In this document: one piece after another, positions 1 to 64,000 of the stretch
Layout of the letters: each line of letters begins with the position of its first letter
Position numbering within the stretch: position 1 is the first letter of the stretch
Source: Salinisphaera hydrothermalis C41B8
Lineage (GTDB): Bacteria > Pseudomonadota > Gammaproteobacteria > Nevskiales > Salinisphaeraceae
Assembly: GCF_000732535.1 (NCBI RefSeq)
Contig: NZ_APNK01000010.1
Span: 62,001 to 126,000 of the forward strand
Length of the DNA: 64,000 nucleotides
Direction: 5' to 3'
The notes under the pieces: generated by a model
Databases searched by the model: none
The model's input: the letters and a program-made list of their open reading frames with translations, nothing else
What the model was told of the DNA's origin: nothing
Position numbers and translations under genes: made by a program

Positions 1-147
1 CAAACCGTGTTCAAGTGGATCCGCGACGGTCGCTTGCGGCCGCATATCGGCGGCGTGTATCCGCTGGCCCGCGGCGGCGAAGCAATCGCAGCGCTCGCCA
101 ATCGCCAGGTTTCCGGCAAGCTGGTGATCACGAACGGAGCCGACTGA
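1..147 (+). CDS. C-terminal end of a zinc-type dehydrogenase / quinone oxidoreductase (partial)
   Basis: The window opens inside a reading frame whose last 48 residues end at a TGA. The tail (WIRDGRLRPHIGGVYPL, then RGGEAIAALANRQVSGKLVI) has the look of the medium-chain dehydrogenase/reductase C-terminus, where a short helix is followed by a loop reading 'P-L-x-x-x-x-E-A...G-K-x-V'. That family usually reduces quinones or other activated C=C/C=O bonds with NAD(P)H. The catalytic and Rossmann regions lie outside the window, so substrate and cofactor cannot be judged. The next gene is convergent, on the opposite strand, 72 bases away. Confidence 0.6.
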   Translation, partial: QTVFKWIRDGRLRPHIGGVYPLARGGEAIAALANRQVSGKLVITNGAD

Positions 148-219
148 CGCCCGGGCATATACATCCGGCCGTGCGATCAGTACACGCCCGGGCTTGGACC
201 GCATTCCTGATTATGGACG

Positions 220-774
220 TCAGTCCATATCCGGCGGCGCCTTGAGCCAGGCTTCCACCTGCGGCGGCAGTTCGCGTGGCTGCGGGTCGTAGCCCTGGGC
301 ACGCAGCCAGTCGCGTACGGCCAGGCCGGTGCCGCCGGGCCAGTATTCGGCTTCGTCCTTGGCGACATGGAACCATTCCGCCAGTTCGTCGTTGAGCGCG
401 ATCTCGCCGTGGCCGACCAGATGATAGGCCAGCAATAGCTGATTCTTGCGGGCAAACCCATAGGCCCCGATGAATTCGGTGATCTCAGCCTCGATGCCGA
501 GCTCCTCCGCCACTTCGCGCACCACGCCTTCGGCCGGTTCCTCGCGCGGTTCGAGAAAACCGGTGACCAGTCCGTACATGCCGTGCGGCCATTTCACGTT
601 GCGCGCGAACACGAGATGGCCCTCATGCTCGACGACGGCAGCCACCACCGGGATCGGGTTGTCCCAGAAGACATAACCACAGTCCTCGGCCGGGCAGGTG
701 AGACGTTCCATATCGGCGATTTCTCGTGCGACCAGCGGTGTTGCGCAGACGGGGCAATAGCGACGTGGATCCAT
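220..774 (-). CDS. Nudix hydrolase with N-terminal zinc ribbon
   Basis: A 184-residue protein. Cysteines C7, C10, C27 and C32 form a zinc-ribbon pattern (CPVC near the start, CPAEDC later). A complete Nudix box spans about residues 72-94: G-x5-E-x7-REVAEELG-I, with all the magnesium-binding glutamates present. Nudix enzymes hydrolyse nucleoside diphosphates linked to another group. The zinc ribbon is reminiscent of NudC-type NADH pyrophosphatases, but I do not see the NudC SQPWPFPxS motif, so the substrate is left open. It lies 67 bases downstream of the transglutaminase gene on the same strand and may be read with it. The stop codon sits inside a short perfect hairpin (212-229). Confidence 0.85.
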   Translation of the reverse strand: MDPRRYCPVCATPLVAREIADMERLTCPAEDCGYVFWDNPIPVVAAVVEHEGHLVFARNVKWPHGMYGLVTGFLEPREEPAEGVVREVAEELGIEAEITEFIGAYGFARKNQLLLAYHLVGHGEIALNDELAEWFHVAKDEAEYWPGGTGLAVRDWLRAQGYDPQPRELPPQVEAWLKAPPDMD

Positions 775-841
775 AATTTCTCCGGCGTCGAGGCGGCAGC
801 CGGGCCGCCTCGGTCGTAGATAATTTTAGCGCAAGCAGATG

Positions 842-2851
842 TTAGCCCGCCCGGGTTTCGCCAGTGCGTCGCGGATGAAAGCGCCGCGCGCGGCGTATGA
901 ATTCCCGGCGTTCGGCGGACTCGATGTTTGCGGCATATCGTAACCGAGCATAACGTGCGGCCAGATCGGTGATCTGCCGTGTCAAAGCCGGGCGTGTTGC
1001 GGCAACGCGCCGCGCATAGCCCACCGGCGTTTCGCCCGTGTGCCGGGCCAGACCGATACGAGCGAGCCGTCGCTCGATGCGGCGCCAGGCGCGTACCACG
1101 GGGTCGGCCTCGCGCTCGGCGCGCATGTGCCAGGCGAGCCAGAGCGACACGAGCGCGAGCGTGCCTACCACCAGTCCCGTCAGCACTGCGATGGCGGTTC
1201 CGAATCCGGCGATGCCGAGCGCGGCGAAAAGCCGTTGTTGCAGTGCGGGGCCATAGGCCAGGAACCAGCGGTTCCAGCCGGCGTCCACGGCGTCCCAGAG
1301 CATGCGGGCGTGATACCAGGCGTCGCGATCATGGCCGCCCGCCATGTAGGGCAGATCGCCGCTGTCGGTGACGGCCGCGGTGATGCCGTCGGCGATCCGC
1401 TTGGGCGCAGCGGCCGCGGTCGGGTCCACTCGCACCCAACCGGCGCCGGCGAGCCAGACTTCGCTCCAGGCATGGGCGTCCGAGTCGCGCACGATCCAGT
1501 AATCGCCGATGCTGGCGCGCTGGGCGCCCTGATAGCCGGTCACAACGCGCGCGGGCACGCCGGCGGCGCGCATCAGGAATGTGAACGCGCCGGCGAAGTG
1601 TTCACAGAACCCGGCACGGGTCGTGAACAGGAAATCGTCCACGCTGTTGTCACGTGATGTGCGTGGCGGGTTGAGGGTGTAGCGAAATCTGCCCTGGCGG
1701 AAAAAATCGAGCGCGCTGTGCACGATGGCACGAGCGTCATGATCGTGATTGGCCCAGCGATGGGCCAGCGCCCGGGCTCGTGGATTGCCCGTGGCGGGGA
1801 GCGCGAGAGCAAGTCGGCGTGCGGCCGGAGCCAGTTCGGCGTCCACCGTGTAGTGCAAGGCCGAGCGCGCGATATAGCGGACGCGCTGGTCGATGGGATG
1901 GGGCGCGACCCAGTTGCCGCCGGCCGTGCGGCGATGCGCGGTAGCGGTTGTCAGCGGCATGTCGAGCGCGATCAGCCAGGGCTTGTGGCTCGGTGCGAGC
2001 GTGATGTCGGTGCGGACTCCGCGCCCCTGAGCGTCCACCCTCGGCGGGGTAATCGTGCGCGCAACGCCGGGCCCGGTATGCCAGGTGCCGTGGTCGAAAT
2101 TCCAGAGCACCGGGCCGCGCCAGTAGCGCGCGGCCGGCGGCGGCGCCGGTCCGTCGAAGCGTACGCGAAACGCCACGGCGTCCGATCGCGCGAGATCCGC
2201 GATCGAGCCGGGCGACATGGTGCCGGAAAGCCCGGTGCGTGCCGTGCCGTCGTTATTGGCCGGCAGCCCCCAGAGCGGCCCCGGTAGGCGGGGGAAAAGA
2301 ACGAACAAGGCGGCGGCCACCGGGATCGCCAGCGCCAATAGCCGGGCCGATTCGGCCGCGGCGGCCCTGGGTGGCGCGTCGTCGCCGGCGTGCAGGTGCA
2401 CGAAGGCCGCGACCACCAGCCAGCTGCCCGCGACGAGGTAGAGCGCCATGCCGAGCGACTGTGAGAACAGAAACTGGGTGACCAGCACGAAACAGCACAG
2501 CGCCAGCACCACCACCACATCGCGATAACGCACGGTCTCGGTGAGCTTGAGCGCGAGCATGAGCATCAGCAGCGCGACACCGGCGGTCTGGCCGTTAATA
2601 CGACCGAAGCCCATAAGTACGGCGCCTACGCCGGCGGCCGTCAGTAGCGCGCGTACGAGGCCGGGCGGCGTTGGCCGCCCGAGCAGCAAACGAACCGCGT
2701 TCCATGCCAGCAGCGCGGCCGTCGCCAGGCTCACCCAGAACGGCAGATGCCCGATATGCGGCAGGCCGATGAACGCCACGATGCTGGTCAGGGCCAGCCG
2801 TTCGCCGCGGCTCGTGGTCGATACGGCCGGTTTGGGTCTGCGGCGGGCCAT
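842..2851 (-). CDS. TgpA-type transmembrane transglutaminase-like protein
   Basis: About 669 residues. The N-terminal third is a run of hydrophobic helices (for example SIVAFIGLPHIGHLPF, VALLMLMLALKL, VVVVLALCCFVLVTQFLF). The rest is largely periplasmic and holds a transglutaminase core with catalytic Cys (RAGFCEHFAGAF), His (SDAHAWSEVWL) and Asp (WVRVDPTA). One more membrane helix follows, with a basic C-terminal tail. This is the family of Pseudomonas TgpA, an inner-membrane protein with a periplasmic transglutaminase fold. The ATG chosen overlaps the stop of the DUF58 gene in an ATGA junction, which implies translational coupling. A longer in-frame start at 2974 would lie inside the upstream gene and is unlikely. 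It is the third gene of a moxR-DUF58-transglutaminase operon, an arrangement widely conserved in proteobacteria. The native substrate is unknown. Confidence 0.87.
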   Translation of the reverse strand: MARRRPKPAVSTTSRGERLALTSIVAFIGLPHIGHLPFWVSLATAALLAWNAVRLLLGRPTPPGLVRALLTAAGVGAVLMGFGRINGQTAGVALLMLMLALKLTETVRYRDVVVVLALCCFVLVTQFLFSQSLGMALYLVAGSWLVVAAFVHLHAGDDAPPRAAAAESARLLALAIPVAAALFVLFPRLPGPLWGLPANNDGTARTGLSGTMSPGSIADLARSDAVAFRVRFDGPAPPPAARYWRGPVLWNFDHGTWHTGPGVARTITPPRVDAQGRGVRTDITLAPSHKPWLIALDMPLTTATAHRRTAGGNWVAPHPIDQRVRYIARSALHYTVDAELAPAARRLALALPATGNPRARALAHRWANHDHDARAIVHSALDFFRQGRFRYTLNPPRTSRDNSVDDFLFTTRAGFCEHFAGAFTFLMRAAGVPARVVTGYQGAQRASIGDYWIVRDSDAHAWSEVWLAGAGWVRVDPTAAAAPKRIADGITAAVTDSGDLPYMAGGHDRDAWYHARMLWDAVDAGWNRWFLAYGPALQQRLFAALGIAGFGTAIAVLTGLVVGTLALVSLWLAWHMRAEREADPVVRAWRRIERRLARIGLARHTGETPVGYARRVAATRPALTRQITDLAARYARLRYAANIESAERREFIRRARRFHPRRTGETRAG

Positions 2852-3810
2852 CAGAACAGGGCCAGTGCTTCCAGACAGGCGCACCGATGGGCGGGCCCGG
2901 TCGCGGGGGCAAGCGTGTGTTTCGGCAGCCGCAGCCCGTAGACGGCCCCGCGCCGATCGGCCGCCAGAATCCAATAGGCGAGCTGCGATAGGCGTGCTTC
3001 CGGCGCCAACGCGGTAAGGGTGTCGTAGTCGAACCAGTGGGTCGGTGTTTGCGTCTCGCTGTGCTCGGTGATCATCAATTCATCGGTTCGCGCGCTGGCT
3101 TTCCAGTCGATACGGCGCCGCGAGTCGCCGCTATGGAAACGACGATGCCCGGAAAACAGGGCCTCGCCGCGACGGCTGCGATCAAGATGACCGTCGCCGG
3201 TATCGCCGGCCGAGGTCGGCTCGCCCAGGCGATCGATCGGCGCCGGGTAGACCAGCCCATGCGCCTCGGGCGTGGCGTAGCTCCAGCAGCGGAACAGGCC
3301 CATCGGATAGCGGCTGCTGATGGTCAGGCGCGGACAGACGAGTCGGCCGCGGCCGTGGGTTGCCTTGGCGATCCGGGCATATCCGTTCCGGTCGCTGGCG
3401 GCCGACACGGCCGTGCCGGTCTCGCTCGCACCGCCCGATACATACAGGCCGCGACGCGGCGGCCGTGCCCGGCTGGCCAGTTCCACGTCGAAGATCGCGG
3501 TTTCGCCCGCAAAGACCGGTTCGGCGCGTACGCCCGCCAACTCCAGGCCGGCGAGGTTGCGATGAGCGCGATGCATGGAAACCAATGCGGCCGCCGCGAG
3601 CCAGAACGTCAGGCTAAACGCGAGATTGTTGCCGTAGTTGGTCGCCCCGGCCAGCATGACCAACAACAGCACACCGAACAGGGCGCCGGTGCCGCTGGGC
3701 AGGATATAGACGCGACGCGCGGGTATCCGCAGCGGCGGTCGGCCGCTCGGCGCGCGGCGGCGGATGGAGGCTTCGATCCGGTCCGCGAGCCGACGGGTCA
3801 GGCTAGCCAA
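2851..3810 (-). CDS. DUF58 domain protein, partner of MoxR ATPase
   Basis: About 319 residues with two predicted membrane helices near residues 35-80 (GALFGVLLLVMLAG, then SLTFWLAAAALVSM). The soluble part ends in the DUF58 hallmark near residues 215-245 (GDSRRRIDWKASARTDELMI). DUF58 proteins resemble von Willebrand A folds and are thought to act with MoxR AAA ATPases as chaperone-like modules. The only reasonable start I see is a TTG overlapping the last 8 bases of moxR. No Shine-Dalgarno is evident, so translation probably depends on reinitiation from moxR. The 3' end overlaps the transglutaminase start by one base. Confidence 0.85.
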   Translation of the reverse strand: MASLTRRLADRIEASIRRRAPSGRPPLRIPARRVYILPSGTGALFGVLLLVMLAGATNYGNNLAFSLTFWLAAAALVSMHRAHRNLAGLELAGVRAEPVFAGETAIFDVELASRARPPRRGLYVSGGASETGTAVSAASDRNGYARIAKATHGRGRLVCPRLTISSRYPMGLFRCWSYATPEAHGLVYPAPIDRLGEPTSAGDTGDGHLDRSRRGEALFSGHRRFHSGDSRRRIDWKASARTDELMITEHSETQTPTHWFDYDTLTALAPEARLSQLAYWILAADRRGAVYGLRLPKHTLAPATGPAHRCACLEALALF

Positions 3811-4762
3811 CGTCGACGCTGTGTAATAGATGCGTGGAGGGTTGGTCGGTGTCGCGCTCGCGCCGTATCAGGCGATGGTCGACCACGGCGGGCAGCACAG
3901 CCTGGACGTCCTCGGGCAGGACGTGATCGCGGCCGTCGATCAATGCCCAGGCCTGGGCCGCGCGTCGCAGCGCCAGCCCGCCACGGGGCGACAGGCCGCG
4001 TTCGAATATGCCGGTCCGCCGGCTGTAGGCGATCAGCGCCTGCAGATAATCCAGCAGCGGATCGCGCACGAGGGTGGCCGCCGCGGCCTGCTGCCAGGCG
4101 ATCAGTTCGTTTGGGCCGGCCACCGGCGACAGACGATCGTTATGCGCCTCGGCGCGTGTATCGCCGCCGGCCAGCAGACGGCGCTCGGCCATGCGGGTTG
4201 GATAGCCGAGATGAATCCGCATCAGAAAGCGGTCGAGCTGCGAGTCGGGCAGGGCGAAGGTGCCGTTCTGGTCGGCCGGGTTCTGGGTCGCCAGCACGTT
4301 GAAAGGCGCCTCCAGCACGTGGGTGACGCCTTCGATGGTCACCTGGCGTTCGGCCATGGCTTCCAGCAACGCGCTCTGGGTCCGCGGGCTGGCACGGTTG
4401 ATCTCGTCGGCCAGCACGAGCTCGGCGAAAATCGGGCCCGGGCGGAATACGAATTCGGCCTCGTTGCGATCGAACACCGACACGCCGAGGATATCGCTGG
4501 GCAGTAGATCCGAGACGAACTGGATACGCGAGAACGCCAGACCCAGCGTGTCGGCCAGCCCATGGGCGAGGGTGGTCTTGCCCACGCCGGGGATGTCCTC
4601 GATCAGCAGATGGCCGTCAGCCAGCAGACAGGCCAGGGCCAGCCGTACGACGTGATCCTTGTCGTATAGACGCTGGCCGATGGCCTGACGCGCCCGGTCG
4701 AGCGCGCCCGCGATTGCGGCGCGATCCGGCGCGGCGTTCTGGGGTGGCGGTTGCGGCGACAT
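3803..4762 (-). CDS. MoxR-family AAA+ ATPase
   Basis: A 319-residue AAA+ protein with Walker A GVGKTT at residues 59-64 and Walker B LVLADE ending at 119-120. It continues into the sensor region (NRASPRTQSALLEAMAE) and a 'TQNP' sensor-1 loop, and ends with the helical lid. MoxR ATPases are chaperone-like and typically precede genes for DUF58/VWA proteins. That is the case here: moxR, DUF58 and the transglutaminase overlap end to end. The biological target of this subfamily is not settled. The length and motif order are normal for the family. Confidence 0.93.
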   Translation of the reverse strand: MSPQPPPQNAAPDRAAIAGALDRARQAIGQRLYDKDHVVRLALACLLADGHLLIEDIPGVGKTTLAHGLADTLGLAFSRIQFVSDLLPSDILGVSVFDRNEAEFVFRPGPIFAELVLADEINRASPRTQSALLEAMAERQVTIEGVTHVLEAPFNVLATQNPADQNGTFALPDSQLDRFLMRIHLGYPTRMAERRLLAGGDTRAEAHNDRLSPVAGPNELIAWQQAAAATLVRDPLLDYLQALIAYSRRTGIFERGLSPRGGLALRRAAQAWALIDGRDHVLPEDVQAVLPAVVDHRLIRRERDTDQPSTHLLHSVDVG

Positions 4763-4863
4763 GCGGACACGGTCGATGACGACGGATGTCCCAGATTAGG
4801 CCCTGTGGCGGTTTCGTGCGAGTCCGCTTGTCGCGGGGGCGCCGCCCATCGCGCCCTTGCGGA

Positions 4864-5355
4864 TCAGTCGTCGCGATCGAGCCGGTTGTCGGGCCCCGGG
4901 CGATCGCTGCGATCGGATTTGCGCTGGTACTCGCCTTCGATGGTGCCGTCATCGGCGCCACCGAACGGGCCGCGACCGAAGCCGCCGTTGCCGGGCGTAA
5001 GAATGACGAAGCGCGAAAGCATGGCCCGGGCGAGCCGCTGGCGCAGTTTCGGGATCAGCAATAGGAAACCCAGGGCATCCGAGATGAAACCGGGGGTGAG
5101 AAGAAAGAAACCGGCCAGCAGCAGCGCGGCGCCGTCCAGCATCGGCACAGCCGGGGCTTCGCCGTGTGCCTGGGCTTCACGGATGCGGTTCATCACGCCC
5201 ATGCCCTGACGCCGCACGAGCTGGCTGCCGATGATGGCGGTCAGCAGTACTAGCGCGATCGTGGGAACCACGCCGATGATGCCGCCGATCTTGACCAGCA
5301 GGAACAGCTCGACAATCGGCGCAATGATGAACAGCAGTAGCAGTCGTGCGGCCAT
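4864..5355 (-). CDS. fxsA: FxsA-family inner-membrane protein
   Basis: About 163 residues. Two hydrophobic segments at the start (LLLLFIIAPIVELFLLVKIG and VVPTIALVLLTAIIGS) are followed by QLVRRQG and a third hydrophobic stretch (GAALLLAGFFLLTPGFISDALG), the signature of FxsA. The C-terminus is glycine/charge-rich and probably disordered. In E. coli FxsA overproduction relieves phage T7 exclusion by the F plasmid; its normal role is unclear. The ATG at 5355 has a GAGG ribosome site at good spacing and is preferred to the TTG two codons upstream. It lies downstream of valS on the same strand, separated by three hairpins. Confidence 0.86.
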   Translation of the reverse strand: MAARLLLLFIIAPIVELFLLVKIGGIIGVVPTIALVLLTAIIGSQLVRRQGMGVMNRIREAQAHGEAPAVPMLDGAALLLAGFFLLTPGFISDALGFLLLIPKLRQRLARAMLSRFVILTPGNGGFGRGPFGGADDGTIEGEYQRKSDRSDRPGPDNRLDRDD

Positions 5356-5373
5356 GATCAACCTCGTTCGGCA

Positions 5374-5469
5374 CGCCGGAAACCGTTCCGGCGCTCTCCT
5401 CGCTTATCGTGATGTGGTGCCGATTGCCTCACAGGCAAGTCGCGCCCCGGCACGCTGCCGCGGCGCGAC
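5374..5469. other. Three hairpins in the valS-fxsA spacer
   Basis: Three perfect inverted repeats lie in this 113-base spacer: GCCGGAA/TTCCGGC (5375-5392), TTGCCT/AGGCAA (5424-5438) and GTCGCGCC/GGCGCGAC (5439-5469, with a GGCA/TGCC stem nested in its loop). None is followed by a T-run on the minus strand, so they are not classical intrinsic terminators. They may be an RNA-processing or stabilising structure between valS and fxsA. Confidence 0.45.
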
Positions 5470-5474
5470 GGCGC

Positions 5475-8429
5475 TCATAGAACGGCAATGCGCCCGCGCT
5501 GTTCGGTCAGTTCGGCGTGTTCGCGCTCCAGCTCCGCGGCCTGCGCCCGCGCCTTGTCGACCACGTCAGCCGGCGCTTTGGATACAAACGAATCGCTGGA
5601 CAGCCGACCGCGCACGCCGGCCAGATCCTTGTCGATCTTGGCCAGACGCTTGTCCAAACGCGCCAGTTCGGCCTCGGTGTCGATCAGCCCGGCCAGCGGC
5701 ACGCGCAGCTGCATGTCGCCGACCAGGGCGACGGCGGATTCCGGAATATCGCTCGCCGCCATCTCATCGACCGATTCCACGCCGGCCAGAAAATCGATGG
5801 CCGCACGATGCGTGGCCAAGCGCTTGCGATCGCTGTCGCTGGCATTGGCGACGATGAGCGGGATCTTCTGTTTCGGCGCGATATCCATTTCGCCGCGGAT
5901 CGTCCGCAGGCCGTTGATGACTTTCTTCAGCCACTCGATGTCGGCTTCGGCCTCGTCATCGATGCGCGTTTCGTCGGCGCTCGGATAGGGCTGGAGCGAA
6001 ATACTCTCGCCGTTGGCATCCAGCGCGGCGCCACGAGCCAGCGGGGCCACGCGCTGCCAGATCTCTTCGGTGATGAACGGCATCAGTGGATGCAGCAGGC
6101 GCAGCGTGGTTTCCAGCGTGCGGACCAGCGTCCGCCGGGTGCCGGCCTTGGCGGTATCGCTGGCCTCGGGGTTGGACAGCACCGGCTTGATCAGCTCCAG
6201 ATACCAGTCGCAGAAGTGGTGCCAGATGAAATCGTGGATCGCATTGGCGGCCAGATCGAAACGATAGGTCTCGAAATGCGCGGCCATATCGGCTTCGAGC
6301 CGCTGCAGGCGGGAGACGATCCAGCGATCGGCCATCGACAGCTCGACACCGGCGTCGTCGGCGGGCACGAAGTCGTCCGGCACCTGCATCAACGCGAAGC
6401 GCGCGGCGTTCCAGAGCTTGTTGCAGAAATTGCGATACCCCTCGACGCGGCCGAGATCGAAACGGATGTCGCGGCCATAAGAGGCCAGGGCGGCGAAGGT
6501 GAAGCGCAGCGCGTCGGTGCCGTAGGCCTGAATGCCGTTGGGGTACTCGGCGCGCGTGGCTTTTTCCACCTTCGCGGCTTTTTGCGGCTGCATCATGCCG
6601 GAGGTGCGCTTGGCGACCAGCGATTCCAGATCGATGCCGTCGATCAGGTCGATCGGGTCCAGGACGTTGCCCTTGGACTTGGACATCTTCGCGCCTTCGG
6701 AGTCGCGCACCAGGCCATGGATATAGACTTCGCGGAACGGCACGTCGTCCATGAACTCCAGGCCCATCATGATCATCCGGGCGACCCAGAAGAAGATGAT
6801 GTCGAAGCCGGTCACCAGGACGTTGGTCGGGTAGAAAGTCTTGAGCGCGTCCGTGGCTTCCGGCCAGCCGAGGGTAGAGAACGGCCACAGCGCCGACGAG
6901 AACCAGGTGTCGAGGACGTCGTCATCCTGCGACAGCGCCACGTCGTCGGCCAGGCTGTGCTTGTCGCGCACCGCCGCTTCGGAGGCGCCGACGTAGACGT
7001 TGCCGGATGCGTCGTACCAGGCCGGGATGCGATGGCCCCACCAGAGCTGGCGGCTGATGCACCAGTCCTGGATATTGCGCATCCATTCGAAATAGGTCTT
7101 GGACCAGTTTTCCGGAATGAAGCGGATGCGCCCGTCTTCGACCGCCTCGATCGCCGGCTTGGCGAGCGTCTTGGCATCGGCGAACCACTGGTTGGTCAGC
7201 ATCGGCTCGATCACCGCGTTCGAGCGATCGCCGTAGGGCTGCATGATCTTCTTGTCTTCGACCGTGATCATCAGGCCCTCGGCATCGATCGCCGCAACGA
7301 TCTGCTGACGCGCTTCGAAGCGATCCAGGCCGCGGTATTCGTCCGGCACGAGATTGATGGCATCGACGGTCATGGCATCCGGCGTTTCGCCCGAAGCCAC
7401 GATCCCGGCGGCCTGGGCCGCGGCCTCGCCATACGGCGCGCCGTCGACGCGCAGCGTGGCCGATTCGTCCATCAACCGGTACATCGGAATGCCATTGCGC
7501 TTGGCGACTTCATAGTCGTTGAAGTCGTGCGCGCCGGTGATCTTGACCGCGCCGGAGCCGAATTCCGGGTCCGGGTATTCGTCCGTGATGATGGGGATCA
7601 GGCGACGCTGGCTTTTCGGGCCGACCGGGATCTCGCAGCGCAGGCCCACGATCGGCGCATAGCGGGCGTCGTCCGGGTGCACCGCGATCGCACCGTCGCC
7701 GAGCATGGTTTCCGGGCGGGTGGTGGCGATCGAGATGTAGTCGCGGGTCTCGCGAAAGGTCTCGTTGCCGTCGGCGTCGCGTTCGACGTATTCGTAGGTC
7801 GCGCCGTTTTCCAGCGGGTACTTGAAGTGCCACATATGGCCGTCGACTTCGAGGTTTTCTACCTCGAGATCGGAAATGGCCGTGTGCAGCACCGGGTCCC
7901 AGTTGACCAGGCGCTGGCCGCGATAGATCAGACCTTTTTCATACAGGTCGACGAACACCTTGGTGACGGCCTTCGACAGGCCCTCGTCCATGGTGAAGCG
8001 TTCGCGCGACCAGTCGACCGAGGCACCCAACCGGCGCATCTGGGTGGTGATATGCCCGCCGGATTCGGCTTTCCACTGCCAGATCCGGTCGACGAAGGCC
8101 TCGCGGCCCATCTCGTGCCGCGAACTGCCTTCGGCCTCGACCTGGCGTTCGACCAGCATCTGGGTGGCGATACCAGCATGGTCGGTACCCGGTTGCCAGA
8201 GCGCGGGCACGCCCTTCATACGGTGATAGCGGGTCAGCGCATCCTGGAGCGTGTCGTCCAGCGCATGGCCCATATGCAGACGGCCGGTGACGTTGGGCGG
8301 CGGCAGCATGACGCAGAACGGATCGCCGGGCGCGTTCATATCCGGCGCGAAATAGCCGCGCTCTTCCCAGACGGGATACCACCGGGCTTCGATCGCGTGC
8401 GGGTCGAAGGTCTTGTCCATCTCGGCCAT
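5475..8429 (-). CDS. valS: Valyl-tRNA synthetase
   Basis: About 984 residues, class I synthetase that charges tRNA-Val in the cytoplasm. The HIGH motif is present as [14 protein letters not shown] (HMGH about residues 52-55), and the KMSKS loop as AKMSKSKGN in the middle of the protein. A long editing (CP1) insertion lies between them. The C-terminal 70 residues form the arm-like coiled coil typical of ValRS ([15 protein letters not shown]...). I take the ATG at 8429, which has AAAGAGA upstream, rather than an in-frame TTG six codons earlier. holC is directly upstream, as in many gammaproteobacteria, and a matching tRNA-Val gene sits at 43146. Confidence 0.98.
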
Positions 8430-8529
8430 GGAAGATCTCTTTATCAATTTGTGCGGCAGGTCAGCCGCCCAGTTTGCGGGCGGGGGCGACGTCTTCCAAG
8501 ACCGGGCCGGCGCGACGCGGGCGGCGCGA

Positions 8530-8964
8530 TCAGCGGGCCGCGATCTTGTGCGTGGTCAGCTGATAGCCGCGGTCCTTGAAAAAACGGTATTGCCGGCGCG
8601 CGGTCGCCATCGCCTGCGGGCCGACGACTTCATTGTGGCGGGCGAAGCGCGAGAAGAACCCGCCGACCTCGCCGCCGACGTTGATCAACATGTCGTCGAA
8701 GCCGGCCGGCGGCTCACCGGTGCCGATGACGACCGGGGTGAGGTCGTCGTCGGCTTCGAGCGCCTCGGCCGTGGCATGCGGCACGAAGCTGCCCTGGCGG
8801 AATTGCCAGAGCAGCTCGTCGAGCGCAGACGCCTGGGCAGCGTCCGCGACGTGGATGAATACCCGGTGTCCTTCGTTGTGTGCCTTCTCGGTCAGCCGGC
8901 AGGCGAAGTGCGCCGGAGCGTCGGCGGCTTCGTCTTCCAGAATATAGAAGAAGACTTCGGTCAT
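8530..8964 (-). CDS. holC: DNA polymerase III subunit chi
   Basis: A 144-residue protein with the chi-subunit layout: FFYILE at the start, [19 protein letters not shown], the '[15 protein letters not shown]' motif and [11 protein letters not shown]. Chi joins the clamp-loader complex of the replisome and contacts single-strand binding protein. The position between pepA and valS is the standard gammaproteobacterial context and strongly supports the call. Length is close to the E. coli protein. Confidence 0.92.
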
Positions 8965-8980
8965 CGGGTGTGCCCGTGCC

Positions 8981-10486
8981 TTACGCCTGATGCGTACGGT
9001 CGATCAGGTACTGCGTGAGCAGACCCACCGGACGGCCCGTGGCGCCTTTCTCCTTGCCCGACTTCCAGGCCGTGCCGGCGACATCCAGATGTGCCCAGCG
9101 CAGCTTGCGCGCGAAGCGATGCAGGAAACTGGCCGCCGTGATCGAACCGCCGGCGCGGCCGCCCACGTTAGCCATGTCGGCGAAGTTGGAGTCCAGATCC
9201 GACTGGTAGTCCTCCCACAACGGCATCGGCCAGGCGCGATCGCCGATGGTGTCGCCGGCGTCGCGCAGGGCGCGGCGCAGCGGGCTGTTGTTGCCGTACA
9301 ACGCCGAGGCGTGATGGCCCAGCGCGATCACGGCCGCACCCGTCAGGGTCGCCATGTCGACCACGGCATCGGCGTCGTAATTGCGCTCGACGTAGGTCAG
9401 GGCGTCGGCCAGGGCGAGACGGCCCTCGGCGTCGGTGTTGAGGATTTCGATGGTCTGGCCGGACATGCTGGTGAGGATGTCGCCCGGCTTGTAGGCATTG
9501 CCGTCCGGCAGGTTCTCCGTGGCCGCGATCACGCCGACCAGGTTGATCGGCAGCTCCATCTCGACCGCGGCCTGCATGGCGCCGAATACGCTCGCCGCGC
9601 CGCCCATGTCGTACTTCATCTCGTCCATGGCGGCGCCCGGCTTGAGGCTGATGCCGCCGGCGTCGAAGGTCACGCCCTTGCCGACCAGCACCGTCGGCTT
9701 GTCCGACTTCGCGCCGTTCATGTACTCCATGACAATGAACTTGGCCGGCTGAGACGAGCCGCGCGATACGCCCAGCAGCGCGCCCATGCCCAGTGCTTCC
9801 ATGTCGGCTTCTTCGAGCACCTGGGTCTTGATGCCCTTATGGGTATCCGCAAGCGACACGGCCTGCTCGGCAAGATAGGTCGGCGTGCAGATGTTGCCCG
9901 GCATGTTGGCCAGGTCCTTGGCCAGCTTCACGCCGTTGGCCGTGGCCACGCCTTCGTTGACGCCGCGCTCCGCGGCCGGCAGATCGGAGCGGCGGGGCAC
10001 CTGGAAGACCAGACGCGACAGCTTGCGGGTGTGCTTCTCGTAGTTCGGGCCCTTGCAGGCCTCGAAGCGATAGAACGTATCTTCGATGGTCAGCAGCGCC
10101 TGCTTGACGCTCCAGCCGAAATCGTCGCGGCCGCGCACGTTCAACTCGGTCAGATAGAACGCTGCATCCACGCCGCCCATGGTGTCGAGCTCGGCGGCAG
10201 CCGCCGCACAGGCTTTCTGATAGGCGCGCGTATTGAAGTCGCGTTCCTTGCCGCAGCCCACCAGCAGGATACGATCGCAGAACAGATCGCCGAGGCCATG
10301 AAGTACCGTAGTCTGCCCCAGCTTGCCGTCCATGTCGCCGCGGCGCATCACGGAAGCGATCAGGCCGCCGCTGGCTTCATCCAGGGCCTCGGCTTGCGTG
10401 GAAGGCTTGCGGCGGTCGAAGATACCGACGATCACGCAGCCGACCCGCTGTTTTTCCGGGCTGCCGCTCTTGACGAGATATTCCAT
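8981..10486 (-). CDS. pepA: Leucyl aminopeptidase (cytosol aminopeptidase PepA)
   Basis: About 501 residues of the M17 family. The catalytic half shows the metal-binding stretch VGKGVTFDAGGISLKPG, then MKYDMGGAASVFGAM and the family signature NTDAEGRLALADAL. These hexameric zinc/manganese enzymes remove N-terminal residues from peptides; in E. coli PepA also binds DNA at Xer sites and carAB. The ATG at 10486 is preceded by an AGGAG ribosome site at the right spacing, so the 23-codon upstream extension of the open frame is rejected. It is the first gene of a minus-strand run with holC and valS, and divergent from lptF. Confidence 0.97.
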   Translation of the reverse strand: MEYLVKSGSPEKQRVGCVIVGIFDRRKPSTQAEALDEASGGLIASVMRRGDMDGKLGQTTVLHGLGDLFCDRILLVGCGKERDFNTRAYQKACAAAAAELDTMGGVDAAFYLTELNVRGRDDFGWSVKQALLTIEDTFYRFEACKGPNYEKHTRKLSRLVFQVPRRSDLPAAERGVNEGVATANGVKLAKDLANMPGNICTPTYLAEQAVSLADTHKGIKTQVLEEADMEALGMGALLGVSRGSSQPAKFIVMEYMNGAKSDKPTVLVGKGVTFDAGGISLKPGAAMDEMKYDMGGAASVFGAMQAAVEMELPINLVGVIAATENLPDGNAYKPGDILTSMSGQTIEILNTDAEGRLALADALTYVERNYDADAVVDMATLTGAAVIALGHHASALYGNNSPLRRALRDAGDTIGDRAWPMPLWEDYQSDLDSNFADMANVGGRAGGSITAASFLHRFARKLRWAHLDVAGTAWKSGKEKGATGRPVGLLTQYLIDRTHQA

Positions 10487-10686
10487 GCGTTGCTCCTGCA
10501 AAGCCGATAATCCTGAGTTGTGGTGGCGCGCCTCGTTGGTTCCGCAAACCGGCAAATGAAGCGCTTAGAGCTCGACCAAATGCTTTGAAAGCGCGAAGTC
10601 TACATAAATTTTCGAAAAAATCATCCCCTAGCGTAGTCACCGCCGCCAAATGAAACATTCCATCTTTTGTCCGAGTTCGGTCGTTC

Positions 10687-11781
10687 ATGCCTAGTGTGAT
10701 TTTTAGGCACTTGTTCGGTGAGACCGCCAAGACCTGGCTGATCATCACCGCGGTGCTCGTGTTCCTGACCCTCGGAATCGGCCTGTCGCGCTTCATCGGC
10801 GATGCTGCCGCCGGGGAAGTGCCGGTCAATACAGTGGCCACGCTGGCCGCGCTCAGCGTGGTCAGCAACCTCGATATCGTGATGCCGATTTCGGTATTGC
10901 TGGCGATCATGCTGGTCGTCGGCCGGCTGTGCCGAGATAACGAGATGGCGGCGCTCATGGCTGGCGGCGTCGGCCTTGGGGTGATCTATCGTCCGTTTCT
11001 CACTCTCGCCGCGATGATTGCGCTGTTTGCCGGCACGATGTCGATTGTCGTCGCGCCGCATGCCCAGCGCGAGATGAACCGGCTGGGTGCCCAGACCGCC
11101 GCCAACGCGGTGCAGTCGGTCACACCCGGGCGGTTTGCGAGCTTCGATAACGGTCGGGTGTCGTTCTATGCTGCAAGCCGGGACGATCAGAAACAGTTGC
11201 ATAACGTGTTCGTGCGCGTGGTGCAGCCGCAGGAAGGCCCGGATCGGCAGACGATCGTGACCGCAAAGACCGCGCGCCAGAGCATCAACAAGCAGCACGC
11301 GGTCACGCTGGTGTTATCCGATGGCTGGCGTTACGAAGGCGTGCCCGGCCAAGCGGACTATCGCATCATTCATTTCGACAAGCATGGCGTGCGTTTGTCA
11401 CCGCCGAGTGCCGTGAAGGACGACGACTACGACGCCAAGTCCACACTCACCCTGATGCGAAGCGACGACGGCAAGGCCATTTCCAAGTGGCAGACACGAA
11501 TTTCCGTGCCGCTGTCGATCTTCATCCTCGCCCTGATTGCACTGCCGATCGGCCGGGTGCCGCCGCGTGCGGGGCGCTATGGGCGGGTGATTGTCGGCAT
11601 TCTCTTTTTCGTGGTTTATCTGAATTTCGTGCGTTTATCCGGACAGGCGATTCAGAGCGGGCTGCTGCCCCCTGTGATTGGTGAATGGTGGGTGCACATC
11701 GTTGTGCTGGCGATCGCCATCGTATTGATTGCGCGTGAAAACGGCTGGCCGCGGCGGCCCAAGCGCAAGGTGGCGGCATGA
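10687..11781 (+). CDS. lptF: LPS export ABC transporter permease LptF
   Basis: 364 residues. Three hydrophobic helices lie at the N-terminus (WLIITAVLVFLTLGIGL, LDIVMPISVLLAIMLVVG, FLTLAAMIALFAGTMSIVV), followed by a periplasmic beta-jellyroll region. Three more helices close the protein, including PLSIFILALIALPIG. This is the YjgP/YjgQ topology. LptF pairs with LptG and the LptB ATPase to extract lipopolysaccharide from the inner membrane. It overlaps lptG by the 4-base ATGA junction, and the divergent pepA neighbour is the usual gammaproteobacterial arrangement. Confidence 0.94.
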   Translation: MPSVIFRHLFGETAKTWLIITAVLVFLTLGIGLSRFIGDAAAGEVPVNTVATLAALSVVSNLDIVMPISVLLAIMLVVGRLCRDNEMAALMAGGVGLGVIYRPFLTLAAMIALFAGTMSIVVAPHAQREMNRLGAQTAANAVQSVTPGRFASFDNGRVSFYAASRDDQKQLHNVFVRVVQPQEGPDRQTIVTAKTARQSINKQHAVTLVLSDGWRYEGVPGQADYRIIHFDKHGVRLSPPSAVKDDDYDAKSTLTLMRSDDGKAISKWQTRISVPLSIFILALIALPIGRVPPRAGRYGRVIVGILFFVVYLNFVRLSGQAIQSGLLPPVIGEWWVHIVVLAIAIVLIARENGWPRRPKRKVAA

Positions 11782-12848
11782 ATCTATTGATCATCGATCG
11801 CTACATCACGCGCACGATCCTGGCGGCGACCGGGATGGTGATCGCCGTGATCGCCGCGCTGTTGTCGCTGATGTTGTTCATCAGTGAAGTCGACAACATC
11901 GGCCAGGGCAGCTTCGGCCTGGTCAAGATTCTGATCTACTGCGTGCTCATGCTGCCGGATCGTATCTACTTCGTGTTGCCGGTGGTGTCGCTGCTCGGGG
12001 CGCTGCTAGCGCTGGGCGCGCTGGCCGCCGGCAGCGAACTGGTGGTGATCCGCAGCGCGGGCATGTCCATGAAGCGGCTCGCGGTATCGGTCGGCATCGC
12101 CGGGTTCGTGCTGGCCGTGCTCACCGTCGTGCTCGGCGAACTCGCCGCGCCGATCGGCGTGCAGAATGCCACGATGCTGCGCGACAAGGCCCGCCACGGC
12201 GAAGCTCGCCAATCGGTCGATAACGGGCTGTGGCTGCGTAACAGCGGTTATGTTCTACGCATCGATTCGGTGCTGCCCGGGGGGCGTATCGACGGGCTGG
12301 ATGTCTATCGCCTGAACGATGACGGCCAGCTGCAACTGGCGGTGGCGGCGAAACGGGCTCATGTCGATGGCGAGAAACTGGTCATCGATCATCCGCGGAT
12401 CACCCATCTTTCGTTGACGCAGAGCAAGACCGACACGCCGGCCACGATGTCGTTGCCGATCGCGATCAAGCCGAGCGTGCTGGAACTCGCCGTCACCCAG
12501 CCGGACGAGCTGTCGTCTTACGGCCTGTGGCAATACATCAACTATCTCGACGCCAACGATATCGATGCCGACGATTACAAGCTCGCGCTGTGGCGCAATA
12601 TCGTGACCCCGTTCACGGTCTGGGTGCTGGTGATCTTTGCGCTGCCGTTCGCCTTCGGTTCGTTACGTAGTGCCAGTGCCGGCCAGCGCTTGTTCGTCGG
12701 CGGTCTGATCGGGCTGCTGTTCTTCCTGGTCAACGAAATCGTGGCCTCGACCGGCCCGGTATACGGTATTCCGCCGTGGATCGCGGCCAGCCTGCCGACT
12801 GTGCTGCTGGCCGGCGGCACCGGTTACTGGATGCATCGGCTGAACTGA
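11778..12848 (+). CDS. lptG: LPS export ABC transporter permease LptG
   Basis: 356 residues with the same six-helix plus periplasmic-domain layout as LptF. It begins LLIIDRYITRTILAATGMV, typical of LptG, and contains ELVVIRSAGMSMKRL, the cytoplasmic coupling helix that contacts LptB. The C-terminal helices ([20 protein letters not shown]) are conserved. It starts inside the lptF stop codon, so the two subunits are translationally coupled and probably made in equal amounts. Confidence 0.94.
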   Translation: MNLLIIDRYITRTILAATGMVIAVIAALLSLMLFISEVDNIGQGSFGLVKILIYCVLMLPDRIYFVLPVVSLLGALLALGALAAGSELVVIRSAGMSMKRLAVSVGIAGFVLAVLTVVLGELAAPIGVQNATMLRDKARHGEARQSVDNGLWLRNSGYVLRIDSVLPGGRIDGLDVYRLNDDGQLQLAVAAKRAHVDGEKLVIDHPRITHLSLTQSKTDTPATMSLPIAIKPSVLELAVTQPDELSSYGLWQYINYLDANDIDADDYKLALWRNIVTPFTVWVLVIFALPFAFGSLRSASAGQRLFVGGLIGLLFFLVNEIVASTGPVYGIPPWIAASLPTVLLAGGTGYWMHRLN

Positions 12849-12916
12849 CGACCGGTCCTGGGCCTGTCGTCATGAGATACATTGCCGCGAAAGCATCACG
12901 GCACTTGTCGTCGAGT

Positions 12917-13018
12917 GTAGGTCGGCTTAGGCCGAAGGCCGTCAGCCGACATGGAATGCTCCACGCCCCTCGCAGATCGGCGTTCATGTCGGATTACGCT
13001 GCTAATCCGACCTACGCC
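12917..13018. repeat. REP-like pair of inverted hairpins (BIME-type)
   Basis: Two related units face each other in the 297-base gap between lptG and the amidase. Unit 1 (about 12918-12953) reads TAGGTCGGCT...AGCCGACATG with a nested GGCC-GAA-GGCC stem. Unit 2 (about 12985-13015) reads CATGTCGGATTA...TAATCCGACCTA. The outer ends TAGGTCGG and CCGACCTA are exact reverse complements. Each unit forms a hairpin on its own and the two can pair with each other. This is the architecture of bacterial REP/BIME elements that lie 3' of genes. Only one pair is present in the window, so the family assignment rests on structure. Confidence 0.6.
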
Positions 13019-13145
13019 ACTTCAGGCTGCAGGGCGTCGACTGAAGCGTCGCTCATCGCGAGACGGGGCGAATCGGGTCTGCAAACCGACATTCTGTCCG
13101 CAGATCGAAGCGGACCTGGGCAGATCAAAGACAGATCGCTTCCAT

Positions 13146-14645
13146 CTAGTCATCGACCCCGGTGATCCGCGGCAGCCGGTTGAACCAGGGAGCCGCGCGT
13201 TCGAGCTGGGCGGCGAGCTGGAACAGCAGGGTTTCGCCGCCCGGCGGGCCGATGAACTGGCTGCCGATCGGCAGGCCCGATTCGCCGATGTGCAGTGGCA
13301 CCGACATGGCGGGCGTACCGGTCAGATTGGCGAGCTGGGTGAACGGGACATGGCGCAGGTTCTCGTGTGCCATGCGGTCGACGATGCCGGAGCCAAGTAG
13401 GGCGCGGGCGCTCGGCAGATGCAGAAGCGGGCGCAGCAGGTTGTGTTGCCAAGCCGGTGTGGCCAGTTCGCCGATGGCCACCGGCGGGCTGGCCAGTGTC
13501 GGGGTCAGCAGCAGGTCGTAGTCGGCATGAAAAGCCGCCAGTGCCTGACGATAGCCGAGCCAGCGCCCGTGCAGCGTGCTGTATTCGACCGCGGACAGGC
13601 TGCGCCCGAGGTGCGCCATGGCGCGGGTATCGAGCTCGAATTCGCTGGCCCGGGCATCGGTGAGGGCCCGTACCTCATCCACGACCCGGGCCATCTGCAC
13701 GAACCACATCGACAGAAAATCCTGGCAGAGCTGGGCGCCGTCCAGCGCGGGTATGGCCGGGGTCACGTCGTGGCCGAGGTCGGTCAGGGTTTCGATGGTG
13801 TGCGTCAGCGCGGCCCATGCCTCCGGGTGTAGCGGCTGGCCCAGCGGCGACGATTCCATCACGCCGATGCGCAGCGGTTTCGGATCGTGCTCGATAGCCT
13901 GGCGATAGGGCATGGCCGGGCCTTCGATACGCACGATCGCCCCCGGTTCGTACCCGGCGATCGCATCCAGCATGGCCGCGCTATCGCGTACCGAGCGACT
14001 GATGACGTGATCCACCCCGGCGCCGTGCATCATGTCGGTATGGTCGGGCCCGCCGGGCACGCGGGCCCGACCCGGCTTGAGCCCGAACAAGCCGCAGCAG
14101 GCAGCCGGAATCCGGATCGAGCCACCACCGTCGTTGGCGCCCGCCATGGGTACGACGCCCGCGGCGATCGCCGCCGCCGAGCCGCCGGAGGAGCCGCCTG
14201 GCGTATGGGCCGTATTCCACGGGTTGCGGGTTGGACCGTTGGCGACCGGTTCGGTGATGCCCTTGGCGCCGAACTCGGGTGTATTGGTCTTACCGAAGAT
14301 ATTGACGCCGGCGGCGATGAATCGGCGAACGACCTCGGCATGCACCGGCGGTTTGAAGCCTACGCGCTTGAGCGCGGCATTGCCGTAGGTGGTGGGCACG
14401 CCCGCGTAGTTCTGGAACAAATCCTTGATCAGGAACGGCACATGTGCGAACGGTCCGGAAGCCGGCGTTGTCGTATGCTCATCAGCGATGGCGTCCATGC
14501 GCCGGACGACGCAATTGAGCGTGGGGTCGACCGCCTCCAGACGCTGTCGCGCGGCGGCCAGCACTTCGGCGGGAGAGACTTCCCCGCGCGCGATCAGCTC
14601 GGCGAGACCGAGTGCATCGTGGCGGATATAGTCGCGGTGATCCAT
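13146..14645 (-). CDS. Amidase-signature family hydrolase
   Basis: About 499 residues. The Ser-cisSer-Lys triad is visible: Lys in PFLIKDLFQ (K74), the serine pair in GGSSGGSAAA (152-153), and the nucleophile in NDGGGSIRIP (about S176). Members hydrolyse amide bonds in many small molecules, and GatA of the tRNA amidotransferase shares the fold. No gatB or gatC flanks this gene, so it is a stand-alone amidase with unknown substrate. The ATG at 14645 has an AAGG ribosome site. It is divergent from pcnB across 129 bases. Confidence 0.9.
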   Translation of the reverse strand: MDHRDYIRHDALGLAELIARGEVSPAEVLAAARQRLEAVDPTLNCVVRRMDAIADEHTTTPASGPFAHVPFLIKDLFQNYAGVPTTYGNAALKRVGFKPPVHAEVVRRFIAAGVNIFGKTNTPEFGAKGITEPVANGPTRNPWNTAHTPGGSSGGSAAAIAAGVVPMAGANDGGGSIRIPAACCGLFGLKPGRARVPGGPDHTDMMHGAGVDHVISRSVRDSAAMLDAIAGYEPGAIVRIEGPAMPYRQAIEHDPKPLRIGVMESSPLGQPLHPEAWAALTHTIETLTDLGHDVTPAIPALDGAQLCQDFLSMWFVQMARVVDEVRALTDARASEFELDTRAMAHLGRSLSAVEYSTLHGRWLGYRQALAAFHADYDLLLTPTLASPPVAIGELATPAWQHNLLRPLLHLPSARALLGSGIVDRMAHENLRHVPFTQLANLTGTPAMSVPLHIGESGLPIGSQFIGPPGGETLLFQLAAQLERAAPWFNRLPRITGVDD

Positions 14646-14774
14646 GAGCAACCTTGTTTTTTTCAGAAGTCTGGGGTTCGATAGCCGGCGCGTGGGCCGC
14701 ATCGCTATTCATACGTTGTAAACTATAGAGCGATCAATTGAGCGCATTGGGGCAGATTCATTAACGAACTAAGA

Positions 14775-16052
14775 ATGGTCGAGCCGAAGGAACACGGCAT
14801 CACGCGGGACGACATCAGCGATGCGGCCCTGGCGGTGCTCGATGGACTGCATGACGCGGGCTATCGTGCCTGTCTGGTGGGCGGCGCGGTACGCGATCTG
14901 TTGCTCGGGGTCACGCCCAAGGATTTCGACGTTGCCACCGACGCCGAGCCCGAGGCGGTGGTCGACGTCTTCGGCCGCAAGGCACGGCTGATCGGGCGTC
15001 GATTCCAGATCTGCCACGTGCGCTTCGGCCGCGAGATCGTCGAGGTCTCGACTTTCCGAGCGGACCCGGCCAATGGCGATACCGAAGACACGCGCGAGCT
15101 GGACGACGCCGGGCGTGTTCTGCGCGACAACGTCTTTGGCTCGATCGCCGAGGATGCACGCCGGCGCGATTTCGCGATCAACGGCCTGTATCTGGACGTC
15201 GCCGATCACTGCATCTACGACTATGTGGATGGTCTGTCGGATATCGAGGCCCGCCGTCTGCGCCTGATCGGTGATGCGCGCGTTCGTTATCGTGAAGACC
15301 CGGTGCGCATGATCCGCGCCGTGCGTATCGCGGCCAAGCTGGATCTGGCGCTCGATCCCGAGGCCGAGCCGCCGGCCGACATGATCGAACTGCTGGCCGA
15401 TGTGCCGGCCGCCCGCATGTTCGACGAAGTGCTCAAATTGCTCATGCATCCGGCCGGGCCGCAGGTCTATCGCATGCTGCGCCATTACGACCTGCTGCGC
15501 CCGCTGTTCGAAGACACCATGGCCGTGCTCGATTCGCCCACCGGCGCGGCCAGCGAAGCATTGATCGAAAAAGCGATCGCCAACACTGCGGCGCGCATGG
15601 AAGCGAACAAGCCGGTCACGCCGGCGTTCATTTTCGCCGCACTGCTCTGGCCGGCCGTGCGCGAAGGCGCGGCCAACCTCGAGCGCGAGGGCATGCCACC
15701 GGCGCCGGCACTGGCCAGCGCCCAGTCGCAGGTGGTGTCGCGCCAGGTCCAGCGGGTGGCGATTCCCAAGCGGTTCTCGATCCCGATGCGCGAGATCTGG
15801 CAGCTCCAGCCGCGTTTTCACAAGCGCCGCGGGCGGCATCCCGAGCGCCTCATTCCGCATCCGCGGTTTCGCGCGGCCTATGATTTTCTGCTGCTGCGCG
15901 CGCAGGTGGGCGAGGTCGAGCCCGAGCTGGCCGAATGGTGGACCGTGATGCAGGACGACCCGTCCACGCCCAAACCGGCGTCGGGCACCGGTTCGCGCCG
16001 GCGTAAGCGGCGGGGCGGTCGCGCCCGCAAGACGGCCACGGCCGATTCGTGA
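14775..16052 (+). CDS. pcnB: Poly(A) polymerase I
   Basis: 425 residues of the class II nucleotidyltransferase family. It has LVGGAVRDLLLG near residues 34-45, the catalytic DFDVATDA that follows, and RRRDFAINGLY. The C-terminus is strongly basic (SRRRKRRGGRARK), typical of PcnB rather than of CCA-adding enzyme. It adds A-tails to RNA 3' ends and so promotes decay. pcnB-folK is a conserved pair in gammaproteobacteria, and here the folK start overlaps the pcnB stop (TGATG). Confidence 0.94.
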   Translation: MVEPKEHGITRDDISDAALAVLDGLHDAGYRACLVGGAVRDLLLGVTPKDFDVATDAEPEAVVDVFGRKARLIGRRFQICHVRFGREIVEVSTFRADPANGDTEDTRELDDAGRVLRDNVFGSIAEDARRRDFAINGLYLDVADHCIYDYVDGLSDIEARRLRLIGDARVRYREDPVRMIRAVRIAAKLDLALDPEAEPPADMIELLADVPAARMFDEVLKLLMHPAGPQVYRMLRHYDLLRPLFEDTMAVLDSPTGAASEALIEKAIANTAARMEANKPVTPAFIFAALLWPAVREGAANLEREGMPPAPALASAQSQVVSRQVQRVAIPKRFSIPMREIWQLQPRFHKRRGRHPERLIPHPRFRAAYDFLLLRAQVGEVEPELAEWWTVMQDDPSTPKPASGTGSRRRKRRGGRARKTATADS

Positions 16053-16558
16053 TGCCGGCGGGCGACCGGCATGTCGCCTGGATCGGCCTCGGTAGCAATC
16101 TGGACGACCCGGCCGGCCAGCTCGAGCGCGCGATCGTCGAGCTGCGGTCCGAGCCCGCGATCAGCGTGCTTGCGGTCTCGTCGTTCTATCGCACCGTGCC
16201 CGTGGGCGGGCCGCCTGATCAGCCCATGTTCTGTAATGCGGCCGCTGCATTGACAACGGCCCTGGGGCCGCATGCGCTGCTCGCTCGCTTACAGGCCATG
16301 GAAGCTGCACACGACCGGGTGCGCGATGTGCGCTGGGGCCCGCGCACGCTGGATATGGATATCCTGGCCTACGGTGATCGCCATCTGGATGATGACGCTC
16401 TGACCGTGCCGCATCCGCGTGCCCACGAACGTGGTTTCGTGCTGGTGCCGCTGGCCGAAATCGCCCCGGCGCTCGAGCTCGGCCAACACGGGCGCGTTGT
16501 CGACTGCCTGCATCGCGTGGCCCACGACGACATCGAATACTGGGAGCTGCCTGCATGA
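16052..16558 (+). CDS. folK: 6-hydroxymethyl-7,8-dihydropterin pyrophosphokinase
   Basis: 168 residues. It contains the HPPK motifs WIGLGSNL near the start, DVRWGPRTLDMDIL with the metal-binding DxD, and VPHPRAHERGFVLVPL. The enzyme moves pyrophosphate from ATP to the pterin in folate synthesis. I take the ATG at 16052, which overlaps the pcnB stop by one base; a GTG one codon earlier is also possible. The 3' end overlaps the kinase gene in ATGA. Confidence 0.95.
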   Translation: MPAGDRHVAWIGLGSNLDDPAGQLERAIVELRSEPAISVLAVSSFYRTVPVGGPPDQPMFCNAAAALTTALGPHALLARLQAMEAAHDRVRDVRWGPRTLDMDILAYGDRHLDDDALTVPHPRAHERGFVLVPLAEIAPALELGQHGRVVDCLHRVAHDDIEYWELPA

Positions 16559-17187
16559 AAGCCGGCCGTTATATCGCCATCGAAGGTCCGATCGGCGTGG
16601 GCAAATCGACGCTCGCCGGCCGGCTGGCAAGGGATCTGAACGCCGGCCTGCTCGACGAAGCGCCGGACGAGAACCCCTTTCTCGGCGATTTCTACGACAA
16701 CCCGGCGGCGCACGCCTTGTCCGCCCAGTTGTTCTTCCTGCTACAGCGCGCGCGTCAGGTGGATTCGCTGCGCCAGTCGGACCTGTTCGGCGGCGGTTGC
16801 GTGGCCGATTTCATGTTCGACAAGGACCCGCTGTTCGCACGGCTCACGCTGTCCGGGCCGGAGCTGGCGTTGTACGAGGATATCTATGCCCGGCTGGCCT
16901 GGCAGGCGCCGCAGCCGGATTGCGTGATCTATCTCGATGCCTCGATCGACACGCTCATGAGTCGTATCGCCAAACGCGGCCGCCCGGCGGAGGCGAATCT
17001 GGAACGCGATTATCTGGCGCGTGTGGTTGCCGCCTATCGCGAGCATTTCGCGACCTACAGCGCGACGCCGATCGTGCGCGTGGACGCGGACGCGCTGGAT
17101 CTGGTCGGCAACGCCGACGACTATCAGGCCGTGCTCTCGGCGCTGGAACGCCCCGAGTCGGTGCAGTCGTTGCCGCCGATGCTATAG
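16555..17187 (+). CDS. Deoxynucleoside kinase family protein
   Basis: 210 residues. Walker A is GPIGVGKST (about residues 11-19), followed by DEAPDENPFL and DFMFDKDPLFARLTL, which matches the dNK/thymidine-kinase-2-like family used for nucleoside salvage. The lid carries RIAKRGRPAEANLERDYL. It probably phosphorylates deoxyadenosine, deoxyguanosine or deoxycytidine; I cannot choose from the sequence. It is coupled to folK by ATGA overlap and ends 8 bases before panB, so it is embedded in a vitamin-synthesis operon. The panB ribosome site must lie at or inside its last codons. Confidence 0.87.
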   Translation: MKAGRYIAIEGPIGVGKSTLAGRLARDLNAGLLDEAPDENPFLGDFYDNPAAHALSAQLFFLLQRARQVDSLRQSDLFGGGCVADFMFDKDPLFARLTLSGPELALYEDIYARLAWQAPQPDCVIYLDASIDTLMSRIAKRGRPAEANLERDYLARVVAAYREHFATYSATPIVRVDADALDLVGNADDYQAVLSALERPESVQSLPPML

Positions 17188-17195
17188 TCCGCGCC

Positions 17196-18032
17196 ATGAA
17201 TATCAGTCCTTACCCCCACTTACAGCAGCAGACCCGCAAGCCGTTGACGCTGGCCGACTTCGCCCGGATGAAAGCCGAGGGCGAAAAGATTGCGAGTCTG
17301 ACCTGCTACGACGCCAGTTTCGCCGCGCTCGAGGATCGGGCGGGTGTCGATCTGGTGCTGGTCGGCGATAGCCTGGGCAACGTGATCCAGGGCGCGAGTA
17401 CCACGGTCGGCGTGTCGCTCGATGACATGGTCTATCACAGCCGAATCACCGCCGCCGGGCTGGAACGGGCGTTTTTGATGACGGATCTGCCGTTTCTGAC
17501 CTACGCCACGCCCGATGCCGCGTTGGCGGCTTCGCATCGCCTGATGGCCGAAGGCCAGGCCAAGATGGTCAAGATCGAGGGCGGGGCCGAGATCGCCGAG
17601 ACCGTTTCTCACCTCACCACCTACGGCGTGCCGGTCTGTGCCCACATGGGATTGCGCCCGCAACTGGTACACAAGCTCGGCGGCTTCAAGGTCCAGGGCC
17701 GAGACGACGCGGCGGCCGACGCCATGGTGCGTGACGCGCGCCTGCTCGAAGAAGCCGGGGCCGACATGCTCCTGCTGGAATGTGTGCCCTCGACCCTCGC
17801 CGCGCGGATCACCGCCGCAGCCAGCGTGCCGGTGATCGGTATCGGCGCCGGACCGGATACCGATGGCCAGATTCTGGTGATTTACGACATTCTCGGGTTG
17901 TCGCCCGGACGCAAGCCGCGTTTCGTGAAGAACTTCATGGCCGACGCGGACTGTCTGGATACGGCGACCGCCGACTATGTCGCTGCGGTCAAGGATCGCA
18001 GCTATCCGGCGCCGGAGCACGGTTTCAAATAG
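17196..18032 (+). CDS. panB: 3-methyl-2-oxobutanoate hydroxymethyltransferase
   Basis: 278 residues, the first enzyme of pantothenate synthesis: it adds a hydroxymethyl group from methylene-tetrahydrofolate to alpha-ketoisovalerate. It has TCYDASFA, LVGDSLGNVIQG with the metal-binding Asp, MVKIEGG, CAHMGLRPQ and PVIGIGAG. The start at 17196 (MNISPYPHLQQ) was chosen because the open frame further upstream runs through folK and the kinase gene. No clear ribosome site precedes it, which suggests coupling to the kinase gene 8 bases upstream. panC follows after 20 bases. Confidence 0.97.
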   Translation: MNISPYPHLQQQTRKPLTLADFARMKAEGEKIASLTCYDASFAALEDRAGVDLVLVGDSLGNVIQGASTTVGVSLDDMVYHSRITAAGLERAFLMTDLPFLTYATPDAALAASHRLMAEGQAKMVKIEGGAEIAETVSHLTTYGVPVCAHMGLRPQLVHKLGGFKVQGRDDAAADAMVRDARLLEEAGADMLLLECVPSTLAARITAAASVPVIGIGAGPDTDGQILVIYDILGLSPGRKPRFVKNFMADADCLDTATADYVAAVKDRSYPAPEHGFK

Positions 18033-18052
18033 CTTTTGCGAGACGGATCGCC

Positions 18053-18883
18053 ATGCAAGTGCTGAATACGATCGACGCCGTGCGCGAGTGGCGCGCCGGC
18101 TCGGAGTCCGTCGGCCTCGTGCCGACCATGGGCAATCTGCACGCCGGACACCTGGCGCTGGTCGCCGCTGCGCGCGAGCGTTGCGATCGCGTGATCGCGA
18201 GTATTTTCGTGAACCCGCTGCAATTCGGGCCGAACGAAGATCTGGCCACCTATCCGCGTACGTTCGACGCCGACCGGGCAGCACTGGCCCATGCCGGCGC
18301 CGATGCCGTGTTCGTGCCGAGCGTCGACGAGATGTATCCGGAAGGCGGCAGCGCGACCACGGTCGATGTCTCCGGCATCACCGAGATGCTCTGCGGACGC
18401 AGCCGGCCGGGTCATTTCCGCGGTGTTGCCACGGTGGTGAACAAGCTGTTCAACATCGTGCAGCCGGATGCGGCTTTCTTTGGCGAAAAGGACTATCAGC
18501 AGCTTGCGGTAATCAAGCGGATGGTCGCCGACCTGTGCATGGACGTCGCGGTCGAGGGCGTGCCGACCGTACGCGACGCCGACGGTCTGGCGTATTCCTC
18601 GCGCAATAATTATCTGGACAACGCCCAGCGGCGTCAGGCGCTGGCGCTCTCGGCCGCGATCGCCGACGTGGTCGAACGCCTGGCCGCCGGCCAGCGGGAT
18701 TTTCGGGCGCTGGAAGCCCGCGGCTGGGCCCAGCTCGTCGACGGTGGTTTCGATCCGGATTATTTCGAGATCCGGGCCGCCGATCTCGGGCCGGCGGAAC
18801 GCGATACGTCCTCGTTTCGCGTACTCGCGGCCGGTCATCTCGGCCGCACACGGCTGATCGACAATATGGGCGTGTCGGTCTGA
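18053..18883 (+). CDS. panC: Pantothenate synthetase (pantoate--beta-alanine ligase)
   Basis: 276 residues. It shows the class I synthetase-like fold motifs VPTMGNLHAGHLALV (ATP site), SIFVNPLQFGPNEDL, FFGEKDYQQL and the KMSKS-like loop SSRNNYL. It joins pantoate, made from the PanB product after reduction, to beta-alanine. panE and panD are not in the window. A gap of 178 bases separates it from pgi; I see no clear terminator in it. Confidence 0.97.
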   Translation: MQVLNTIDAVREWRAGSESVGLVPTMGNLHAGHLALVAAARERCDRVIASIFVNPLQFGPNEDLATYPRTFDADRAALAHAGADAVFVPSVDEMYPEGGSATTVDVSGITEMLCGRSRPGHFRGVATVVNKLFNIVQPDAAFFGEKDYQQLAVIKRMVADLCMDVAVEGVPTVRDADGLAYSSRNNYLDNAQRRQALALSAAIADVVERLAAGQRDFRALEARGWAQLVDGGFDPDYFEIRAADLGPAERDTSSFRVLAAGHLGRTRLIDNMGVSV

Positions 18884-19061
18884 GCTCCGCGCCGGCGCCG
18901 TGATGCGTCGGCTGCCATCAGAATCCTGCGCCATGGCATGACGGCGCCGAGCGCTGGCTGATAAGACTGTTTTTAGCTAGTCTCGATGGGCTCGACGAAT
19001 CGTCGTCGTGCGCCTTTTCGTATCGTCTGACTCGCGCCCCACGGCGCAAAGGCTGGAATAG

Positions 19062-20678
19062 ATGTCCGACCCCATCAATCAACCCAGTTGGAAAACTCTC
19101 GAGGCGCTGGCCGCGAAAAACGCCAACCAGCAGATGCTCGATCTGTTCGCCGCGGACGACGCGCGCGCGACGCGTTACAGCCTCGCCGCGGCCGGCGTGT
19201 CGCTGGATTATTCCAAGCAGCGCATCGACGACGACGTGCGCGCCGCGCTGTTGTCGCTCGCCGATGACCAGGGCGTAAGCGAAGCGCGCGAGGCCATGTT
19301 CGCCGGTCGGGCGATCAATACGAGCGAAAACCGGGCGGCCTGGCATGTCGCGCTGCGGGCGCCACACGACGCCCCCATGTACGACGAGGTCCACGAGATC
19401 CGTCGTGCCATGGCCGCGTTCGCCGAAGAAGTCCGTAGCGGTTCGTGGCGCGGGTTTTCGGGCCAGCCGATTACCGACGTGCTGAACATCGGCATTGGCG
19501 GTTCGGATCTCGGGCCGCGGCTGATCTGTGAAGCGTTGTACGAAGGCAACGGACCGCGTCCGCACTTCGTGGCCAACGTCGACCCGGCCGATCTGGACGA
19601 CACGCTGGCCGGTCTCGATCCGGCGACCACGCTGGTGATCGTGACCTCCAAATCGTTCGGCACGGCCGAGACGCTCGCCAATGCGCGTGTCGCCCGCCAG
19701 TGGCTGGTCGATGCCGGTGCCGGCGAGGGCGATATCGCCAAACACTTTGTGGCCGTATCAACCAACGCCGAGGCCGTGTCCGAGTTCGGCATCGAGCGCA
19801 TGTTCGGGTTCTGGGACTGGGTCGGCGGCCGCTACTCGCTATGGTCGGCCGTCGGGCTGTCGATCCTGTTGGCGCTTGGCGGCGAGCAGTTCGAGACCCT
19901 TCTGGCCGGCGCTCACACCATGGACGAACACTTCCGCCAGGCGCCGCTGGACGAGAACCTGCCCGCGATGCTGGCGCTGGTCGGCGTCTGGAACAACAAT
20001 TTCCTCGGTCTGAAAAGCCACTGCGTGGTGCCCTATGCCCAGCGGCTGGCTTCGTTGCCGTCTTTCCTGCAGCAGTTGGAAATGGAATCCAACGGCAAGT
20101 CGGTGACGCGCGAAGGCAAGCCGGCGACGGTGTCCACCGTGCCGACGATCTGGGGCAGCGTGGGGACCAACGCGCAGCACGCCTATTTCCAGATGCTGCA
20201 CCAGGGCGATCTGGCCGTGGATATGGATTTCGTCCTGCCGTTGTCCGGTCCGAAGGCGGCCGGCGATGCCCGCGAGCGCGAGCGCATCGCCAACTGTATC
20301 GCCCAGGCCGAGGCGCTGATGTGCGGTCGCGACAGCGATGCGCTCCGGTCCGAACTCGAAGCGCAGGGCCTGGAAGGCGAGGCGCTCGAGCATCGCTTGG
20401 CCGCCCGTCGTTTCGACGGCAATCGGCCGAGCAATATGCTGGTGCTGGAAACACTCGACGCTCACCATGTCGGCGCGCTGATCGCGGCCTACGAGCACAA
20501 GGTGTTCGTGCAGGGCATCATCTGGAACGTCAACAGCTTCGATCAGTGGGGCGTGGAACTCGGCAAGACCATGGCCGGCCAGATCGTCTCGGAACTGGGC
20601 GAGGACGCGCCGAGCGCGACCCACGACGGTTCCACGGCGGCGCTGGTGGCGCGTGTGCGTCGCGCCTGGGGACGTTGA
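19062..20678 (+). CDS. pgi: Glucose-6-phosphate isomerase
   Basis: 538 residues. It has the family motifs NIGIGGSDLGPRL, VTSKSFGTAETLANA, and a C-terminal region with AYEHKVFVQGIIWNVNSFDQWGVELGK containing the catalytic His and Lys. It interconverts glucose-6-phosphate and fructose-6-phosphate. Length and motif order match the large bacterial/eukaryotic-type Pgi. It lies between the pan genes and nnr with no functional link that I can see. Confidence 0.97.
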   Translation: MSDPINQPSWKTLEALAAKNANQQMLDLFAADDARATRYSLAAAGVSLDYSKQRIDDDVRAALLSLADDQGVSEAREAMFAGRAINTSENRAAWHVALRAPHDAPMYDEVHEIRRAMAAFAEEVRSGSWRGFSGQPITDVLNIGIGGSDLGPRLICEALYEGNGPRPHFVANVDPADLDDTLAGLDPATTLVIVTSKSFGTAETLANARVARQWLVDAGAGEGDIAKHFVAVSTNAEAVSEFGIERMFGFWDWVGGRYSLWSAVGLSILLALGGEQFETLLAGAHTMDEHFRQAPLDENLPAMLALVGVWNNNFLGLKSHCVVPYAQRLASLPSFLQQLEMESNGKSVTREGKPATVSTVPTIWGSVGTNAQHAYFQMLHQGDLAVDMDFVLPLSGPKAAGDARERERIANCIAQAEALMCGRDSDALRSELEAQGLEGEALEHRLAARRFDGNRPSNMLVLETLDAHHVGALIAAYEHKVFVQGIIWNVNSFDQWGVELGKTMAGQIVSELGEDAPSATHDGSTAALVARVRRAWGR

Positions 20679-20710
20679 TCGCTCGCTGATCACCGATAAC
20701 GGATCTCGTC

Positions 20711-22237
20711 ATGACCGAAACCAGCGACTATCTGCCGCATCTGGTCTACGACGCAGCCCAGGTCGGCGCCCTGGATTCGCGTTTCATCAACGAATTCGGC
20801 GTCGAGGGCTTTACCCTGATGCAGCGCGCCGCGCGCGCGGCTTACGACGAACTGGCGCAGAGCTGGCCGATGCCGGGGCGTCTGGTGGCATTGTGCGGGC
20901 CGGGCAACAACGGCGGGGACGGCGCGCTGGTCGCGCGTCAGGCGATGGCGGCCGGTTGGCAGGTCACGTTGATGGCGCCGCTGGACCTGTCGAAAGCGTC
21001 CGGCGACGCGGCCCGGGCGTTCGAGGCATTTCGCGAAGCCGGCGGCGAAATTCACGACTTCGTCGATGAGCCGATTCAGGCCGATCTGATCGTGGATGCG
21101 TTGTTCGGCACCGGGCTCAATCGCGATGTGACCGGGCCCATGGCTACCGCCATCGACCGGATCAACGAAGCCTCCGGCCGGGGCGTCGGGGTGTTGTCGA
21201 TTGATATCGCATCGGGCGTGGATGCCAGCACCGGTCGGGCCTGGGGCCGGGCTGTGACCGCCGATACCACCGTGACGTTCATCGGCCTCAAGCTCGGATT
21301 GCTGACCGGCGATGGCGCGGCCCATTGCGGAGAGCTGGCCTTCGACGATCTCGGCGCGCCCGATGCGCTCTATGAGGGGCAGCCGCATGTGGCCCGGCGC
21401 ATCACCCATCGCGATCTGCGACATGCGTTGCCCGTGCGTCCTCGCGGGGCACACAAGGGCGATAATGGTCATGTGTTGTGTGTCGGCGGCGGTCGCGGCA
21501 TGGGCGGTGCCATTCGCATGTCGGCGGAGTCGGCGCTGCGGGCGGGCGCCGGGCTGGTCAGCGTGGCCTGTCATCAGGATCATGCCGGCGCGATGAGCCA
21601 GGCGCGTCCGGAGCTGATGTGCCAGGGCTTGCCCGACGATCCCTCGGCCCCCGACGCGAGGGCGCGTCTCGATACGTTGATCGAGGGCGCGTCGCTGATT
21701 GCGGTCGGCCCTGGACTGGGGCATGGCGACTGGGGCGATGCATTGTGGCAGCGCGTGCTCGAGTCGGAGCGGCCGCTGGTGGTCGACGCCGATGCGCTCA
21801 ATCGGCTGGCCAAGTCGCCGGTCGAGCGCGAGCACTGGATCCTGACGCCACACCCGGGCGAGGCCGGGCGGCTGCTGGGCTGGTCGACCGCCGATGTAGT
21901 GGCCGATCGGGTCTCGGCCGCGCGGACGTTGGCCGAGCGTTATCAGGCCGTGGTGGCGCTCAAGGGGGCGGGCACGCTCGTGGCCACGCCGGACGAGCTC
22001 TGGCTCTGTACCCAGGGCAATCCGGGTATGGCCGTCGGTGGCATGGGCGATCTGCTGACCGGCGTGATCGCCGGTTTTGCCGCCCAGGGCATGAGTCTGG
22101 CCGAAGCCGCGGTATTTGGGGTCTATGTCCATGCCCTCGCGGGCGACGAGGCTGCGGTCGATGACGGCGAGCGAGGTCTGCTGCCGAGCGATCTGCTGCC
22201 CTGCATCCGGCGTCAGGCCAACCCGCAACGCCCATGA
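20711..22237 (+). CDS. nnr: Bifunctional NAD(P)HX epimerase / ADP-dependent dehydratase
   Basis: 508 residues in two domains. The N-terminal YjeF_N Rossmann fold (about residues 1-215) carries CGPGNNGGDGALVAR, the epimerase site. The C-terminal ribokinase-like domain (about 225-505) carries AHKGDNGHVLCVGGG and GNPGMAVGGMGDLLTG, the ADP-dependent dehydratase. Together they repair hydrated NADH and NADPH. nnr followed by tsaE and an amidase gene is a conserved gammaproteobacterial order. The 3' end overlaps tsaE by ATGA. Confidence 0.96.
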   Translation: MTETSDYLPHLVYDAAQVGALDSRFINEFGVEGFTLMQRAARAAYDELAQSWPMPGRLVALCGPGNNGGDGALVARQAMAAGWQVTLMAPLDLSKASGDAARAFEAFREAGGEIHDFVDEPIQADLIVDALFGTGLNRDVTGPMATAIDRINEASGRGVGVLSIDIASGVDASTGRAWGRAVTADTTVTFIGLKLGLLTGDGAAHCGELAFDDLGAPDALYEGQPHVARRITHRDLRHALPVRPRGAHKGDNGHVLCVGGGRGMGGAIRMSAESALRAGAGLVSVACHQDHAGAMSQARPELMCQGLPDDPSAPDARARLDTLIEGASLIAVGPGLGHGDWGDALWQRVLESERPLVVDADALNRLAKSPVEREHWILTPHPGEAGRLLGWSTADVVADRVSAARTLAERYQAVVALKGAGTLVATPDELWLCTQGNPGMAVGGMGDLLTGVIAGFAAQGMSLAEAAVFGVYVHALAGDEAAVDDGERGLLPSDLLPCIRRQANPQRP

Positions 22238-22713
22238 ACATCGATTTGGCGACGCCGGCCGAGACCGATCGTCTCGGCCACGCGCTTGCGATGGCCCTCA
22301 ATGCCCACGATGGCGGCGCTGTGATTACGCTCGCCGGCGAGTTGGGGGCCGGTAAGACCGCGCTGGCACGCGCCACGATTCAGGCGTTGGGCCATGCCGG
22401 CCCCGTCGTTTCGCCCAGCTACACGCTGGTCGAGCCCTACGAATTCCCCCGGCGCCGGCTTTATCATCTGGATCTCTATCGCCTGGCCGATCCCGAAGAA
22501 TTGGAATTTCTCGGTATTCGGGACATGGCTCCCGATTGCGACCTGATGTTGGTGGAGTGGGCCGAGCGGGGCGCCGGCTTTCTTCCGCCGACCGATCTGG
22601 CGGTACATCTGGAATATCGAGATGCCGGGCGGTGCGCGCAGCTGACGGCTTGTTCAGCGACGGGTCGGCAATTGATGGCGAAGCTGCACGACTTCAGACC
22701 GCGGCCCTCTTAG
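22234..22713 (+). CDS. tsaE: tRNA threonylcarbamoyladenosine synthesis ATPase TsaE
   Basis: 159 residues. A P-loop GELGAGKTAL lies at about 35-44, followed by SPSYTLVEPY, LYHLDLYRLADPEELEFLG and LVEWAERG, the YjeE/TsaE set. It supports TsaD-TsaB in making the t6A modification of ANN-decoding tRNAs. Translation is coupled to nnr. The C-terminal 20 residues are basic and not obviously conserved. Confidence 0.94.
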   Translation: MNIDLATPAETDRLGHALAMALNAHDGGAVITLAGELGAGKTALARATIQALGHAGPVVSPSYTLVEPYEFPRRRLYHLDLYRLADPEELEFLGIRDMAPDCDLMLVEWAERGAGFLPPTDLAVHLEYRDAGRCAQLTACSATGRQLMAKLHDFRPRPS

Positions 22714-23018
22714 CCCGCTGAAAGCAGACCTGTTGCCGGGTTGATGGCGCCAGTACACGCTCGCGTACTCGCCGCGACCATCGGTCGAGAAGCCTTTGAA
22801 AATAAAGAACAGGCAGTTGCGGGTCTTTGTTTTTTAACGCGTCGAAATACAGCCGGACGCCCGTTCTGCTGGTGCCGGGTGAACAATTCAAGTGGATCGC
22901 CAGCATCTCTGTGCTACATGCTGTTTTTCCTGCCAAAAAAGTTGCCATGCATGACCGCTGCCGATAATGTTCTGAAAACGGTTCTTTTGCGCCCCTTTTA
23001 AGGGAGATGGGGTATCCA
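22714..23018 (+). promoter_or_regulatory. tsaE-amiC spacer with candidate amiC promoter
   Basis: 305 bases without a credible gene. It is more AT-rich than its neighbours. A candidate promoter has TTGCCA at 22942-22947 and GATAAT at 22963-22968; the 15-base spacing is short, so support is modest. An imperfect AAAGA/TCTTT inverted repeat followed by a T-run near 22805-22855 could act as a weak terminator for tsaE. A ribosome-site-like GGGG lies just before the amiC ATG. Confidence 0.35.
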
Positions 23019-24503
23019 ATGATCCGCAGCGTGCAAAGACTGATTTTTTTCGGTTTGCTCGTGTTGGCGCTACCGGCGGTGGCCCAGGTGGCCAGGCTGC
23101 ACGATGCGCGTCTGTCGTCGTCGGCCCAGAAAACCCGGGTCGTCTTCGATTTGTCGGCCGACACCCAGCCTGACATCTTCATGGTCGATCATCCCTTACG
23201 GCTGGTGATCGACCTGCCCCATACGCGTAATCTCGGTGATGTGGCCGGACGGGCCGGGGGCAGCGGCCTGATCAAGGAAATCCGCACCGGTATCCACAAG
23301 GGCACTGGCGTGCGTGTCGTGCTGGATCTGGCAGATATGGTGCGCGCGAAGAGCTTCATGCTGTCGCCGGAAAACGGGCATGGCTACCGGCTGGTACTCG
23401 ATCTGTATCCCAAAAACGGCGCGCCCGACACACGCGTGGCGGACTCGGGTGGAAACGCATCAAGCGATGAACTGGCGGCGGGTGACGACAGCCAGACCAC
23501 TGCCGATAAATCCGCTGCCGCCATGGCACAGGCGTCTTCGCCGGCGCCGGCCGATTCGGACGCGGATCGTGCGACGGTCGACCAGGGCGCCGCGACGGAC
23601 GTGCCGCGGCGCTCGGCCCCGGTACACGACATCATCGTGGCCATCGACCCTGGCCACGGGGGCAAGGATCCAGGCGCACACGGCCCGGATGGCTTGCTGG
23701 AGAAAAACGTCACCCTGGCGATCGCACGCCGGCTCAAGCGCATGATCGACGATCAGCCGCACATGAAGGGCGTGCTGACGCGCAACGGCGATTACTACGT
23801 CGGCCTGCGCCAGCGCATGGTCATCGCGCGCCATGACAAGGCCGATTTCTTCATCTCGATTCATTGCGATGCATCGCCAGCCGGCGGGGGCGCGACCGGG
23901 GCTTCGGTTTATGCGTTGTCGCCGCACGGGGCGACCAGCGAGCACGCGCGTTGGCTGGCGCGACGCGAAAATAGCGCCGACATGGTCGGCGGCGTCAGCC
24001 TGAAGGATAAAAATTCCAGACTGGCGTCGTTCGTGCTGGATCTGTCCCAGAGTGCGAGCATCGAGGCCAGCATGGATGCCGGCCGGCGCGTGCTCGCCCA
24101 ACTCGACGATCTCGGCTCGCTGCACAAGAGCAAGGTCCAGCAGGCCGGTTTCATGGTACTGAAATCGCCGGATATTCCGTCGATCCTCGTGGAGACGAAC
24201 TTCATCTCCAATCGTGCGACCGAGCACAAACTGGCCAGTGCCCGCTACCAGAACGGCCTGGCGGCCGCGATGCTGCGCGGCATCAAGGGGTATTTCGCGA
24301 GCTACCGGCCGTCGACCTATATTGCGGCCGCGCAGGAGCATCGGGTGCAGCGCGGCGATACGTTGTCGGAAATCGCCCAGACGTATGGCGTAAGCGTGTC
24401 GGCGCTGCGTCGTTACAACGATATGAGCAGCAGCACACTACAGACGGGCCAGACGCTCAAGATTCCGCCGCCCGAGCCGCAACAGTTGGCCAGCCGCGGC
24501 TGA
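23019..24503 (+). CDS. amiC: N-acetylmuramoyl-L-alanine amidase (AmiC/AmiB type) with LysM
   Basis: About 494 residues. A signal peptide (LIFFGLLVLALPAVAQ) leads into an AMIN domain (about 25-135), a low-complexity Ala/Asp linker, then an Amidase_3 zinc domain. The zinc ligands are in AIDPGHGGKDPGA, GLLEKNVTLAI, FFISIHCDAS and ILVETNFISN. A C-terminal LysM repeat follows (VQRGDTLSEIAQTYG...LKIP). It cleaves peptidoglycan stems during daughter-cell separation in the periplasm, normally under EnvC/NlpD control. I prefer the ATG at 23019 because the one at 23007 abuts its own ribosome site. It normally sits next to mutL, but here about 3.3 kb of other genes intervene. Confidence 0.95.
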   Translation: MIRSVQRLIFFGLLVLALPAVAQVARLHDARLSSSAQKTRVVFDLSADTQPDIFMVDHPLRLVIDLPHTRNLGDVAGRAGGSGLIKEIRTGIHKGTGVRVVLDLADMVRAKSFMLSPENGHGYRLVLDLYPKNGAPDTRVADSGGNASSDELAAGDDSQTTADKSAAAMAQASSPAPADSDADRATVDQGAATDVPRRSAPVHDIIVAIDPGHGGKDPGAHGPDGLLEKNVTLAIARRLKRMIDDQPHMKGVLTRNGDYYVGLRQRMVIARHDKADFFISIHCDASPAGGGATGASVYALSPHGATSEHARWLARRENSADMVGGVSLKDKNSRLASFVLDLSQSASIEASMDAGRRVLAQLDDLGSLHKSKVQQAGFMVLKSPDIPSILVETNFISNRATEHKLASARYQNGLAAAMLRGIKGYFASYRPSTYIAAAQEHRVQRGDTLSEIAQTYGVSVSALRRYNDMSSSTLQTGQTLKIPPPEPQQLASRG

Positions 24504-24537
24504 GCGGGCGACTCGATCCGGATACCGATCGACTTCG

Positions 24538-25596
24538 ATGCGACATCTCGTTCTGGTCGGGTTGGGGCAGGCCCATCGCGGTGTGCTCGCAGGCCTGCAC
24601 GAATTGGGAGATGCGTTTCGCGTGACCGTGGTGGCGCCGCACGACGGGCGCTTCGGCGGGGCGACCGCCGCGCTGCTGGCTGGCACGTTACCGGCCGAGC
24701 GTTTGCGGTGGTCGCTACCCTCCGGCGTGCCGGTGATTCGCAGTCGCGCGGTGGGTTGCCAGCCTATTCACCGCCGGCTATGGCTCGCCGACGGCCGAGT
24801 GCTCGAATATGACCGGCTCAGCCTGAATCTGGGAACACGGCGCATGCCGGACTGGGTGGCACGCCCGGGCGCGCGACAGCCGCGGACCTGGTCCGGCCAT
24901 TCGGTGAGACAGCTGGTGGAGCTGCGCGTTGTGCTGGACGCCGAGAAGCAGGCGGCCGTGGTGATCGTCGGCGGTTCGTTGACGGCGCTCGAGGTGGCCG
25001 GTGGGTTGGCCGCAAGAATTGGTCGCGACGGTCTCGATGTACGTCTGTTGTGGCCTGACGGCGCGACGGGCCCACGCACGCGGACGGCGCTTCGTCGTCT
25101 GGCCTGGCTGGGCGTCGACGTGATCGATGCCCAGGCCGAGACGCTTGCGACGGGCTGTCTGTGCTGTCGCGACGGCCGCCGGTTCGCGGCGGATCACGTG
25201 ATCTGGGCCGGCGCCGCCGAGCCGGGTTCGTCGGCGCTGGGTATGTCTTTGCCGGCGGCCAGTGCGGGCCTCCGGGTCGATCGTCGGTTGGTCAGCCCGC
25301 GGGCGTCGTCGGTGCATGTTCTGGGCGCCACCGCGTCGCTGGACGGGTACGCCGTGCTGGCCGGCTGGGACGGCGAGCGGCAGGCGCGCGTTGTCCTGTC
25401 CGGACTTCGGGCCGAGACGGGAACGCATGCCTTGAAACGATATGCGCCGCCGTTGCGCGAGATGCCGATCGACCTCGGGCCGGCTGCGGGGCTCGTGTCT
25501 AGCACGCCCTGGCTGGGCTGGTGGGATCAGCGTCGGTATCGCCGAATCCAGACCCAGGGTCTGGACGGCTCGAACCCGAGCGTAGCGCCTACATAA
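24538..25596 (+). CDS. Diverged FAD-dependent pyridine nucleotide-disulphide oxidoreductase-like protein
   Basis: 352 residues. The N-terminal dinucleotide fold is LVLVGLGQAHRGVLAGL, close to the 'GGGHAH' FAD motif of NDH-2-like and SelD-associated oxidoreductases. A second nucleotide-binding motif is VVIVGGSLTALEVAGGLAAR. The region that usually reads 'xAGDxA' before the isoalloxazine contact is VHVLGATASL, so the conserved Asp is absent. The C-terminal membrane-binding part of NDH-2 is not recognisable. The last residues run into a 17-base perfect inverted repeat (25548-25564) and almost onto a terminator, so the true C-terminus may have been replaced. Function is unknown; a degraded or repurposed flavoprotein is likely. 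It is oriented with amiC, 34 bases downstream. Confidence 0.6.
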   Translation: MRHLVLVGLGQAHRGVLAGLHELGDAFRVTVVAPHDGRFGGATAALLAGTLPAERLRWSLPSGVPVIRSRAVGCQPIHRRLWLADGRVLEYDRLSLNLGTRRMPDWVARPGARQPRTWSGHSVRQLVELRVVLDAEKQAAVVIVGGSLTALEVAGGLAARIGRDGLDVRLLWPDGATGPRTRTALRRLAWLGVDVIDAQAETLATGCLCCRDGRRFAADHVIWAGAAEPGSSALGMSLPAASAGLRVDRRLVSPRASSVHVLGATASLDGYAVLAGWDGERQARVVLSGLRAETGTHALKRYAPPLREMPIDLGPAAGLVSSTPWLGWWDQRRYRRIQTQGLDGSNPSVAPT

Positions 25597-25629
25597 AAAA
25601 GGCAGCACGCCAAGCGTGCCGCCTTTTTT
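25595..25629. terminator. Bidirectional intrinsic terminator between the oxidoreductase and katA
   Basis: A GC-rich stem (GGCAGCACGC/GCGTGCCGCC, loop CAA) is flanked by six A on the left and six T on the right, so it can terminate both converging genes. The T-run lies directly after the plus-strand oxidoreductase, and the mirrored run serves katA on the minus strand. Confidence 0.88.
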
Positions 25630-25656
25630 CAACAGGCGCTGGTCGGCGCGACGGGC

Positions 25657-27117
25657 TTACTTAGAGTTCGCCCGAACGCCTTTTTCGACGCGTTCGCCGA
25701 TGGTCTGATCGACGTTCTTCCAGTACTGGATCGCACGTTCCAGCACCGGTTCGCTCAGACCGGCCGACATATGGCCGACGATGTTGTGGACCAAGCGGTC
25801 ACGCGCTTCATCGTCCATGACCTTGTTGACCAGGTCGTTGGCCTGGTTGAAGTCGCCGTCGTCCTTCCGCAGCGTATAGGCCGCGCGCACCATCTGGCCG
25901 TCGGCCTCCCAGACGTTATTGGCGGGATAGGCCGCCGGATCGGCATGGGCGCCGCCCTTGCTGTTCGGCGCATACACCGGATCGGAAACATTGCGAATAC
26001 GCATCGCGCCGCCCTTGGTATAGCTGCGAACCGGGCATTTCGGCTCGTTGACCGGGATCTGCTTGTAGTTGACGCCGAGCCGGGCACGGTGGGCGTCCGC
26101 GTACGAGATGGTACGCGCGAGCAGCATCTTGTCCGGCGATACGCCGGTGCCGGGCACCATGTTATTGGGCTCGAACGCCGCCTGTTCGATCTCCGAATGG
26201 AAATCGGTCGGGTTGCGATCCAGCTTCATCGTGCCGACCTTGTGCAACGGATAGTCTTCGTGCGGCCAGACCTTGGTCAGGTCGAACGGATTGATGCGAT
26301 AGGTCTTCGCATCTTCGTACGGCATGATCTGGACATGCAGCGTCCAGGTCGGATAGTCGCCGCGCTTGATCGCCTCGAACAGGTCGCGCCGATGATAGTC
26401 GGCGTCCGATCCGGCCATTTCGTCGGCCTGTTCCTGGGTCAGGCACTTGATGCCCTGATCGGTCTTGAAGTGGTACTTCACCCAGAATCGCTCGCCCGCG
26501 TCGTTGACCCACATGTAGGTATGGCTGGAGTAGCCGTTCATGTGACGCCAGGTAGCGGGCACGCCGCGGTCGCCCATCACCCAGGTGACCTGATGCGCCG
26601 ATTCCGGCGACTGGGTCCAGAAGTCCCACTGCATGTCGTGGTCACGCAGGCCGTTGTCGGCACGACGCTTTTGCGAATGAATGAAGTGCTGGAACTTCAT
26701 CGGATCGCGCACGAAGAACACGGGGGTGTTGTTACCCACCATGTCGAAGTTGCCTTCCTCGGTGTAGAACTTCAGCGCAAAGCCGCGCGGGTCGCGCCAG
26801 GTGTCCGGGCTGCCGGACTCGCCGGCCACCGTCGAAAAGCGAGCGACCATGGGCGTGGTCGCGCCTTTTTGCAGGAATTTGGCCTTGGTGTATTTGGACA
26901 CATCCTCGGTGACCTCGAACTGGCCGAAGGCGCCGCCGCCCTTGGCGTGCGGCTGGCGGTCGGGAATCATTTCCCGGTTGAAGGCCGCCATCTGTTCCAT
27001 GAGGAAGTGATCGTGCATCACGATCGGGCCGTCGTTACCGACGGTGAGCGAATGCTCGTCGCTCGGGTACGGCTCGCCGCCGGTCGTGGTTTCGATGTTG
27101 CGGTTATGGTCTGTCAA
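25657..27117 (-). CDS. katA: Haem catalase (monofunctional, small-subunit type)
   Basis: About 486 residues, the length of clade-3 small-subunit catalases. The distal His lies in [12 protein letters not shown], the distal Asn in [11 protein letters not shown], and the haem-ligating Tyr in [11 protein letters not shown]. It degrades hydrogen peroxide in the cytosol. The start is a TTG with GGAGG eight bases upstream (27126-27130); the open frame continues upstream but no better-placed start exists. A fur-family gene ends 52 bases upstream on the same strand, so the two probably share a transcript. The gene ends at a bidirectional terminator. Confidence 0.96.
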
Positions 27118-27169
27118 GGTTTCGTCCTCCGATAGGTACGGTGTGCCACGTGACCGAGATCGGCCATCG

Positions 27170-27637
27170 TCACGCGTGCGTCGATAGATCGGTATCCGTC
27201 TTTGTACGTTGTGCCTCATCCTGACAGCTCCGGCACAACCCCCAGAAAACGACCTCGGCTTCGTCGATTTCGAAACCGTGGTCCGGTAATGGCTCCAGGC
27301 AGGGCGCGGACGCCATATGGCAGTCCGTATCCTCGATTCGCCCACAGCCACGACATACCAGATGATGATGGTTGTCGTGGGTATGCCGCTCGAAGCGTGC
27401 GGGGTGTCCAGCGGGTTTGATCTGCCGGACCAGATCGGCCGTCACGCACGCCGCCAGGACGTCGTAAACGGCCTGTTTGGAAATCGCTCCGAGGCGCTCG
27501 CTGACGCCTTGGTGGACTTGGTCTGCGGTGGCGTGCGGATGATCAATCAGCCATTCGAGCACGGCATGGCGTGCCGCGGTGACCCGCAGGCCGCGCTCGC
27601 GTAATTCGGCAACGATGGATGTTTCATATCGACTCAT
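27170..27637 (-). CDS. Fur-family transcriptional regulator next to catalase
   Basis: 155 residues. A winged helix (about 1-80; recognition helix near [13 protein letters not shown]) is followed by the [11 protein letters not shown] metal-binding region and two CxxC pairs (C95/C98 and C135/C138) for structural zinc. Placement directly before katA mimics furA-katG units of actinobacteria and perR-katA pairs, so a peroxide-sensing role is likely; iron regulation cannot be excluded. No good Shine-Dalgarno precedes the ATG and a good promoter sits 9 bases upstream, which fits leaderless translation. It is divergent from mutL. Confidence 0.92.
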
Positions 27638-27646
27638 GGCTCGTCG

Positions 27647-27675
27647 ATCATTGGCTATTTTCTGGAATGAGTCAA
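27647..27675 (-). promoter_or_regulatory. Candidate promoter for the fur-katA unit
   Basis: On the minus strand TTGACT (27670-27675) and AATGAT (27647-27652) are separated by 17 bases. The predicted transcription start, about 27640, is only a few bases from the fur ATG at 27637. This would give a leaderless or nearly leaderless mRNA. Confidence 0.5.
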
Positions 27676-27835
27676 GAAAACGATCCAGTCCATCCGGCCC
27701 GCCGCACGCATTGTCGTGGCGATCGTGCGGCCGGCACCGGCGCGCGGTGGCCGGCTCTTTGCCAAGCCGGGTCGAGATGCCGGACACTAAGCGCCGTTCC
27801 CGGTTTATCGGCGCCTGCGCCGCGTCTGTCGCGTT

Positions 27836-29683
27836 ATGCCCATTCAACTGCTCGACAATCGTCTGATCAGCCAGATCGCCGCCGGCGAGGTGGTCGAACG
27901 GCCGGCTTCCATCATCAAGGAACTGGTCGAGAACAGCCTCGATGCCGGGGCGTCGCGCATCGGCGTCGATGTCGAGGAGGGCGGTCTGCGCCGGATTCTG
28001 ATCGAGGACGACGGCTGCGGCGTGCCGGCCGATCAGCTGTCGCTCGCCGTGGCACGACATGCCACCAGCAAGATCGATAGCCTGGATGCGCTCGAAGCAG
28101 TGTCGAGCCTTGGGTTTCGTGGCGAAGCGCTGGCCAGCATCGCCTCCGTCGCCGAGCTGACGCTCACGTCACGCGTGGCCGGTGCCGATCGCGCCTATGC
28201 GATTTCGCCGCATATCGATAGCCAGCCGCGCCCGGCCGCCGGGGCGCCGGGCACGCGCGTCGAGGTGCGCGAACTGTTTGCTCGGATTCCAGCGCGGCGG
28301 AAATTCCTGCGCGCCCCCGCGACCGAGTTCAAGCATATTCGCCACGCCTTCAATCAGCTCGCGCTGTCGCGGTTCGATGTCGGTTTTACCCTGCGCCACG
28401 GCGGGGTGGAGTCGGCGGCGCTGGCGGCGTGCTCGAATGACGACAACCGGAAGCAGCGCGCAGCGCATGTGCTGGGGCGCGAATTCGACGACCATGCCGT
28501 GGCGGTGGACGAATCGGCCGCCGGCATGCGCCTGACCGGCTGGATCGCTACGCCCGGTTTCTCGCGCGGCCAGGCCGATCGCCAGTACAGCTTCGTCAAC
28601 GGCCGGCCGATTCGCGACAAGGTGTTCAATCATGCCGTGCGGCTGGCCTATCGCGACCTGTTGCACAATCAGCGCCATCCCGCTTATGTGCTGTATCTGA
28701 CGCTCGACCCGCGCCAGGTCGACGTCAATGCTCATCCGGCCAAGGCCGAGGTTCGTTTCCGGCAGTCGCGACTGGTGCACGATTTTGTTTTTCGTAGCGT
28801 CTCCCGTGCGTTGGCGGCGGTCGAGGCGCGGCCGCACGAGGCCAGAACCGTTGATCTAACGGCTACGCCGGGGCGCGTCAAGGAGAGCGCGCATTCTCGC
28901 CCCATGACGCCGCGCGGCCTGAATTTCAACGCGCCACCCTCGCGTCCCGGCGTGACCGAAACCGCCGCGAGTTATCGCTTCCAGCAGCCGCCATCACCTT
29001 CCGCGTCGGCGGCGTCCGCCGCAACCCCTCGCGTATCGAACGAGCCCGACGCCGTTCGCCAGCACGCGAGCGAGCCCGCCAACGAAGCCGGCGAAACGCC
29101 GCCGCTCGGCTATGCCATCGGCCAGCTGCACGATATCTATATCCTGGCGCAGAACGCCGAGGGCCTGGTGCTGGTCGATATGCACGCCGCGCACGAACGG
29201 GTGCTTTACGAACAGCTCAAGGCCGAGTTCTCGGCCGGGCGTATCCAATGCAAGCGCCTGCTCGTGCCCGAGAGCCTGTCGCTGTCGGAAAGCGAGGCGG
29301 CGATGGTGGAGAATCGAGCCGACGTCCTGGCCGAGGTCGGCTTCGAGCTCGACCGGAGCGGCCCGACTAGCGCCATGTTGCGCGGTGTGCCCGCTTTGCT
29401 CGCCGACCGAGATTATCTGGCCGTCGCCCGCGATGTGATCGCCGAGCTCGACGGTGGGCCGCGTGGCGCCGATGCCGTGCGCGATATCCTCGACGACATC
29501 CTGGCCGATATGGGCTGCAAGGCCGCGGTCAAAGCCGGACGACGACTTACGCTGGCCGAGATGAACGCACTGCTGCGCGACATGGAACACACTGATCGTG
29601 CCGGCCACTGCAATCACGGCCGGCCGAGCTGGGTGAGCGTGGATCGGGCCGGCCTTGATCGGCTGTTCATGCGCGGGCAGTAG
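27836..29683 (+). CDS. mutL: DNA mismatch repair protein MutL (endonuclease-type)
   Basis: 615 residues. The GHKL ATPase motifs are intact: KELVENSLDAGA, DDGCGV, ATSKI and GFRGEALASI. A proline-rich linker (about 330-420) joins a C-terminal dimerisation domain. That domain carries DMHAAHERVLYE, which fits the DQHA(x)2E(x)4E metal-binding endonuclease motif, and CNHGRPSW near the end. The protein is therefore predicted to nick DNA itself, unlike E. coli MutL, which depends on MutH. No mutH is in the window. It is followed four bases later by miaA in the classical order. Confidence 0.96.
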   Translation: MPIQLLDNRLISQIAAGEVVERPASIIKELVENSLDAGASRIGVDVEEGGLRRILIEDDGCGVPADQLSLAVARHATSKIDSLDALEAVSSLGFRGEALASIASVAELTLTSRVAGADRAYAISPHIDSQPRPAAGAPGTRVEVRELFARIPARRKFLRAPATEFKHIRHAFNQLALSRFDVGFTLRHGGVESAALAACSNDDNRKQRAAHVLGREFDDHAVAVDESAAGMRLTGWIATPGFSRGQADRQYSFVNGRPIRDKVFNHAVRLAYRDLLHNQRHPAYVLYLTLDPRQVDVNAHPAKAEVRFRQSRLVHDFVFRSVSRALAAVEARPHEARTVDLTATPGRVKESAHSRPMTPRGLNFNAPPSRPGVTETAASYRFQQPPSPSASAASAATPRVSNEPDAVRQHASEPANEAGETPPLGYAIGQLHDIYILAQNAEGLVLVDMHAAHERVLYEQLKAEFSAGRIQCKRLLVPESLSLSESEAAMVENRADVLAEVGFELDRSGPTSAMLRGVPALLADRDYLAVARDVIAELDGGPRGADAVRDILDDILADMGCKAAVKAGRRLTLAEMNALLRDMEHTDRAGHCNHGRPSWVSVDRAGLDRLFMRGQ

Positions 29684-29687
29684 TGCC

Positions 29688-30629
29688 ATGAAGGATAAAC
29701 CGCCCGTTATCTTCATCCTGGGCCCGACCGCGTCCGGCAAGACTGGCCTGGCGATCGATCTGGTCGCTTCCATGCAGGCCGAGATCGTGTCGGTGGATTC
29801 GGCCATGGTCTATCGCGGCATGGATATCGGCACGGCCAAGCCCGATGCCGAGACGCTCCGTCAGGCGCCGCACGCGCTGATCGACATCCGCGATCCGGCC
29901 GATGCGTATTCGGCCGCGGATTTCGTGCGTGATGCCCGTATCGAGATCGATCGCATCCATACCGCCGGACGTTTGCCGCTACTGGTCGGCGGCACGTCGC
30001 TTTATTTCCGCGCGCTCGAGCATGGCCTGTCGGATATGCCGGGTCGCGACGCCGAGCTCCGGGCCCGGCTCACGGCCGAGGCGGCCGAGCACGGCTGGGG
30101 CGCGTTACACGACCGCCTGACGCGGCTCGACCCGCCCACCGCGGCCCGCATTCATCGCAACGACGCCCAGCGTATCCAGCGCATGCTCGAAATCCACGAG
30201 TTGACGGGCGAGGCGCCGAGCGTTCTGTTCGCGCGCAGCGACGCGGCCGATCTGCCGTGGTCGATTACCAAGTTGATCGTGGCGCCGAGCACGCGCGATC
30301 GGCTGCATCGCAATATTGCGGAACGTTTTCGGATCATGATGGCCGAAGGATTTCGGGCAGAGGTTGAAAAGCTGCATGCCCGTCCCGATCTCGATCTTGC
30401 GCAACCGTCGATGCGAGCGGTGGGGTACCGTCAGTTATGGCAGGCCCTGGACGGCGAGTTCGGTCATGAGGAGGCCGTGGATCGCGCCGTCATCGCGTCG
30501 CGACAACTGGCCAAGCGTCAGTTGACGTGGTTGCGTTCGCTCGACGATGCCAGATGGCTCGCGAGCGATGACGACACAATGAAAATTCAGGCGCGGCGGC
30601 TGGTCCAGACGGCGTCCGGCGCGACCTGA
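29688..30629 (+). CDS. miaA: tRNA dimethylallyltransferase
   Basis: 313 residues with the P-loop GPTASGKTGLAIDL near the start, then SVDSAMVYRGMDIGTAKP, LLVGGTSLYFRAL and ...QRIQRMLEI. It adds the isopentenyl group to A37 of tRNAs reading UNN codons. The ATG at 29688 lies four bases after mutL; the 11-codon upstream extension overlaps mutL and is rejected. hfq follows. Confidence 0.97.
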   Translation: MKDKPPVIFILGPTASGKTGLAIDLVASMQAEIVSVDSAMVYRGMDIGTAKPDAETLRQAPHALIDIRDPADAYSAADFVRDARIEIDRIHTAGRLPLLVGGTSLYFRALEHGLSDMPGRDAELRARLTAEAAEHGWGALHDRLTRLDPPTAARIHRNDAQRIQRMLEIHELTGEAPSVLFARSDAADLPWSITKLIVAPSTRDRLHRNIAERFRIMMAEGFRAEVEKLHARPDLDLAQPSMRAVGYRQLWQALDGEFGHEEAVDRAVIASRQLAKRQLTWLRSLDDARWLASDDDTMKIQARRLVQTASGAT

Positions 30630-30688
30630 AATCGTGCTAATATTTTCTTGATCTTTTTTTGTCCCCCCGACTTCGTGGAGTCTGTTCC

Positions 30689-30940
30689 ATGGCAAAAGGC
30701 CAAACATTACAAGAACCATTCCTCAACGCCTTGCGCAAAGAGCGTGTGCCGGTGTCGATCTATCTCGTCAACGGCATCAAGCTGCAGGGGCAGATCGAAT
30801 CTTTTGACCAGTTTGTGGTGCTGTTGCGCAATGCCGTCAATCAGATGGTATACAAGCACGCGATTTCCACGATCGTGCCGTCTCGCAACGTCCGCAGTGA
30901 AGTGCGCGATGAAATGTCGCAGGAGTCCGACGATAGCTAG
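30689..30940 (+). CDS. hfq: RNA chaperone Hfq
   Basis: 83 residues with the Sm1 core ([22 protein letters not shown]) and the Sm2 motif [12 protein letters not shown]. The C-terminal tail is short and acidic. Hfq forms a hexamer that pairs small RNAs with mRNAs. A GGAG ribosome site lies nine bases before the ATG. The miaA-hfq spacer of about 59 bases has a T-rich stretch (30650-30660) without a strong stem. Confidence 0.98.
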
Positions 30941-30951
30941 GTCAACCTCCC

Positions 30952-32301
30952 ATGTTTGAACGGCCGCCCACCGGTCAGGCGGCCGTCATCGTCCATATCG
31001 CCTTCGGCATCGATGAGTATGACGAGGCGGATCAGGAATTCCGCGAACTGGTGGAATCCGCGGGCGCCGATGTGCTGTGTCACATCGGCGGCTCGCGCCG
31101 CGTGCCGGACCCGCGGTTTTTCATCGGTGGCGGCAAGGCCGATGAGATTGCGGCGGCGGTGGCCGAGCACGGCGCCGAACTCGTGGTGTTCAACCACGAT
31201 CTATCCCCCAGTCAAGAGCGTAACCTCGAAAAGCGCATGAATGCGCGGGTGCTCGATCGGGCCGGTCTCATTCTCGATATCTTCGCTCGCCGCGCGCGCT
31301 CGCACGAAGGCAAGCTGCAGGTCGAGCTGGCCCAGCTCCAGCATCTGGCGACTCGCCTGGTACGGGGCTGGTCCCATCTGGAGCGCCAGAAAGGCGGCAT
31401 CGGTTTGCGCGGGCCGGGTGAAACCCAGCTCGAAACGGACCGTCGTCTGCTCAACGACCGCATCAAGCTGCTGCGTTCGCGGCTGGACAAGGTGCTGGCC
31501 CGGCGCGATCAGGGCCGAGCGTCGCGTCGCCGCGCCCGCACGCCAGTGGTCTCGCTGGTTGGCTATACCAACGCCGGTAAATCCACGCTGTTCAATCGGC
31601 TCACGGGCGAAGAGATCTACGCCGCGGATCAGCTGTTCGCGACGCTCGATCCGACGCTGCGACGCATGGACGTGCCGGTCGGCGAACCACTGATCGTCGC
31701 CGATACCGTCGGCTTCATTCGCGATCTGCCGCACGAGCTGGTGGCGGCGTTTCGGGCTACGCTCGAGGAAACCCGGGAAGCCGACGTGCTGGTGCACGTG
31801 ATCGACGCGGCCGACAATGAGCGCCGCGCCCATGCGCGCGAAGTCAATGGCGTACTGGCGGATATTGGCGCGGGTGAGGTGCCGCAGCTCGAGGTTTTCA
31901 ATAAGGTCGACCTGCTCGATGACGAATCGCCGCGTGTGGAGTACGACGCGCACGGGCGTCCGGTGCGGGTCTATGTCTCGGCCATGACCGGCGAAGGCTT
32001 GGACGAGCTGCGTCATGCGCTGGCAGCGTTCTGTTATCCCGATACCGTCACCGGCACGCTAAGGGTGCCGCCGGCTGCCGGCTGGTTGCGCTCGCAGCTT
32101 TACGAACTGGGCGTGGTGGGCGCGGAAAGCTATGCCGACAATGGCGACGCGCTGCTGTCGGTTACCGCGTCGCAAGCCGATCTGGAGCGCGTGGTGGCGC
32201 AGGCAGGGCTGAAATTCGGCGACGTGTTGATTGAGCGTCGCCCGGTGCGGCCCGATGTCGAACGTCTGGCCGCCGAGCGCGCGCCGCGGCCGCCGGCCTG
32301 A
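30952..32301 (+). CDS. hflX: Ribosome-associated GTPase HflX
   Basis: 449 residues. The N-terminal HflX domain (about 1-195) includes FFIGGGKADEI, VVFNHDLSPSQ and the glycine-rich ERQKGGIGLRGPGETQLE. The G domain has G1 GYTNAGKST, G3 ADTVGFIRDLP and G4 FNKVDLL. HflX splits stalled ribosomes, for instance after heat. The downstream spacer to hflK is 307 bases. Confidence 0.96.
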   Translation: MFERPPTGQAAVIVHIAFGIDEYDEADQEFRELVESAGADVLCHIGGSRRVPDPRFFIGGGKADEIAAAVAEHGAELVVFNHDLSPSQERNLEKRMNARVLDRAGLILDIFARRARSHEGKLQVELAQLQHLATRLVRGWSHLERQKGGIGLRGPGETQLETDRRLLNDRIKLLRSRLDKVLARRDQGRASRRRARTPVVSLVGYTNAGKSTLFNRLTGEEIYAADQLFATLDPTLRRMDVPVGEPLIVADTVGFIRDLPHELVAAFRATLEETREADVLVHVIDAADNERRAHAREVNGVLADIGAGEVPQLEVFNKVDLLDDESPRVEYDAHGRPVRVYVSAMTGEGLDELRHALAAFCYPDTVTGTLRVPPAAGWLRSQLYELGVVGAESYADNGDALLSVTASQADLERVVAQAGLKFGDVLIERRPVRPDVERLAAERAPRPPA

Positions 32302-32608
32302 TTGCGTGCGGTTACCGGGCTATTTGGTTCGACAGGGTTTCGGGCGGACTATAGACTTGCGGGAAATCGCAGACAGTTCGTGCAACGGCATCATCCGATC
32401 GGGCCGTTTCGGTTGGTTTTGCGCCGTGGCATGCGGCTGTTAACTGGCAAGGAGAGCGGTTTGTTCACTGTGGGTTTGACCGGGGGACAGCCGGGGCGCG
32501 TGCGCGCGAACAGCAAGGGGGGTTGCAACAATGCGACCGCCCAGTGTGAACACGAGGAGCACGGGCATCGTCAGGCCGTGCGACCGACTCGATCAGAGGC
32601 TTTCTAGC
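32302..32608 (+). other. hflX-hflK spacer, no gene seen
   Basis: 307 bases. One open frame of 101 codons fills it, but its composition and lack of any recognisable motif make it unlikely to be real. I see no terminator and no promoter that passes both hexamer and spacing checks. Confidence 0.4.
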
Positions 32609-33997
32609 ATGGCGTGGAACGAGCCTGGCAAGGGCAAGGATCCGTGGGGCGGTGGCAACCGCAACAGCGGCGGCGGAGACGGCGGCGGGCCGCCCGACCT
32701 CGATCAGATCTGGAAGCGGTTCCGCGAACGCTTCGGTAATAAACCCGGCGGCAACAAGTCCGGTGGTGGTAATGGCGGTGGCGCTAACGGCGGCGGCGTG
32801 GGCGGCGGCGTATTTCTGGCGCTGGTGCCGATTGCATTCGTCGTATGGCTGGCCACCGGGCTCTATGTGGTCCAGCCGGGCGAAAAAGGTGTCGTGCTAC
32901 GTCTGGGGCAATACACGCATACGACCGCTCCCGGTTGGCATTGGCACCTGCCGTATCCCGTCAGCACGGTATACAAGGTCGATACGCAGCAAGTGCGGCG
33001 GGCAAGTAATCGTGCCGTGATGCTCACCAAGGACGAGAACATCGTCGACGTCGAGATTTCGGTGCAGTACCGCATCTCGAATGCGATGAATTACCTGTTT
33101 CAGCTGCAGGATCCGGAAAACACGGTTCAGCAGGTGCTGCGTTCCGCGGTGCGCGAAATCGTGGGCACGTCGGATATGAACCAGGTCATCCAGGAAGGTG
33201 TCCAGGTTAATCAGCTAGACGACAAGGCGCTCGCCAATGTCGATCTGAAAGAGAATTCCGGCCAGCCCAAGAAGAAGAACGGGCTCAAGGACATCGACCA
33301 GAAGCTGGTCGGCCAGATCAAGCAGAAGCAGAACGAGTATCCGCAGATCACCGATCGCTCGCGGGCGAAGCTGCCCGATAACGTGCGCCGGATCATGCAG
33401 TACACGTTGAACAAGTACCATGCCGGCATCGACCTACTGGCGGTTAACGTGCAATACGCACAGCCGCCGGAGCAGGTGCAGGGTGCGTTCCAGGAGGCGA
33501 TCAAGGCGCGCGAGGAAGAAGAGCGGGCCAAGAACATCGCCCGGGCCTATGCTCGCGACATCGTGGCCCGGGCTCAGGGCGACAAGGCCCAGATGATCGC
33601 CCAGGCGCGAGCCTACAAGCAGCGCAAGATCGACCGGGCCGAAGGCCAGGCCGCGCGCTTCTCGGATCTGCTGGCACAGTATGAAAAAGCCCCCGAGGTG
33701 ACGCGCGAACGGCTCTATCTGGAGACCATGGGCGATGTGTTGTCGGCCTCGCACGTGATTCTGAACGACGGGACGTCGAATTCGATGACCTATCTTCCGC
33801 TCGACAAGATTCTTGAGAAATCGGCCGGATCGAAGAAATCGGGAGACAACGGCGATTCTGACTCGGATAGAGACACGGGCTCGTCCATGACTTTGCCGAA
33901 CGAATCCGACCAGAGCGGGAGCGGCGGCGGGTCGAGCACGAGCGGCAGCTCGAACTCGAACGTGGACAACCTGCGTAGCCGGAGCCGCAACTCATGA
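32609..33997 (+). CDS. hflK: FtsH protease modulator HflK
   Basis: 462 residues. The N-terminus is extremely glycine/asparagine-rich (GGGNRNSGGGDGGG and further runs to about residue 70), then one membrane helix (VFLALVPIAFVVWLATGLYVV). An SPFH/band 7 domain and a coiled-coil follow (EEEERAKNIARAY...). The C-terminus is Ser/Gly/Asp-rich and low complexity. With HflC it forms a large periplasm-facing assembly around FtsH. It starts at MAWNEPG, the usual HflK beginning, and overlaps hflC by ATGA. Confidence 0.96.
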   Translation: MAWNEPGKGKDPWGGGNRNSGGGDGGGPPDLDQIWKRFRERFGNKPGGNKSGGGNGGGANGGGVGGGVFLALVPIAFVVWLATGLYVVQPGEKGVVLRLGQYTHTTAPGWHWHLPYPVSTVYKVDTQQVRRASNRAVMLTKDENIVDVEISVQYRISNAMNYLFQLQDPENTVQQVLRSAVREIVGTSDMNQVIQEGVQVNQLDDKALANVDLKENSGQPKKKNGLKDIDQKLVGQIKQKQNEYPQITDRSRAKLPDNVRRIMQYTLNKYHAGIDLLAVNVQYAQPPEQVQGAFQEAIKAREEEERAKNIARAYARDIVARAQGDKAQMIAQARAYKQRKIDRAEGQAARFSDLLAQYEKAPEVTRERLYLETMGDVLSASHVILNDGTSNSMTYLPLDKILEKSAGSKKSGDNGDSDSDRDTGSSMTLPNESDQSGSGGGSSTSGSSNSNVDNLRSRSRNS

Positions 33998-34878
33998 GTG
34001 GCAAACAGATATTCGCTCTGATCGTCGTTCTCATCGCGGCTTATGTCGCCTATGATTCGATGTTCGTGGTCACGCCGCGCGAGCGCGTGGTGGTCGTGCA
34101 GATGGGTGAGATCGTGGGTTCCCAGTATCAGCCCGGTCTGCATTTCAAGATCCCGTTCGTGCAGAAGGTGCATCGCTTCGACCGCCGGGTGATGACGCTC
34201 ACCGGCGAAATCGATCGCGTGTTGACCTCGGAGAACAAGAACTTGTCGGTCGACTATTACGTCAAGTGGCAGATCGCCGATCCGGTCAAGTACTACTTGT
34301 CGACGCACGGCAATGCCGACCGCGCGCGTACGCTTCTCACCGAGTCGGTACAAAACGATCTGCTGGCCGAGTTCTCCAAGCGCACGATTCGCCAGGCGGT
34401 TGGCGACGATCGTAACGAGATTGTTGCTGCGGTCCAGGTTCAGGTGAATGAGGCAGCCAAGCAGCTGGGCATCGATGTCAAAGACGTTCGCATCATGAAG
34501 CTGGACCTGCCGTCGAAGGTGAGCGACACGGTCTACGAGCGCATGCGCTCCGAACGCCAGGAAGTGATTCGTACGCTGCGTGCCCAGGGCGATGCCGCGG
34601 CCAAGGAAATCCGCTCCGATGCCGAGCGCGAGCGTACGGTGGTGCTGGCCAAGGCTTACAAGGAAGCCGAAATGATCCGGGGCCAGGGCGATGCCAAGGC
34701 CGCGGAGGTCTACGCCAACGCCTACAAGAAGGATCCGAAGTTCTACAGCTTCTATCGCAGCTTGCAGCTCTATCGTCAGAGCATCGGCGATAACGATGTG
34801 CTGTTGCTCAAGCCGGATGGCCAGTTGTTCAAGTACTTCAACCCTGGACTGGCCGCGGGTGCGGGCAGTACCAAATAG
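33994..34878 (+). CDS. hflC: FtsH protease modulator HflC
   Basis: 294 residues. It has an N-terminal membrane helix (IFALIVVLIAAYVAYDSMFVV), then the band 7 domain beginning ERVVVVQMG, and a coiled-coil rich in Arg/Glu/Ala (ERTVVLAKAYKEAEMIRGQG). It ends with the conserved DNDVLLLKPDGQLFKYF. It overlaps hflK by four bases, which supports co-translation of the two subunits. Confidence 0.96.
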   Translation: MSGKQIFALIVVLIAAYVAYDSMFVVTPRERVVVVQMGEIVGSQYQPGLHFKIPFVQKVHRFDRRVMTLTGEIDRVLTSENKNLSVDYYVKWQIADPVKYYLSTHGNADRARTLLTESVQNDLLAEFSKRTIRQAVGDDRNEIVAAVQVQVNEAAKQLGIDVKDVRIMKLDLPSKVSDTVYERMRSERQEVIRTLRAQGDAAAKEIRSDAERERTVVLAKAYKEAEMIRGQGDAKAAEVYANAYKKDPKFYSFYRSLQLYRQSIGDNDVLLLKPDGQLFKYFNPGLAAGAGSTK

Positions 34879-34890
34879 CCGCGGTCGACA

Positions 34891-35082
34891 ATGTGGGTCG
34901 ACCTGCTGCGCGCGCTGGCGCTCGTCTGTGTGATCGAGGGGCTGATGCCCTTCATCGCGCCCGAGCGCTGGCGTGAGACCGTGCTGCGCCTGGCCGAGGT
35001 CGCGCCTCGTCAGCTGCGTATCTTCGGGGCCGTGATGATCGCCGTCGGCGTCGTGGCCCTGCAGTTTCTACATTACGTCTAG
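34891..35082 (+). CDS. DUF2065 small membrane protein (YjeT family)
   Basis: 63 residues with two hydrophobic helices (LLRALALVCVIEGLMPFI and IFGAVMIAVGVVALQFL) joined by RWRETVLRLAEVAPRQLR. YjeT/DUF2065 proteins sit between hflC and hisZ/purA in many gammaproteobacteria; the role is unknown. It begins 13 bases after hflC and ends 4 bases before hisZ, so it is part of the operon. Confidence 0.9.
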   Translation: MWVDLLRALALVCVIEGLMPFIAPERWRETVLRLAEVAPRQLRIFGAVMIAVGVVALQFLHYV

Positions 35083-35086
35083 AGCC

Positions 35087-37578
<2,492 letters not shown>

Positions 37579-37588
37579 CGGGGCCGGG

Positions 37589-37674
37589 CCCACGTCGCCC
37601 GTCTCGTCGACGGGGACGTGGGTCGTACGCGTGTACGAATACCGGCAGTCACGGCCAGACTGTCATGACAGGAG
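37589..37674 (+). promoter_or_regulatory. Stacked inverted repeats before the purine permease
   Basis: Three dyads occupy the 105-base spacer. The first is a long stem (37589-37622: CCCACGTC and CCCGTC pairing with GACGGG and GACGTGGG around TCGTC). The second is TCGTAC/GTACGA (37623-37638, loop GCGT). The third is a perfect 12-base palindrome CTGTCATGACAG (37660-37671), whose right end abuts the GGAG ribosome site of the permease. The first may be a purA terminator without a T-run. The last could be an operator or a structure that covers the ribosome site. No known purine riboswitch core was recognised. Confidence 0.45.
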
Positions 37675-37683
37675 CATGCATCG

Positions 37684-39042
37684 ATGAGCCAGCCCGGCGC
37701 CGACGCGACGACTGCCGCTACCCATCGCGATCCGGTGGCTCGCTTCTTCGAGTTCGATCGCGAAGGCACCGGCTACCGGCGCGAGATCATCGGCGGGATC
37801 ACGACATTCCTGGCCATGGCGTACATCATGTTCGTCAACCCCAGCATCCTGTCGGCCGCGGGGATGGACCAGGGGGCGGTGTTCACCGCCACGGCGCTGG
37901 CATCGATCGTGGGCTGTCTGCTGATGGCCGTGGTCGCGCGCTATCCGGTCGGGATCGCGCCCAGCATGGGATTGAACGCCTTTTTTGCCTACTCGGTGGT
38001 GCTGGGCATGGGCGTGCCGTGGCAGACGGCGTTGGTCGGCGTGCTGTTTTCCGGATTGATCTTCGTGCTGATCACCGTGCTCCGATTGCGCGAGATGATT
38101 CTTGATGCGATCCCGGTCGATCTGAAGATGGCCTCGGCCTGCGGGATCGGGCTGTTCATCGCGTTGATCGGCTTCGAGGATTCGGGGATCGTGGTCAACA
38201 ACAAGGCCACGCTGGTGACCCTCGGTGATCTGACCCTGCCGGCGACGCTGCTGACGGTGTTTGGTCTGTTTGCCTCGATCGTGCTGATGCTGCGGCGCCT
38301 CCCGGGGGCGATTTTCTTCGGCATGGTGCTCACCGCGGTACTGGGCATGATCACCGGCGTGATCAATCCGCCGCAGGCGATCGTCGGCGAAGTGCCCAGT
38401 GTGGCGCCGGTCTTCGGTGTGGCGATTACGCGACTGTTTGACGCGCCCGGCCAGGTTTTCACGCTGAATCTGCTCGTGGTGGTTCTGACGTTCCTGTTCG
38501 TCGAATTCTTCGATACGGCGGGCACGTTGATGGCCGTGGCGACCAAGGCCGGACTGATTGAGGGCAACCGCATCCGGCGCTCACGCCAGGCGTTGCTCGC
38601 CGACTCGAGTTCGGTGGTTGCGTCGGCTGTCATCGGGACCTCGCCGACCACGTCGTATATCGAATCCACCGCGGGGGTGGCGTCCGGGGCGCGCACCGGC
38701 TTCGCTTCGCTGGTCACGGCGGCGTTATTCGTGCTCGCGCTGTTCTTTTCGCCGTTGTTGTCGGTGGTGACATCGAGCGTGACGGCGCCGGCGCTGATCA
38801 TCGTGGGCGTGCTCATGGTGTCGTCATTGGGCGAGATCGACTGGAACCGGCTGGAAATCGCCGTGCCGGCTTTTCTGACGCTGATCACGATGCCGGTCAC
38901 CTACAGCATCGCCAACGGTATCGCGCTGGGGCTGGTCGTCTATCCGGTGACCATGGTGGTCACCGGCCGGGGACGAGAACTACACCCCATTCTTTATGCA
39001 CTGTTCGTGGTTTTCGTCGGCTATTTCGCGTTTCTGGCCTGA
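37684..39042 (+). CDS. Hypoxanthine/guanine/adenine permease (AzgA/GhxP-type NCS2)
   Basis: 452 residues, almost all hydrophobic. It has about 12 membrane helices and the AzgA-type motifs GITTFLAMAYIMFVNP near the start, IAPSMGLNAFFAY and FFDTAGTLMAVA. Family members import purine bases with protons. The neighbour purA fits a role in purine supply, although the two genes are 105 bases apart. The last 22 bases overlap the end of the diguanylate cyclase gene on the other strand. Confidence 0.91.
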   Translation: MSQPGADATTAATHRDPVARFFEFDREGTGYRREIIGGITTFLAMAYIMFVNPSILSAAGMDQGAVFTATALASIVGCLLMAVVARYPVGIAPSMGLNAFFAYSVVLGMGVPWQTALVGVLFSGLIFVLITVLRLREMILDAIPVDLKMASACGIGLFIALIGFEDSGIVVNNKATLVTLGDLTLPATLLTVFGLFASIVLMLRRLPGAIFFGMVLTAVLGMITGVINPPQAIVGEVPSVAPVFGVAITRLFDAPGQVFTLNLLVVVLTFLFVEFFDTAGTLMAVATKAGLIEGNRIRRSRQALLADSSSVVASAVIGTSPTTSYIESTAGVASGARTGFASLVTAALFVLALFFSPLLSVVTSSVTAPALIIVGVLMVSSLGEIDWNRLEIAVPAFLTLITMPVTYSIANGIALGLVVYPVTMVVTGRGRELHPILYALFVVFVGYFAFLA

Positions 39043-40484
39043 GTCTGAGTCGGCGCATCGTCTTCCAGCAGCACGAACCGATCGCGACCGGCTCGCTTGG
39101 CCTCATAGAGCGCCTTGTCCGCGCGACTCAGGATAAGATCGATATCCTCATGACAGTCAGTCAGCGTCAGCCCGGCGCTGGCCGATAGCGCAACGCGATA
39201 CCCGCCCGCTCTGAAGTCGGCCGACCGAACGGCCTCGAGCAAGCGCTCGACGACCCGAGCGGCGGTCTTCGCCGAGGCTTCGGGCAGCACCAGCAGAAAC
39301 TCTTCGCCGCCCCAGCGCCCGAGCATATCGCTGCTGCGCAGCTGGTTGCTGGCCTGTCGGGCGAATAATTGCAGCGCAGCGTCGCCGGCGGCGTGGCCGT
39401 ATCGATCGTTGATCTGCTTGAAATGGTCGAAGTCGAACAGCGCCACGCCAACCGAGCGCCCGTGCCGGCGACCCCGATCGAGCTCGCGTCGGATGCGATC
39501 GGTAAGCTCGCGTCGATTGCCGAGGCCGGTCAGTTCGTCCTGGGTCGCGACCCGCTGGAGCTGTTCGTGTGCCTGGCGTAATTCCCGTAGCGCCGCGTCG
39601 CGGTCCATCTCGTGGCTCAGCCATTGCCCGAACATGCTCACGAGCTTCAGGTGATGATCCGTGAATTCCGTGGTGGATTCCGAGCTGGAGAACGCGATGG
39701 CACCGACGAACTCGCCCTGAACGTACAGCGGGGCGCCGATGTACGAGGCGATGCCGAAGCGTTGGTAGGCCGGATGATCGCAAATTTCCGGATGGGTCGA
39801 ACGATCGACCGCGTAAGGGCCCCGCCGTGACACGATCTCGAAACAATGCGTTTCGCGCGCGTCGTAAACCTGACCTGCCTGCACGGCGTCGTGAGCATCG
39901 ACGGCATCCAGCACTTCGTAACGGCGGTCCTCGATACGACTGACCACGCCGAGGGGCATGCCGAAATACTCGCAGCCGAGTTGGAGAATGGCGTGACGCG
40001 ATTGTTCGAACGAAAGCTCGGCGTTGGAGCTGATGGCGTAAAGCTGCTCCAGCACGCTGTCACTGGCCAATTTGTCGGTGACGTCGCGCACGATCGCCAT
40101 GAACAGCGTCGCTCGCCCGTGCCCATCGTTGATCGGCCCGCCGATGGTTTCGCCGGTGAACACGCTGCCGTCGTATCGACGATAGCGCGCGACATACCGA
40201 TCGCGGCGCGCGCTTGCACTCACATTGAAGCGTTTCTCGCCTTGTTCGATGAAATCGGCCTCGCTGGCGTAAATCGTCGAACTGGGCTGACCTGTGAGGT
40301 CGGCCTTGCTACAGCGAAACAACCGCGTCGCCGCCGCATTGACCATCACCAGACGGCGATCGAGAGAGCCGATGATGACGGCCTCCGGGAGATCTTCGAA
40401 AAGATGCTCGAGAATCAGGCGGGCAGAAACTTCGTCGTTCGGCAGACCCTGAACTGCCGAGAGGGTGTTTTCGTGGTCGGTCAT
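39021..40484 (-). CDS. PAS-GAF-GGDEF diguanylate cyclase
   Basis: 487 residues. A PAS domain (about 25-140, ending VRDVTDK) is followed by a GAF domain (about 150-295; GIASYIGAPLYVQGEFVGAI), a short coiled linker (LRELRQAHEQLQRVATQDELTGLGNR) and a GGDEF domain. The active-site motif is GGEEF (about 392-396). An RxxD inhibitory site (RSSD) lies five residues before it, so the enzyme is predicted to be active and product-inhibited. It makes cyclic di-GMP in response to a small ligand or redox cue bound by PAS/GAF. There is no membrane segment. It is monocistronic between the permease and tRNA-Asn. Confidence 0.93.
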   Translation of the reverse strand: MTDHENTLSAVQGLPNDEVSARLILEHLFEDLPEAVIIGSLDRRLVMVNAAATRLFRCSKADLTGQPSSTIYASEADFIEQGEKRFNVSASARRDRYVARYRRYDGSVFTGETIGGPINDGHGRATLFMAIVRDVTDKLASDSVLEQLYAISSNAELSFEQSRHAILQLGCEYFGMPLGVVSRIEDRRYEVLDAVDAHDAVQAGQVYDARETHCFEIVSRRGPYAVDRSTHPEICDHPAYQRFGIASYIGAPLYVQGEFVGAIAFSSSESTTEFTDHHLKLVSMFGQWLSHEMDRDAALRELRQAHEQLQRVATQDELTGLGNRRELTDRIRRELDRGRRHGRSVGVALFDFDHFKQINDRYGHAAGDAALQLFARQASNQLRSSDMLGRWGGEEFLLVLPEASAKTAARVVERLLEAVRSADFRAGGYRVALSASAGLTLTDCHEDIDLILSRADKALYEAKRAGRDRFVLLEDDAPTQTQARNAK

Positions 40485-40634
40485 GCCGGCACGCTCACGA
40501 CGGTCAGACCTCGTGTTTCAGTAAGCCAACGCACCTAGTGTAAACGGTGACGCGTTACCCGAATGCTTGGCACCGCATCGGCCGAGCGTCATCGCGCCGA
40601 ACGACCGCGCCTCGAGGCGATAGGGGCGGCGCAA

Positions 40635-40667
40635 TAAAAAAGGGCATGGAGAACACTCCATGCCCTT
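40635..40667 (-). terminator. Intrinsic terminator downstream of tRNA-Asn
   Basis: An 11-base stem (AGGGCATGGAG/CTCCATGCCCT, loop AACA). Read on the minus strand it is followed by six T. It lies 7 bases after the tRNA 3' end. Confidence 0.88.
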
Positions 40668-40673
40668 GCTGTC

Positions 40674-40749
40674 TGGCTCCCCGGGACGGGCTCGAACCGC
40701 CGACCTAGTGATTAACAGTCACCCGCTCTACCAACTGAGCTACCGGGGA
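40674..40749 (-). tRNA. tRNA-Asn (anticodon GTT)
   Basis: 76 bases on the minus strand with encoded CCA. The acceptor is TCCCCGG paired with CCGGGGA, the D-arm GCTCAGTTGGTAGAGC, the anticodon loop CTGTTAA and the T-loop GGTTCGAGCC. All four arms pair. Confidence 0.97.
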
Positions 40750-40781
40750 ATATCTTCGCCGCTTGGCGACGAAGGACGCGT

Positions 40782-40810
40782 ATCCTAGGCGATGGAATCT
40801 CACTTGGCAA
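40782..40810 (-). promoter_or_regulatory. Candidate promoter for tRNA-Asn
   Basis: On the minus strand TTGCCA (40805-40810) and TAGGAT (40782-40787) are spaced 17 bases apart. The predicted start leaves a leader of about 25 bases before the tRNA. Confidence 0.55.
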
Positions 40811-40953
40811 GCCTGAAAATAAAAATCGCTGGTTACGCCGCGATACGGCGGCGTTCATGCTTTCTGGGCGTGTTCGTCGGTGCATCGTGGCGGCGCTCGG
40901 CTGCGTATTTTTCTGGCTTGTAATCGCCCGTTGTCGGGCCAATGGTTGGGGCT

Positions 40954-42972
40954 ATGAGTAACGGACTGCAACTCAAGGCGAACTGGGCGCCGGCTGGCGA
41001 TCAGCCGAACGCGATCGCGGGACTGGTCGAAGGGCTCGAGGATGGCCTGGCGCATCAGGTGCTGCTCGGCGTAACCGGCTCGGGCAAGACTTTCACGATG
41101 GCCAACGTGGCCATGAAAGCCGGCCGGCCGATGCTGATCATGGCGCCGAACAAAACGCTGGCCGCCCAGCTGTACGGCGAGATGAAGGAGTTCTTCCCCG
41201 ACAACGCGGTGGAATACTTCGTCTCGTACTACGACTATTACCAGCCGGAAGCGTATGTGCCGTCGTCGGATACCTTCATCGAGAAGGATTCGTCGATGAA
41301 CGAGCACATCGAGCAGATGCGGCTGTCGGCGACCAAGGCATTGATCGAGCGTCGCGACACGATCGTGGTGGCTTCGGTATCGGCCATCTACGGCCTGGGC
41401 GATCCGCAGGCGTATTTTGCGATGGTGCTGCATCTCGACGAAGGCGAGACGGTTAGTCAGCGCGACCTCATCAAGCGATTGACGGAACTGCAGTACACAC
41501 GCAACGACATGACGCTTGAACGCGGCACCTATCGTGTGCGCGGCGAAATCATCGACGTGTATCCCGCCGAGGCCGAAGAAGAGGCGGTGCGCATCGAGCT
41601 GTTCGACGACGAGGTCGAGCGCCTGTCCTATTTCGACCCGCTCACGGGTACGGTCAGCCGCAAGGTGCCGCGCCTGACGATTTATCCGAAGACGCACTAT
41701 GTGACGCCGCGCAATCGCATCGTCGACGCGATGGATTCGATCAAGGAGGAAATGCGCGAGCGGGTGAAGTATTTCGAGTCGCAGAACAAGCTGATCGAGG
41801 CCCAGCGCATCGAGCAGCGCACGATGTTCGATCTCGAGATGATCAACGAGATCGGCTTCTGCTCCGGCATCGAGAACTATTCGCGCTATCTGTCGGGCCG
41901 GGCGCCGGGCGAGCCGCCGCCGTGTCTGCTCGACTATCTGCCGGACGACGCCATCATGGTGCTGGACGAATCGCATGTGACGGTTCCGCAGATCGGCGGC
42001 ATGTACAAGGGCGACCGCGCGCGCAAGGAAACGTTGGTGGAGTACGGCTTCCGGCTGCCGTCGGCGCTGGACAACCGGCCGCTCAAGTTCGAGGAGTTCG
42101 AGCGGGTCGCGCCGCAGATGATCTATGTGTCGGCCACGCCGGGGCCCTACGAACTCGAACATACCGATAACACGGTCGAGCAGGTGGTGCGGCCGACCGG
42201 CTTGGTGGACCCCGCGGTGGAGATCCGCCCGGCGGAAACGCAGGTGGACGATCTGCTCTCCGAAATCCAGATCGTGGTCGCCAAGCAGCAGCGTGTGCTG
42301 GTCACTACGCTCACCAAACGGATGGCGGAGGATCTCACCGAATACCTGCACGAAGCCGGGGTGGCGGTGCGCTATTTGCATTCGGATATCGATACCGTCG
42401 AGCGCAGCGAGATCATTCGCGATCTACGCCTGGGCGAGTTCGATGTGCTGGTGGGGATCAACCTGCTGCGCGAGGGCCTGGATATTCCCGAGGTCGCGCT
42501 GGTGGGCGTGCTGGACGCCGACAAGGAAGGCTTCCTGCGTGCCGAGCGTTCGCTCATCCAGACCATGGGCCGCGCGGCGCGCAACGTCGAGGGCCGGGCG
42601 ATCCTCTATGCCGACCAGATCACGGGCTCGATGCGCAAGGCCATCGACGAGACCGAGCGGCGCCGCGCCAAGCAGATTGCGTTCAACGAAGAGCACGGCA
42701 TCACGCCGAAGACGATCCAGAAGGCGGTGGCGGACGTCATGCGCCATGGCTACGAGGACTACAGCCAGGTCAAGGAGAAGAAGAAGGTCGCCGAGGTGGG
42801 CGCCGACTACGCCAAGATGTCGGCTTCGCAGCTGGCCAAGGAGATCGACAAGCTCGAAAAACAGATGTTCAAGCACGCCGAGAACCTCGAGTTCGAGGAG
42901 GCGGGCAAGATCCGCGACCGCATCGCCAAGATCCGCGAGCACGCGCTCGAGTTGCCGGCCAAGGCGGGCTGA
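40954..42972 (+). CDS. uvrB: UvrABC excision nuclease subunit B
   Basis: 672 residues. Helicase-fold motifs include the P-loop [16 protein letters not shown], the beta-hairpin region [15 protein letters not shown] that clamps damaged [12 protein letters not shown], and [14 protein letters not shown]. The C-terminal UVR domain ([20 protein letters not shown]) binds UvrC. I take ATG 40954 because it gives the same N-terminus and length as E. coli UvrB; another ATG four codons upstream is possible. The gene stands alone between two tRNA genes. Confidence 0.98.
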
Positions 42973-43103
42973 GACGGGCCGCCGTCCCAATCTTCGAACC
43001 CGGCCTCGCGCGCGGAACGACGCCGCGCAATCGGTGCATACCGTCCGAGCCGGTGTTTGTGACCCGAAGGCTGGGCGGCGTCGAAAAATTTTCGATAAAA
43101 GGG

Positions 43104-43132
43104 TTGCCGAAAGCCGGAGTTCTCGGTATTGT
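43104..43132 (+). promoter_or_regulatory. Candidate promoter for tRNA-Val
   Basis: TTGCCG (43104-43109) and TATTGT (43127-43132) are separated by 17 bases and lie just upstream of the tRNA, with a predicted start near 43139. Confidence 0.5.
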
Positions 43133-43145
43133 CTCGCACCTCGAT

Positions 43146-43222
<77 letters not shown>

Positions 43223-43234
43223 GATATCGAAATC

Positions 43235-43264
43235 AGCCGTCGACTGTTGTCGGCGGCTTTTTTG
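43235..43264 (+). terminator. Intrinsic terminator downstream of tRNA-Val
   Basis: A 10-base stem AGCCGTCGAC/GTCGGCGGCT with one G-T pair and loop TGTT, followed by six T. It separates the tRNA from thrS. Confidence 0.85.
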
Positions 43265-43337
43265 CTTTCCAGCGACCCGCAACGGGTCGGCCATGCATGC
43301 GGCCCTTCGTATCGGCCGCCACTGACAGGATGCCCAG

Positions 43338-45245
43338 ATGCCCGCCATCACGCTTCCCGACGGTACCGTCAAACAGTTTGATCATCCCGTGACCGGCATG
43401 CAGGTCGCCGAATCCATCGGCGCCGGTCTGGCCAAGGCCACGCTTGCCGCCCGGATCGATGGCGAGCTCGCGGATGCCTCGGTTCCAATCGATCACGACG
43501 CCAGCGTCGCCTTGGTGACCGCCCGCGAACAGGACGGGCTGGATATCATCCGTCATTCCTGCGCGCATCTGCTGGGTCAGGCGCTCAAGACGATGTATCC
43601 CGACGTGCAGATGGCGATCGGGCCGGTCATCGATGATGGCTTCTATTACGACATCAATATCGGCCGCGCGCTCACGCCCGAGGATCTCGAGGCGATCGAA
43701 GCGCGCATGCACGAGCTGGCCAAGCGCGATCACGAGGTGATCCGTGAGGTTGTCACGCGCGACAAGGCGCTGGCGACGTTCGTCGATCGCAACGAGCCCT
43801 ACAAGCAGGCGATCGTGCGCGAGATTCCCGAAGGCGAGACCATCGCCTTGTACCACCACGAAGATTACGTGGACATGTGCAAGGGCCCGCACGTGCCCAA
43901 TTCCCGGCACCTGCGGCATTTCAAGCTCATGAGCCTGGCCGGCGCCTACTGGCGTGGCGATTCCGACAACGAGATGCTCACCCGCATCTACGGCACCGCC
44001 TGGGCCAGCGAAAAAGATCTGAAAGCGCACCTGGCCTTCCTTGAGGAGGCCAAGAAGCGCGACCATCGGCTGATCGCCCGCAAGCAGGATCTCTTCCATA
44101 TCCAGGAAGAGGCGCCGGGCATGATCTTCTGGCACGACCGCGGCTGGCAGATCTATCTGCAGATCACCGACTATATCCGCGCGCGCCTGGATCGCGAAGG
44201 CTACAAGGAAGTCCATACGCCGTCGCTGATCGATCTGTCGCTGTGGGAGAAATCCGGCCACGCCGAGAAATTCGCCGACGACATGTTCATCACCGGCTCC
44301 GAGGATCGCAAGTTCGCGGTCAAGCCGATGAACTGCCCGGCGCATGTCCAGATCTACAACCGCGGGCTGAAGAGCTATCGCGATCTGCCGTTGCGCCTGG
44401 CCGAGTTCGGCTCCTGCCACCGCAACGAAGCTTCGGGCACCCTGCACGGCCTGATGCGCGTGCGCGGTTTTACGCAGGACGATGCGCATATTTTCTGCAC
44501 CGAGGCCCAGATCGGTGAAGAGGTCTCGAAGTTCACGGACCTGCTGTACGAGGTCTACGCCGACTTCGGCTTCGACGAGGTGCTGATCAAGCTGTCCACC
44601 CGCCCGGACAAGCGCGTCGGCTCCGACGAGATCTGGGACAAGTCCGAAGCCGCGCTGCAGAAATGCCTCGAGGACAAGGGGCTGGATTTCGAGCTGCAGC
44701 CGGGCGAGGGCGCCTTCTATGGCCCCAAGATCGAATTCTCGCTGCGCGATTGCCTGAACCGGGTCTGGCAGCTCGGCACGATGCAGCTGGATTTTTCCAT
44801 GCCGCAGCGTCTGGACGCGGCGTACGTCGATGAGAACGGCGATCGCCAGGTGCCGGTCATGTTGCACCGAGCAATCCTGGGCTCGCTCGAGCGCTTCATC
44901 GGCATTCTGATTGAACACCACGCGGGCTCGATGCCGGTCTGGTTGTCGCCGACCCAGGCGGTGATCCTCAACATCACTGATGCCCAGGCCGATTATGCGT
45001 CGGAGGTGGCGGAAACCCTGCGAAACACCGGCATCCGAGTCGATACGGACTTGAGAAACGAGAAGGTCGGCTACAAGATTAGGGAGCACACGATGCAACG
45101 GGTGCCTTATCTGCTGGTGGTCGGCGATCGCGAGAAGGCTGACGGTGCCGTGGCGGTGCGGACTCGCGATGGCGAGGATCTCGGCGCCATGCCGTTGGCC
45201 GATTTCATCGAGCGTGCGACCACGCAGATCAAGAATCGCCAATGA
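43338..45245 (+). CDS. thrS: Threonyl-tRNA synthetase
   Basis: 635 residues, class II. An N-terminal TGS domain is followed by the editing domain with [11 protein letters not shown]. The catalytic core has zinc ligands in [13 protein letters not shown], motif 2 as [15 protein letters not shown], and a C-terminal anticodon-binding domain. It charges tRNA-Thr. The infC gene follows, and the thrS-infC-rpmI-rplT-pheST order is one of the best conserved in gammaproteobacteria. Confidence 0.98.
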
Positions 45246-45260
45246 ACCCAAAAAAGTTGG

Positions 45261-45289
45261 TGGAACACGCGCGATCTTTTATATATAAT
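45261..45289 (+). promoter_or_regulatory. Candidate promoter for infC-rpmI-rplT
   Basis: A perfect TATAAT (45284-45289) has TGGAAC (45261-45266, three of six consensus bases) 17 bases upstream, in an AT-rich island within high-GC DNA. The predicted start is near 45296. It would let infC be transcribed independently of thrS. Confidence 0.55.
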
Positions 45290-45297
45290 CGCGCGCT

Positions 45298-45329
45298 TTA
45301 CGCCCGTCGAACCGTTCGACCGGGCGTAA
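45298..45329 (+). promoter_or_regulatory. 5' leader hairpin before infC
   Basis: TTACGCCCG pairs with CGGGCGTAA, and TCGAA/TTCGA inside extends the stem. It begins where transcription from the TATAAT promoter should start and ends 16 bases before the AAGGAGG ribosome site. No T-run follows, so it is not a terminator. It may stabilise the mRNA 5' end or take part in infC control. Confidence 0.5.
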
Positions 45330-45357
45330 CGCCGGCTTAGCAAGGAGGACGTCGACA

Positions 45358-45897
45358 ATCGCTGCCGCACAAAAAGATCGCAGAAACGAGGCGATCACTG
45401 CTCGGGAAGTTCGAGTCATCGATCCCGAGGGTGAACAGGTTGGCATCATGTCGATCGAGGATGCACTGGCCAAGGCCGGTGAGTATGACCTCGATCTGGT
45501 AGAGGTGTCGCCGAATGCGAATCCGCCGGTTACCCGGATCATGGATTATGGCAAGCACGTCTTCGAGAAGAAGAAGACGCAGCAGGCCGGCAAGCAAAAA
45601 CAGAAACAGACGCAGCTCAAGGAAGTGAAGTTCCGCCCCGGAACCGATAAGGGCGACTACAACATCAAGCTGCGCAAGTTGAAGGAGTTTCTGGAAGAAG
45701 GGGACAAGATCAAGATCACGCTTCGCTTTCGTGGTCGTGAGATGGCCCACCAGGAACTTGGCATGGAGCTGATGGAGCATGTTCAGTCCGACCTCGAGGA
45801 ATGGGCGTCGGTCGAGCAGCGTCCGGAGATGCAGGGCCGTTTGATGACCATGGTCATGGCCCCGTTGAAAGGCGTGCCCAAGCACAGCAAGAAATAG
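45358..45897 (+). CDS. infC: Translation initiation factor IF-3 (ATC start codon)
   Basis: 179 residues. The conserved body includes [32 protein letters not shown] and, in the C-terminal domain, [14 protein letters not shown]. The true N-terminus ([17 protein letters not shown]) lies upstream of the first ATG (45448). The only start that restores it is ATC at 45358, nine bases after a strong AAGGAGG. infC genes are known to use rare ATT/ATC starts: IF3 rejects these codons and so limits its own synthesis. Length equals E. coli IF3. IF3 binds the 30S subunit and checks initiator tRNA pairing. Confidence 0.96.
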
Positions 45898-45936
45898 CGG
45901 CCGCTTCAGGCCACAGTCGAGTCGAGAGAGAGTCGT

Positions 45937-46134
45937 ATGCCCAAGATCAAGACCAACCGTGGCGCCGCCAAGCGTTTGAAGCGTACCGGCAGCGGCCGCC
46001 TGAAGCGCAGCCGCGCCTTCGGCAACCACATTCTGACCAAGAAGGCGCCCAAGCGTAAGCAGCGTCTGGCCAAGAGTGCGCTCGTCGACAAGGCGGACCA
46101 GAAGCCGATGGATCGTCTGCTCCCCTACAAGTAG
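45937..46134 (+). CDS. rpmI: 50S ribosomal protein bL35
   Basis: 65 residues, very basic. It begins [15 protein letters not shown] and contains [19 protein letters not shown], the bL35 pattern. Length matches the family. It lies 39 bases after infC, with rplT downstream. Confidence 0.98.
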
Positions 46135-46159
46135 GCGAGATCGCCGATCGTTCAATCGT

Positions 46160-46181
46160 AGCGCGCCGTATACGGCGCGCT
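46160..46181. other. Perfect 22-base palindrome between rpmI and rplT
   Basis: The sequence from 46160 to 46181 is its own reverse complement (AGCGCGCCGTA and mirror) and is followed by TTGTATT, a weak T-rich tail. It could be a partial terminator or a processing site between the two ribosomal protein genes. In E. coli the L20 protein represses this operon through RNA structure upstream of rpmI, but I see no evidence that this palindrome is that site. Confidence 0.5.
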
Positions 46182-46212
46182 TTGTATTAGATTCACCACA
46201 GGAAGCGCGAAA

Positions 46213-46566
46213 ATGGCACGAGTCAGTCGCGGCGTGACGGCCAAGGCCCGTCACAAGAAAATTCTCAAGAAAGCCAAGGGCTACTACGGCGCGCGCAGCC
46301 GCACGTTCCGTGTGGCCAATCAGGCGGTCATCAAGGCCGGGCAGTATGCCTACCGTGACCGTCGCAATCGCAAGCGTGATTTCCGTTCGCTGTGGATTAC
46401 CCGCATCAGCGCCGCCGCCAAGGCGCAGGGCATGTCCTACAGCACGCTGATGAACGGTCTGAAGAAAGCCGGCATCGAGCTGGATCGCAAGATCCTGGCC
46501 GATCTGGCCGTGCGCGACAAGGCGACCTTCGCTGCCGTTCTGGAGCAGGCCAAGGCCGCCCAATAG
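46213..46566 (+). CDS. rplT: 50S ribosomal protein bL20
   Basis: 117 residues. It opens [20 protein letters not shown] and contains [19 protein letters not shown] and [12 protein letters not shown], all typical of bL20, a primary 23S rRNA binder needed early in 50S assembly. A strong terminator follows. Confidence 0.98.
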
Positions 46567-46614
46567 CTGCTATCGTCGGCGCGCCGCGCGCGATGCGATG
46601 ATGGATAGCGATCG

Positions 46615-46645
46615 AAGGGAAAGGCCGTGGCCTTTCCCTTTTATT
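46615..46645 (+). terminator. Intrinsic terminator between rplT and pheS
   Basis: A 12-base perfect stem AAGGGAAAGGCC/GGCCTTTCCCTT with a 2-base loop (GT), then TTATTTT. It ends the ribosomal protein transcript. Because pheST starts 53 bases later it may also act as an attenuator, but I find no convincing Phe-rich leader peptide upstream. Confidence 0.85.
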
Positions 46646-46697
46646 TTGTGCGCGTCCCGAAAATCGGAATCTGAAAACGGCCGGGAGGGCCGACCGC

Positions 46698-47699
46698 ATG
46701 ACGAGTGAACTCGAGCAGCTGCGCGCGCGCGCAGTGTCCGATATCGCAGCGGCCGAGGATCTGCGCGCCCTGGATGCCGAGCGCGTTACGTTGCTGGGCA
46801 AGAAAGGCGAGATCACTGCGCGACTGAAGGCGCTCGGCGCGTTGCCGGCAGAAGAGCGCAAGTCGGCGGGTGCGGCGATCAACGCCCTCAAGCGCGAACT
46901 CGCCGAGGCGATCGAGACACGACGCCACGAGCTCGAAGAGCGACAGTTCGCCGAACAGATGGCGCGCGAATCGGTCGATGTGACGCTGCCGGGCCGTGGC
47001 GAGACGCCGGGTGCGATTCATCCGATCACGTTGACCCGGCGGCGTATCGAGGCGCTGTTCGTCCAGCGGGGTTTCGAGATCGTGGAAGGTCCCGAGATCG
47101 AGGATGATTACCACAATTTCGAGGCACTGAACGTGCCGCCGGATCACCCGGCGCGCGCCATGCAGGATACGTTCTACCTCGACGCCGGCAGGCTGTTGCT
47201 GCGAACGCATACCTCGCCGGTTCAGATTCGCACGATGGAACAACGCCAGCCGCCGATTCGCGTGATCGCACCGGGGCGTGTGTATCGCCACGACTCGGAT
47301 CGAACCCATAGCCCGATGTTTCATCAGGTCGAGGGGCTATACGTAGCCGAGAGGGTCAGCTTTGCCGAGCTGCGTGCCGAGCTGCAGTCATTTCTCGAAG
47401 CCTTCTTCGATACCGAACTCAAGCTGCGCTTTCGTCCGTCGTATTTCCCCTTCACCGAGCCGTCGGCTGAGGTCGATATTGACGGCCTGAGCCTGGGTAC
47501 GGGGTCGGGCTGGATGGAAGTGCTGGGCTGCGGCATGGTGCATCCGAATGTGCTCGAAGCCGCGGGTGTGGATGCGTCGCGCTACACCGGGTACGCCTTC
47601 GGCATGGGCATCGAGCGGCTGGCCATGCTGCGTTACGGCGTGACCGATCTGCGGCAGTTCTACAACAACGACCTGCGCATGCTGGCGCAATTCGCCTAA
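46698..47699 (+). CDS. pheS: Phenylalanyl-tRNA synthetase alpha subunit
   Basis: 333 residues. An N-terminal coiled-coil binds tRNA, then the class II core has [38 protein letters not shown] and [18 protein letters not shown]. It is the catalytic subunit of the alpha2-beta2 enzyme. A GGGAGG ribosome site lies upstream, and pheT follows after eight bases. Confidence 0.98.
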
Positions 47700-47707
47700 G
47701 GAGCGTC

Positions 47708-50095
47708 ATGAGGATCAGCGAGCAGTGGTTGCGCGAATGGGTCCATGTCGATGCCGACATCGAAGCCATCGGCGAGCAGTTGACGATGGCCGGGCTGGAA
47801 GTGGATGCCATGGAGTCCGCCGCACCGGATCTCACCGGCGTCGTGATCGGCGAAGTCATGGCCTGCGAGGCCCATCCGGATGCCGACAAGCTTCGAGTGT
47901 GCCAAGTCGACATTGGCAGTGCGCGCGAACAGATCGTTTGCGGCGCGCCGAATGTTGCCGCCGGTGTGCGCGTCCCGGTGGCCACCGTCGGGTCGCGTTT
48001 GCCCAGCGGGATGAAGATCAAGGCGGCCAAGCTTCGCGGCGTTGCCTCGAACGGCATGCTGTGCAGTGCGGCCGAACTGGGTTTGAGCAACGACGCGGGC
48101 GGGTTATGGCTGTTGCCATCCGATGCGCCGGTGGGTGAGGCGCTGGCCGAGTATCTCAATACCCCCGATACGATCGTTGAAGTCGACCTCACGCCGAACC
48201 GTGGCGATTGTCTGAGCATGCGCGGCATTGCCCGCGAAGTGGCTGTGGCTTTCGGCGCGAACTTCGCTGACACCGAAGCTCCCGCACCTGCCGGGGACGA
48301 CGGCATTGCGGCGCCTGAAGTCGTTATCGAGGCCGATGACCTGTGCGCGGCGTATGCGGTGCGCCCGGTGGCGAATGTCGACCCGCGAGCCGGGTCGCCG
48401 GTATGGGTGCGTGAGTACCTGCGTCGTGCCGGTATTCGCTCGATCAATCTCGCCGTCGATATTGGCAATTACGTGATGCTCGATATCGGCCAGCCGATGC
48501 ATGCCTTTGACGCCGCCAAGCTCGTTGGCGACATTCGCGTGCGCCGCGCCGAGGCCGGCGAATCGATCACGACGCTCGATGGCCAGGACGTCGACCTGCT
48601 GGCGGATACGCTCGTGATCGCCGACGATCAGGGCCCCGTCGCTATCGCGGGCATGATCGGCGGCCAGCGCACGGCGGTCGACGAGCATACGCGTAACGTG
48701 CTGTTTGAGGCCGCTTGTTTTACACCGGCTGCCGTGGCCGGGCAGGGGCGGCGGTACAAGATCCATACCGATTCCTTGCATCGCTTCGAGCGGGGTGTTG
48801 ACCCGGCGCTGCATCGGCGCGCGTTGAACCGCGCTAGCGCGTTGTTGGTGGAATTCGGCGGCGGGGTATGCGGTGCGGTGACCACGGTTGCCGGCCAGCC
48901 CGTGTGGGCTGAGGAGCGGCGTATCGAGCTGCGCGCAACGCAGCTCGCCCGCTTGTTGGGCCAGCCGATTCCGTCGGATTTCATCGAGGCTGCACTGCGC
49001 GGTTTGGGAGCGAGCTGCGAGCGTGTCGCCGAGCAGGCCTGGGTCGTGGTGCCGCCGAGTTGGCGCTATGACCTCTCGATCGAAGCTGATCTGGTTGAAG
49101 AGGTGGCCCGGGTCTATGGTTACGATCGGTTGATCGCGGAAGCCGGCGGCATTGCCCTGCCGCCAGCCCGCGTGGGGGGCACGCTGCTCGAAGCCACGAC
49201 GCCGGGCGAAGTTCTACGCCAGCGCGGTTATCACGAGGCGATTACGTATAGCTTCGTCGAGCCGGCTTTGCATGCTGAGCTGACCGGCGATGCGCCGGCA
49301 CTCGCGCTGGACAACCCCATCTCCGATCAGATGATCGAAATGCGGCGCACGCTCTGGGCGGGTCTGCTCGGCGCTTGGGCACACAACAGTCGTCGCCAGC
49401 AATCGCGCGTTCGCCTGTACGAGCAGGGTCTCAGATTCCGGCCTGAGGAGACGGCGGAGAACGGCTTGGCACAGATCGATACCGTCGCTGGGCTGATCGC
49501 CGGGGCGGCGGCGCCCGCGCATTGGGACGTGGCGGGGCGCGAGGTAGATTTCTTTGACGCGCGCGGCGATGTCGAAGCCTTGTTCGCACGCTGCGGCCGC
49601 GTGCCGCAGTTCCAGGCGGCGTCGCACCCGGCGTTGCATCCCGGGCGTTCGGCTCGGATTCACGTCGACGGACGTGCGGTGGGCTGGATTGGTCAGCTGT
49701 CACCCAACTTTGCGCGCCGCTACAAGGGACAATCGTTGCCCTATCTGTTCGAGCTCGACCGAGTGGCTCTGGATGCCAGCGAAGTCGTGCGCTATGAGAC
49801 GCCGTCAGACCAGCCGCGAGTCGCCCGTGATCTGGCACTGGTCGTGCCGGAGCAGGTGGCCGTGGGCGATTTGCTCTCTGTCGTGAATGACTTGAACGAG
49901 CCTTTGATTCAGTCCGTTGACGTGTTCGATGTCTTTCGCGGGCCGGAGCTGGAAGCGGGTTGCAAAAGCGTGGCTTTAAGCTTGATTTTCCAAGATAAAA
50001 CGAGCACGCTTAATGATGATACGGTTGATCTAATCATAACTAGCATAACCGACGCTCTGCGCGCGCGTTGCAGCGCCAGACTCAGGGGGGAATGA
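47708..50095 (+). CDS. pheT: Phenylalanyl-tRNA synthetase beta subunit
   Basis: 795 residues. The N-terminus contains a tRNA-binding EMAP-like domain ([24 protein letters not shown]), then the B3/4 editing domain with the conserved [11 protein letters not shown]-type segment ([12 protein letters not shown]) and B5. A C-terminal ferredoxin-like anticodon domain ends RDLALVVPE...FQDKTSTL. Length matches E. coli PheT. It ends one base before the ihfA start. Confidence 0.98.
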
Positions 50096-50096
50096 C

Positions 50097-50396
50097 GTGG
50101 CGCTTACCAAGGCGGACCTGACAGAAAAGCTATTCGAGCAGCTGGGCTTTAACAAGCGAGAATCCAAGGAATTTGTCGATCTCTTCTTCGAAGAACTGCG
50201 GAGCACCCTGGAAGACGGCGACTACGTCAAGCTCTCCGGTTTCGGCAACTTCGAACTCCGAGACAAGAATGAGCGCCCCGGGCGAAACCCCAAGACCGGT
50301 GAAGAAATCCCAATCTCGGCGCGGCGGGTCGTCAGTTTCAAACCCGGCCAAAAAATGCGAGCCCGGGTCGAATCCCGAGCCGACGGAGACAACTGA
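50097..50396 (+). CDS. ihfA: Integration host factor alpha subunit
   Basis: 99 residues, the same length as E. coli IHF-alpha. It starts at GTG ([22 protein letters not shown]) and has the DNA-binding arm [31 protein letters not shown]. It bends DNA as a heterodimer with IhfB, which is not in the window. The location after pheT is universal in gammaproteobacteria. The 3' half overlaps the open frame of the next gene. Confidence 0.98.
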
Positions 50397-50748
50397 TCCG
50401 TCGGGCGGGCTGCCGCCGATACCCGACAAGCGCTATTTCTCGATCGGAGAGGTCAGCGATCTCTGCCGTGTGAAATCGCACGTTCTGCGCTACTGGGAAC
50501 AGGAATTTAGTCAACTCAAGCCGCTCAAGCGACGCGGCAACAGGCGCTATTACCAGCAGCACGATATTCAGATCGTGCGTGATATCCGTCACCTGCTCTA
50601 TAGCGAAGGCTTCACCATTCAGGGCGCGCGACAGCAGCTCGATGGTAAAGGGCGTGCGCTGGCCACGCTTGGCGAAGGTGCTGCGGCCGATTCCCTGGCG
50701 GCGGTGCGTGAAGAGCTTGAGTCAATTGTGCTCTCGCTGGCGCATTGA
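50269..50748 (+). CDS. MerR-family transcriptional regulator (start uncertain)
   Basis: The protein is clear from [21 protein letters not shown] onwards: a MerR winged helix with [10 protein letters not shown] and [10 protein letters not shown], then a short coiled-coil. This is the regulator found after ihfA in many Pseudomonas and relatives. No ATG, GTG or TTG lies between the end of ihfA and this conserved start. The nearest ATG in frame (50269) and a GTG (about 50299) both lie inside ihfA. Either the protein has an N-terminal extension overlapping ihfA by about 100 bases, or a non-canonical start (for example CTG near 50420) is used. Coordinates take the ATG at 50269. The target genes are unknown. 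Confidence 0.8.
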
Positions 50749-50756
50749 TTTTCGTC

Positions 50757-50784
50757 TTGTCACCATCGCCCAGTCTGATATGAT
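50757..50784 (+). promoter_or_regulatory. Candidate promoter for tRNA-Pro
   Basis: TTGTCA (50757-50762) and TATGAT (50779-50784), each matching five of six consensus bases, are spaced 16 bases apart. The predicted start is just upstream of the tRNA. Confidence 0.65.
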
Positions 50785-50795
50785 GCGCAGCTCGT

Positions 50796-50872
50796 CGGGG
50801 TATGGCGCAGTTTGGTAGCGCGTCTGCATGGGGTGCAGAAGGTCGTAGGTTCAAATCCTGCTACCCCGACCA
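50796..50872 (+). tRNA. tRNA-Pro (anticodon GGG)
   Basis: 77 bases with encoded CCA. The acceptor CGGGGTA pairs with TACCCCG. The anticodon loop is ATGGGGT on stem TCTGC/GCAGA, and the T-arm is GTAGGTTCAAATCCTGC. The GGG anticodon reads CCC and CCU. Confidence 0.97.
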
Positions 50873-50886
50873 TTATGTTTTCCGAT

Positions 50887-50924
50887 CAAAGCCTTGCCTC
50901 GGCCAGTCCGGGCAAGGCTTTTTT
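50887..50924 (+). terminator. Intrinsic terminator downstream of tRNA-Pro
   Basis: The stem AAGCCTTGCC/GGCAAGGCTT encloses a loop of about 10 bases and is followed by TTTT. It lies 14 bases after the tRNA end. The 127 bases from here to gluQ hold nothing I can identify. Confidence 0.87.
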
Positions 50925-51051
50925 CGTTGTATCTTGGGCCGCGCGTGCCACGGCCGGCACGGGGCGCATTTTGGCGACGGCCGGAGTGAACGATGTCTCG
51001 GGCAGTGCGGCGCTAGGGGTGAGCCAGGCAGGCGCGTGGCGGGAGTGACTT

Positions 51052-51972
51052 GTGACACAGGAGGCTAGAGCTGTCATCGGGCGTTATGCGCCGTCACCGA
51101 CCGGGCCGCTTCACTTTGGGTCGCTCATTGCGGCGCTGGCCAGTTTCTGTCAGGCCCGCGGGCAGGGCGGCCGCTGGCTGTTACGTATCGACGATCTCGA
51201 TCATCCGCGGGTTGTGGCTGGAGCGGAGCGAGCTATCCGGGACACGCTCGCGGATTTCGGTCTGGTGCACGACGGGCCGGTTTTGTATCAGTCGGAGCGC
51301 CGTGTCGCCTATGCCGAGGCCGTCGAGCATTTGAAGAACACGGGCTTTGCCTTCGATTGCGGCTGCACGCGGCGTGAAGCGCGCGATGGGCCGGTCGGGT
51401 TGGAAGGACCGGTCTACCCGGGGACGTGTCGCAACGGCCTGCCGCCCGGTCGTGAAGCGCGCTCCGTGCGTCTTCGAGTACAACGCGAGCGGATCGAGCT
51501 TCTGGATCATTTTCAGGGACGGTATGGGCAGGATCTGGCCGCCGATATCGGCGATTTCGTCATTCGACGAGCGGACGGCATCACGGCCTATCAACTGGCG
51601 ACCGTGCTCGATGATCAGGCGCAGGGCGTGACGGACGTAATCCGTGGCGCGGATCTATTGTCCTCAACGCCGCGCCAGATCTGGATCCATCGCTGTCTCG
51701 GTTGGGCGCCGCCCACATATGGCCACATACCCGTGGTCGTGGATGCTGATGGGGAAAAGCTCGGCAAGAGTACCGGCGCTTTGGCGCTGGATCCCGCGGC
51801 GCGTCAGGCGCAATTGATCGAGTGCCTGGCGATGCTGGGCCAGATGCCGCCGGCATCGCTCGAGACGCGATCAGTGCCCGGGGTGCTCCGCTGGGCCGTT
51901 GACAACTGGGAGGCGAGCCGGGTGCCGCGCCGTATGGATTGTCGACGACTGGAGATGCCCGGGGCTGGTTGA
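51052..51972 (+). CDS. gluQ: Glutamyl-queuosine tRNA(Asp) synthetase
   Basis: 306 residues: a truncated glutamyl-tRNA synthetase core without the anticodon-binding domain. The HIGH-like motif is APSPTGPLHFGSL, and the KMSKS-like motif is DGEKLGKSTG. A zinc site (CGCTRREA...YPGTC) is present. It attaches glutamate to queuosine at the wobble position of tRNA-Asp. The start is GTG with a GGGAG site. In E. coli this gene lies near dksA; here it stands alone after tRNA-Pro. Confidence 0.94.
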   Translation: MTQEARAVIGRYAPSPTGPLHFGSLIAALASFCQARGQGGRWLLRIDDLDHPRVVAGAERAIRDTLADFGLVHDGPVLYQSERRVAYAEAVEHLKNTGFAFDCGCTRREARDGPVGLEGPVYPGTCRNGLPPGREARSVRLRVQRERIELLDHFQGRYGQDLAADIGDFVIRRADGITAYQLATVLDDQAQGVTDVIRGADLLSSTPRQIWIHRCLGWAPPTYGHIPVVVDADGEKLGKSTGALALDPAARQAQLIECLAMLGQMPPASLETRSVPGVLRWAVDNWEASRVPRRMDCRRLEMPGAG

Positions 51973-51994
51973 GCGAACGGCGCGCCCCGGACGT

Positions 51995-52492
51995 TTACCA
52001 GCGGTGTTTATCCCACTGCTCCGGATTGGCCCAGTGGCGCGAATTGAGCCAGTCCGGCGTGATTTTGTAATCGTGAATAGCGTAGCGATAAAGCCAGTAA
52101 TGGGACTCGATCGGCGTATTGCAGCGCAGACGGCGAAACCCCAGGCCAAGGAAATCGCGCGTTGACCAGCGGTCGTGTTCGCGTGCCTGTGCAATAGAGA
52201 ACGCGGCGATGATCTCCCCGGTGCCGTAGTTTCGAAGTCGGCCGAGGAGTTGTTCGGTCGCGCGCCGCGACAGGATTCTGGGCGCATTGATCACAATCGC
52301 CAGTCTTGCCGGGTGAGAGCGCATCTCTCGTTCGTGGCCGCTGGCGAGCGTGTCTTCGAGCGCAACGTTTTCGACGCCTAGCTCAGTCCAATCAGTCAGG
52401 CAGTCTCGGGGCGCGAATTGCACGCAGCGATGGCCGGCGTGCTGCGCGATCTGCTCGCGCAGGCATTGTTGGATGTCGTCGGGCAGGCTCAT
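51995..52492 (-). CDS. Conserved hypothetical protein, DUF6231-like
   Basis: About 165 residues. The C-terminus SHYWLYRYAIHDYKITPDW followed by LNSRHWANPEQWDKHRW resembles a small family found in Pseudomonas and relatives that I recall as DUF6231. The middle (RLAIVINAPRILSRRATEQLLGRL) looks like a Rossmann-type strand-helix. No signal peptide or membrane helix is present. The ATG at 52492 is preferred: the longer open frame would read through the repeat element upstream. It is convergent with gluQ, 22 bases away. The function is unknown. Confidence 0.7.
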   Translation of the reverse strand: MSLPDDIQQCLREQIAQHAGHRCVQFAPRDCLTDWTELGVENVALEDTLASGHEREMRSHPARLAIVINAPRILSRRATEQLLGRLRNYGTGEIIAAFSIAQAREHDRWSTRDFLGLGFRRLRCNTPIESHYWLYRYAIHDYKITPDWLNSRHWANPEQWDKHRW

Positions 52493-52566
52493 GGCCGCGC
52501 CAGTGTAATACGCGACCCTCGTATTAGCGACAGTGGCGATAGCGCCGAATTGTGGTGTGAATTGTC

Positions 52567-52839
52567 CTAGGGCGTGTTGAGGTTTCGTGCGAGCGCCGCG
52601 TTGGCGTCCGCAAATCGTGTCCGGCAAGGCGCGAGTCGCCGCGTCGTTGCGTGCCACGACCCAGACTCGCAACGCCGCCGGGCGGGATTTGCGGCCCAAC
52701 CCTTCGGGACAAGCGCTGTTTTGCGGCAATCCAGCGTTGTCGCTCTCTCGCGTAGGCCCACTACGCCACGTTCGCTACGCCTCGTCTTGCCGCAAAACAG
52801 CGCTTGGCGCGGACTCGAACGAAACCTCAACACGCCCTA
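52567..52839. mobile_element. MITE-like element with 19-base terminal inverted repeats
   Basis: The element (52570-52836, 267 bases) has perfect ends GGGCGTGTTGAGGTTTCGT and its reverse complement, with partial matching continuing inwards. It is flanked by CTA on both sides (52567-52569 and 52837-52839), as expected for a 3-base target duplication. Inside are two further inverted repeats: CCGCAAATC/GATTTGCGG (52608-52616 with 52686-52694, extended by TTGG/CCAA) and a perfect 19-base pair AAGCGCTGTTTTGCGGCAA (52711-52729 with 52787-52805). No transposase is encoded. The CTA flank suggests mobilisation by an IS5-like transposase, which is inference. Confidence 0.72.
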
Positions 52840-52848
52840 ATGGCGGGC

Positions 52849-52880
52849 AAAAAAAAGACCCGGCCTTTGCAGGCCGGGTC
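52849..52880 (-). terminator. Intrinsic terminator of the OmpA-family gene
   Basis: The stem GACCCGGCC/GGCCGGGTC has loop TTTGCA; on the minus strand it is followed by eight T. It lies 41 bases past the stop codon and directly abuts the MITE-like element. Confidence 0.92.
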
Positions 52881-52921
52881 CTCTCGCTTAGCGCGATAAC
52901 CGTTGGGATTAAACCCTTCGA

Positions 52922-54085
52922 TTACATGCCGCTGTTGTCGCCACCCTGGTTGGTGACGTGCAGCTCGACGCGACGGTTCTGAGCGCGGCCAGCCGCGGTC
53001 TTGTTGGTCGCGACCGGGTTGGACTCGCCATGACCCTTCGTGCCGGTGATGCGGCTGGAGCTGATGCCATGGTTGGTCAGGTAGCTCTTAACCGAATCCA
53101 CACGACGCTGCGACAGGCCCAGGTTGTACTTCTGGGTGCCGATGCTGTCGGTGTAGCCGTCGATGCGGAAGTCGACGTCCGGGCTGGCGTTCAGCGCGTC
53201 GACCACGTTGTTCAGGCGGTTCTGCGCCTGCGAGGTCAGCTTGGACGAATCGAATTCGAAGGTGACGCCCTTGAGGACGATCGGGGCCTTCTTCTCGATC
53301 GGGCAGCCGCGAGCATCGACTTCGGTGCCGCGCGGGGTGCCCGGGCACTGATCGTTAGCGTCGATGACGCCGTCGCCGTCGCTATCCTGCGGGCCAGTCG
53401 GGGCCGGAGCGGCCGTCGGCTGCGGTGCCTGCGGGGGCGCGCCCAGCGGGATCTGCAGACCCACGGAAACGACGTTGTCGTTGTAACGCTGGTCTTCGTA
53501 GCCGGCGCCCAGCACGTCAGCCGAGTCGACGGTGGTGTAACGATAACGGTACTCGGCGCGCACTTTCAGACCGTAGTCGTTGAGGGTGTACATGTAACCG
53601 ACACCGGCATCCAGGTACTGGGCGTCGGCATTGTCGCCCACACTGTTGCCGTTGATCGAGCCATAGCCCGGATTCTGCTTGCCCCAGGCGGCGCCCAGGA
53701 TGCCGTAGACCGGCAGCGTGTCACGCGCGGGGAAGAACAGGGCATCCAGACCAAAGCCGTACAGATCGGCGTTGCCAGCGTCATGGCCGTTGAGCTTCTG
53801 GCCCGGGTTGAAGTAGAAGCCGTACAGCTCAAGGTTCAACCAGCTGTTGATCGGCTTACCGATCGCCAGCGTGGTACCGACGCTGTCGTCGTTCTTGACG
53901 TTCAGGCGACCGAAGCTATCCGACGAATCCCCGATCGTGTCATTGTTGAAGAAACCGTAGGACACCATCGGCGCGACGTAGAAGCGCTTGTCCTGCGGGG
54001 TATTATCCTGTGCCATGGCACCAGCCGAGACGGCGAGCCCCAGCGCGCCGGCAACGCATGCGGTAAGCGGTTGCTTGAATTGCAT
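52922..54085 (-). CDS. OmpA-family outer-membrane protein
   Basis: 387 residues. The signal peptide is residues 1-25, with cleavage after AMA. An N-terminal beta-barrel of about 190 residues is rich in aromatic residues (VAPMVSYGFF, YMYTLNDYGL). A proline/alanine hinge and one calcium-type acidic repeat (DSDGDGVIDANDQCPG, with a matching later Cys) lead to the C-terminal OmpA domain (FEFDSSKL, IDGYTDSIGTQKYNLGLSQR), which binds peptidoglycan. Such proteins anchor the outer membrane to the wall. It resembles OprF-type proteins. The ATG has AGGGAG upstream, and the leader is about 90 bases. Confidence 0.94.
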   Translation of the reverse strand: MQFKQPLTACVAGALGLAVSAGAMAQDNTPQDKRFYVAPMVSYGFFNNDTIGDSSDSFGRLNVKNDDSVGTTLAIGKPINSWLNLELYGFYFNPGQKLNGHDAGNADLYGFGLDALFFPARDTLPVYGILGAAWGKQNPGYGSINGNSVGDNADAQYLDAGVGYMYTLNDYGLKVRAEYRYRYTTVDSADVLGAGYEDQRYNDNVVSVGLQIPLGAPPQAPQPTAAPAPTGPQDSDGDGVIDANDQCPGTPRGTEVDARGCPIEKKAPIVLKGVTFEFDSSKLTSQAQNRLNNVVDALNASPDVDFRIDGYTDSIGTQKYNLGLSQRRVDSVKSYLTNHGISSSRITGTKGHGESNPVATNKTAAGRAQNRRVELHVTNQGGDNSGM

Positions 54086-54180
54086 AGCTCAAAACTCCCT
54101 TGAACGGGTTTAGGTTTGTTGTGCGGTCCCATTCACCGAGGGGATAAACGCAAGTTCCCTGAACGGTGACGTGCAGGCTG

Positions 54181-54209
54181 AGTATGCGACCTTTTGGTGA
54201 ATTTCGCAA
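54181..54209 (-). promoter_or_regulatory. Candidate promoter for the OmpA-family gene
   Basis: On the minus strand TTGCGA (54204-54209) and CATACT (54181-54186) are 17 bases apart, each with four of six consensus matches. The predicted start near 54174 leaves an untranslated leader of about 89 bases. Confidence 0.55.
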
Positions 54210-54286
54210 TGCAACAGTCGGGTTGTGAAAAAAAAATTAACCTGTAATCATTCGCCGCCTTCTCGATATTCCCGGGCTTGAAAACT

Positions 54287-55385
54287 ATGGATGCCAATGC
54301 TGTTCGAACCCGCATGACCTCGCTGCGTGAGCGGCTGAGCGACCTTCGGGGGTATCTTTGACTATGCTGAAAAGAAGGACCGCCTGAGCGAACTTGATGC
54401 AGAGCTGGCCGAAGGTCAGATCTGGGTCGAGAACCCCGACAAAGCACAGGCTTACGGTCAGGAAAAAGCCCGGCTGCAGGATATCGTCCAGCCCATCGAT
54501 GCGGCGACATCGACGCTGGACGAAAGTGAAGAATTGCTGGAACTGGCCGAGGCCGAGGACGATGCGGAAGTCGTCGATCAGATCAGCAGCGAGCTCGACG
54601 GTGTCGAGACCCACCTCAAGGCGCTCGAGTTCCAGCGCATGTTTTCCGGCGAGGCCGACGCCAGCAACGCGTTCGTCGATATCCAGGCGGGCTCCGGCGG
54701 TACCGAAGCTCAGGACTGGGCCGAGATGCTCCTGCGGATGTATCTGCGCTGGTGCGAGCATCGCGGGTTCGAAACCGAGGTCACGGAGATCTCGGCGGGC
54801 GACGTCGCCGGTATCAAGAGCGCGACCATCGCGGTGACGGGCCCTTATGCCTACGGCTGGCTACGCACCGAAACCGGCGTGCATCGCCTGGTGCGGAAAT
54901 CGCCGTTCGATTCGGGCGCACGTCGGCATACGTCGTTCGCGGCGGTATTCGTGGCGCCCGAAATCGACGACAAGGTGGAAATCGAAATCGATCCCTCCGA
55001 TCTGCGGGTCGACGTCTATCGCGCGAGCGGGGCGGGGGGGCAGCATGTTAACCGCACGGAGTCGGCGGTGCGTATCACCCACCTGCCGACCAATATCGTG
55101 GTCCAGTGCCAGAACGATCGGTCGCAGCACAAGAATCGCGCTACCGCAATGAAACAGCTGCAGTCCAAGCTGTATGAGCGCGAGATGGCTCAGCGGCGAG
55201 CGGAAGCCGAAGCCACCGAGGCGGATAAATCCGATATCGGTTGGGGCAGTCAGATTCGTTCTTACGTGCTGGATCAGTCGCGGATCAAGGATCTACGCAC
55301 CGGTGTGGAAGTCGGTAATACACAAGCCGTTCTCGACGGCGACCTCGATCAGTTCATCGAGGAAAGTCTCAAGCAGGGTCTTTAA
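54287..55385 (+). CDS. prfB: Peptide chain release factor 2 with programmed +1 frameshift
   Basis: Translation starts at ATG 54287 and meets an in-frame TGA at 54359-54361 (codon 25), within CGGGGGTATCTTTGAC, the classical RF2 slippery site. A +1 shift at CTT continues as GAC from 54360, giving 365 residues, the length of E. coli RF2. The coding parts are 54287-54358 and 54360-55385. The recognition motif SPF lies in [12 protein letters not shown], and the catalytic GGQ in [15 protein letters not shown]2 ends translation at UGA and UAA. Low RF2 favours the shift, so the protein regulates itself. lysS follows three bases later. Confidence 0.98.
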
Positions 55386-55388
55386 GCT

Positions 55389-56897
<1,509 letters not shown>

Positions 56898-56949
56898 CCA
56901 CCGGCCCGAGCTGACGGCCGCCCCGACCAGGAGCGGTCGTCGGCCGGAA

Positions 56950-57825
56950 TCAGACGTCCGTGGCGTAAGGCAGCGGCAGCAGTTTGAGGGTGTCGCCCTG
57001 TGCGGTGCGCAATTCGTGGCCAGCGGTGGCCTCGATCTTGAGCACCGCGAGCGCGCGGCCTTGCGCGTCGCCGGCGGCCTGCAGGATCTGGCCCACGGCG
57101 TCGCCGGTTTCGTCGTGAACCGGGTCGCCTGCCGCGGGCTTGGCGCCGCACCAGGCGAGACGGAACACGCGGCGCGTCAAGCGCCCGCGATAATGCAATC
57201 GTGCAATCACTTCCTGGCCCGGATAGCACCCCTTGTCGAAATCGACCGCCATGAGCCAATGCAGATTGAGCATCTGGGGCACGAATTCACCCTGGGTGGC
57301 CGCAGTGACCTGGGGCACGCCGGCGTCAATTTCGGACAGCTGCCAAGCCGCGGAGTCGGCCGCCATCGCGCCCTCGGGAGGCGTCGTGCCGGTCGGATAC
57401 AGGATGAGCGTGCGCTCGGGATATTCCGCCGAACCGGGCAGACCGAGTCGAATTCGGTCGTCTTCGACTTCGGTTCGATTCACGCCCGGCGCGTCGTCGC
57501 CGTCGTGCAGTCCAGCGATGTCGTATTCCGCGCTGACATCGGTGAGCTCGACCTTGAGACGCAGCACGAACATGCGCAGGCGTCGCAGTGCGCCCTCGGT
57601 CAGCGTTTGCGGCAGGAGCAGCAGATAGGCATCCGGCAGCGCTACGACGCGCAGCACAAGCTGGGTGCGGCCCTTGGCATCGCACCAGGCTGCGAGAAAA
57701 TGGCGGTCCGGGCCAAGTCGTAGTACGTCGTTCGACAACTGAGCACGAAGAAAGTCGCCGGCGTCCGGGCCGGTCACTCGGATTACGCCGAGGCGCAGCG
57801 ATTCGTCAGGCAGAACGTCGCCCAT
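56950..57825 (-). CDS. ygfZ: YgfZ/GcvT-domain folate-binding Fe-S repair protein
   Basis: About 291 residues with the tetrahydrofolate-binding GcvT fold and the diagnostic KGCYPGQE motif (in DFDKGCYPGQEVIARLHYRG). YgfZ helps keep certain Fe-S enzymes active, including radical-SAM MiaB. I chose the ATG at 57825 (MGDVLPDESLRLGVI); the open frame extends 32 codons but no better start is obvious. It is divergent from the sdh locus, as in many relatives. A direct role in servicing the SdhB Fe-S clusters is possible but not shown. Confidence 0.92.
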   Translation of the reverse strand: MGDVLPDESLRLGVIRVTGPDAGDFLRAQLSNDVLRLGPDRHFLAAWCDAKGRTQLVLRVVALPDAYLLLLPQTLTEGALRRLRMFVLRLKVELTDVSAEYDIAGLHDGDDAPGVNRTEVEDDRIRLGLPGSAEYPERTLILYPTGTTPPEGAMAADSAAWQLSEIDAGVPQVTAATQGEFVPQMLNLHWLMAVDFDKGCYPGQEVIARLHYRGRLTRRVFRLAWCGAKPAAGDPVHDETGDAVGQILQAAGDAQGRALAVLKIEATAGHELRTAQGDTLKLLPLPYATDV

Positions 57826-57882
57826 AAGTGCATCCAACAACAGGTTTGGCCGTATTGTAGTGCGACTGTAAAGCAACGTGTG

Positions 57883-57938
57883 ACAGCGCCGTTCGCCCGA
57901 CTGGCGCTGTTGCCAGCCCATAGCGCGAGGTTTAGAGT
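57883..57938 (+). promoter_or_regulatory. Candidate sdh-locus promoter with overlapping dyad
   Basis: TTGCCA (57910-57915, five of six) and TAGAGT (57933-57938, four of six) are 17 bases apart. The predicted start is at or beside the ATG of the next gene at 57945, so the message may be leaderless; no Shine-Dalgarno is seen. The dyad ACAGCGCC/GGCGCTGT (57883-57890 and 57903-57910) overlaps the first base of the -35 box and could be an operator. Confidence 0.45.
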
Positions 57939-57944
57939 ACCTGT

Positions 57945-58163
57945 ATGCCGAAGCAGCACGAGAATCCCGTCGACGACACCCGTTCCGACGTGATCAGCGA
58001 ATCGTCCGATTCTTCATCCCCGTCCGACAGCGATCAGCCGACGCCGAGCGCGCCCGATCCGTTCGCGGAAGAGGTCCGGCCCAAGGAATACGGCGGTCGC
58101 AATGGCCCCGATCCGGTCCGCTACGGAGACTGGGAGAAGAACGGGCGCTGCATCGACTTCTGA
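57945..58163 (+). CDS. SDHAF4-like (DUF1674) succinate dehydrogenase assembly factor
   Basis: 72 residues. The first 45 are disordered and rich in Ser/Asp/Pro. The last 25 hold the DUF1674 motif (EYGGRNGPDPVRYGDWEKNG followed by RCIDF). The eukaryotic relative SDHAF4 binds flavinylated SdhA before it joins SdhB. Placing this gene just before sdhC strongly supports the same role here. It ends 38 bases before sdhC. The bacterial homologue is best known from alphaproteobacteria. Confidence 0.9.
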   Translation: MPKQHENPVDDTRSDVISESSDSSSPSDSDQPTPSAPDPFAEEVRPKEYGGRNGPDPVRYGDWEKNGRCIDF

Positions 58164-58201
58164 TTCGTTCGTATTTCCTTTAAACGACTGCCGGGGACCG
58201 T

Positions 58202-58588
58202 ATGAGTAGTCAGCCGAACCGACCGCTTTCGCCGCATCTGCAAATCTATCGTTGGCAGATATCGATGCTGACCTCCATCGCGCACCGCGCCTCGGGCATC
58301 GTGCTCGCGCTCGGCGCGGTGTTGCTGGCGATCTGGTTGATCGCTGCCGCCAACGGGCCGGACGCCTACGCCGCCGTCAATGGCGTGTTCGCCTCGTGGT
58401 TCGGACAATTGATCATGTTTCTGTGGTCGTTCGCGTTGTTCTATCACCTGTGCAACGGCGTTCGACATCTGGTCTGGGACGTCGGCGTCGGCCTTGATCT
58501 GGAAACCGCCCGCATGACCGGCTTCGTTGCCATCGGGGTCGCAGCGGCGCTGACTATTTTTGTCTGGATCTGGGCGCTGATCGCCTGA
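58202..58588 (+). CDS. sdhC: Succinate dehydrogenase cytochrome b556 subunit
   Basis: 128 residues. RPLSPHLQIYRWQISMLTSI and AHRASGIVLALG form the SdhC signature. Three membrane helices are visible, and FYHLCNGVRHLVWD contains the haem-ligating His. With SdhD it anchors the enzyme and holds the quinone site. It opens the sdhCDAB operon after the DUF1674 gene. Confidence 0.96.
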   Translation: MSSQPNRPLSPHLQIYRWQISMLTSIAHRASGIVLALGAVLLAIWLIAAANGPDAYAAVNGVFASWFGQLIMFLWSFALFYHLCNGVRHLVWDVGVGLDLETARMTGFVAIGVAAALTIFVWIWALIA

Positions 58589-58618
58589 TCGACGGCTGAC
58601 GTCTTCGGAGAGTTTTCT

Positions 58619-59005
58619 ATGAGCAGTATTCGTTCTTCGCTGGCCAACGCGCGCGGGCTGGGCAGTGCCAAGACCGGCACCAGTCATTTTTGGGCGCAGC
58701 GCGTAAGCGCTGTCGCACTGGTGCCGCTGACACTCTGGTTCGTCGCCTGTCTGGCATCGCAGTTCGGTGCCAGCTATGCAAGCGTGACCAATTGGCTGTC
58801 GTCGCCGTTCCAGGCATCACTTCTGGCGATCTACCTCGCCGCGATCTTCTATCACTCTCAGCTCGGCCTGCAGACCATCGTGGAGGATTACATCCACCAT
58901 GAAGGCATCAAGATGGCCACCCTGATCGCGCTGCAGCTGATCAATATTCTTCTGGCCGTCGCGGCCATCGTTTCCGTACTCATGATTCTTGTGGGAGCCG
59001 CCTGA
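58619..59005 (+). CDS. sdhD: Succinate dehydrogenase membrane anchor subunit
   Basis: 128 residues with three membrane helices and the motif [17 protein letters not shown], which carries the second haem-ligand His. The start [19 protein letters not shown] resembles other proteobacterial SdhD proteins. The final TGA shares a base with the sdhA ATG, so the two genes are coupled. Confidence 0.95.
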
Positions 59006-60798
59006 TGAGCGAAAGCTACGACATCATCGAACATCAGCACGACGTGGTCGTGGTCGGCGCCGGCGGTGCCGGGCTGCGGGCCACGCGAGGGCTGGCCGAT
59101 GCGGGCCTGAAGACAGCGTGCGTGACCAAGGTGTTTCCGACGCGTAGCCATACCGTGGCGGCTCAGGGCGGCATTGCCTCGGCCCTCGGCAACATGGGCG
59201 AGGACGATTGGCGCTGGCATGCCTACGACACGATCAAGGGCAGCGACTGGCTCGGCGATCAGGACGCGATCGAGTACCTCACCAAGGAAGCTATCCCGGC
59301 AATCATCGAGCTCGAGCACGACGGTGTGCCGTTCTCGCGCACCGAGGACGGCAAGATCTATCAGCGTCCGTTCGGCGGCATGACCACGCACTTCGGCAAG
59401 GGTAACGCCCAGCGCACCTGTGCCGCAGCCGACCGTACCGGTCACGCTCTGCTGCATACGCTGTATCAGCAGTCGCTCAAGGCGCGCGCGGAATTCTTCA
59501 TCGAATACTTCGCGATCGACCTGCTGATGACCGAAGACGGCGAGTGCAAGGGCGTGCTGGCGTGGGATCTACAGGGCGGCCAGCTGCATCGCTTCCGGGC
59601 GCACCAGGTGATCTTGGCGACCGGCGGTTACGGCCGGGCTTATTTCTCCTGTACGTCGGCGCATACCTGTACCGGCGACGGCATCGGCATGGCGCTGCGC
59701 GCCGGCCTGCCGCTCCAGGATCCGGAATTCGTCCAGTTCCACCCGACCGGTATCTACGGCGCGGGCTGCCTGATCACCGAAGGCGCACGCGGCGAGGGCG
59801 GTTATCTGACCAACTCCGAGGGCGAGCGTTTCATGGAACGCTACGCCCCGAACGCCAAGGATCTGGCCTCGCGTGACGTGGTCAGCCGTGCGGAAACGGT
59901 CGAAATCAACGAAGGCCGTGGTGTCGGCGAGAAGGGCGATCATATGCTCCTGCATCTGGAGCATCTGGGCCCGGAAGTGCTGCACGAACGCCTGCCGGGC
60001 ATCACCGAAACGGCTCGCATCTTCTCCGGCGTGGATGCCACCAAAGAGCCGATTCCGGTGCTGCCGACCGTTCACTACAACATGGGCGGGATTCCGACGA
60101 ACGCCTTCGGCGAAGTGGTCACGCTCAAGGACGGCGACCCGGAATCCGTCGTGCCCGGGCTGATGGCCGTCGGCGAGACCGGTTGTGTCTCGGTGCACGG
60201 TGCCAATCGACTGGGCTCCAACTCGCTGCTCGATCTCGTGGTGTTCGGCCGCGCCGCGGCGCATCGCTGCGAAGAGGTCGTGCCCAAGGGCAAGATGCAC
60301 AAGGCCAATACGTCGGCTTCGGAGCAGAAGGCCCTGGATCGGTTCGATCGGCTACGTTATGCCAAGGGCAGCACGCCGACCGCCCAGCTGCGCGACAGCC
60401 TGCAGGAGTCGATGCAGAAGTACGCGGCGGTCTTCCGTAACGAAGACAACCTGGCCAAGGGTGTCGAGCAGATCGGTAAGGAAGTCAAATCGTTTGCCGA
60501 TGTGTCGGTGACCGACCGCTCCATGACCTGGAACAGCGATCTGGTCGAGACCATGGAGCTGGAAAACCTTCTGGGTTGCGCCATCTGCACCATGCACGCC
60601 GCGGCCAACCGCAAGGAATCCCGCGGGGCGCATGCGCACGAGGAATACACCGAGCGCGACGACGAAAACTGGATGAAGCACACGCTCACCTGGCACAACA
60701 GCGGCGAGACGGACGTGCGCATCGAATATCGTCCGGTGCACATCAATCCCATGACCGACGAGATGGAGCACATCCCGCCCAAGGAACGCGTTTACTAG
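59005..60798 (+). CDS. sdhA: Succinate dehydrogenase flavoprotein subunit
   Basis: 597 residues. The FAD-binding start is [17 protein letters not shown]; the covalent FAD histidine lies in [16 protein letters not shown]. The substrate region has [20 protein letters not shown], followed by the capping and C-terminal helical domains. It oxidises succinate to fumarate. FAD attachment depends on SdhE, which is encoded downstream. Confidence 0.98.
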
Positions 60799-60861
60799 CG
60801 TTGGATTATCACGGCCGGCGCCGCGTGCGCCGGCCGGTCACTTTGGAAATGGAGCCTCACC

Positions 60862-61641
60862 ATGGCTGAATTTCGACTGCCCAAGAACTCGCGTATCTCC
60901 AAGGGCAAGCGCTATCCGGCGCCGAAGGACGCGAAAAACGTCAAGACCTTCCGGGTCTATCGCTGGGAGCCCGAGTCCGGCGAGAACCCGCGTGTGGACA
61001 GCTACGACATCGATCTCGATCGCTGCGGCCCGATGGTTCTCGACGCGGTCATCAAGATCAAGAATGAAATCGATCCGACCCTGACCTTCCGGCGCTCCTG
61101 TCGTGAAGGCGTATGCGGCTCGTGTGCGTTCAACATCGATGGCAAGAACACGCTGGCCTGCATCACGCGCATCGAGGACATCGATGGCGATGTGCGCATC
61201 TACCCGCTGCCGCATATGCCGGTGGTGAAGGACCTCGTGCCCGATCTGACCCACTTCTATGCCCAGCTCGAGTCGATCGAGCCGTGGATCAAGACCGATA
61301 CCGCCAAGCCCACCCGCGAACGGCTGCAGACGCCCGAGGATCGCGCCAAGCTGGACGGCTATTACGAGTGCATCCTCTGTGCCTGCTGTTCGACGTCCTG
61401 CCCAAGCTACTGGTGGAACCCCGAGCGTTATCTGGGCCCGGCGGTGCTGCTGCAGGCCTATCGCTGGATCGTGGATTCGCGCGATGAAGCCACGGGTGAG
61501 CGTTTGGACGATCTCGAAGATCCGTTCAAGCTGTATCGGTGCCATACCATCATGAATTGCACCAATACCTGCCCGAAGGGATTGAACCCCGCCAAGGCGA
61601 TCGCCGAGACCAAGAAGCTAATGGTCGAACGCCGCACCTGA
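60862..61641 (+). CDS. sdhB: Succinate dehydrogenase iron-sulphur subunit
   Basis: 259 residues. The [2Fe-2S] ligands are in [20 protein letters not shown]; the 4Fe-4S and 3Fe-4S ligands are in [12 protein letters not shown] and [14 protein letters not shown]. It passes electrons from FAD to quinone. A weak hairpin follows before sdhE. Confidence 0.98.
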
Positions 61642-61664
61642 TTGTTGGCGTGATTCTGTTGCTG

Positions 61665-61689
61665 CCCCGCGGCGTTCTTCGTCGCGGGG
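61665..61689 (+). terminator. Weak terminator-like hairpin between sdhB and sdhE
   Basis: A 10-base stem CCCCGCGGCG/CGTCGCGGGG with one G-T pair and loop TTCTT, followed only by CTTTGT. It may be a partial terminator that lowers sdhE expression relative to the structural genes. Confidence 0.55.
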
Positions 61690-61711
61690 CTTTGTCGTAT
61701 TGAGTGCCGAT

Positions 61712-61963
61712 ATGAGCGAAAAATCCCGGGTCCGCTGGTTGTGCCGACGAGGCATGAAAGAATTGGACGTGCTGCTCGAGCGGTTCGTTCGCTCCGATTA
61801 CGACGCGTTGACCGAGAGCCAGCATGCCGAGTTCGTTAATCTGCTGAATCACGAAGATCCGGATCTCTGGGTGCTCATGATGGGGCGCGCCGAGCCGGAC
61901 AACCCCGTACAGGCGGAGCTTCTGGCGCGCATCCGCGAGTTCCAGCGGCCGCCGGGGACCTGA
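61712..61963 (+). CDS. sdhE: FAD assembly factor SdhE
   Basis: 83 residues with the family motif RGMKELDVLLERF near the start (RGxxE) and a C-terminal LMMGRAEP segment. SdhE promotes covalent flavinylation of SdhA. I use the ATG at 61712; a TTG four codons earlier is a weaker choice. It is followed by ygfX, as in E. coli. Confidence 0.93.
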   Translation: MSEKSRVRWLCRRGMKELDVLLERFVRSDYDALTESQHAEFVNLLNHEDPDLWVLMMGRAEPDNPVQAELLARIREFQRPPGT

Positions 61964-62002
61964 TCCGCCGGTTTGCGCGTCGTCGGCTGGCCGTGCGTTG
62001 GT

Positions 62003-62470
62003 ATGGCCGCCTATGCTGTGGACGTGAGCTTCGCCGATACCATTCACGTCACGTTTCGCCCGTCTCGTGCGCTTCGGGCGCTCAGCGCGTTGGCTCATGT
62101 CTTGGCGTTGGGTGTGTTTCTCGTCTGGAGTTTTGCGTCGCCGATTCTTGTCTTGCCGGCCGTTGGCGTCGTGCTCTTGGCGTGCTCCGCCGAACGTCGG
62201 TTGACGCAGCGTGACGCTGGAGCGCTGTGCCGCCTGCGTTGGAGCGCCGATCACCGGTTGTACTGCGAGGACATTCGGGGCCGAGCCTGGGAAGGTCACT
62301 GCGTCGAAGCTAGAAGTTGGGGCGCCGTCTGGGTTCGTCTGCGGATACGCCCGGCGAATCGTCGCCTGACACGATCGGTCGTCATTCCGTTCGATGCCGT
62401 GGATGCCGATGTGCACCGGCGCTTGCGCGCCCGCTGTCGTGTTACGCCGCCGCATAAACAGAGCCCATGA
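62003..62470 (+). CDS. ygfX: YgfX (CptA) family membrane protein
   Basis: About 155 residues with two adjacent membrane helices (LSALAHVLALGVFLVWSF and ILVLPAVGVVLLACS) and a soluble C-terminal half, the YgfX topology. In E. coli the sdhE-ygfX pair (cptBA) was once proposed as a toxin-antitoxin pair acting on FtsZ/MreB; that role is disputed. Here too it follows sdhE. The protein is diverged and short motifs are few, so the call rests on topology and synteny. It overlaps the next gene in ATGA. Confidence 0.65.
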   Translation: MAAYAVDVSFADTIHVTFRPSRALRALSALAHVLALGVFLVWSFASPILVLPAVGVVLLACSAERRLTQRDAGALCRLRWSADHRLYCEDIRGRAWEGHCVEARSWGAVWVRLRIRPANRRLTRSVVIPFDAVDADVHRRLRARCRVTPPHKQSP

Positions 62471-63843
62471 CGGCTTGCCTGCTGGCGCGCCGATGCCGGC
62501 GGTTCGCTTGTGCGCTGCTATTGATCGCGACAGGGGCAGTCGCGGCGGCGAGCCCGCGTATTCACTGGATGTCGTGTCCAGCCGGAGCCGACGCGGGCCG
62601 CAGCGCGGCGGTCATGCGCTGCGGCGAATTCACGCCCGGCGATCATCTCGGTTCGCGACCGGTCCGCCTGCGTATCACCCGTTTGCAGGCTCGTCCCGAC
62701 CGGGCGACACTCCACCCGGTGGTCTATGTGCCGGGCGGCCCGGGGGATGCCGGTGGGCAACACGCGTCTGCGCTGCGGGCCTGGCGGCTATTCCAGCAAA
62801 CCGCCGGCTGGCCGCGGGATCTGGTGATCTTCGACCCGCGTGGTACGGGAATGAGTACGCCGCGCCCGCGCTGTTCCGAGCCGGGTGGCCCGGCCAGTGC
62901 GGACGCGCTTGGTCGATGTTTCAAACGATTGGGGCCTGTGACCGCTGCCAGGCTCGGTGCCCGCGCCCAGGTTGCCGATTTGCATCGTCTGATCAACACC
63001 CTGAATCAGGGCAGCGTGGTGATCTGGGCCGAGTCTTATGGCGCGCTGCTGGCACGACGGCTAGCGGCCACGCACCCGAACGATGTCCAATTGCTGATTC
63101 TTGATTCGCCGGTTCTGCAATCACTGCAGGCGCGTCGCCGTCAGGCGCTCGCGTATCGGCGTCGCCGGCAACAACTGTTGCAGGACTGCCGCCGCCGCTT
63201 GGTCTGCCGGTTGTCGGTCCCGTCGCTCGCGGTCGCGATCGACGGTCTGATCGCGTCGCGACATCGGCATCCATCGATGATCACGACCGCCGAGCCCCCA
63301 CGACGGGCGAAGACCGTCCGGGTCGATGGCGCCGCCGTACAGGCTATGATCATGTTGTCGGCGTATGACGAGCGCGACGATGTACGCGTGATTCATGCCC
63401 TTCGGCACGCCGTCTACGAGCCGGCAGCGCTATCGGCGCTCGTCGAACCGCTGGTCGCGTTGAATCGGCAGCGCGGGGGCAGGGCTCCGGTGTACTGGAG
63501 TACCCGCTGCTCGTTCAGACCCGTTTCGAAGACGGCGGGAACGCCAGCTGCGATCAACGACCCGTGTCGGCAATGGCCTGTCCCCCGACTCGAGGCCGTG
63601 GCGAGTCGCATCGACATTCCCACGCTCGTGATCGCCGGAGCTCGGGATGTGCTGACATCGCCGCTATCCGCCGGGCGGGCGGTTTTGCGACATCCCGGTT
63701 GGCAGTTTCTCCCGGTCGCAAGTGGCGGGCACGGCGTACTCGCACACGATCACTGTGCACAGCGCGCGGTGGCCCGTTTCATCGCTCGTGATGGCGCCTG
63801 GCTCGGGGCCGGGTCTTGTCCTGCCAGGGCGAACGGGCCTTGA
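62467..63843 (+). CDS. Secreted alpha/beta hydrolase, S33 peptidase-like
   Basis: 458 residues with a signal peptide (ACALLLIATGAVAAA). The alpha/beta core has the oxyanion loop VYVPGGPGDAGGQ, DPRGTGMST, and the nucleophile elbow WAESYGALLA. The elbow is AESYG where prolyl aminopeptidases of this family usually have GGSYG. The probable acid is in VIAGARDVLTSP and the His in SGGHGVL. At least ten cysteines in the mature part suggest disulphides in the periplasm. The family includes tripeptidyl/prolyl aminopeptidases. It starts inside the ygfX stop, so it is translated with that gene. The substrate is unknown. Confidence 0.8.
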   Translation: MTACLLARRCRRFACALLLIATGAVAAASPRIHWMSCPAGADAGRSAAVMRCGEFTPGDHLGSRPVRLRITRLQARPDRATLHPVVYVPGGPGDAGGQHASALRAWRLFQQTAGWPRDLVIFDPRGTGMSTPRPRCSEPGGPASADALGRCFKRLGPVTAARLGARAQVADLHRLINTLNQGSVVIWAESYGALLARRLAATHPNDVQLLILDSPVLQSLQARRRQALAYRRRRQQLLQDCRRRLVCRLSVPSLAVAIDGLIASRHRHPSMITTAEPPRRAKTVRVDGAAVQAMIMLSAYDERDDVRVIHALRHAVYEPAALSALVEPLVALNRQRGGRAPVYWSTRCSFRPVSKTAGTPAAINDPCRQWPVPRLEAVASRIDIPTLVIAGARDVLTSPLSAGRAVLRHPGWQFLPVASGGHGVLAHDHCAQRAVARFIARDGAWLGAGSCPARANGP

Positions 63844-64000
63844 TTGTCCCATGTCTGAACGGTGCGCGAATGACGCCGAGCACCTGCGTCGCTAGAATGG
63901 CCCCGTTTATCGTCGTCAGCCGGATGGATATCGCCCGCATGGTGATTTGCCAAAGCCTTCAAAAAATTAGCGAACTATTCGCGATGGCCGTGGTCTACGG
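63844..64000 (+). other. Right end of window, possible start of a gene
   Basis: 157 bases after the hydrolase. An open frame begins at ATG 63924 (MDIARMVICQSLQKISELFA) and runs off the window. I cannot identify it, and a later ATG at about 63981 could be the true start. The stretch around 63960-63985 is AT-rich. No terminator for the hydrolase is obvious. Confidence 0.25.

Follow-up and report, generated by a model that had tools for sequence, protein, structure and literature searches.

MITEs are usually viewed as the ends of a transposon around a disposable filler. The nearest described relative that we found for the element reported here is MITEPsy1 from Pseudomonas syringae pv. phaseolicola. 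It is small and non-coding, has 18-nt ends, is listed as "IS5?" and inserts at CTAG or YTAA. The authors of the report on it showed that it transposes, and they describe well conserved copies from a single P. syringae genomospecies only, in addition to similar sequences from other sources (PMC3189936). Correia/NEMIS, ERIC, RUP and CIR are MITE-like as well, have TA termini in most cases, and their transcripts are predicted to form long stem-loops; CIR has two stem-loop arms and a linker (PMC2229807). Coxiella burnetii carries QMITE1 and QMITE2, gammaproteobacterial MITEs with strong folds, some of which overlap the 3′ ends of genes (PMC5896051). BIMEs are paired inverted REP sequences with two inverted hairpins per unit. 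The palindromic units of REP/BIME are 20-40 bp long (PMC3733652).

The window, by which we mean the whole 64-kb stretch of DNA that was analysed, comes from a Salinisphaera genome and contains a single element of the type described here, a non-coding sequence of 268 bp (52570-52837). The left terminal inverted repeat GGGCGTGTTGAGGTTTCGT (52570-52588, plus strand) is matched perfectly over 19 bases by the right one (52819-52837, minus strand). The element is bordered by CTA on the left (52567-52569), where TA is the duplicated core of a CTAG-type target, and by TA on the right (52838-52839), followed by an A. When the flanking TA is included, the exact terminal arms extend to 21 bases. The right side, too, closes with CTA (52837-52839) once the final C of the repeat is added to the flank, and the original prediction, which had described 267 bp between CTA and CTA from the sequence alone, is a fair reading of the borders. 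The subgroups of the IS5 family are defined by target duplications of TA, TNA or YTAR. Because a CTAG-type target is palindromic, duplications of 2, 3 or 4 bases cannot be distinguished by sequence, and the TA, CTA and CTAG parses are equivalent at such a site when compared with the IS5 subgroup duplications.

Perfect 19-base terminal repeats and two internal hairpins had been predicted and both are confirmed, but the proposed arrangement as three nested inverted repeats had to be corrected to one outer repeat which encloses two side-by-side hairpins. Exact inverted 18-mers within 400 bp of each other occur at 7 pairs of start positions in the complete 64-kb window, all of them inside the element, and its inverted repeats are thus not due to chance. 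The prediction that no protein is encoded also held: the overlap of three ORFs (88-131 aa) with the element is merely mechanical, and none of the three has a Pfam match. Being short, non-coding and bounded by terminal inverted repeats, the sequence has the features of a MITE. It was correctly placed between the terminator of an OmpA gene and a small conserved gene. The neighbours are an OmpA-family outer membrane protein gene (52922-54085, minus strand; PF00691), with an intrinsic terminator-like site past the gene and outside the element (52857-52875, minus strand), and a DUF6231 gene (51998-52489, minus strand; PF19742), which starts about 80 bases from the element. No sigma-70-like promoter was found near the element.

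Hairpin A (52594-52702) has its sense on the plus strand and hairpin B (52706-52814) on the minus strand, separated by a 3-nt spacer (52703-52705); the CCC and GGG beside this spacer can pair into a small central hairpin. The arms of hairpin A (52608-52625 and 52677-52694) are 83% complementary. Those of hairpin B (52710-52729 and 52787-52806) are exact complements over 20 bases, in agreement with the perfect 19-base arms that had been predicted for one of the hairpins. Folded as RNA, the plus strand of the element reaches -165.6 kcal/mol compared to -111.7 +/- 4.7 kcal/mol in shuffled sequences (z = -11.4), and the minus strand has a z-score of -8.7. Another stem in hairpin B (TAGCACGC/GCGTGCTA), which was missed by RNAalifold, pairs in many rows of the genus alignment; it pairs poorly in the species to which the window belongs, and we do not include it in the structure of the element described here.

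What had not been predicted is that hairpins A and B are copies of a single motif. A covariance model, R1, was built from hairpin A of 20 loci, including hairpin A of the window but no hairpin B. Although trained exclusively on A halves, it also matches hairpin B on the opposite strand. For the window, hairpin A is recovered with an E-value of 1.1e-22, but this sequence is part of the training set, while hairpin B scores 35.6 bits (E 2.2e-06). As this is little above the score of the antisense strand of one A half (L071, 31.5 bits), the homology of hairpin B in the window rests mainly on its relatives. At other loci the second half scores up to 84 bits (L076; 83 for L335 and 80 for L334). A facing second half was found in at least 41 of the 56 sources searched with R1, at a distance of 3 nt in 32 cases and of up to 20 nt in the rest. 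This number is a lower bound, with 42 of the 56 sources entered; those without an evident close second match were left out, as was L290. The interior of the element is thus not a decayed transposase but consists of two homologous motifs of about 108 nt, arranged head to head and mostly 3 nt apart.

The own genome of the element (4.28 Mb, 91 contigs) was searched for further copies. Among the 40 candidates scored out of 175, there are 40 near-full-length copies with 89-100% identity, that of the window included. When 3 or fewer mismatches are allowed, the end pattern has 111 forward and 106 reverse matches, compared to 0 forward and 1 reverse match for a reversed-pattern control. We curated 57 copies with lengths of 232-310 bp. 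TA is present on both sides of 37 of them, YTA..TAR flanks are found in 33 and CTA..TAG flanks in 21, and in 36 copies the 18-base ends are identical to each other. All 14 genomes searched from the genus Salinisphaera match the element, some of them only partially. Pairwise identity among the 57 copies has a maximum of 99.3% and a median of 87%, and we therefore consider recent activity to be limited.

The copies in the own genome fall into length classes of about 268, 283, 295 and 309 bp, which reflect the choice between alternative modules at three positions of the hairpin arms (e.g. in L048, L052, L124 and L059). Short modules (GGATTTG, TGTTTTG, AAAACA) alternate with longer stretches, each of which has a TTAA-rich motif, and several combinations occur; these look as if copies had been mixed with each other. 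Close arrangements of elements were also encountered: two element ends facing away from each other at a distance of 2 bp (G000:C7:48544-48581), two full copies about 420 bp apart (G000:C21:48968-49928), and a truncated copy adjoining a full one (G000:C3:228968-229313).

The element is absent from the orthologous ompA locus in all 11 relatives for which this locus was examined. In each of the 11, ompA and a tRNA-synthetase-like gene on the other side can be aligned, and there is no element end. For another copy (L048), a stretch of 290 bp in the own genome corresponds to only 19 bp in one relative, and the insertion point, a CTAG that apparently includes a stop codon, lacks the element in two of six relatives. 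At a further locus (L052), a clean empty-site junction could not be aligned in any of six relatives.

A potential partner was identified in the same genome. It is an IS5-family insertion sequence of 860 bp which shares its 17-18 terminal bases with the element (the first 17 bases of the left repeat in the window are those of this IS), is flanked by CTA..TAG, and has an intact gene for a transposase of 267 aa, in which DUF4096 and DDE_Tnp_1 domains are recognised. The kinds of end variants seen in the related IS also occur among the MITE copies of Salinisphaera, where they usually affect both ends together. The best named match of the transposase is from Salinisphaera sp. Q1T1-3 (92%), and further Salinisphaera records are listed, from which the genus of the host can be inferred; among 20 listed matches on plasmids, 17 are annotated as IS5 family transposase, while another is assigned to the ISPa67 family. 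Related IS (one, on a Raoultella plasmid, is annotated as ISPa67-like and has 61% identity) have GGGYSTGTTG-type ends and CTA/TAG-like flanks in most of the 23 loci that were examined out of 80 named. The ends are convincing at 21 of these loci (e.g. GGGTCTGTTGACG, GGGCGTGTTGCCG, GGGTCTGTTGCCG), and no convincing ends were found at the other two. Such IS differ from the element in being autonomous, in their length of about 850-860 bp and in lacking the hairpin core in the copy that was compared. We consider it likely that an IS5-family transposase moves the element in trans, but this is inferred from the matching ends and there are no transposition or binding data. Two of the three IS copies in Salinisphaera (L131, L132) have one in-frame stop codon (TGA) each, so that the supply of transposase in this genome may be dying out. 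One of these two copies has unequal ends.

A second partner occurs in another genome (G181), where five pairs of TAGGGCGTGTTAACACTA ends are found 811-812 bp apart. In the two pairs that were examined, the ends enclose a DDE_Tnp_1 stretch of 151-157 aa, which has 34% identity with the Salinisphaera transposase across 126 residues. The ends of both partner IS are variants of a single kind (GGGCSTGTT). No partner IS was found for the AGAGCCTATCC.. ends in G081 and G228, nor for the TAGTGTCCCTTAACA ends in G020; the single ends encountered in these searches are at contig ends or have no recognisable transposase beside them.

Dispersed copies, target-site duplications together with empty sites, and an autonomous relative with the same ends identify the 268-bp sequence by comparison as a MITE, a transposable element of the non-autonomous type, which has inserted at a CTAG-type site of the Salinisphaera genome. 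The original prediction had expected many copies, empty sites, and an IS5-type transposase with the same ends. The first is confirmed by the 57 curated copies and the 111 and 106 end matches, the last by the IS from the same genome, while empty sites were found for one other copy (in two of six relatives), with no clean junction at a further locus. A single copy at the same place in all genomes, which would have refuted the prediction, is excluded.

It might be argued that the element is an ordinary dead-end deletion derivative of an IS5-family element, with inner palindromes that are chance remnants. This is supported by the identity of the ends to those of the IS over 17-18 bases. However, there is no homology to the IS beyond these terminal bases, the best inner matches having 8-12 bases with E-values of 0.67 or worse, and the core is conserved with covariation in other genera, where it occurs with other ends. 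This explanation is all but excluded, and the prediction of a structured MITE, as opposed to a simple deletion derivative, has held.

The distribution of the core far exceeds the genus. With a threshold of E <= 1e-4 per genome, R1 matches 80 of the 274 genomes in a sample of the class, which represent 66 of 221 genera, and 74 of the 299 genomes in a sample of the phylum, which represent 39 of 154 genera. The samples overlap and both include the own genome. Copy numbers per genome are lower bounds, as 13-14 candidates at most were scored for each, and weak single matches near the threshold may be due to chance. More than two thirds of the matching genomes from the phylum sample (52 of 74) are from outside the class. 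Forty of these 52 belong to one family of another class with small genomes (f195), the share of which in the sample is undetermined; in three of its genomes all 13 scored candidates match, so that this family is a possible hot spot of the core. On plasmids, only partial matches were found, in Halomonas, Azotobacter, Methylophaga and, over 47 bases, Pseudomonas aeruginosa. R1 confirms those from Halomonas and Azotobacter and, weakly, that from Methylophaga. There was no plasmid match for the L285 query, and single queries gave no match in complete E. coli genomes or in phages. One exact 23-base core pattern has two matches in IMG/VR (L345 and L346), both on contig IMGVR_UViG_3300022695_000189, which may be host DNA in a viral bin.

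This core is not tied to one kind of terminus. It is found with GGGCSTGTT ends (e.g. TAGGGCCTGTTAACACTA), with AGAGCCTATCCATGAATAAA and AGAGCCTGTTTCAGTAG ends, with TAGGGAGACGCTGATTGAATC and related forms, and with TAGTGTCCCTTAACAGAAG, AGTACTCCTTCAAGG, AGTGTAGTGTTTCATATT, TACTAAGACAAACGATA and TAGGGGGCGTTCTCAATTAG. Terminal repeats surround most of the cores examined, and about eight kinds could be distinguished, grouped by eye from the loci that were examined. It can be inferred from these ends that the core is carried by several transposases, but in searches that covered three kinds of end partner transposases were found only for two GGGCSTGTT variants.

While the terminal repeats differ by lineage, the pairing within the hairpins is kept by compensatory changes across genomes of many genera. 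In 30 hairpins from 29 genomes or records, which are gap-free over 108 columns, 30 of 36 base pairs change on both sides, and the covariation score is 0.449, compared to 0.127 for shuffled and at most 0.083 for slid alignments. For Salinisphaera alone, such two-sided changes are found in 38 of 91 pairs, with a score of 0.197 versus 0.089. Alignment A1 consists of 34 short-class sequences, namely 7 of the 57 own copies, with that of the window among them, and 27 of 35 copies from relatives. Unpaired bases such as CAAGG and AACGC remain conserved.

Covariation could be mimicked by the recopying of one palindrome arm from its partner, through template switching or gene conversion, as this would keep the arms alike without any selection on the fold. 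For this reason, G-U pairs and A-C mismatches were compared on the sense strand. In 53 distinct hairpins, G-U pairs outnumber A-C mismatches in 35, are fewer in 4 and tied in 14, with an overall ratio of 86:29. Hairpins with more G-U compare to those with more A-C as 21:1 among the better-scoring halves (8 ties of 30) and as 12:3 among the other halves (4 ties of 19). When counted by pair position the excess is small (15 pairs with any G-U versus 10 with any A-C in A5, 12 versus 11 in A6), and 28 pair types have G-U versus 20 with A-C. The model-free genus alignment has a G-U:A-C ratio of 67:10 for hairpin A, while hairpin B is even (26:26) and the outer stem formed by the terminal repeats shows no G-U bias (10:14). 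In the own copies, hairpin B has 68:12 in the expected direction, but this rests on few columns. Changes restricted to a single copy show no G-U excess, being 12:12 for hairpin A and even opposite for hairpin B of the own copies (3:10).

These counts have to be read with care, as the sequences are related and were picked with a covariance model that tolerates G-U. The 53 hairpins are part of 138 R1 matches (103 + 35); sequences with lengths other than 108 nt, five named Salinisphaera loci and duplicates were dropped, and one sequence from a relative within the genus (L074, G006) was retained. A5 and A6 use 49 of the 53; the four left out (L080, L284, L304, L312) are also absent from the split counts. 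A5 includes one B-type half (L299).

Several observations favour recopying. Terminal repeats often deviate from the consensus identically (34 positions at both ends versus 27 at one end), alternative long and short versions of the arms can match each other, and the single-copy changes in the own genome lack a G-U bias. Recopying would, however, give Watson-Crick pairs on both strands alike, whereas outside the genus G-U pairs exceed A-C mismatches on the sense strands. A mutational strand bias cannot explain this excess in both halves, because the halves are on opposite strands. The conservation of the unpaired CAAGG and AACGC also argues against it. We consider recopying without selection on a fold unlikely and infer that selection maintains the fold of each half on the respective sense strand, in the form of RNA or single-stranded DNA; the evidence is suggestive outside the genus and mixed within it.

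A strong fold with a single-strand signature would also be expected from a domesticated host RNA, regulatory or stabilising 3′ ends, which was dispersed through transposition and has since been retained by the host. The position between ompA and the DUF6231 gene, or at stop codons, is in line with this. Against it, the position is not conserved, with the window locus being empty in 11 of 11 relatives, copy numbers are high and variable, and terminal repeats surround most cores. We regard domestication as very unlikely. There was no Rfam match at the gathering score for the window copy or for 11 other loci. Weak Rfam matches (Spot 42, suhB, mir-3926, cspA) were judged to be due to chance or outside the element.

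The two inverted hairpins per unit recall the arrangement in BIMEs, and the element might be a REP/BIME-like or attC-like single-strand element, served by a HUH transposase or an integrase, with merely incidental terminal repeats. BIME units are much shorter than those of our element and are not known to have the terminal repeats of a DDE transposon. The unit length of 20-40 bp (PMC3733652) is not met by units of about 108 nt. Furthermore, the terminal repeats are symmetric and covary, with a TA-centred duplication, and in two genomes IS5-type DDE transposases are located between the same or nearly the same ends. This possibility is strongly disfavoured, although the analysis did not extend to HUH or integrase genes. 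An attC site was dropped as a candidate, the unit being bounded by terminal inverted repeats and having DDE-type partners.

The preferred reading is that of a MITE with IS5-family ends, served by a transposase in trans and carrying a structured double-hairpin cargo. We consider this joint reading likely, while mobilisation, transcription, binding and the function of the hairpins are inferred. An IS5-family transposase would bind the ends in trans and move the element. The core would act as a portable structured cargo, so that in either orientation of landing every strand or transcript has one correctly folded copy. The folded copy may act as a buffer against read-through transcription, or it may be bound by a host factor which helps the element to persist. 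Over evolutionary time, the cargo would have been combined with the ends of whichever TA-targeting transposase was at hand.

A bolder reading is that of an undescribed, phylum-wide superfamily of mobile elements in which the lasting unit is the double-hairpin core, working on each strand as RNA or single-stranded DNA and repeatedly carried by different TA-targeting transposase systems. The core would then parasitise transposons and have its own function, independent of insertion orientation. On present evidence we lean slightly against this reading. Both readings call for caution, and recopying has to be given more weight, because the two partner IS have variants of a single kind of end and the strand-sense reading is opposed by the single-copy changes.

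It seems likely that the element itself, as a MITE of an IS5-family transposase, is of a known kind, and that the structured, end-independent core is the new part. We found no description of the double-hairpin core in the open-licence literature searched by sequence strings and by words, nor in the relevant sections of three reports on bacterial MITEs (PMC2229807, PMC5896051, PMC4853749). MITEPsy1 has in common with the window element that both are small and non-coding, of probable IS5 type and inserted at CTAG sites. It differs in its length of 100 nt, its left end GGAAGGTCTGAAAAAGCC and in that no double 108-nt hairpin core is described in the relevant sections (PMC3189936). Correia/NEMIS, ERIC, RUP and CIR resemble the element in their MITE-like character, TA termini and predicted stem-loops but have only about 100-200 bp, and an inverted motif pair with compensatory changes across genera is not described in the relevant sections (PMC2229807). 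QMITE1 and QMITE2 share the strong fold and the overlap with gene ends, but have other repeats, QMITE2 has duplications of 7-9 bases, and an IS5 partner is not mentioned in the relevant sections (PMC5896051). In our element the conserved part is the filler, which shows compensatory changes across many genera and recurs between unrelated-looking ends. This provides a large natural data set for the question whether a transposable element can be selected for the fold of its transcript or single strand, and the covariance model is ready for use in the annotation of these repeats.

Because the element begins with G, its insertion into C-TA-G restores a TAG, and an amber stop codon therefore stays in place after insertion. 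Among 114 junctions, 88 have TAG and enough flanking sequence for analysis. Frames of at least 200 codons run into the junction TAG in-frame in 11 cases (from 10 elements), compared to 4 and 2 cases for the other two frames. This excess depends on the threshold and fades at shorter frame lengths, with 19/17/5 cases for frames 0/1/2 at 100 codons, 16/16/5 at 120 and 16/10/3 at 150. About ten of the 57 copies appear to have been placed in an amber stop codon which has been kept, and one of these (L048) was checked against relatives. Insertion into CTAG stop codons with retention of the stop suggests how such elements stay harmless. In another genome (L341, G463:C181, at about 1475), a frame with an OmpA domain (PF00691, 1.4e-27) ends at the CTAG stop of an element, a situation that parallels the ompA neighbourhood of the window.
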